A stretch of DNA of 24,408 bases from a virus. Of this stretch, positions 1 through 24,408 are shown one piece after another. The translations under genes and the position numbers were made by a program. Under the pieces are notes generated by a model, which had not been told where the DNA came from, searched no databases, and worked only from the letters and a program-made list of their open reading frames with translations. Positions within the stretch are counted from its first letter, which is position 1, and every line of letters starts with the position of its first letter. The DNA is taken from IMG/VR virus record IMGVR_UViG_3300032084_001315, positions 1-24,408 of that record, one strand, 5' to 3'.

Positions 1-2267
1 GATCTTGATTCTTTAACACTAGGCTTTTCTACAGTAACTTCGGGCTTATCAATTAATTTACCTTCTATTGGTTTTTCTAAAGCTTTCTTTAAAGCACCTT
101 TAAATATACCTGTTTTAAAAGACTGGTTGTAATCTTTAATAAAATTATATACATCTCTTCCAGAATCAAACTTAATCTGCTTATAGCCTACGTTTTGTAA
201 TAATCTTCTTATACTATTGCCGGCTTTAGCAAACAATTTATCATCATACACTAATTGGCCTTCGAGCAAAGCGTCTGAAAATAATGTTAAAACCTCTTCT
301 GCTTGCTCTTCAATACGTCTGCCTTTATATAAGTTTAATCTTCTTTTAAATTCAGAGTCAGGCAACTGATTTGGGTCTATTTTATTTATTTCAGCCATAA
401 GACCTCTAGCTAATTTAACTGCAGCTTTTGGGTCCTGGTTGATTGTGTTAGCTAGTATACCATGCAAAAACTCATGAGAAGCCACACTAACAGCTTTAGT
501 CTTCTTAGCTGTTTCTATATTTATATATATATCACCTGTAGTAGAATCTCTAAATCCATCAGGCAAAGACTCTATAGATCTTTTTTGCTTAGTAAGATCT
601 TCTAAAGTACGCCTTGCCTCTTCTTCTGTTTTTAAAATTTTAACTTTTACGCCGGTATCTTTAGTAAAATCTTGTAGTTTTTCTGTATTTTTTACTATAG
701 CTCTATCAGTGGCTATATCTAATATTTCTAAATTACTTTTTTCAGCCAGCTCTATTTTATCAAGTATAGCTTCTTTTTTAGTAGAATCCATATCTGGATC
801 CTTAGTAAGCTGATCTTTAGCTTCTAAAACTATATCTTTATTTTTAGCATACTGCCTGAGTTCCGGATTAGTTAAAGTGCTTAATCCAGTTAAATATTTA
901 CCTCTAGCGGTAATTATATTATCTTCTATAATTTCTATGTCGTCAATAGCTTTATCGGAAATACTTCTATCTTCAGATTCAACTAATTTTGTTAAATCAG
1001 ACATTTTTTTAGTATTATCTCTAATCTGCTGCTTTAATACTTCAGGCATTAGTATAGAGTTAGCGTAATTAACACCTTCAACTCTGTCTTCTACCAATTT
1101 TTGAGATGCTATATTAGCACCTGTAAAAGCACCACCCGCTATAGTTCCTAATAAAAAATTATCAAGTAATTCATATTTTGAAAACTTAAAATCTTTATCT
1201 AATATAGCTTTATCCACTGCTTTAGTAGCAATAGCTTGTGCTAATTCAGTACCACCTTCTGATATTGAACCTAAACCCGCTCTAGCAGCTAAGCCTAATG
1301 TAGTTTCTCTTAAATACTTTGCAGCATCACTCGCGGCTTTTGGACCTCCTTTGCCTAAAATTTTACCTGCTACGTTTTGTGTACTTCTAAAAATATAATC
1401 CCCGACTCCTTCTATAACACCTGTGGCAGCAGCATCTGCCCATATAGCTGCAGTAGTTTTTTCTGGATTTTTGTCATACTCTTCTTCAAATTTTTCTCCT
1501 GTAATACTAGCTGCATGCACTGCTATTCCGCCTGGAGTCATCGCGAGTAACATAGAAGGTACAGTCTGTAAAGTACCATCTAAAGCCATATAGGCGGCTT
1601 CTTTAAAGTTGCCTTTTTCTATAGCTTCTGAAAAACTTTCATTTTCGAGTTTAATCCTATTTTTTTCTAATTTTTTATCTGTTTTTGCAAATTCAATAGT
1701 AGAAGGCAAACGTGGGGCGCTAGAATATTTAGTTAACCCCGGGGCAGATATCTGCGCTACTTCAGAGGCTATTTTTTTTGCTTCTTCTCTTGAAATATCA
1801 GGATAAAATGCACGTAATGTAGTTGCGGTAACACCTTCTTTCAAGTCTGAAATACCAGCTGGTATTCTTAAAAAACTTTGCGCAACCCCAGATGCTAAGC
1901 TTTTAATAGTATTTTGTTTTTGCTCTTCAGGCTCGGGCAATAAATTTGCATCTAACTCTCCGGTAAGCTTATAATTTTCATAAGCTTCTTTTTCCGCTGT
2001 TTTAAATTTACCTCTATCAAACTCTCTTTGAATTTTTTGTAAGTCCAAAGAAGTATCTTCCGAAGGTAAATCCATATCTATTTCGGGTGCTGCAATTGTT
2101 TCCGCAATCGCACCCGGACTTACGGATTGAACTTTTCCCGACTTTTCAGGTTTTATTTCTTTTAGTTCAGGATTTCTAGCTAGCAACTCTTGCAATGTGT
2201 AACCTTTTTTTATTGCTGCTTGGGTAACTTGTTCTAAAGTATATTTTTGACCGTTAAATTCGTACAT
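1..2267 (-). CDS. Large internal virion / DNA-ejection protein with HExxH metallopeptidase-like motif, 3' end beyond window
   Basis: The frame is open from ATG at 2267 to the left edge (755 complete codons, no stop), so the C-terminus is missing. The first ~35 residues (YEFNGQKYTLEQV...) match an N-terminal pattern I recall from large virion proteins of marine phages. Residues around 240-385 hold Ala/Gly-rich, weakly hydrophobic segments (for example LLGTIAGGAFTG near 365-385), as in ejection proteins that enter the host envelope. HEFLH at residues 598-602 (bases 462-476) is a zincin-type HExxH motif in a helix-like context; EEVL near residue 656 could give the third, glutamate ligand. The gene ends the tail module, where podoviruses encode internal core proteins. 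It starts 10 nt after the previous gene. The virion role is inferred from position and composition; protease activity is a hypothesis. Confidence 0.75.
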   Translation of the reverse strand, partial: MYEFNGQKYTLEQVTQAAIKKGYTLQELLARNPELKEIKPEKSGKVQSVSPGAIAETIAAPEIDMDLPSEDTSLDLQKIQREFDRGKFKTAEKEAYENYKLTGELDANLLPEPEEQKQNTIKSLASGVAQSFLRIPAGISDLKEGVTATTLRAFYPDISREEAKKIASEVAQISAPGLTKYSSAPRLPSTIEFAKTDKKLEKNRIKLENESFSEAIEKGNFKEAAYMALDGTLQTVPSMLLAMTPGGIAVHAASITGEKFEEEYDKNPEKTTAAIWADAAATGVIEGVGDYIFRSTQNVAGKILGKGGPKAASDAAKYLRETTLGLAARAGLGSISEGGTELAQAIATKAVDKAILDKDFKFSKYELLDNFLLGTIAGGAFTGANIASQKLVEDRVEGVNYANSILMPEVLKQQIRDNTKKMSDLTKLVESEDRSISDKAIDDIEIIEDNIITARGKYLTGLSTLTNPELRQYAKNKDIVLEAKDQLTKDPDMDSTKKEAILDKIELAEKSNLEILDIATDRAIVKNTEKLQDFTKDTGVKVKILKTEEEARRTLEDLTKQKRSIESLPDGFRDSTTGDIYINIETAKKTKAVSVASHEFLHGILANTINQDPKAAVKLARGLMAEINKIDPNQLPDSEFKRRLNLYKGRRIEEQAEEVLTLFSDALLEGQLVYDDKLFAKAGNSIRRLLQNVGYKQIKFDSGRDVYNFIKDYNQSFKTGIFKGALKKALEKPIEGKLIDKPEVTVEKPSVKESR

Positions 2268-2277
2268 ATTACTTAAA

Positions 2278-3573
2278 TTATCTTAATTGGCTTGCTAAAT
2301 CTTGTTGTGGTAAAACAAATCTTATTCTAGGACCTTTTGAGGCTGCTAAAAGTTTTGCATTTATTTGTTCTTTTGAATCATTAATATTAAACGTGACAGT
2401 TTCATTAGTTACTAAATTTGTTGCTTGAATAACGTCGGGCTGATCTTCTACACTTCTAAATTCAAAATCTGGACCTATATCATTTTTTAATACAGCAATG
2501 TCTGGCTTAGTAAAACCCATCATACCTTCTTCTGTTACAGGCCCTGGACCTACAAATGGTTTTATATAATTAGAACTATTAAGTCTATTAGCTATAGTGT
2601 TGTAATATTTTTTTTGTATAACCTCTTCTTGCTGTGCTTGGGTAAGTTCTGTGACTGGAGGGGTTGGTTTACTTGCATAGTTACTAGGATCAACTAAATC
2701 GTTTTGTATTTTAGAAAATAAATAGTCAATTAAAGCATCTTGTTGTTTTTGTACAAGCGCACCAGCTGCATCGGGGTCAAGTTTTGAAAGAATTTCTGGA
2801 TCCTTGTATTTTGCAATTCCTAAGTTTATTTTTTCTTCGTTTGATAATTCATTTTCATATAAATATGAAATATAATCATCACCTTCAGATAATATAAGCT
2901 GCTTGTAATCTTTTTTTGCATCAGCAATAGCTACATTCGGGTCTTTACCTGCTGAATATAACTTTATTGCAGAATCATTAATAACTTTTTTAGTATTTTG
3001 ATTTATTTTATTAAAATCTTCTCTAAAAGGTGTTTTATCAAAAACTCTTAAGTTTGAAATTTCATTAGTTGTAACGCTTTTCCCATCCGGCAAAACAAAG
3101 CGCATATTTATTCCTTCTCCTTCTATTTTAACATTGTTATTATTTATGGCAGTTTTTAAAACAGTAAGCCTAGAGTCGTTTCTATAGTCCCAATCATCAG
3201 CGTCCATAGCCGCAATTTCTCCAATTTTACCATACACAGCTTTTAAAGAACGTATTTGCTGTAACATTTTTTGTTGTTCAACAGCTGAAGCCTGAGCAAA
3301 TTTACCTTTATCAACTATACCGTTTATAGAATTCTGTAAAGCTTCATTAAATTGTATATCAATGCCAGCAATTTGTCCAATATCCGCTGCAGACAAACCT
3401 TTAGCTTGAGATAAATCTAATAGTTGTGCTTCTTTTTCTTTTTCTTTAGCCTCTTGCTCAATTTTGTCTCGTTGTTGTTGTATAATATTAGGAACATCTT
3501 TAAAGGCTTGTTGAAAACCTTTTTGAAAAGCTAATGGATCAGCAAATGATATTCTTGGATTTTTGTAACTCAT
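2278..3573 (-). CDS. Probable internal virion protein, function not recognised (431 aa)
   Basis: This soluble, charged protein has no signal peptide or membrane segment. Residues ~25-55 are Gln/Glu/Lys-rich and helical (IIQQQRDKIEQEAKEKEKEA), consistent with a coiled coil, and the middle of the protein is mostly helical by composition. It lies between a 236-aa Ala/Gly-rich probable ejection protein and the large HEFLH protein, the place where short-tailed phages encode two or three internal core or ejection proteins. It follows the 236-aa gene after 31 nt with an AT-rich leader and no Shine-Dalgarno sequence. No catalytic motif is visible. The assignment rests on gene order and on recall of similar proteins in marine phages. 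Confidence 0.6.
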   Translation of the reverse strand: MSYKNPRISFADPLAFQKGFQQAFKDVPNIIQQQRDKIEQEAKEKEKEAQLLDLSQAKGLSAADIGQIAGIDIQFNEALQNSINGIVDKGKFAQASAVEQQKMLQQIRSLKAVYGKIGEIAAMDADDWDYRNDSRLTVLKTAINNNNVKIEGEGINMRFVLPDGKSVTTNEISNLRVFDKTPFREDFNKINQNTKKVINDSAIKLYSAGKDPNVAIADAKKDYKQLILSEGDDYISYLYENELSNEEKINLGIAKYKDPEILSKLDPDAAGALVQKQQDALIDYLFSKIQNDLVDPSNYASKPTPPVTELTQAQQEEVIQKKYYNTIANRLNSSNYIKPFVGPGPVTEEGMMGFTKPDIAVLKNDIGPDFEFRSVEDQPDVIQATNLVTNETVTFNINDSKEQINAKLLAASKGPRIRFVLPQQDLASQLR

Positions 3574-3604
3574 TTTGTATATTAATTTATTAATATTTTA
3601 AGCT

Positions 3605-4315
3605 TTAACCACCTAGTGCTCTTGTTAATAGTCTTTCAGGGTTTCTAGCAAATGAACCTTCTAGTCCCATAGCCCCCAAGCCTGCTAAAGAACCTGCTAT
3701 GCCACCAAAAGCTGCTTGCTGTGCGCTTATAGCACCAGCCTCTCCCATCTGAGCTTGCTCTAACATACCTTGTGCTCTTTCTAATGCAGCAATTTCTCTT
3801 GCTTCTCTTTGTCCATAAACAAATGCTTCGCCGGAAACTTCTGCTTCTTGTACTCTTTGAGCTTCACGCATTCTTGCTTGTTGTAAGGCTGCTTCACCTT
3901 GTGCTCTTAATCTTATATTTTCAGCTTCTTGTCTTTCTATATCAGCAGCTATTTCTTGTTTACCTCTTGCAGCTGCTCTTGCTAAAGCTGTAGCTCCTCC
4001 AGCCCCTAAACCTGTTGCCCTTAATACATCTAGCGTCGATGCTAAGGATATATCAGTTTCTTGCGCTTGCATTTCTGCAGCACTAGTTGCTACTTGTAAA
4101 TTAGCATAAGGATTAGAAAGCATAGCACTCAAATCTTTAACCCCAGCATAAGGATTTATAATTTCTTGTCTACTCGCTTCTAATTGAGCTATTTTTCTTT
4201 GCTGAGCTCTTCTAAGGTTTGCTGCTTCTCTTCGTCTTCTCCCCGCTCCAAAAGCCCCGATAAGACTACTTACGCCTTGCCCTATAAGGCCAACTGCTGC
4301 CACTGGTAATGCCAT
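3605..4315 (-). CDS. Probable internal virion / ejection protein, gp14-like (236 aa)
   Basis: The N-terminus (residues 1-24) is a Gly/Ala/Val hydrophobic stretch, VAAVGLIGQGVSSLIGAFGAG, followed at once by a basic RRRREAANLRRAQQRK cluster. Residues ~45-180 are Ala/Gln/Glu-rich helix typical of a long coiled coil, with NPYAG and NPYANL motifs near residues 54 and 68. The C-terminal third is again Gly/Ala-rich (FGGIAGSLAGLGAMG). A hydrophobic end plus a helical body is the pattern of the smaller ejection proteins of podoviruses, which leave the virion and line a channel in the host envelope. It starts 2 nt after the 549-aa tail gene, so translation is probably coupled. The role is inferred from composition and gene order. 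Confidence 0.6.
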   Translation of the reverse strand: MALPVAAVGLIGQGVSSLIGAFGAGRRRREAANLRRAQQRKIAQLEASRQEIINPYAGVKDLSAMLSNPYANLQVATSAAEMQAQETDISLASTLDVLRATGLGAGGATALARAAARGKQEIAADIERQEAENIRLRAQGEAALQQARMREAQRVQEAEVSGEAFVYGQREAREIAALERAQGMLEQAQMGEAGAISAQQAAFGGIAGSLAGLGAMGLEGSFARNPERLLTRALGG

Positions 4316-4317
4316 GT

Positions 4318-5967
4318 TTATGATATATTTTTGTTGTAATTAGTTGAAACCGCAAATAATTCTTTAAAATCATTTGTGAGTACTTTTATTCTTATTTTCA
4401 TAAAGAAACCTTTTATACCTGAAATACTTTCACCAAAAACAACTTCATTGGCTGCCGCTGATGAAGTGTTAACTATATTAGAAAAATATTTATTATGTAG
4501 TTTTTGAAATGCAGATATAATCAAATCTTGGTTGCTTACATCGTAATTCGCGATATTGGCTGCAGTATCTGTGTCAGTCTCTATATCTGTAGCACTCCAA
4601 CCACTACTACCTTCATAGCTCAAAGTCAAAAAGTTTTTACTTATTGAAGGATTGTTATTAAAAATAAATTCTATTGTGGAATTATCTTGAATTCCATGAA
4701 AAGTATTTACGATGCTATTCGTATAATGTTTCCAAATAGCCGATACACTTGATGTTGTGGGCTTAAATGTATAAAAATTGCTATCTATACTACCTCCATT
4801 ACCTCTAGAGCAATAAGAGAAAAAGGAAGTCCAGCCATTGTTACCATCATCAAAAGCTACTGAAAATTCATTTTCACCTTTAATAATAGGTTGCGAATTA
4901 AGCCTAGTAAATGTATTGTCAATTTCTGATACAGCTATATTGTCTATTGTTATAGTAGTAGGATCTGTTTTTCTTTCTATTTTTAAATCAGTAGTGAAAG
5001 CTTCTACATCAATAAAAAACCTACCTATAGAGGTGGTTAAATCAGTTCCTCCACTATCATTTACGCCTACGAAAGGTATTCTTAATCTACCTGTTGTATA
5101 AGATCTTATTTGATAGTATATTCTGTAAGTTTTGCCTATTTCAAAAACATTGCTCTGAGTTATACTAGTGACAGCGTCAGTGTCTGTATTTAAAAAAGCA
5201 GCACCATCACTACTCACTGTTACATCATTAACTAATGTCCAATTATTACTTCCATCATAAAAGTCACCATTAATGACCAAATCTTCGCCTTGTACGGATA
5301 ATAGGTATTTTTTATCATACATATCCCACATGCCATACAAATTTACAGCTTTTGTTAAGTTTTTTCTAAAAAAACTACGCATTCCATAATTTGATATTTC
5401 CGTAATACCATCTCTAGATAATCTCAATACAGCACCTTTAGCTTTGTCGGTAAAGTATTTACGTCCTGCATAATAAGCAAAACTTTCAGGATTTTTACTT
5501 ATACCATAATCTCCTGCATAAGAGTTGACTTGATTAAAAAATTCACTACCAGATGTAGTTAGATTACCTCCTTGAGCTGTAAAAATAGCGTTTTTATTTA
5601 CTAATACAAAAGATACCTTTTCTTCCTGGAAAACCAATAAATTTGTATCTTCAGCAAACAATTTTTGAATGCTACCTTTTCCGTTTGCTATATTTTTTCT
5701 AATAGGATTTGCTAAAGAAAACTGATTTATATTATTTACACCAGTAAATTCGTTATATAAACCAGAAGCAACTAAATCTTCTTCTAAATTTTCTTCCGTA
5801 AAATCTGGATTAACAAGATATGCTTTTACCCCTAAATCAATAAAATCATCATTAAAGCCGCCTTTTATACGCGACTCTTCAATATGCCATTGGCCTCCTA
5901 AAGATTGAGGTTTATCACCTTTAACTATAAGCGTATTAAAATACTTAACTCCTATTATTTTAGCCAT
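4318..5967 (-). CDS. Tail stabilization (hub) protein, C-terminal portion, with carbohydrate-binding-like insertion (549 aa)
   Basis: Residues ~25-226 (HIEESRIKGGFND..., GSIQKLFAEDTNLLVFQEE..., YGISKNPESFAYYAGRKYF) and ~355-549 (GWTSFFSYCSRGNGG..., NSTIEFIFNNNPSISKN) correspond, from memory, to the C-terminal half of one large stabilization or tail-hub protein in related marine phages. The insert at residues ~228-350 begins VINGDFYDGSNNWT and ends TIDNIAVSEI, the usual start and end of a CBM4/9-type jelly roll. The preceding 1176-aa gene ends 34 nt upstream and looks like the N-terminal half of the same protein. An in-frame TAA lies between this ATG and that gene, so a single simple frameshift does not join them. 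The protein probably sits at the tail tip or hub. Family recall, not a search, supports this. Confidence 0.7.
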   Translation of the reverse strand: MAKIIGVKYFNTLIVKGDKPQSLGGQWHIEESRIKGGFNDDFIDLGVKAYLVNPDFTEENLEEDLVASGLYNEFTGVNNINQFSLANPIRKNIANGKGSIQKLFAEDTNLLVFQEEKVSFVLVNKNAIFTAQGGNLTTSGSEFFNQVNSYAGDYGISKNPESFAYYAGRKYFTDKAKGAVLRLSRDGITEISNYGMRSFFRKNLTKAVNLYGMWDMYDKKYLLSVQGEDLVINGDFYDGSNNWTLVNDVTVSSDGAAFLNTDTDAVTSITQSNVFEIGKTYRIYYQIRSYTTGRLRIPFVGVNDSGGTDLTTSIGRFFIDVEAFTTDLKIERKTDPTTITIDNIAVSEIDNTFTRLNSQPIIKGENEFSVAFDDGNNGWTSFFSYCSRGNGGSIDSNFYTFKPTTSSVSAIWKHYTNSIVNTFHGIQDNSTIEFIFNNNPSISKNFLTLSYEGSSGWSATDIETDTDTAANIANYDVSNQDLIISAFQKLHNKYFSNIVNTSSAAANEVVFGESISGIKGFFMKIRIKVLTNDFKELFAVSTNYNKNIS

Positions 5968-6001
5968 AATATATAAATTACGTCTTTAATTTTCTTGTTA
6001 A

Positions 6002-9000
6002 TTATGTTGTACAGTTTGCTGGTGCAACCTGCCATGAACCTGTTCCTCCTGTAGCGACCCAATAACCTGTCTTTGATCCATCTGTAGCCGCGTACCAACC
6101 TGTTGTTGCAAATCTTTGCAATTGTTCATTACCATACATTTGAACAGCACTTGATAACGCAGTACCATTAGATTCAGTGTGATAAACTGTAACTGTATCA
6201 GTAAATTCGCCTAAAGTAAATCCTTGACAAGCCTGAGCTGTTGAATTATATGTTGATAACGTACTTCCTGGATTAAGTTTCAAAGTAGTCGAACCAACCG
6301 CACTAGCTAATATTGTAGCTACGGTTTGGCTATTTGTTATTGTAAATGATAAAGTAGTACCATTAGCAACTTGTTGTGATAATGTTGCGCCCGTGACTGT
6401 AATTATAGCTCCATTGATAGCAGAAACTGTTACTCCTGCAGGTACTAAATCACCAACAACTAATTGACCAATTTGTATATTACTATTACTAGCTGATAAT
6501 GTAATTTGAAACTCTCCAGCTGTGTGGCCACTAGTAGCTACTGTAGAAGTAGTTACAATAGAAGTACCGGCTGCATTGTCAGTAGCTTTAAAATTTATAG
6601 CTATTTCTTCACCTCCTGAGTATGAGTTTAGATTACTTTTAGTTTTTAAATTAACAGTACCAGAATTTGCAGTAAATGTATCTAGTTCAAAAGGTAAAGG
6701 TGTATGGTCTAATGGATCCCCATTTATCATTCTTGAAGAATCTATTGAAAAAGTGGTACCCTGTGTAGTAACGGCAGCGTCTCCATTATCACCTGTTATT
6801 GAGCCAGTTATTACAGTACCTGTACTAGCAGTTCTAATTACAGAAAAGTCACTTAAAGCGGTTATATTTGCTGTATTGTTGTTGACAGTAAATGTTATAC
6901 TGGAAGAATTTACTGTTGTTCCTGCAAATACTCCTCTAAAGACTGCTATATAATCATTTTGACCTGTAAAAGTTAATGTAACGCCGCTGTTTATAGTGCC
7001 TGATCCACTTCTGCTTATCGTAGTACCGCTAATAGCAGTTACAACACCATAGCTAGTACCACCATCAGAAATAGCTTGTCCTACTTGTATTAAAGAATTG
7101 GCATCGACTATATCAAAATTATTAGTACCGGAAGAAGACCCATCAGTTACAGCCGTAGTAGTTGAAACATGCGTGAATGTACTTTTTGTTCTAAGTTTAT
7201 AACAACCATCTACATCATCAAAATAAACTTCAAATTTACTACTTACATCTTGGCCACCACAAGTCATAGAGTTAAGCGTTATAACAGTTGTAGGAACAAT
7301 AACAGTATCATCTTTAGCTTTTACGCAAACTACATCACTATTGGAAACTAAATTTTCTTTAAAACCAAAAGATGTACCTGAACCAGTAGTACCATTTACA
7401 GTCTCTATTGAAATAGTATCTATAACAAGCTCACCATTTGTACTATTTAAATCAGAAACTAGCCCTGTAGTAGGTGTTTCATAAAATAAATCTAATACCG
7501 ATTCAAATGGTTCTGTTTCAAAAACACTTAAAGTAGGGGTATAAGAAGGAGCATCTACACCAATAGGTTCATCATTCGTATCTAGTTGAGCAATTAAATG
7601 ATTTTTTTCATGCTCAAAAAATTTATAAGTATAATCACCAATGGTACCGCTATTAGTAAACCCTTGATCGGTTAAAGAACCAATGTCGATTATTCTTGTT
7701 AGTTCATCATCGGATTGTACTATACCTTTAGTATTAACATCTCCATCCTGATTTAATATTTTAGGGAACAACCTTGTATTGCTCGGAGCTGTATTATCAT
7801 TTTCGCTAATATTAGTTAAATCTCTAGGTACTTTATTAATATTATCACCGTATAATGTTAAAAAATCATCTTGTATTAAGTAGCTACTTAAAATTCCTGG
7901 GTTATATACATTATAGTATTCTTGTTGCCTTTGTTGAACTACAACTTTATATGAATAAAAACCTAGGGGATTATTAGTAGCATCGTAAGCATTAGATATA
8001 GTTTGGTTAGTAAAAGTTAAAGTAACTCCACTACCTATAGTCTGTGCAGTAGTTAAGGTGAGAGTTGTACTAGATATACTTTCAACTTCAGCTAGTCCAG
8101 AAATACCTGTTCCAGTAACTTTTTGACCTTCTTTAATACTTGACAAATTACCGCCACTAGCTAATGTAACTGTTTTTGAATTTGTGCTCGCAGATGCCGT
8201 AGCTTGTGTCACCGATGTTATCGTTTCATTAAACAATATACCTAAATTATCTCCAACCCAATTAGTCGAATCAAATAAAGCTGGCTTTGCAAAAGTTTCT
8301 ATTGTTGCATTACCAGAAGTGGGTAATATTACAGGTGTAGACCTTCCAAAATAATCAGATAAAACTATACCAACTTTATATTCTCTTCTTTGTTTTATAG
8401 ATAACTGCGGGTTAAAAGAACTAGTGCTGTCATCAACTCTTGCATTTATAATTGGTGTATAATCTATTTTAGGTAGTTTAAAACCTTTAGTTATATTGCC
8501 ATATACTAGTCTATTGCCAATAAATTCCTGGGCCTTTGCTTTTCTAGGTACATCATCAAAAACTCTTAAAGCCTCTTCTTCTGATAAAGTTTGTGTAGGT
8601 AGTTCACTTCTATAAGTATAAACATATTGATTAGAAGTCCAACTAGAATCGTCTATTGCAATAGAGTCTAATACCTTTATAGCAGAACTATTAGCATCTT
8701 TAACTAAAAATTCTATATGTGTTATTTCTAAATCAGTATTAGGTAAAGCTGAGGGTTCGGGTACAGTTAATGTAACTTTATTTATTCTATTAACAACTTT
8801 ATCATTTGTAGTAGTTTGGTAAGCTGCAGTTAATTCTGCGTCAGTCATAACATTATTAGCTGTGCCTTCTGTCCCTATACTAAATGCTATTTCTGTAAAA
8901 GGTGAAATAATAGAGTATTCATTATCCGCAAATTTATATCTATAAGCAAATCTCAAAAATTTATCTTTCATAAATATTGAGGTTATAGTAGTATCGTAGG

Positions 9001-9532
9001 ATAACTCTATTGTAGGTGCTAAATAAGGGCTATATTTTGCTACACTTATTTTAGCTTCATTATTATAAAAAGTGTTGTCAGCTAAAGCTTTTGTTACATT
9101 TATCCTTCTAGGTTGATTTCTATTATCTGAAAAATATAACAAATCACCTATTAAATTTACGGCTGTTATTATACTATTTTTATGAAAGTTTAAAAAAGTA
9201 TTATTTGCATCTGGAACTAACAACGAGGCAGCTGTATCGGGTGTATCTGCATCCCAGACATGTATACGGTGTGCTGTGTTATTTGTTGAAAATACAAATA
9301 TTCTATTATTTCTATTATCAAAAAATGTACCAATAATTTCATAACCAAAAGGTAAACCTAAGGACCCAACAGCTGTTGTGCCTAAAATATTATGGGCTGT
9401 ACCTACATCTGCCGTATCAGATTTAGTAATCTGTATATTTGTAGCATGCCTGTATTCTCCTTCAGGTAATAATCTATCATCTAAAGCTTTATTCATTTTA
9501 GCTTTTAGAAAAGTATTTTTAGCTTCTGGCAT
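6002..9532 (-). CDS. Tail stabilization / hub protein, N-terminal portion (1176 aa)
   Basis: The N-terminus (residues 6-50: NTFLKAKMNKALDDRLLPEG, then TDAVGT-like spacing to NILG) is the hallmark I recall for stabilization proteins of marine and crAss-like podoviruses, thought to close the head-tail junction like P22 gp10. Residues 1-440 look like a WD/propeller-type beta structure (FGYEIIGTFFDNRNNRIFVF). Three copies of a ~65-residue beta module occur near 445-509, 795-858 and 993-1066, each built as I..GQ.v.g....V..I..t..t......G.tLtFt. Other C-terminal parts (690-790, 860-990) are Thr/Ser/Gly-rich beta-sandwich-like. The last ~35 residues (TTGWYAATDGSKTGYWVATG) form a Trp/Gly-rich tail module. 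It begins 4 nt after the 310-aa connector gene and is followed by its likely other half. Confidence 0.75.
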   Translation of the reverse strand: MPEAKNTFLKAKMNKALDDRLLPEGEYRHATNIQITKSDTADVGTAHNILGTTAVGSLGLPFGYEIIGTFFDNRNNRIFVFSTNNTAHRIHVWDADTPDTAASLLVPDANNTFLNFHKNSIITAVNLIGDLLYFSDNRNQPRRINVTKALADNTFYNNEAKISVAKYSPYLAPTIELSYDTTITSIFMKDKFLRFAYRYKFADNEYSIISPFTEIAFSIGTEGTANNVMTDAELTAAYQTTTNDKVVNRINKVTLTVPEPSALPNTDLEITHIEFLVKDANSSAIKVLDSIAIDDSSWTSNQYVYTYRSELPTQTLSEEEALRVFDDVPRKAKAQEFIGNRLVYGNITKGFKLPKIDYTPIINARVDDSTSSFNPQLSIKQRREYKVGIVLSDYFGRSTPVILPTSGNATIETFAKPALFDSTNWVGDNLGILFNETITSVTQATASASTNSKTVTLASGGNLSSIKEGQKVTGTGISGLAEVESISSTTLTLTTAQTIGSGVTLTFTNQTISNAYDATNNPLGFYSYKVVVQQRQQEYYNVYNPGILSSYLIQDDFLTLYGDNINKVPRDLTNISENDNTAPSNTRLFPKILNQDGDVNTKGIVQSDDELTRIIDIGSLTDQGFTNSGTIGDYTYKFFEHEKNHLIAQLDTNDEPIGVDAPSYTPTLSVFETEPFESVLDLFYETPTTGLVSDLNSTNGELVIDTISIETVNGTTGSGTSFGFKENLVSNSDVVCVKAKDDTVIVPTTVITLNSMTCGGQDVSSKFEVYFDDVDGCYKLRTKSTFTHVSTTTAVTDGSSSGTNNFDIVDANSLIQVGQAISDGGTSYGVVTAISGTTISRSGSGTINSGVTLTFTGQNDYIAVFRGVFAGTTVNSSSITFTVNNNTANITALSDFSVIRTASTGTVITGSITGDNGDAAVTTQGTTFSIDSSRMINGDPLDHTPLPFELDTFTANSGTVNLKTKSNLNSYSGGEEIAINFKATDNAAGTSIVTTSTVATSGHTAGEFQITLSASNSNIQIGQLVVGDLVPAGVTVSAINGAIITVTGATLSQQVANGTTLSFTITNSQTVATILASAVGSTTLKLNPGSTLSTYNSTAQACQGFTLGEFTDTVTVYHTESNGTALSSAVQMYGNEQLQRFATTGWYAATDGSKTGYWVATGGTGSWQVAPANCTT

Positions 9533-9536
9533 TTAA

Positions 9537-10469
9537 TTAGTGTTTTATTTGTTTACTTTTACCACGCATAGTTTGTACCATTTTCTTAGGATCTAAATCA
9601 TATAATCTTAATTTAGCATTTCTCATAGCAGCTCTACGATCTTTTTGAAAACGTCTTACTATGTATTCCGGCACGTTTACCATTGCAGAAAGAATAGCAT
9701 GCGCGGTGTACTTATATATAGCCTCTTCAGCAAACTTATGTACTTTCATTTCATCATCAGTGCCTAAACCATCTGAAACATATCTTATATTAATAAGCAA
9801 TGAAGATAAGTTGCTGCTAAACGTAAACTTACCATTTTTAATATCTATAATATACATGCCATTAGAATTAGCTAATTCAGGCTCTAAACCAAACCTACGC
9901 CCTTCAGCTAATAGCTTGTCTTGCATATAGTCTTCATTGTATAAAAAATCATCATTTGTGTCTGCACCAGTTATATTATTTATATTTAAAGCTTTAAATC
10001 TTGTTTCTGTTGTAGATTCACTTTGTGTAGACAAAACAGTATTGGCGCCTTCAAAAGTATAATCTAAATTCGAATCTTGCACGACTGCTTCCGAAGGTTT
10101 TGAAGTAATTCTACCTTCTGGTATAAAATGCTCGATACCCGAACTATCGACCCAATGAATGCTTACTAAATCAACGTAATCTTGAGGCATTGGAATAGAT
10201 AACGATGCGGGTATCTCAACCTCTTGTATTTTTTCTACACGAGATATATCATAAGAAAATTCTTGTATTCCACGTTTTGCATGAAATAAAACATCAGATC
10301 TATTAGCTCTACTAATTATCTTGCCTTCACCAACATAAGAAAACATGAAGTTCGATACTATATCTTGTAATGAAATATATCTGTAATTTCCATAAGATTC
10401 ATCACCACTATTAAAATTGTCGTCAGAACCATTATAATATGATCTTTGAGTTTCTGTAAGTAATCCCAT
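9537..10469 (-). CDS. Head-tail connector / tail tube-like structural protein (310 aa)
   Basis: The protein has the form I recall from marine-phage structural modules: a DVLFHAKRGIQEFSYD segment near residues 59-74, then IPMPQDYVDLVSIHWVDSSG near 92-111, a central region of variable length, and a C-terminal helical domain with EYIVRRFQKDRRAAMRNAKL followed by MVQTMRGKSKQIKH at the end. This pattern is usually annotated as a structural or head-tail adaptor protein. The basic C-terminal helix fits a ring protein packed against portal or DNA. It lies 3 nt after the 232-aa gene and 4 nt before the stabilization protein gene, so the three probably make consecutive rings of the neck and tail. The exact ring position cannot be told from sequence. 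Confidence 0.7.
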   Translation of the reverse strand: MGLLTETQRSYYNGSDDNFNSGDESYGNYRYISLQDIVSNFMFSYVGEGKIISRANRSDVLFHAKRGIQEFSYDISRVEKIQEVEIPASLSIPMPQDYVDLVSIHWVDSSGIEHFIPEGRITSKPSEAVVQDSNLDYTFEGANTVLSTQSESTTETRFKALNINNITGADTNDDFLYNEDYMQDKLLAEGRRFGLEPELANSNGMYIIDIKNGKFTFSSNLSSLLINIRYVSDGLGTDDEMKVHKFAEEAIYKYTAHAILSAMVNVPEYIVRRFQKDRRAAMRNAKLRLYDLDPKKMVQTMRGKSKQIKH

Positions 10470-10472
10470 TTA

Positions 10473-11171
10473 TTAAGAATTTTCTTGGTTAAAATCATTA
10501 GCTTCTTTAGTAGCAGCAGCCTGTACAACGGCAGGGTCTTTTACTATAACACCCGCGTATGCCAGTATTCTTGTGACTAAAGGTATTTCTTCTGAAGGAT
10601 GCAGTTCAAAATCGGTTGAGCTTCCACTATCGTAAACATAAGCTGCTGTTCCACCTCCTGTAAACGCCCAGTTGGGGTCAGCTGGAACTTTAATATAATC
10701 TATAGTTGCAGTGGAGATTGTATTAGGTAATACTTTTATATCAGTCCCTTCTAAATAATATACAGGATATGTAGATGAAGGCGTGGTTAGCTTTGAAGCG
10801 TTTAAATAAATTAACCTTGATTTTTGTATTTCTTCAATTTGTCTAGACCTACTACTAGTGGATATTGCAATTACTTTATACAAGTCAGCAGGTTGTGCAA
10901 CCGTGCCTGTTGAAATTGACAATGTGCTTTCTTTAGACAAAGCATCAATTTTTTCTTTTATGTTTGCAGATATATCTCCGTACTCAGTGCTTGTTCTAAA
11001 GGCTATATCTCTATTAACAGCTCTATTATAATCATGAAAAGCTTTTTCAATTAAATCTAACTGAGAAAGCCTAGCTAATCTATTATATTGATCTGGTGTT
11101 AATAAACCACGTTGTTCTTTATTTAAAACAGCCAGAACAACTCTATATACTTTGTTTACGTTTATAGCCAT
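10473..11171 (-). CDS. Probable head-tail adaptor protein (232 aa)
   Basis: The N-terminal ~75 residues are helical (VYRVVLAVLNKEQRG, LTPDQYNRLARLSQLDLIEK), followed by a beta-rich middle (PADLYKVIAISTSS, YPVYYLEGTDIKVLP, ATIDYIKVPADPNW) and a C-terminal helix (LVTRILAYAGVIVKDPAVVQ). The motif 'DYIK.P..P.W' before the last helix is common in neck proteins of tailed phages, where it precedes a helix bundle that contacts the portal. Its place between the capsid region and the 310-aa connector supports a head-tail adaptor role. The first gene after a hairpin at 11231-11266, it has an A-rich leader (AAAACAAAAATA) with no Shine-Dalgarno sequence. Its start, ATGGCTATAAACG, is the only good one. Confidence 0.6.
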   Translation of the reverse strand: MAINVNKVYRVVLAVLNKEQRGLLTPDQYNRLARLSQLDLIEKAFHDYNRAVNRDIAFRTSTEYGDISANIKEKIDALSKESTLSISTGTVAQPADLYKVIAISTSSRSRQIEEIQKSRLIYLNASKLTTPSSTYPVYYLEGTDIKVLPNTISTATIDYIKVPADPNWAFTGGGTAAYVYDSGSSTDFELHPSEEIPLVTRILAYAGVIVKDPAVVQAAATKEANDFNQENS

Positions 11172-11230
11172 TATTTTTGTTTTTGCGACATTAGCTTATT
11201 AGATATATTAATAATAGGCTATTGTCATAT

Positions 11231-11266
11231 ATAAAATACGGGTAACTTAATTAATAAATTACCCGC
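11231..11266 (-). terminator. Possible intrinsic terminator or processing hairpin
   Basis: The arms CGGGTAA (11239-11245) and TTACCCG (11259-11265) pair perfectly over 7 bp around a 13-nt AT-rich loop. On the minus-strand transcript the stem gains an eighth G-U pair that would be an A-C mismatch on the other strand, so it is oriented for leftward transcription. The tract after it (TATTTTATATA) is only moderately U-rich, so termination may be partial. It lies just after the 242-aa gene. Confidence 0.5.
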
Positions 11267-11282
11267 ATTGTATAACTATTAA

Positions 11283-12011
11283 TTATTTTAGTTTCTTTTC
11301 TATAGATTTATATACTTCAACTCCTTCGTCTGTTTGAAACCAAGCTGCTAATGCAGAATATGGATTTTCATCAAAAGGTACAGTCATAAGTTTTCTTCCA
11401 TTAGAACTCCATTTAAATGTACGTTGATCGTCAGAAAGTTTAATAATATTACGTTCGACTGCTTTAATACCAATAGCTCTAATATTCACTGTTTCATCAT
11501 TTGCTAATTCCATAAATAATTGTGGGTCGCTTTTAGCAAATAATAATAGGTCTCTTTTAATTTCTTTTGATTTCATTTTAGAAACAACACTGCCAATTTC
11601 AGCTCTTAAAATAGCTTCAGCTCTATCAATATCTAAACTATTAGCAGTATTCATAGCTTCTAGTTCCAAAGAAAGAAGGTCAAGTTGATCTTCAGCTTCT
11701 TTTACAACATCTCTTTCATAATATACTATATCCTTAGAAGGATGATAAATTGAAAGTATTTTTTGTAAATTCTGGTCTTCCTTTTTTACAGTTAATAAAC
11801 CATCTCTAAAAATAATGTGGCCGAGTTTTTTATCACCCTTAAACTCATCTACAAAAACTGTTTTTTGATTTCTAGTGTATTGAATCTCTCTTTCGTAGCC
11901 TTTTTCTTTATCAAACCAATAAATATTTTTGGCTTTTAAGATATAAGTTAAAGGTTCCATTCCATTTTTAAGGATATAAACCCTGTCTTTAAATTCCCAA
12001 TTGTTTTCCAT
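11283..12011 (-). CDS. Conserved phage protein of unknown function downstream of the capsid gene (242 aa)
   Basis: I chose ATG at 12011 (MENNWEFKDRVYIL). A start 28 codons upstream would run through the terminator hairpin and add an unrelated hydrophobic peptide. The N-terminal ~85 residues are beta-rich (YILKNGMEPLTYILKAKNIY, KTVFVDEFKGDKKLGHIIFR, DGLLTV), then comes a helical middle with acidic and basic stretches (residues ~105-185), and a conserved-looking end (DDQRTFKWSSNGRKLMTVPF, ENPYSALAAWFQTDEGVEVY). I recall similar proteins directly after the capsid gene in marine phages but know no function. The gene lies between two hairpins (12031-12064 and 11231-11266), so its expression may differ from that of the capsid. 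No catalytic motif is apparent. Confidence 0.75.
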   Translation of the reverse strand: MENNWEFKDRVYILKNGMEPLTYILKAKNIYWFDKEKGYEREIQYTRNQKTVFVDEFKGDKKLGHIIFRDGLLTVKKEDQNLQKILSIYHPSKDIVYYERDVVKEAEDQLDLLSLELEAMNTANSLDIDRAEAILRAEIGSVVSKMKSKEIKRDLLLFAKSDPQLFMELANDETVNIRAIGIKAVERNIIKLSDDQRTFKWSSNGRKLMTVPFDENPYSALAAWFQTDEGVEVYKSIEKKLK

Positions 12012-12030
12012 AATATATAATATAATTGTT

Positions 12031-12064
12031 AAAAAAAAGAAAGCCCCCGCTATTAAACGAGGGC
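12031..12064 (-). terminator. Rho-independent terminator after the major capsid gene
   Basis: On the minus strand GCCCTCG pairs with CGGGGGC across an 8-nt loop (arms at 12058-12064 and 12043-12049) and is followed by TTTCTTTTTTTTAA. One pair is G-U on this strand and would be a C-A mismatch on the other, which fixes the orientation as leftward. It lies 14 nt after the capsid stop codon. Such a site is expected to limit read-through or stabilise the 3' end of the capsid mRNA. Confidence 0.85.
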
Positions 12065-12078
12065 AATCGTTATAGTTT

Positions 12079-13485
12079 TTACTTAAACAATACAAAGTTA
12101 TTTGCAGCTTGAGTAATTAAACATTTTTCAGATAAAAAGTGAACTTGCATTCTATCAAATCCTTCAGTAGCAGCACCACCTACAGATCCAGTAACCCAAG
12201 ACTTCATTCTTCGATCATCAGCTTCAGAAGCTCTATATCGTACGTGCAAGAAAGGACGACGAATATTTTTACCTAACATTTGATCGTATACAGAAGAAGT
12301 TCCTGCAGGTATTAATACACCTTTGATATCAGAAAATAATCCACGAGTTGCTTGGTTATTCAAGTATTTCCAGTCAGTTTTATAAAAGTCATAAGAACCT
12401 CTACGGAAACCAGAAAAACCTAAATTTAACGCCATATCTTCGCTGTTTTCAAATACACCGAAAGAAGTACCGCCATTATAATTGCTGTTGATTGCACCAA
12501 GGGCATCATCTAAAGTTAAAGCAGCGTCACGATTCAAGAATAACATATTTTCTTCAATTGCACCTTGCTTATCAAGCTCTTTCAATACAAGATCAAAATC
12601 AGCAATTGTATCAGCAGCAGTATCAAATACGTTAGTAGCTACATTACCACGAGCAGTAATAGCTGCGAACATACCTTCAGAACCTTCAATGTTTAAAGGG
12701 TCAAGTTCAGCATGAGTAGCCACTTTCTTTTCAGCTTCAATAAGAGAAGTTTCACAGTAATCTTCAAAACGAGTTCGAGTATCACCTTCAGCTTTCATAT
12801 ACCATAAGTAACCTGTTTGACCAGCTTCACCTGTAACTTCTACCCAACCGATTTGAGAAGCATCTGAACCAGAAACTTCAAATTTATCTTTTAAGATAAG
12901 AGGTCGGTTAGAAAAAGATTGAAAGTTAGGCTCTACAGATCCATCTATTGCGTCAGTACCTTTAGCAAATTCAGAACCATAAACGAATAAACTTACAGTA
13001 TTAGAAGCATTAAGACCAGCGGCTACAAGACCAGTTGCATTAGCATAAGCAGCTACGGTTAAAGTAGTATTATCAGCTGCTACAGCAGTAACGTAACCTT
13101 TAACTACTACACCTGTAGTTTCATCACCTACAGCTACAGTTTGTCCAACGCGAACAGCGTGAGTTCCACTAGAAGCAATAGTAATAACGTTCGTATTACT
13201 ACTATCAGCAGCAAGAGCAGCACCTTTGTAAGATAAATGCAAACGAGCTTGCTCAGACCAGATAACTTGGTCAGATGTCATAGGCATTTCAGCGCCTACC
13301 ATTCTTAAGAATCCAGATACGCTACGGTTTCCGTATCGCTCTACTTCTTGCTCATATAAATCAGGAAGATATTGTTGAGTCCAGTTTACTCCACCAGTGT
13401 GGAAATTTAAATAGTTTTCAGCCAAAGTAACTTTACTCGCATTAGGAGTCAAGTCAGTCGGCGTTGTAAATGTTGCAGTTGCCAT
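12079..13485 (-). CDS. Major capsid protein, HK97-fold-like (468 aa)
   Basis: The length, position after portal and scaffold, and sequence style fit a major capsid protein. The N-terminal arm (residues 1-60, LAENYLNFHTGGVNWTQQYL) is followed by GFLRMVGAEMPMTSDQVIWS, a middle rich in E-loop-like turns, a helical stretch with FEDYCETSLIEAEKK near 240-254, and a C-terminal part with IRRPFLHVRYRASEADDRRM near 408-427. Residues ~98-169 form a beta-rich insertion (ITIASSGTHAVRVGQTVAVG...) resembling modules in the 1176-aa tail protein. The gene looks less AT-rich than its neighbours, as is common for very highly expressed phage genes. It starts behind an A-rich leader with no Shine-Dalgarno sequence and ends at a strong terminator. 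Confidence 0.88.
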   Translation of the reverse strand: MATATFTTPTDLTPNASKVTLAENYLNFHTGGVNWTQQYLPDLYEQEVERYGNRSVSGFLRMVGAEMPMTSDQVIWSEQARLHLSYKGAALAADSSNTNVITIASSGTHAVRVGQTVAVGDETTGVVVKGYVTAVAADNTTLTVAAYANATGLVAAGLNASNTVSLFVYGSEFAKGTDAIDGSVEPNFQSFSNRPLILKDKFEVSGSDASQIGWVEVTGEAGQTGYLWYMKAEGDTRTRFEDYCETSLIEAEKKVATHAELDPLNIEGSEGMFAAITARGNVATNVFDTAADTIADFDLVLKELDKQGAIEENMLFLNRDAALTLDDALGAINSNYNGGTSFGVFENSEDMALNLGFSGFRRGSYDFYKTDWKYLNNQATRGLFSDIKGVLIPAGTSSVYDQMLGKNIRRPFLHVRYRASEADDRRMKSWVTGSVGGAATEGFDRMQVHFLSEKCLITQAANNFVLFK

Positions 13486-13500
13486 TTTTTATTTTTTATT
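13486..13500 (-). promoter_or_regulatory. A-rich translation leader of the capsid gene, no Shine-Dalgarno
   Basis: The minus-strand bases before the capsid ATG read AATAAAAAATAAAAA and overlap the stop codon of the scaffold gene. Bacteroidota mRNAs typically have A-rich leaders in place of a Shine-Dalgarno sequence, so this is consistent with such a host and with strong capsid translation. The 112-aa gene at 24258 has a similar leader (AAAAACAAAAAAA). Translation enhancement is inferred. Confidence 0.45.
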
Positions 13501-14728
13501 TTTTAAATCTAATTTTTAACTTTGAGCTATCATTTCCGCTTACAGCTTTTACTTTCATTCCTCCGGTTTCAATAACACCATTAGAAGTTTGACGAGGCCC
13601 CATATTAATGTTTTTTGACTCAGCGTTCAAGTTTCTAATCGCGTCAGCTTTGCCCTGTTCATAAAAGTGGTTTGCTAAAGCATCTGCGTTCCTTGCTGCA
13701 AATAAAGCTTTGTGATAACCTGCACTGTCTTTTAGCATGCTATTTTCATCTAAGAAACTTCCTAGAACATCCATAACATTACTTTGTGCGGCTTTCACAC
13801 TTTGGGCATCTTTAACATTGTATCTATAGCGTTTATCTCCTACTTTAAAATCAAAACCTTTGAAATTTTCGTTAAATAAACTTTCAGTTACTTTGTTAAA
13901 ATGTTCACTTTGTTTTTGTTGCAAAGTTTGCATTTCAGATTGCTCTTTATTATATCGATCGAAAAAGTCAATAGCTTTTTGTTGTTCAGGATTTAATCCA
14001 GACTTCAACTTGATTTCTGAATAATATTTATCCTTTGTTTCATCTAAAAAGTTTTTTGCTTTTGCGATTTCTTCTTTATACGCAAGTTTTTTGCGTTTTA
14101 CTTCTCGCTCATCATCTAGTTCTTCATCATAAGAAAAATTATCTTCAATTAAAAAATTTCTTTCTTCTTGATCTAAATGAGGCTTTGATTGTTTGTAATA
14201 TTCATTAAGTAATGTTTTTTCATCAACATTACTATAATCTGCGTTTAATCTAGCATAATCCTGTATTGTAGCACCTGGATTATCTTTTAGAAAGTCAACT
14301 AACTTGCCTACATTTTCTGGTAATTCGACTTGTGTTTGTCCTTGCGGTTGTACTTCTTTTTGTTCCTGTACGGCTGGGGTACTTTCATCGCTTCCTGCCA
14401 CTCTTGCCTCGTTAGTTGTATCTTTTTCATCTGTAATTTCTTCTAAAATTACTTCTTTTTCACTTTCTGTGGAAGACTTTTTAACTTCTTTTTCGGTGTT
14501 TTCTTTTTGAACTTCTTCGCTAGTTGAGGATTCGTTGCGTACAGAAACCTCATCTGGGCTTTGCTCTTGAACGGCATTTTTTTCTATTTTTGGTGGTATT
14601 CTTAAATCTACTTTGTAAGTTCCATCTTCTGTTTTAAAACCTGCTTTATTTAAAAGCTGTTCTTCTTTTTCAGACCTACTTAGTTCAGCCGATTCATCTA
14701 CTTTAATTTCTTTTACTTCTTCAGACAT
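13496..14728 (-). CDS. Probable capsid assembly scaffolding protein (410 aa)
   Basis: The protein lies between portal and capsid genes, the standard place for a scaffold. Residues 1-150 are highly acidic and low complexity (Glu, Ser, Thr, Gln; for example EKEVILEEITDEKDTTNEAR), and so probably disordered. Residues ~190-290 are Lys/Glu-rich helix suited to a coiled coil (REVKRKKLAYKEEIAKAKNF). The extreme C-terminus is basic (SSKLKIRFKK), matching scaffolds whose basic end binds the capsid shell. No protease motif is seen, so the scaffold is probably released or degraded by something else. It starts 12 nt after the portal stop codon with an AT-rich leader and ends 10 nt before the capsid ATG. 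Confidence 0.75.
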   Translation of the reverse strand: MSEEVKEIKVDESAELSRSEKEEQLLNKAGFKTEDGTYKVDLRIPPKIEKNAVQEQSPDEVSVRNESSTSEEVQKENTEKEVKKSSTESEKEVILEEITDEKDTTNEARVAGSDESTPAVQEQKEVQPQGQTQVELPENVGKLVDFLKDNPGATIQDYARLNADYSNVDEKTLLNEYYKQSKPHLDQEERNFLIEDNFSYDEELDDEREVKRKKLAYKEEIAKAKNFLDETKDKYYSEIKLKSGLNPEQQKAIDFFDRYNKEQSEMQTLQQKQSEHFNKVTESLFNENFKGFDFKVGDKRYRYNVKDAQSVKAAQSNVMDVLGSFLDENSMLKDSAGYHKALFAARNADALANHFYEQGKADAIRNLNAESKNINMGPRQTSNGVIETGGMKVKAVSGNDSSKLKIRFKK

Positions 14729-14740
14729 GATTAAATATTA

Positions 14741-17158
14741 TTATCTTGGTTCAAATTGTTCTAATCCAAATCCGCCTAGATTGTCAAACCCAGCCGATTC
14801 AAATTTTTTAGGTGGTAAATTATTTTTTCTTTGGTCTATTAATTCAGATTGCTGCGTAGCTTGTATTTTGGTTCTTTCGTCTTTTCTATCTTCTTTGTAC
14901 TCTTCTCTTTTATTTATTACTTTAAGATCAGCATCTTTTAACCGCATATTAAGTTCGAATTCATGCATCATCAATTCTTTCTTAATAGCAGCTTCTCTTT
15001 CCATCTTAGTAATATCAAACTCAAGCTGAGATCTATTTAACTGTACTTTGCTGGCCGTTATAGCTTCTTGTTTTTGAGCGTCTGCAGCAGCAGCGGCTTG
15101 TGCAGCTTGTGCATTAGAATTAGATTGAGCCTGTATATTTTCTAATTGAGTTAATCTATCGGTTGCTAATTTAGTTTGACGTCTAAGCTTAAGTAATTGA
15201 TTAGCTAACTTTAAATTTTTAACGTCTCTAATATCTATAGCATCTTCAAGGTGAATTTGATCTCTTTGTAATGCAACCTGTATGTTATTTTCTAATAATT
15301 GTTTTTCTTCATCATCAGGCGCTAATTCTAAAAATATACCAAAATCATGTAAATGAAAATCCTTTATTTCTTCTAAAATACCTACATTAACATCACCTAT
15401 AGACCTAATGAAAGATTCTTTCATATCAGAAAACTCTAACACATCAGAGATTCTTAACGATATCGCTTCTGCAGTTTTCGATGTTAAATATAAAACAGAT
15501 TGTAATATATGCCTAGTCGCAGTATTTGAATTAGCAGCAGCAATTTTTTGTAGACCTACTAAAGCGTTGCCATCTGGCATACTACCATCCCTTGCTTCAT
15601 TTAATCCAGTAACATCCCTAATCATTTGCAAGTTAAAATTATAATTATTAATTAAACTTGCCATTTTAACATTGCCCGAAGAAGACTGTAGTTCTTGAAT
15701 AGGTACGCGAGCATTATTAAATTCACCGTCTTGGGTCATTGATCTACCAATAACACTACCGGTTTGAAAATACATATTTAATGCTTCTTGCGGACTATAA
15801 TTAGTTCCATTGCCTAAATCTATTTCAGCTATACCATCTGCATCTAAATAAACACCATCAGGTACAACCCTTGACATTACTTGTTGCAATTTTAAATGTG
15901 TAAGCTGAATCATATCAGCAAAGGTTATCATTCGGTTAACTAATGAGTCAACTTTTCCTTTGTACATTCTAGGAGCTACAATGTTATAGCTCATATTTAC
16001 TTTAGTGGTATCAGATTTAGGTCGAGTCATATTCTCAGCTAAACTCCACTTCAAAAGCTTATTTAAACCGACTATTTTTACTCCTTCATATAATACTTCT
16101 TCCGCCCTTATTTCTTTACTGTATAAAGATCTATTGTCTTTAGGTGGATTAAAAGTATCATCTTTTTTAATAGCTTTATCAGCACCAGATGCTGTTTTCT
16201 TTATTTTATGTACTTGATGTTTAAACGTCTTATATTCAAAATATAAAACATAAACATAATTATTATCGGAAGAATCAATTGATCCATAAGATTTATTATA
16301 TAATAATGTATTACTATTTAAACCTTCTATTTCTTTTATATCATCTTGCGTTAAACCTGGAAATTCTTTTTTAAGTTCACCAATTGTGGTTCTTTTTACT
16401 TCGCCAGCATAATATAAGTCATCAAAATATGGATCTTCAGTGTATGAATACACAAGATCAGCTGGATCAACGTATTTAATTCCTATACCATCTGTGTTAT
16501 TAAATGTTGTTTTATTTGAAGCTAAACCAATGACAGTTACATCGTAAGCCAATCTACGCTCAAGCAATTCATATTTATTGAGGTCAAATACATTACTTAT
16601 TAAACTTTCAGCTGCTACTTCAATAGAATCTTTAAAATCAAGTTGCATTTTTAACTGCAACTCTTCCATGTTATTTGGGATATCTTCCGGCTTATTCTTA
16701 AATAAATTTACACCAAATTCTTGCTCAACAGTTTCAAGAAGCTCTCGGTTTTGCATATCTTTAACCAAAGAGTCTACATAGTCTGTTTTCTTTTTAATAG
16801 AAGCAGGGTCTTGAGCATAGGCATTAACGTCGTAAGCTCTACTATTTATACCATTAACTACAATATCTACAAATTTAGGTATAATAGGTACGTTTTTCCA
16901 ATCTAAATTGAGATAAGATAAATCACCATTAATAGATAGTTCATCTTTGTATTTTTGAATACTTTGCTCACCTCGAGCATATAGTCTTAATCTATGAAAA
17001 TTGTCTCTATTAGCAAAATATCTAACGCTGCCAGAATCTCTTCTAAACCATTCACTTTCTATTGCATTAGCAACTTCAATACCATATTGCGTTGAACTTT
17101 TATACTCATCGCTAACAGCTTGGCTGGGAAATACTCCTCTTGGTAATAAATCTGACAT
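14741..17158 (-). CDS. Portal protein (805 aa)
   Basis: The gene begins directly after the TAG of the large terminase (TAGATG) and precedes scaffold and capsid genes, the canonical order. The N-terminal ~150 residues (EWFRRDSGSVRYFANRDNFH, LRLYARGEQSIQKYKD, IPKFVDIVVNGINSRAYDVN) match the portal pattern I recall from marine podoviruses. The middle holds the portal stem and wing regions, with DVTGLNEARDGSMPDGNALV near residues 514-533 resembling the segment before the tunnel helix. From ~620 on, the protein is Gln/Ala/Lys-rich and strongly helical (QAQSNSNAQAAQAAAAADAQ, then EREAAIKKELMMHEFELNMR), which would make the long barrel or crown domain. At 805 aa it is long for a portal, as in podoviruses with extended barrels. 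The ring forms the DNA entry vertex and contacts the terminase. Confidence 0.85.
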   Translation of the reverse strand: MSDLLPRGVFPSQAVSDEYKSSTQYGIEVANAIESEWFRRDSGSVRYFANRDNFHRLRLYARGEQSIQKYKDELSINGDLSYLNLDWKNVPIIPKFVDIVVNGINSRAYDVNAYAQDPASIKKKTDYVDSLVKDMQNRELLETVEQEFGVNLFKNKPEDIPNNMEELQLKMQLDFKDSIEVAAESLISNVFDLNKYELLERRLAYDVTVIGLASNKTTFNNTDGIGIKYVDPADLVYSYTEDPYFDDLYYAGEVKRTTIGELKKEFPGLTQDDIKEIEGLNSNTLLYNKSYGSIDSSDNNYVYVLYFEYKTFKHQVHKIKKTASGADKAIKKDDTFNPPKDNRSLYSKEIRAEEVLYEGVKIVGLNKLLKWSLAENMTRPKSDTTKVNMSYNIVAPRMYKGKVDSLVNRMITFADMIQLTHLKLQQVMSRVVPDGVYLDADGIAEIDLGNGTNYSPQEALNMYFQTGSVIGRSMTQDGEFNNARVPIQELQSSSGNVKMASLINNYNFNLQMIRDVTGLNEARDGSMPDGNALVGLQKIAAANSNTATRHILQSVLYLTSKTAEAISLRISDVLEFSDMKESFIRSIGDVNVGILEEIKDFHLHDFGIFLELAPDDEEKQLLENNIQVALQRDQIHLEDAIDIRDVKNLKLANQLLKLRRQTKLATDRLTQLENIQAQSNSNAQAAQAAAAADAQKQEAITASKVQLNRSQLEFDITKMEREAAIKKELMMHEFELNMRLKDADLKVINKREEYKEDRKDERTKIQATQQSELIDQRKNNLPPKKFESAGFDNLGGFGLEQFEPR

Positions 17159-19372
17159 CTAGTCTATTAATTTTGAAATTGTTCCGTTATTGTTATATTT
17201 TTTAAAACCAAAATCTAGCTTAGTACTTTGTCTAACTTGTTTTGGCGTATAAGCACTTCTATTAACTGCCATTATAGCTAACCCTGAGCTGATAGAAGCA
17301 TCAAATTTAGTTCTTTTACTTATATCGAATCTTGCCCAGTCATTTAATGTTCTGTCAAAATACATATCTCCCATATTGTCATTATTAAAACCAACATGGT
17401 TTTCTATATAAGTTTCAATAGCCGCCGCGTGAGCTTGTCGCATATCTTCACTAGAATTTGGTATACCTCCGATTTCTTTTTCAGCCACAGACAACTTATT
17501 GTATATTTTATCAGGCCTATTTATAGAAAAACTTCTATATCCTCTTCTTTTAAGATAATATAATAAACGTGGTTTGTTATTTTCTGCAAGAATAGGCATT
17601 CCATAAAAATGTATAGCCATAAGAACTTCTTCAAAAAATATTTCTGCGGTTGGAGGTCTTGAAATATATTCTAGAAAAAAAGTATTAGAAGGTGCTTCTT
17701 CTATATTAAAAGTTGTTAATCCATGCAGCGATCCATTAGAGCCCCTGCCATCAACAGTTCCAGATATATCGTAACTATCACAACCAAAAGCACCTAAATG
17801 CTCATTGCCCGGCAATAGTCCACCTCTACGGTTTTTTATTACGCGATTTTGTAGGTTTATAGGTGGAACCCAAGATACAAAAAATCTGCCAGCCTCATTT
17901 GGATAAAATATAACTCTGCTGTCTTTAACACCATTTTCCCATTGAAAGTTACCTTGCGTAACGAGGTTACTATATTTCGCTTCTTTGTTATAATCAATTT
18001 GTTCATATATTTTTACTAGATTAAATATACTACCTTTTGTTTCATCTCTAAAGGCATGATCTTCTGTACGCGGGAACTGGCGATAAAATTCATTTAAAGC
18101 ATTCTGGTCTCCTTTTAAACCTTCAACCTCGTTATTCCAAAAATCTATTACGCCTTCTTCAATTATTTCCCCGTCAGGCCCTTCTACTGGGGATGGTGGC
18201 GTTTCCAATATAGGTAATCCATAAGAATCGATGAATCCTTCGTAATTCCATTCCATAGGAATGAATAAGCTATATAAGCCTGAGCGAGTTTGTCCGTTCT
18301 TGTTTCTTTTGGTAACATTTGAGTCATAATATAATTTTTTAAAATTATCACCTCCTTTATCTAAAGCATTTGATGTTGATCCCATCATACACTTACCAAT
18401 AATCTTACTACCTAATCTTAATGTAGTTTTTGTTACTCTCCAGTTGTTTAATATATTATCAGGTTTTAACCATTTAGCGGATTCATCATGTACCAATAAT
18501 TTTAGCTTTTCACCATCATAGCTATTGTCACCTGTGTTTTTCCAATCTATAGTTGTATCTAAACCTTTTAATATTTCTATTTTTTCTTTAGAAGTTATAC
18601 TCTTTTTGGTCAATTTAGAAGCGGGTACCCTATATGATAATTCAGTTTTAGGTTTATCCATACCATCTTGAATAGGCTTAAAAAAGAAAGGATAATTTGA
18701 TGATATTGGCACAACCTTATCTGTAAACATTTTTTTAGCATCACCTCCTGTTTTAGATAATATACCAAACCGTGCATCTGAAGTTATTGTAGCTTCATCT
18801 ACGGTAGCGCCTGAGGCCATAAAACTAAAACCAGAACGTCTTATTTTTAAATAACACATTCCGTAGCAACGATAATCAGCTCTACAAGCTTCCCAAAATA
18901 TAAAAAATATTCTATTTGCTTCTCTATAATGCGGTTTTCCTACATCAATTTTAGTCCACTGTAGGTACATATAATTAGTACCAGTAATATAAGTAGGAAT
19001 ATCTTTGTTATAAAACCAATATCCTTTGTCCCTAAATTCAAATTGTTCATCAATATACTCATACCACTCTTCTTTAAATTCGTCCGGATAATCTCTCCAT
19101 TCAAATATACTTTTTATATTTTTTAGCTGCTCAGGTATAGGACTAGCAAACCATTTATTTTTTCCTTTATTTAGCTTTTTAGGCGCTGGTGGAAGCGCTA
19201 TTTTTAAGTTTTGTATTTCGTATATTTCCCCTATTTGCCCAGTTTTACTTATTACAACAATATCATGCTCTTTGTCGTAACCATACCTCCATTTTTTAAG
19301 TTTATTTAATCTATTTAAAGTATTTATATTTATGGGGTCAACTATTTTAAAAAGCTTTAAATCTTCTTTCAT
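17159..19372 (-). CDS. terL: Terminase large subunit (737 aa)
   Basis: This is the ATP-driven DNA packaging motor with C-terminal nuclease. The ATPase region has KIRRSGFSF at residues 176-184 in the Walker A position, LLVHDESAKW at 292-301 as Walker B (D296, E297), and MMGSTSNA near 329-336 as the coupling motif. The nuclease domain begins near residue 485, with GAFGCDSYDISG (D532) as the first metal-binding acidic residue and later candidates at E581/E582 and in the stretch 670-683. The Walker A segment lacks the usual Lys before the final Ser. A length of 737 aa is at the large end for this family. The start overlaps the upstream small gene by ATGA, and the stop abuts the portal ATG, so terminase and portal are translationally coupled. 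Confidence 0.93.
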   Translation of the reverse strand: MKEDLKLFKIVDPININTLNRLNKLKKWRYGYDKEHDIVVISKTGQIGEIYEIQNLKIALPPAPKKLNKGKNKWFASPIPEQLKNIKSIFEWRDYPDEFKEEWYEYIDEQFEFRDKGYWFYNKDIPTYITGTNYMYLQWTKIDVGKPHYREANRIFFIFWEACRADYRCYGMCYLKIRRSGFSFMASGATVDEATITSDARFGILSKTGGDAKKMFTDKVVPISSNYPFFFKPIQDGMDKPKTELSYRVPASKLTKKSITSKEKIEILKGLDTTIDWKNTGDNSYDGEKLKLLVHDESAKWLKPDNILNNWRVTKTTLRLGSKIIGKCMMGSTSNALDKGGDNFKKLYYDSNVTKRNKNGQTRSGLYSLFIPMEWNYEGFIDSYGLPILETPPSPVEGPDGEIIEEGVIDFWNNEVEGLKGDQNALNEFYRQFPRTEDHAFRDETKGSIFNLVKIYEQIDYNKEAKYSNLVTQGNFQWENGVKDSRVIFYPNEAGRFFVSWVPPINLQNRVIKNRRGGLLPGNEHLGAFGCDSYDISGTVDGRGSNGSLHGLTTFNIEEAPSNTFFLEYISRPPTAEIFFEEVLMAIHFYGMPILAENNKPRLLYYLKRRGYRSFSINRPDKIYNKLSVAEKEIGGIPNSSEDMRQAHAAAIETYIENHVGFNNDNMGDMYFDRTLNDWARFDISKRTKFDASISSGLAIMAVNRSAYTPKQVRQSTKLDFGFKKYNNNGTISKLID

Positions 19373-19638
19373 TTACTTCGTCTTTCAGCAAACCCACCGA
19401 ACTCTTTAACTTTTTCTACTACTTTATTTTCAAGAATATTTTTTTCTTCTTGTATTTTATTTAATATTTCAAAAGCATCAAATATTGCCAGTTTTTTAGT
19501 AGCGGCGGCATTTTTTAATCTATCAGCTGCAACATCATCTTGTGTTTCAACTATAGGTTCTTTAGCTACTTTTACTAGTTCCTCCACTGCTTTTTCTCCA
19601 GCTAGGATTATATTCGATTTCATTTTTGGGATGTCCAT
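19369..19638 (-). CDS. Probable terminase small subunit (89 aa)
   Basis: A short helical protein encoded just before the large terminase, with which it shares ATGA. Residues 35-60 (DVAADRLKNAAATKKLAIFD, then AFEILNKIQEEK) are a conserved-looking helical block that I recall from small proteins before terL in marine phages. The C-terminus is FGGFAERRSK. There is no clear DNA-binding helix-turn-helix, and 89 aa is short for a small terminase, so the assignment rests on context. An alternative start at M6 (19623) is possible. With either start the gene overlaps the end of the 208-aa gene (77 or 62 nt), in another frame on the same strand. Confidence 0.6.
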   Translation of the reverse strand: MDIPKMKSNIILAGEKAVEELVKVAKEPIVETQDDVAADRLKNAAATKKLAIFDAFEILNKIQEEKNILENKVVEKVKEFGGFAERRSK

Positions 19639-20188
19639 AAGTCGCTGTAATGTCTTTAATTTTAATTCTATATAATTTTTTTTCGTCTACTAAAAACTCA
19701 AATTCACTACTGGGTGTAAAGCTAACTAAATCTCCACTATTGATATCTTGTGATTCTAAAAATGGATTGTTTATTTTTATAATACCAAAAAGATCTTTTT
19801 CTTTTTTATTTTCAATAGTATTATCATTATGTATTGGTGCAACAAAACAATAATCAGGTAGCGGCTTCCAGATATTTTTTGATTTTACTAAATATATTTG
19901 GTCTATGCTACAAAAACTATAATCTTCATTTATATAGCTAGAGCTTCTTTTTTGTTTACCACGCACATCATACCATGTTCTAAATACATTATGATGCACT
20001 AAAATAGTGTCGCCTTTATTTACTAAATATTCAAATGCTAAAGGAGCAGAAATTACTTCGGCAAACCTATTAATAAACTTATGGTCTTCGTAACCTGTAT
20101 TTAGTATTAATTTGTTTTTGCCAACACTAATTGTATTATTATATTTTTCACCAATTGGTTTTACTATAAAATTAAAAATAGATCGCAT
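19562..20188 (-). CDS. GroES-like protein with two probable co-chaperonin-type barrels (208 aa)
   Basis: Residues ~5-118 resemble a GroES barrel: FNFIVKPIGEKYNNTISVGK at the start, then a GDTILVHHNVFR segment (59-70) in place of the usual GDKVLF.KYAG, then SIDQIYLVK. A second segment at ~134-182 (GIIKINNPF, INSGDLVSFTPSSEFEFLVD, EKKLYRIKIKDI) repeats the GD-V-F...E...D...Y.I...DI pattern of the GroES C-terminal half. I recall similar proteins annotated as co-chaperonin-like in marine phages. GroES caps GroEL; a phage version could help fold capsid or tail proteins. It starts by TAATG overlap with the 72-aa gene and runs 77 nt into the small terminase gene. The function is inferred. Confidence 0.55.
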   Translation of the reverse strand: MRSIFNFIVKPIGEKYNNTISVGKNKLILNTGYEDHKFINRFAEVISAPLAFEYLVNKGDTILVHHNVFRTWYDVRGKQKRSSSYINEDYSFCSIDQIYLVKSKNIWKPLPDYCFVAPIHNDNTIENKKEKDLFGIIKINNPFLESQDINSGDLVSFTPSSEFEFLVDEKKLYRIKIKDITATYGHPKNEIEYNPSWRKSSGGTSKSS

Positions 20189-20406
20189 TAATATTCTAAA
20201 TTATATTCTATTGCAACTGCCATGTTTTTATTAAAATCTTTCCACGGTAAAACTTCATCTCTTTTTTTAATGTAAATACTGTATTTTTCTTGTGTCTCTA
20301 CAATATCACAAATAGTGTGGCCACCGTAGACTTCCTGGCCTACAGAGTAGTGCATAGCGTCGTTTTTGTAGTCCCTTCCTATGCTTATTTTTCTTATTAA
20401 ATTCAT
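20188..20406 (-). CDS. Small conserved phage protein of unknown function (72 aa)
   Basis: The protein contains SIGRDYKNDAMHYSVGQEVY (residues 8-27), GGHTICDIV, SIYIKKRDEVLPWKDFNKNM and VAIEYN. It looks like a compact beta-rich fold and resembles small proteins I recall next to the terminase and GroES-like genes of marine phages. Its stop codon overlaps the ATG of the 208-aa gene (TAATG), so the two are probably translated together. No membrane segment or catalytic motif is seen. It follows the 114-aa gene after 11 nt. Confidence 0.65.
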   Translation of the reverse strand: MNLIRKISIGRDYKNDAMHYSVGQEVYGGHTICDIVETQEKYSIYIKKRDEVLPWKDFNKNMAVAIEYNLEY

Positions 20407-20417
20407 ATTTTTTATTT

Positions 20418-20762
20418 CTAACTAAAACCCAAACCAAACCAGGTATGAGCTCCATTAGCATTAGACCACGTCCCGTCGTTTGTGATTTCTTTATTAGCCC
20501 AATTAGTTTTATAAGGCTCGCTTGTTTCTTCATGCCATAAAATATCAATAGAATATTTATCACTAAATATTGTCGGCGTTAATTCATTGCCTTCTTCATC
20601 ATACGTTCCGGGCGTTTGCACTAAATATCCCAAAACTTTGATATGATGCTGATGATCTGGATAATTATTTTCGTACTCGTCTACTATTGTTGGAAGCTGA
20701 TTTAAATAATTATTCGCTTCTTGTTGGTCTGCAAATTCGTATTTTTTAAATATCCTTGCCAT
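20418..20762 (-). CDS. Small protein linked to the receptor-binding gene, function unknown (114 aa)
   Basis: The gene begins 1 nt after the 434-aa fibre gene. The N-terminus (MARIFKKYEFADQQEANNYL) and middle (IKVLGYLVQTPGTYDEEGNE, KYSIDILWHEETSEPYKTNW) suggest an alpha/beta fold, and the end, NGAHTWFGLGF, is aromatic and Gly-rich. I recall proteins of this kind beside fibre genes in Flavobacterium and marine phages; a fibre-associated or fibre-assembly role is plausible but not shown. Another minus-strand frame at 20306-20563 is a shadow of this gene. Confidence 0.6.
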   Translation of the reverse strand: MARIFKKYEFADQQEANNYLNQLPTIVDEYENNYPDHQHHIKVLGYLVQTPGTYDEEGNELTPTIFSDKYSIDILWHEETSEPYKTNWANKEITNDGTWSNANGAHTWFGLGFS

Positions 20763-20763
20763 A

Positions 20764-22068
20764 CTATGTTGTTAAAGAAGTTAATTCTGCATCTGATAAT
20801 GCTTCATCAAAATAAACTAATTGTTTCACTTTTCCTTCAAAGGTATTTCCACCACCACCGGAACGTTCAAAATCAATTTGCGACAACCCTGAAACTGTAA
20901 ACGTAGAAGTATCCGTTGCCCGCTCTACACCGTCAACCCATAAAGCGCTGTCACCAGATTTGAATTTAAATGCAACTTTTGAAAAATCCGTTGAATCTGA
21001 AACCGTATAATTTAAAGATATAACATTTGATCCTGATATTTTTGCAAGAACTGAAATTCGATTTGCCGTTCCTGTATATCTTATAGAAAATCTATTGTTT
21101 GAAGCGCCGTCATTAATTGTAATTTCTTTTGTGCCGTCCTGCTTTGAAACTAAAGATGCAATTTCAACAAATAAAACACCTTCTGTATCACTTATGATAC
21201 TACTACTTCCAGCATCACCACAAACTTCTGCTGATCTTGTTACAGTACTCCCGGTAGTTGGTATATATGAAGTAGGAAAAACAAAATCATCTTTTGCTGT
21301 AGCTTCACATTGTATTCCAAATAAAAATATAAACTCTGTGCCAGCAGCATTAAAATCATTAAAATCATCTGCATTTTGCATTATTAATGATATTGCACCG
21401 TCTACATCTGTTGTAGTTTTAAAATGAATTGAGCATCTGTACCAACCGTTTCCAAAATATTCCATTTTGGGTGAAGCAACATTTTGCGTCGTGCCTACTG
21501 TGCCATTATTCAAATTAAAATTTGCTCTATAATTTAAATCAAATGTATCTGCTCTTAATGATAAATAATCGGCTCCTGTTCCTTTTTTGGCAAAAACTGA
21601 AACGACATTTGTGTTATTTGATACCACTCTTGTATTAAAATACCCAATTCTATGTTTGGAGCTTCCAGCCGTTGCTGTAATCTTTGTCGCATTTGTTGTG
21701 CCGTCTGGTGAAGTAGCATTATTAGCCGTTAAAGTTATGTTACCTTCCGTTGGATTATCTGAAAAAGTAAAAATATCTGCACCGCCGGCGTTTGAAAAGT
21801 CATTTGATTTTGTTGCTGTGTTTGTTGCTTCTGGTTCTAATAGTAAATATCCGCAACCTACATCATCATTAGAATCAACATCATAGTTTATTCTAGGTAC
21901 ATTATTACTTACAGTTTCAATTAAACCATTTTCATTTGTGCGTGTTGCACTTGAAGCTCTAGTAAAATCAAAATCAGCATTTCCGTTTGAGGGAATAACA
22001 CTGTTTAAACTTGAAGTATCATAACCACTTGGAGCCTGTACTATTTTTGCTTTATCTAATAAGCTCAT
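20764..22068 (-). CDS. Receptor-binding / tail spike or fibre protein with LamG-like C-terminus (434 aa)
   Basis: The N-terminal region contains FDFTRASSATRTNENGLIET (residues 33-52) and NNVPRINYD, a common phage spike or fibre start. It is followed by LLLEPEATNTATKSNDFSNA (76-95), which opens a carbohydrate-binding jelly-roll-like domain running to ~265 and including NGWYRCSIHF. Residues ~296-434 look like a concanavalin A/LamG sandwich (GVLFVEIAS..., RFSIRYTG, LWVDGVERA, ending GKVKQLVYFDEALSDAELTS). These domains bind sugars, so the protein probably recognises host surface glycans. No catalytic residues for depolymerase activity are evident. It is encoded upstream of the terminase, apart from the main tail genes, with 51-aa and 114-aa proteins on either side. 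Confidence 0.8.
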   Translation of the reverse strand: MSLLDKAKIVQAPSGYDTSSLNSVIPSNGNADFDFTRASSATRTNENGLIETVSNNVPRINYDVDSNDDVGCGYLLLEPEATNTATKSNDFSNAGGADIFTFSDNPTEGNITLTANNATSPDGTTNATKITATAGSSKHRIGYFNTRVVSNNTNVVSVFAKKGTGADYLSLRADTFDLNYRANFNLNNGTVGTTQNVASPKMEYFGNGWYRCSIHFKTTTDVDGAISLIMQNADDFNDFNAAGTEFIFLFGIQCEATAKDDFVFPTSYIPTTGSTVTRSAEVCGDAGSSSIISDTEGVLFVEIASLVSKQDGTKEITINDGASNNRFSIRYTGTANRISVLAKISGSNVISLNYTVSDSTDFSKVAFKFKSGDSALWVDGVERATDTSTFTVSGLSQIDFERSGGGGNTFEGKVKQLVYFDEALSDAELTSLTT

Positions 22069-22069
22069 A

Positions 22070-22225
22070 TTAAATGCTGTCTAAATTTTCTAAAATAGCT
22101 TTCGCACAAGCTCTATTTTCAAAATTAGCAGACCTACCTCTTAAAGTATTTAATAATCTATCTATTTCTGAAACTGCTTGTCTAGAGCCGTAAAAAGATA
22201 TACCTATATGATTATGGTATTTCAT
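22070..22225 (-). CDS. Small protein of unknown function (51 aa)
   Basis: Begins MKYHNHIGISFYGSRQAVSE and ends AKAILENLDSI. The composition suggests a short beta segment then two helices, with a single Cys. It starts 1 nt after the spike-base gene and ends 1 nt before the fibre gene, so it fits the operon exactly and is probably real. I do not recognise a family and propose no function. Confidence 0.55.
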   Translation of the reverse strand: MKYHNHIGISFYGSRQAVSEIDRLLNTLRGRSANFENRACAKAILENLDSI

Positions 22226-22226
22226 A

Positions 22227-22496
22227 TTAGTATAATGCTATAATATTAGATGCTGTAGTACCTGTACTATAAACACGATCTACTAGTATTGGTAAAAATA
22301 CACCATCGCCAACATTGCTAAATGTTACAGTGCCAGAACCAGACATGTCTACTTTAATATTACCGCCAGTACCAACATATAAAGCAGCTTGCACTGTTGC
22401 TAAATCAGAACCATCTGCAGGCGTTACAACAACCGCCTCGCTGGCTAGCGCTCTTTGGCTTTCTAAATTTTCTTTAGTTTTAAAATCTAATGACAT
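22227..22496 (-). CDS. Spike base / decoration-like protein (89 aa)
   Basis: The pattern DGSDLATVQAALYVGTGGNI (residues 28-47), then VTFSNVGDGVFLPILVDRVY and STGTTASNIIALY at the C-terminus, matches a widespread small beta protein of phages and gene transfer agents, of the type annotated as 'spike base protein, RCAP_Rcc01079'. It is therefore probably a virion surface protein at the base of spikes or a small decoration protein. It lies 2 nt after the holin gene and one gene before the fibre. The family match is from memory; the pattern is distinctive. Confidence 0.7.
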   Translation of the reverse strand: MSLDFKTKENLESQRALASEAVVVTPADGSDLATVQAALYVGTGGNIKVDMSGSGTVTFSNVGDGVFLPILVDRVYSTGTTASNIIALY

Positions 22497-22498
22497 AA

Positions 22499-22912
22499 TT
22501 ACTTTGTTTTATCTTTTATTTTTTCGTACGTTCTAAGTGCCCCAAGACCTAGCATACCGATTATTAATTCAAATAGATGATTAGCATTTACTTCTGGATA
22601 AGGTAATAAAGCCTTAGCTTCTAATACCATTGTAACCCATAGATAAGATGCCATAATAAATTGCGGGATATAAAAAGCAGCTAACGCAACACCTGCAACC
22701 CAACCGATAAAAGGCCTCCAGCCGGCGACAAACACAGTACGATGCTGCGCTTCTACTTTGGTTAATTCAGTTTGAACACTGATTAACTCTAAAGCTTTAT
22801 TAGGGTCTATTTCTTTGCCTTTAAGTGCTTCTCTAATATCTTTAGCAAACTCACCGGCACCCCCGCCTTCTTTTTTGCTGCCTAGAAGCATGTTTAATAT
22901 TTTACCTATCAT
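22499..22912 (-). CDS. Holin, gene-transfer-agent 3TM type (137 aa)
   Basis: Residues ~17-62 form an amphipathic helical region ending EAQHRTVFVAGWRPFIGWVA. The WRPFIGW signature and preceding 'EA.HR..F.AGWRP' are typical of the GTA_holin_3TM family. Hydrophobic segments follow at ~67-95 (GWVAGVALAAFYIPQFIMAS) and ~112-126 (HLFELIIGMLGLGAL), and the end is charged (YEKIKDKTK). It would permeabilise the inner membrane at the end of infection. The ATG overlaps the stop of the 52-aa gene (TAATG), so they are coupled. No endolysin is found in this window. Confidence 0.8.
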   Translation of the reverse strand: MIGKILNMLLGSKKEGGGAGEFAKDIREALKGKEIDPNKALELISVQTELTKVEAQHRTVFVAGWRPFIGWVAGVALAAFYIPQFIMASYLWVTMVLEAKALLPYPEVNANHLFELIIGMLGLGALRTYEKIKDKTK

Positions 22913-23070
22913 TATTTATATTTCCTAGGGAATAGTTTGTTCATAGCTTCTTTTCTTCCTTCACAACCACAAGGTATATTTAAACCTTTAGAAATAGTAT
23001 CTACCATGCGTTTAATACCTGTTGCTTTAGTAAATCTTTCTATGTCATCCCCTAACCCTCTAGATTTCAT
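22912..23070 (-). CDS. Small conserved phage protein with CxC motif (52 aa)
   Basis: The protein reads as MKSRGLGDDIERFTKATGIK at the start, then RMVDTISKGLNIPCGCEGRK, and ends AMNKLFPRKYK. The blocks GLGD.IE..TKATGIK and CGCE.RKE..NK.FP are a combination I recall from many marine phage genomes, sometimes within larger proteins. The two close Cys residues could bind metal. It overlaps its neighbours on both sides by single-base TAATG junctions (35-aa gene before, holin after), a strong sign that it is translated. Function unknown; a lysis or tail accessory role is only a guess from position. Confidence 0.75.
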   Translation of the reverse strand: MKSRGLGDDIERFTKATGIKRMVDTISKGLNIPCGCEGRKEAMNKLFPRKYK

Positions 23071-23177
23071 TATTTTTTCTTTTTCTTTCTTAATGCTTTA
23101 AAATCAGCGCCTGTAATTTTATTAAAAGGCTTTGCAGCACCTGCAATCTTTTTTTGTTTTGGAGTTAATTTTTTCAT
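23070..23177 (-). CDS. Tiny basic conserved phage protein (35 aa)
   Basis: Starts MKKLTPKQKKIAGAAKPFNK, continues ITGADFKALR and ends in five lysines. The LTPKQKKIA...KITGADFKAL pattern is one I recall as a small stand-alone protein in marine phages. It is strongly basic and may bind nucleic acid or a virion surface. It starts 4 nt after the stop of the 96-aa gene and its stop overlaps the next ATG (TAATG). Length and composition alone would not prove it is a gene; the exact fit in the operon does. Confidence 0.7.
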   Translation of the reverse strand: MKKLTPKQKKIAGAAKPFNKITGADFKALRKKKKK

Positions 23178-23181
23178 AATA

Positions 23182-23472
23182 TTAATATTTACCTCTTACA
23201 CCTTTAGGGCTTGATTTAGTGTTACCTCCAGGTCCTCCCCATAAATCTTTACATGCCCAATATCTACGAGTAAGCTTATCTTTTGCTTGGTCACATTTAT
23301 GACGAGCTCTAAAAGACTTTCTGGCAGCTTTGCTATAGTTATGACCATAACCTACAAAGCCGTAATGCAATAATTTTTCTTTACCGCTAGCGCAGGCTTT
23401 AACCATTCTTTTTTTACCTTTTCGGTCAGATTTCATTGGCTTATTACAAACCATTTTACTTTTGTCAGCCAT
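23182..23472 (-). CDS. Basic Cys-containing protein, DUF5872-like (96 aa)
   Basis: The signature HYGFVGYGHNYSKAARKSFR (residues 36-55), ARHKCDQAKDKLTRRYWACK (56-75) and LWGGPGG match, from memory, a small domain (DUF5872-like) found in many phages and some algal viruses. Cys at 9, 27, 60 and 74 could form a metal site, though spacing is not that of a classical zinc finger. The protein is very rich in Lys and Arg. It lies 3 nt after the winged-helix-like gene and ahead of the tiny basic gene. Nucleic-acid binding is plausible but unproven. Confidence 0.7.
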   Translation of the reverse strand: MADKSKMVCNKPMKSDRKGKKRMVKACASGKEKLLHYGFVGYGHNYSKAARKSFRARHKCDQAKDKLTRRYWACKDLWGGPGGNTKSSPKGVRGKY

Positions 23473-23475
23473 AAC

Positions 23476-23916
23476 TTAACGGTCTTTATCTTTAATCATT
23501 TTATCAATCGCTTGATTGAACACTTTATCTGTATACGTTTTGTTTTTATAAAAAACACCAACTTTAGAAGTCGGTATATCTTCTTCTCCAAGAAGCATTT
23601 TATACATGCGCGTTATAAGAAGTCTACACTTTGTGCTTGTAGTATATATATTGTATTTTTGAGTTGTTCGATTTCTTTCTCTCCAAATCTTTATCCAGCC
23701 ATTTCTTAAAAGCCTTTGAAAACGATGTTTATCCCAGGAATATATATAAATACCTTCTATAAAATCATTACGTGTAAAATACTCTACACAATCAAGATAA
23801 ATTAGTAATTCTATATCTGCATCTGTCATATTATAAGTTTTACAGGCCCATTTACGAACGAGCCTGTAATACTTAAATAATTTAATGCTTCTTATGTCAG
23901 ATGCTTCTATCCTCAA
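23476..23916 (-). CDS. Winged-helix (MarR-like) protein, possible regulator (146 aa)
   Basis: Residues ~30-110 show the order expected of a winged helix: MTDADIELLIYLDCVEYFTR (helices 1-2), a recognition-helix-like SWDKHRFQRLLRNGWIKIW, then a wing with RERNRTTQKYNIYTTSTKC and a closing helix LLITRMYKMLLGEEDIP. This is the MarR-type layout 'DxELLxYL...FTRxDF...R...L...GWI...R......Y.xS..'. Such a protein among structural genes could regulate late transcription or act in DNA packaging. It is 3 nt after the 112-aa gene. The family call rests on pattern only; no DNA target is visible. Confidence 0.5.
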   Translation of the reverse strand: MRIEASDIRSIKLFKYYRLVRKWACKTYNMTDADIELLIYLDCVEYFTRNDFIEGIYIYSWDKHRFQRLLRNGWIKIWRERNRTTQKYNIYTTSTKCRLLITRMYKMLLGEEDIPTSKVGVFYKNKTYTDKVFNQAIDKMIKDKDR

Positions 23917-23919
23917 CTA

Positions 23920-24258
23920 TTATGTGCCAAGAGTTAATGCTAGATCAGTGATGTTAGAGTTAAGATACACTTGATTGACATTATCTGCAATAGTAATCAT
24001 AGAATTGCTGAAAGGATCAGCACAAGCGTCTGCTATTGCCTGCATAACTGTTTTTTCGGATCCTGAAGCAATAGTTAAAGTAACTTTATCGTTTGCAACA
24101 ACGGCTGGATCTGTTGCGCTTTTAAAGTAAATTTCGATAGTTGTGTCTGAGTCATGAATAACCGCGTGCAGTCTACTCAGAGGGTACATGTACGAATCAT
24201 TGTTACCGTCACCGAAAAATAAAAATTTTTCAACTAGTTGTGTGTTTTGAAGTCCCAT
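23920..24258 (-). CDS. Conserved phage protein, function unknown, possibly minor structural (112 aa)
   Basis: The protein begins MGLQNTQLVEKFLFFGDGNN, continues YMYPLSRLHAVIHDSDTTIE and IYFKSATD, then VTLTIASGSEKTVMQAIADA, with MITIADNVNQVYLNSNITDL near the end. It seems to be an alpha/beta protein without membrane segments. I recall similar small proteins close to the holin and spike-base genes of marine phages, sometimes assigned as minor structural. Its leader is very A-rich (AAAAACAAAAAAA) with no Shine-Dalgarno sequence and includes an 18-bp AT palindrome. Function is not known to me. Confidence 0.65.
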   Translation of the reverse strand: MGLQNTQLVEKFLFFGDGNNDSYMYPLSRLHAVIHDSDTTIEIYFKSATDPAVVANDKVTLTIASGSEKTVMQAIADACADPFSNSMITIADNVNQVYLNSNITDLALTLGT

Positions 24259-24266
24259 TTTTTTTG

Positions 24267-24284
24267 TTTTTAAAATTTTAAAAA
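24267..24284. repeat. 18-bp perfect AT palindrome upstream of the 112-aa gene
   Basis: The bases TTTTTAAAATTTTAAAAA read the same on both strands. The site lies in the 30-nt gap between the GroES-like gene and the 112-aa gene. It could be an operator or a weak hairpin, but low-complexity AT sequence of this kind arises by chance easily in such DNA. Confidence 0.3.
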
Positions 24285-24288
24285 GTGT

Positions 24289-24408
24289 TTATAATATATA
24301 TATTACATCCGTGTTTTTAATCACAGTATATAATTCTTTGTCGTATTCAATTGCATGGCCTGCGTGCTTATCGTAATAAATTATATCATCTTTTGTAAAA
24401 ATGTTCAT
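24289..24408 (-). CDS. GroES-like co-chaperonin, C-terminal part, possibly cut at the right edge
   Basis: The frame reads from the window edge to TAA at 24289 (39 residues). DDIIYYDKHAGHAIEYDKEL, followed by YTVIKNTDVIYIL, aligns position for position with the GroES C-terminal half (GDKVLFxKYAGTEVxxDGEEYLxxRExDILAVI). The Met at the edge is probably internal, because a full GroES is about 95 residues. Phage GroES proteins substitute for host GroES in folding capsid proteins with GroEL. The next gene starts 30 nt downstream. It is separate from, and much shorter in visible extent than, the 208-aa GroES-like protein. Confidence 0.65.
   Translation of the reverse strand: MNIFTKDDIIYYDKHAGHAIEYDKELYTVIKNTDVIYIL

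Follow-up and report, generated by a model that had tools for sequence, protein, structure and literature searches.

The window, by which we mean the whole stretch of DNA analysed (24,408 nucleotides), covers a 24.4-kb virus record. Its minus strand carries the terminase, portal, capsid, ring-type and muzzle genes. The virus belongs to a marine phage group and is a crAss-related podovirus resembling the Pachyviridae. Judged by capsid and muzzle proteins, the cultured phages closest to it are podoviruses of Cellulophaga and Flavobacterium (Pachyviridae, Elemovirus) and Maribacter phage Panino; the uncultured phage ctfjg026 is likewise among the nearest. The following features are referred to in the text.

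12079-13485, minus strand: major capsid protein (MCP), 468 aa, HK97 fold (phrog_13704, E 9e-98; structural matches to the crAss001 MCP)
12970-13236, minus strand: E-loop I-domain, MCP residues 84-172, predicted six-stranded barrel (AlphaFold2 model; present in 150/150 MCPs)
6002-9532, minus strand: N-terminal part of the tail muzzle (tail-tip) protein, 1176 aa (phrog_14478 positions 2-341, E 1.8e-61)
8012-8194, minus strand: muzzle module 1, residues 447-507, six-stranded barrel (module HMM; AlphaFold2 pLDDT 95)
6968-7144, minus strand: muzzle module 2, residues 797-855 (module HMM E 1.9e-15, the module itself being in the HMM seed)
6344-6529, minus strand: muzzle module 3, residues 1002-1063 (module HMM E 4.3e-15, the module itself being in the HMM seed)
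20764-22068, minus strand: tail protein with a C-terminal concanavalin A-like (Laminin_G_3) domain (E 2e-6)
19562-20188, minus strand: match to the phage co-chaperonin GroES family (phrog_13932, E 8e-24), with the terminase gene just downstream

A GroES-type gene is found at the corresponding place in Maribacter phage Panino. The muzzle is encoded by two genes (4318-5967 and 6002-9532, minus strand); both match phrog_14478 and the second also matches crAss_MUZ_C. The N and C ORFs are separate in 81 loci and form one fused ORF in 15, and the split therefore appears to be characteristic of the group rather than an error. The gene at 4318-5967 carries about 140 extra residues (~233-371) that are missing in the fused relatives, where matches jump from ~233 to 372. 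By eye, this stretch looks like a beta-rich domain of the carbohydrate-binding type.

The capsid segment singled out by the first-pass annotation, 12979-13194 (minus strand), does encode MCP residues 98-169, and the motif stretches quoted from it are present there. An AlphaFold2 model of the MCP was built from 61 sequences. The HK97 core is of low confidence and the mean pLDDT is 63 overall; values rise to 77-90 over residues 81-180. In this region six strands are predicted (85-91, 100-102, 115-121, 127-135, 141-146 and 163-171), giving an insertion with a beta-barrel fold in the E-loop of the HK97-fold protein. The I-domain, residues 84-172, precedes a predicted long spine-like helix at 233-250. 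Residues 81-169 of the model match the barrel of 2xzo_A with Z 8.3 and rmsd 2.7 over 79.

The segment is a constant part of the capsid protein. We compared 150 distinct MCPs, a set which takes in Elemovirus, Panino and ctfjg026, and every one carries the I-domain segment, never empty and 66-109 aa in length, between the constant flanks EQxRLHxxY (before) and FVYGSEF (after). Within it T116, K129, V132, F167, V168 and G170 are near-invariant. Mean identity is 28% in the I-domain and 66% outside it, a difference in keeping with a domain exposed at the surface. I-domain divergence goes in step with divergence elsewhere in the MCP (Mantel rho 0.42, null maximum 0.075). What the analysis itself shows is that the domain is present, that its position is fixed, that a barrel fold is predicted for it and that it co-diverges with the capsid. 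The earlier proposal of a mobile domain on the shell, which had itself named a constant E-loop element in all relatives as the finding that would speak against it, therefore does not hold: the segment occupies one fixed E-loop site in all 150 proteins and diverges together with the capsid core.

In structural comparison the MCP model matches the crAss001 MCP in Foldseek (7qof_B, E 3.3e-6) and in VIA-align 2 (7qof_A, Z 10.8, residues 79-468 against 75-498), and from residue 79 through to its last residue it aligns with the Vibrio phage VP1 capsid (9in6_M, VIA-align 2 Z 11.8). For the crAss001 MCP, a beta-barrel insertion in the E-loop has been described at residues 79-180; its role, together with an auxiliary protein, is in shell thickness and stability (PMC10172136). 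The I-domain of crAss001 gp32 (PDB 7qof) is thus a beta-barrel at the matching E-loop place in a chain that aligns as a whole, but it comprises about 102 residues, as opposed to about 89 here, and shares no detectable sequence similarity with ours. None was found between the two MCPs even when profiles were compared (hhalign probability 0.3%), nor did the PDB yield a match when it was searched directly by sequence with the MCP, its profile and the muzzle protein. The crAss001 link therefore rests on a structure model with a low-confidence core. Similar extra, mainly beta-strand domains in the MCPs of Pachyviridae, Pervagoviridae and Crassvirales have been noted in an AlphaFold survey (PMC9855967). 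The Pachyviridae and Pervagoviridae domain is borne by relatives of the present phage group; the part of the survey drawn on here describes it in general terms, without residue limits or comparison with tail modules.

Since the MCP model aligns with the crAss001 and VP1 capsids and the survey noted similar beta domains, the simplest reading is that the segment is an I-domain. We put at about 90% the probability that MCP residues ~84-172 form an I-domain of the kind seen in crAss-like phages: a beta-barrel of six strands that is set into the E-loop of the HK97 fold and that would stabilise the shell through contacts at the outer surface, offer a seat to an auxiliary protein and be inherited, immobile, with the capsid. 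Its surface location and function are likely by analogy with crAss001. On that model the domain would face outwards at the local three-fold positions of the shell, where it would add wall thickness and stability and would seat an auxiliary capsid protein; it would be passed down with the capsid, with no movement between proteins. No auxiliary capsid protein partner was identified within the window.

The muzzle modules behave differently from the capsid segment in that their site and number vary between relatives, which bears out what had been suggested of the tail. Module 1 of the window is absent at that site in most relatives (loci L083 and L039, for example, have a gap of 7-9 residues), and in others modules sit around backbone positions 57-110 or 175-187, or past 764. 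The capsid segment, being fixed, lacks the variable site and the presence or absence that mark the muzzle and tail barrel modules. A model of the muzzle module (residues 442-512; AlphaFold2 pLDDT 95) has six strands. Among the structures closest to it are a phage tail tube and a JBD30 baseplate protein, and it aligns to residues 65-148 of the VP1 capsid (Z 7.4) and to residues 227-347 of the phage P22 coat protein (Z 7.1), whose I-domain is also a six-stranded barrel. It matches unrelated barrels as well, namely F1-ATPase and UBA1, and structural searches show the same barrel fold in riboflavin synthase; the Z-scores of its neighbours lie in the range reached by common folds. In BFVD the model matches many tail-fibre and tail-collar proteins, and the top matches mostly have TM 0.65-0.80 with identities of 14-36%; these barrels, unlike the capsid segment, belong to tail proteins. 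Among solved structures, the six-stranded barrel occurs in capsid and tail proteins of phages as well as in unrelated enzymes. By sequence, the modules gave no usable Pfam match (the best, E 4e-4, was to an unrelated domain in one member) and weak PHROGs matches at most, and module 1 alone found no match by tblastn against phage records.

The resemblance between the capsid segment and the modules was measured with profiles. A module HMM was seeded with the three modules of the window and extended over ~4000 ORFs of 161 loci, all MCPs being excluded from its building. It matched the window MCP over residues ~91-152 with E 0.049 initially and 0.019 after one round, and in the first two versions the capsid segment was the best non-muzzle match. 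In later rounds the MCP of locus L007 ranks first (E 0.003-0.016), the window MCP falling at E 0.1-0.3. Composition shuffles of the segment attained its score in 0 of 3000 trials with the first two models and 4 of 3000 with the fifth. The profile-profile comparison that had been proposed as a check gave, with hhalign, a probability of 27% over 30 columns when the segment was taken by itself (E 7e-4, counted for a single comparison) and 5-13%, depending on the alignment, for the whole MCP. The MCP nevertheless heads the 14 gene families of the window (E 0.002, the 13 others giving 0.045 or worse). In the reverse direction, an I-domain HMM from the 150 MCPs found no module below E 3.3, so that a significant two-way match was not obtained. 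The closing 'N.v.LfV' part was left unaligned by the profiles and agrees in position only, as the sixth predicted strand. Of the VGQ-type pattern first seen by eye, what stands is a likeness beyond composition; it is weak between profiles, fails in the reverse search and does not extend to the closing part.

At the level of fold the claim of one module type holds in the AlphaFold models: judged by predicted secondary structure and by the structures that both match, segment and muzzle module are each a barrel of six strands arranged in the same order. The I-domain resembles the modules because both use this common barrel, with the pattern 'strand - (I/V)xxGQxV - xV..I/V - TLTV - strand'. The common fold pattern is confirmed; the resemblance exists but is weak.

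It is possible, though unlikely in our judgement, that one ancestral phage barrel gave rise in the same lineage to both the capsid I-domain and the mobile muzzle modules, through a copy that once passed between tail and shell, in either direction, and then became fixed in the capsid. The rank of the segment in the first two module HMMs, the absence of equally good shuffles there, its leading hhalign score and the predicted strand order are consistent with such a history. The hhalign probabilities of 13-27% and the empty reverse search argue against it, as do conserved residues specific to the MCP, such as K129 and Y147, which are absent from the modules. Barrels of this fold are also present in F1-ATPase, UBA1 and riboflavin synthase, so the resemblance is accounted for equally well by convergence or by a widespread fold of great age; common descent of I-domain and modules is possible but unproven. 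Somewhat less probable again is a chance likeness of a beta segment rich in V, T, G and A: E-values of 0.02-0.1 and the failed reverse search would allow it, but composition-matched shuffles attain the score seldom or not at all and the predicted strand order matches. The idea that the capsid segment acts as a mobile module on the surface, adhering to mucus or polysaccharide, is highly improbable, for although the segment is probably exposed, evolves fast and looks related to tail modules that are mobile, it is always at one site, is never lost and co-diverges with the capsid core, and the MCP matches no Pfam domain.

Constancy in all 150 MCPs largely refutes the notion of a mobile, adhesive domain carried by the shell. 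The adhesive role proposed for the segment is not supported, as no test result favours it and the crAss001 equivalent serves shell thickness and stability (PMC10172136). Judged from sequence, glycan binding would more plausibly be a property of the tail protein at 20764-22068 (minus strand) than of the capsid segment.

The capsid barrel domain fits the crAss001 I-domain and the Pachyviridae beta domain, both described before. The apparent sharing of a domain between shell and tail is closed as a lead, the capsid part being a standard structural insertion. What stays useful is that the barrel modules of the tail tip shift in site and number between relatives, whereas the barrel of the shell does not.
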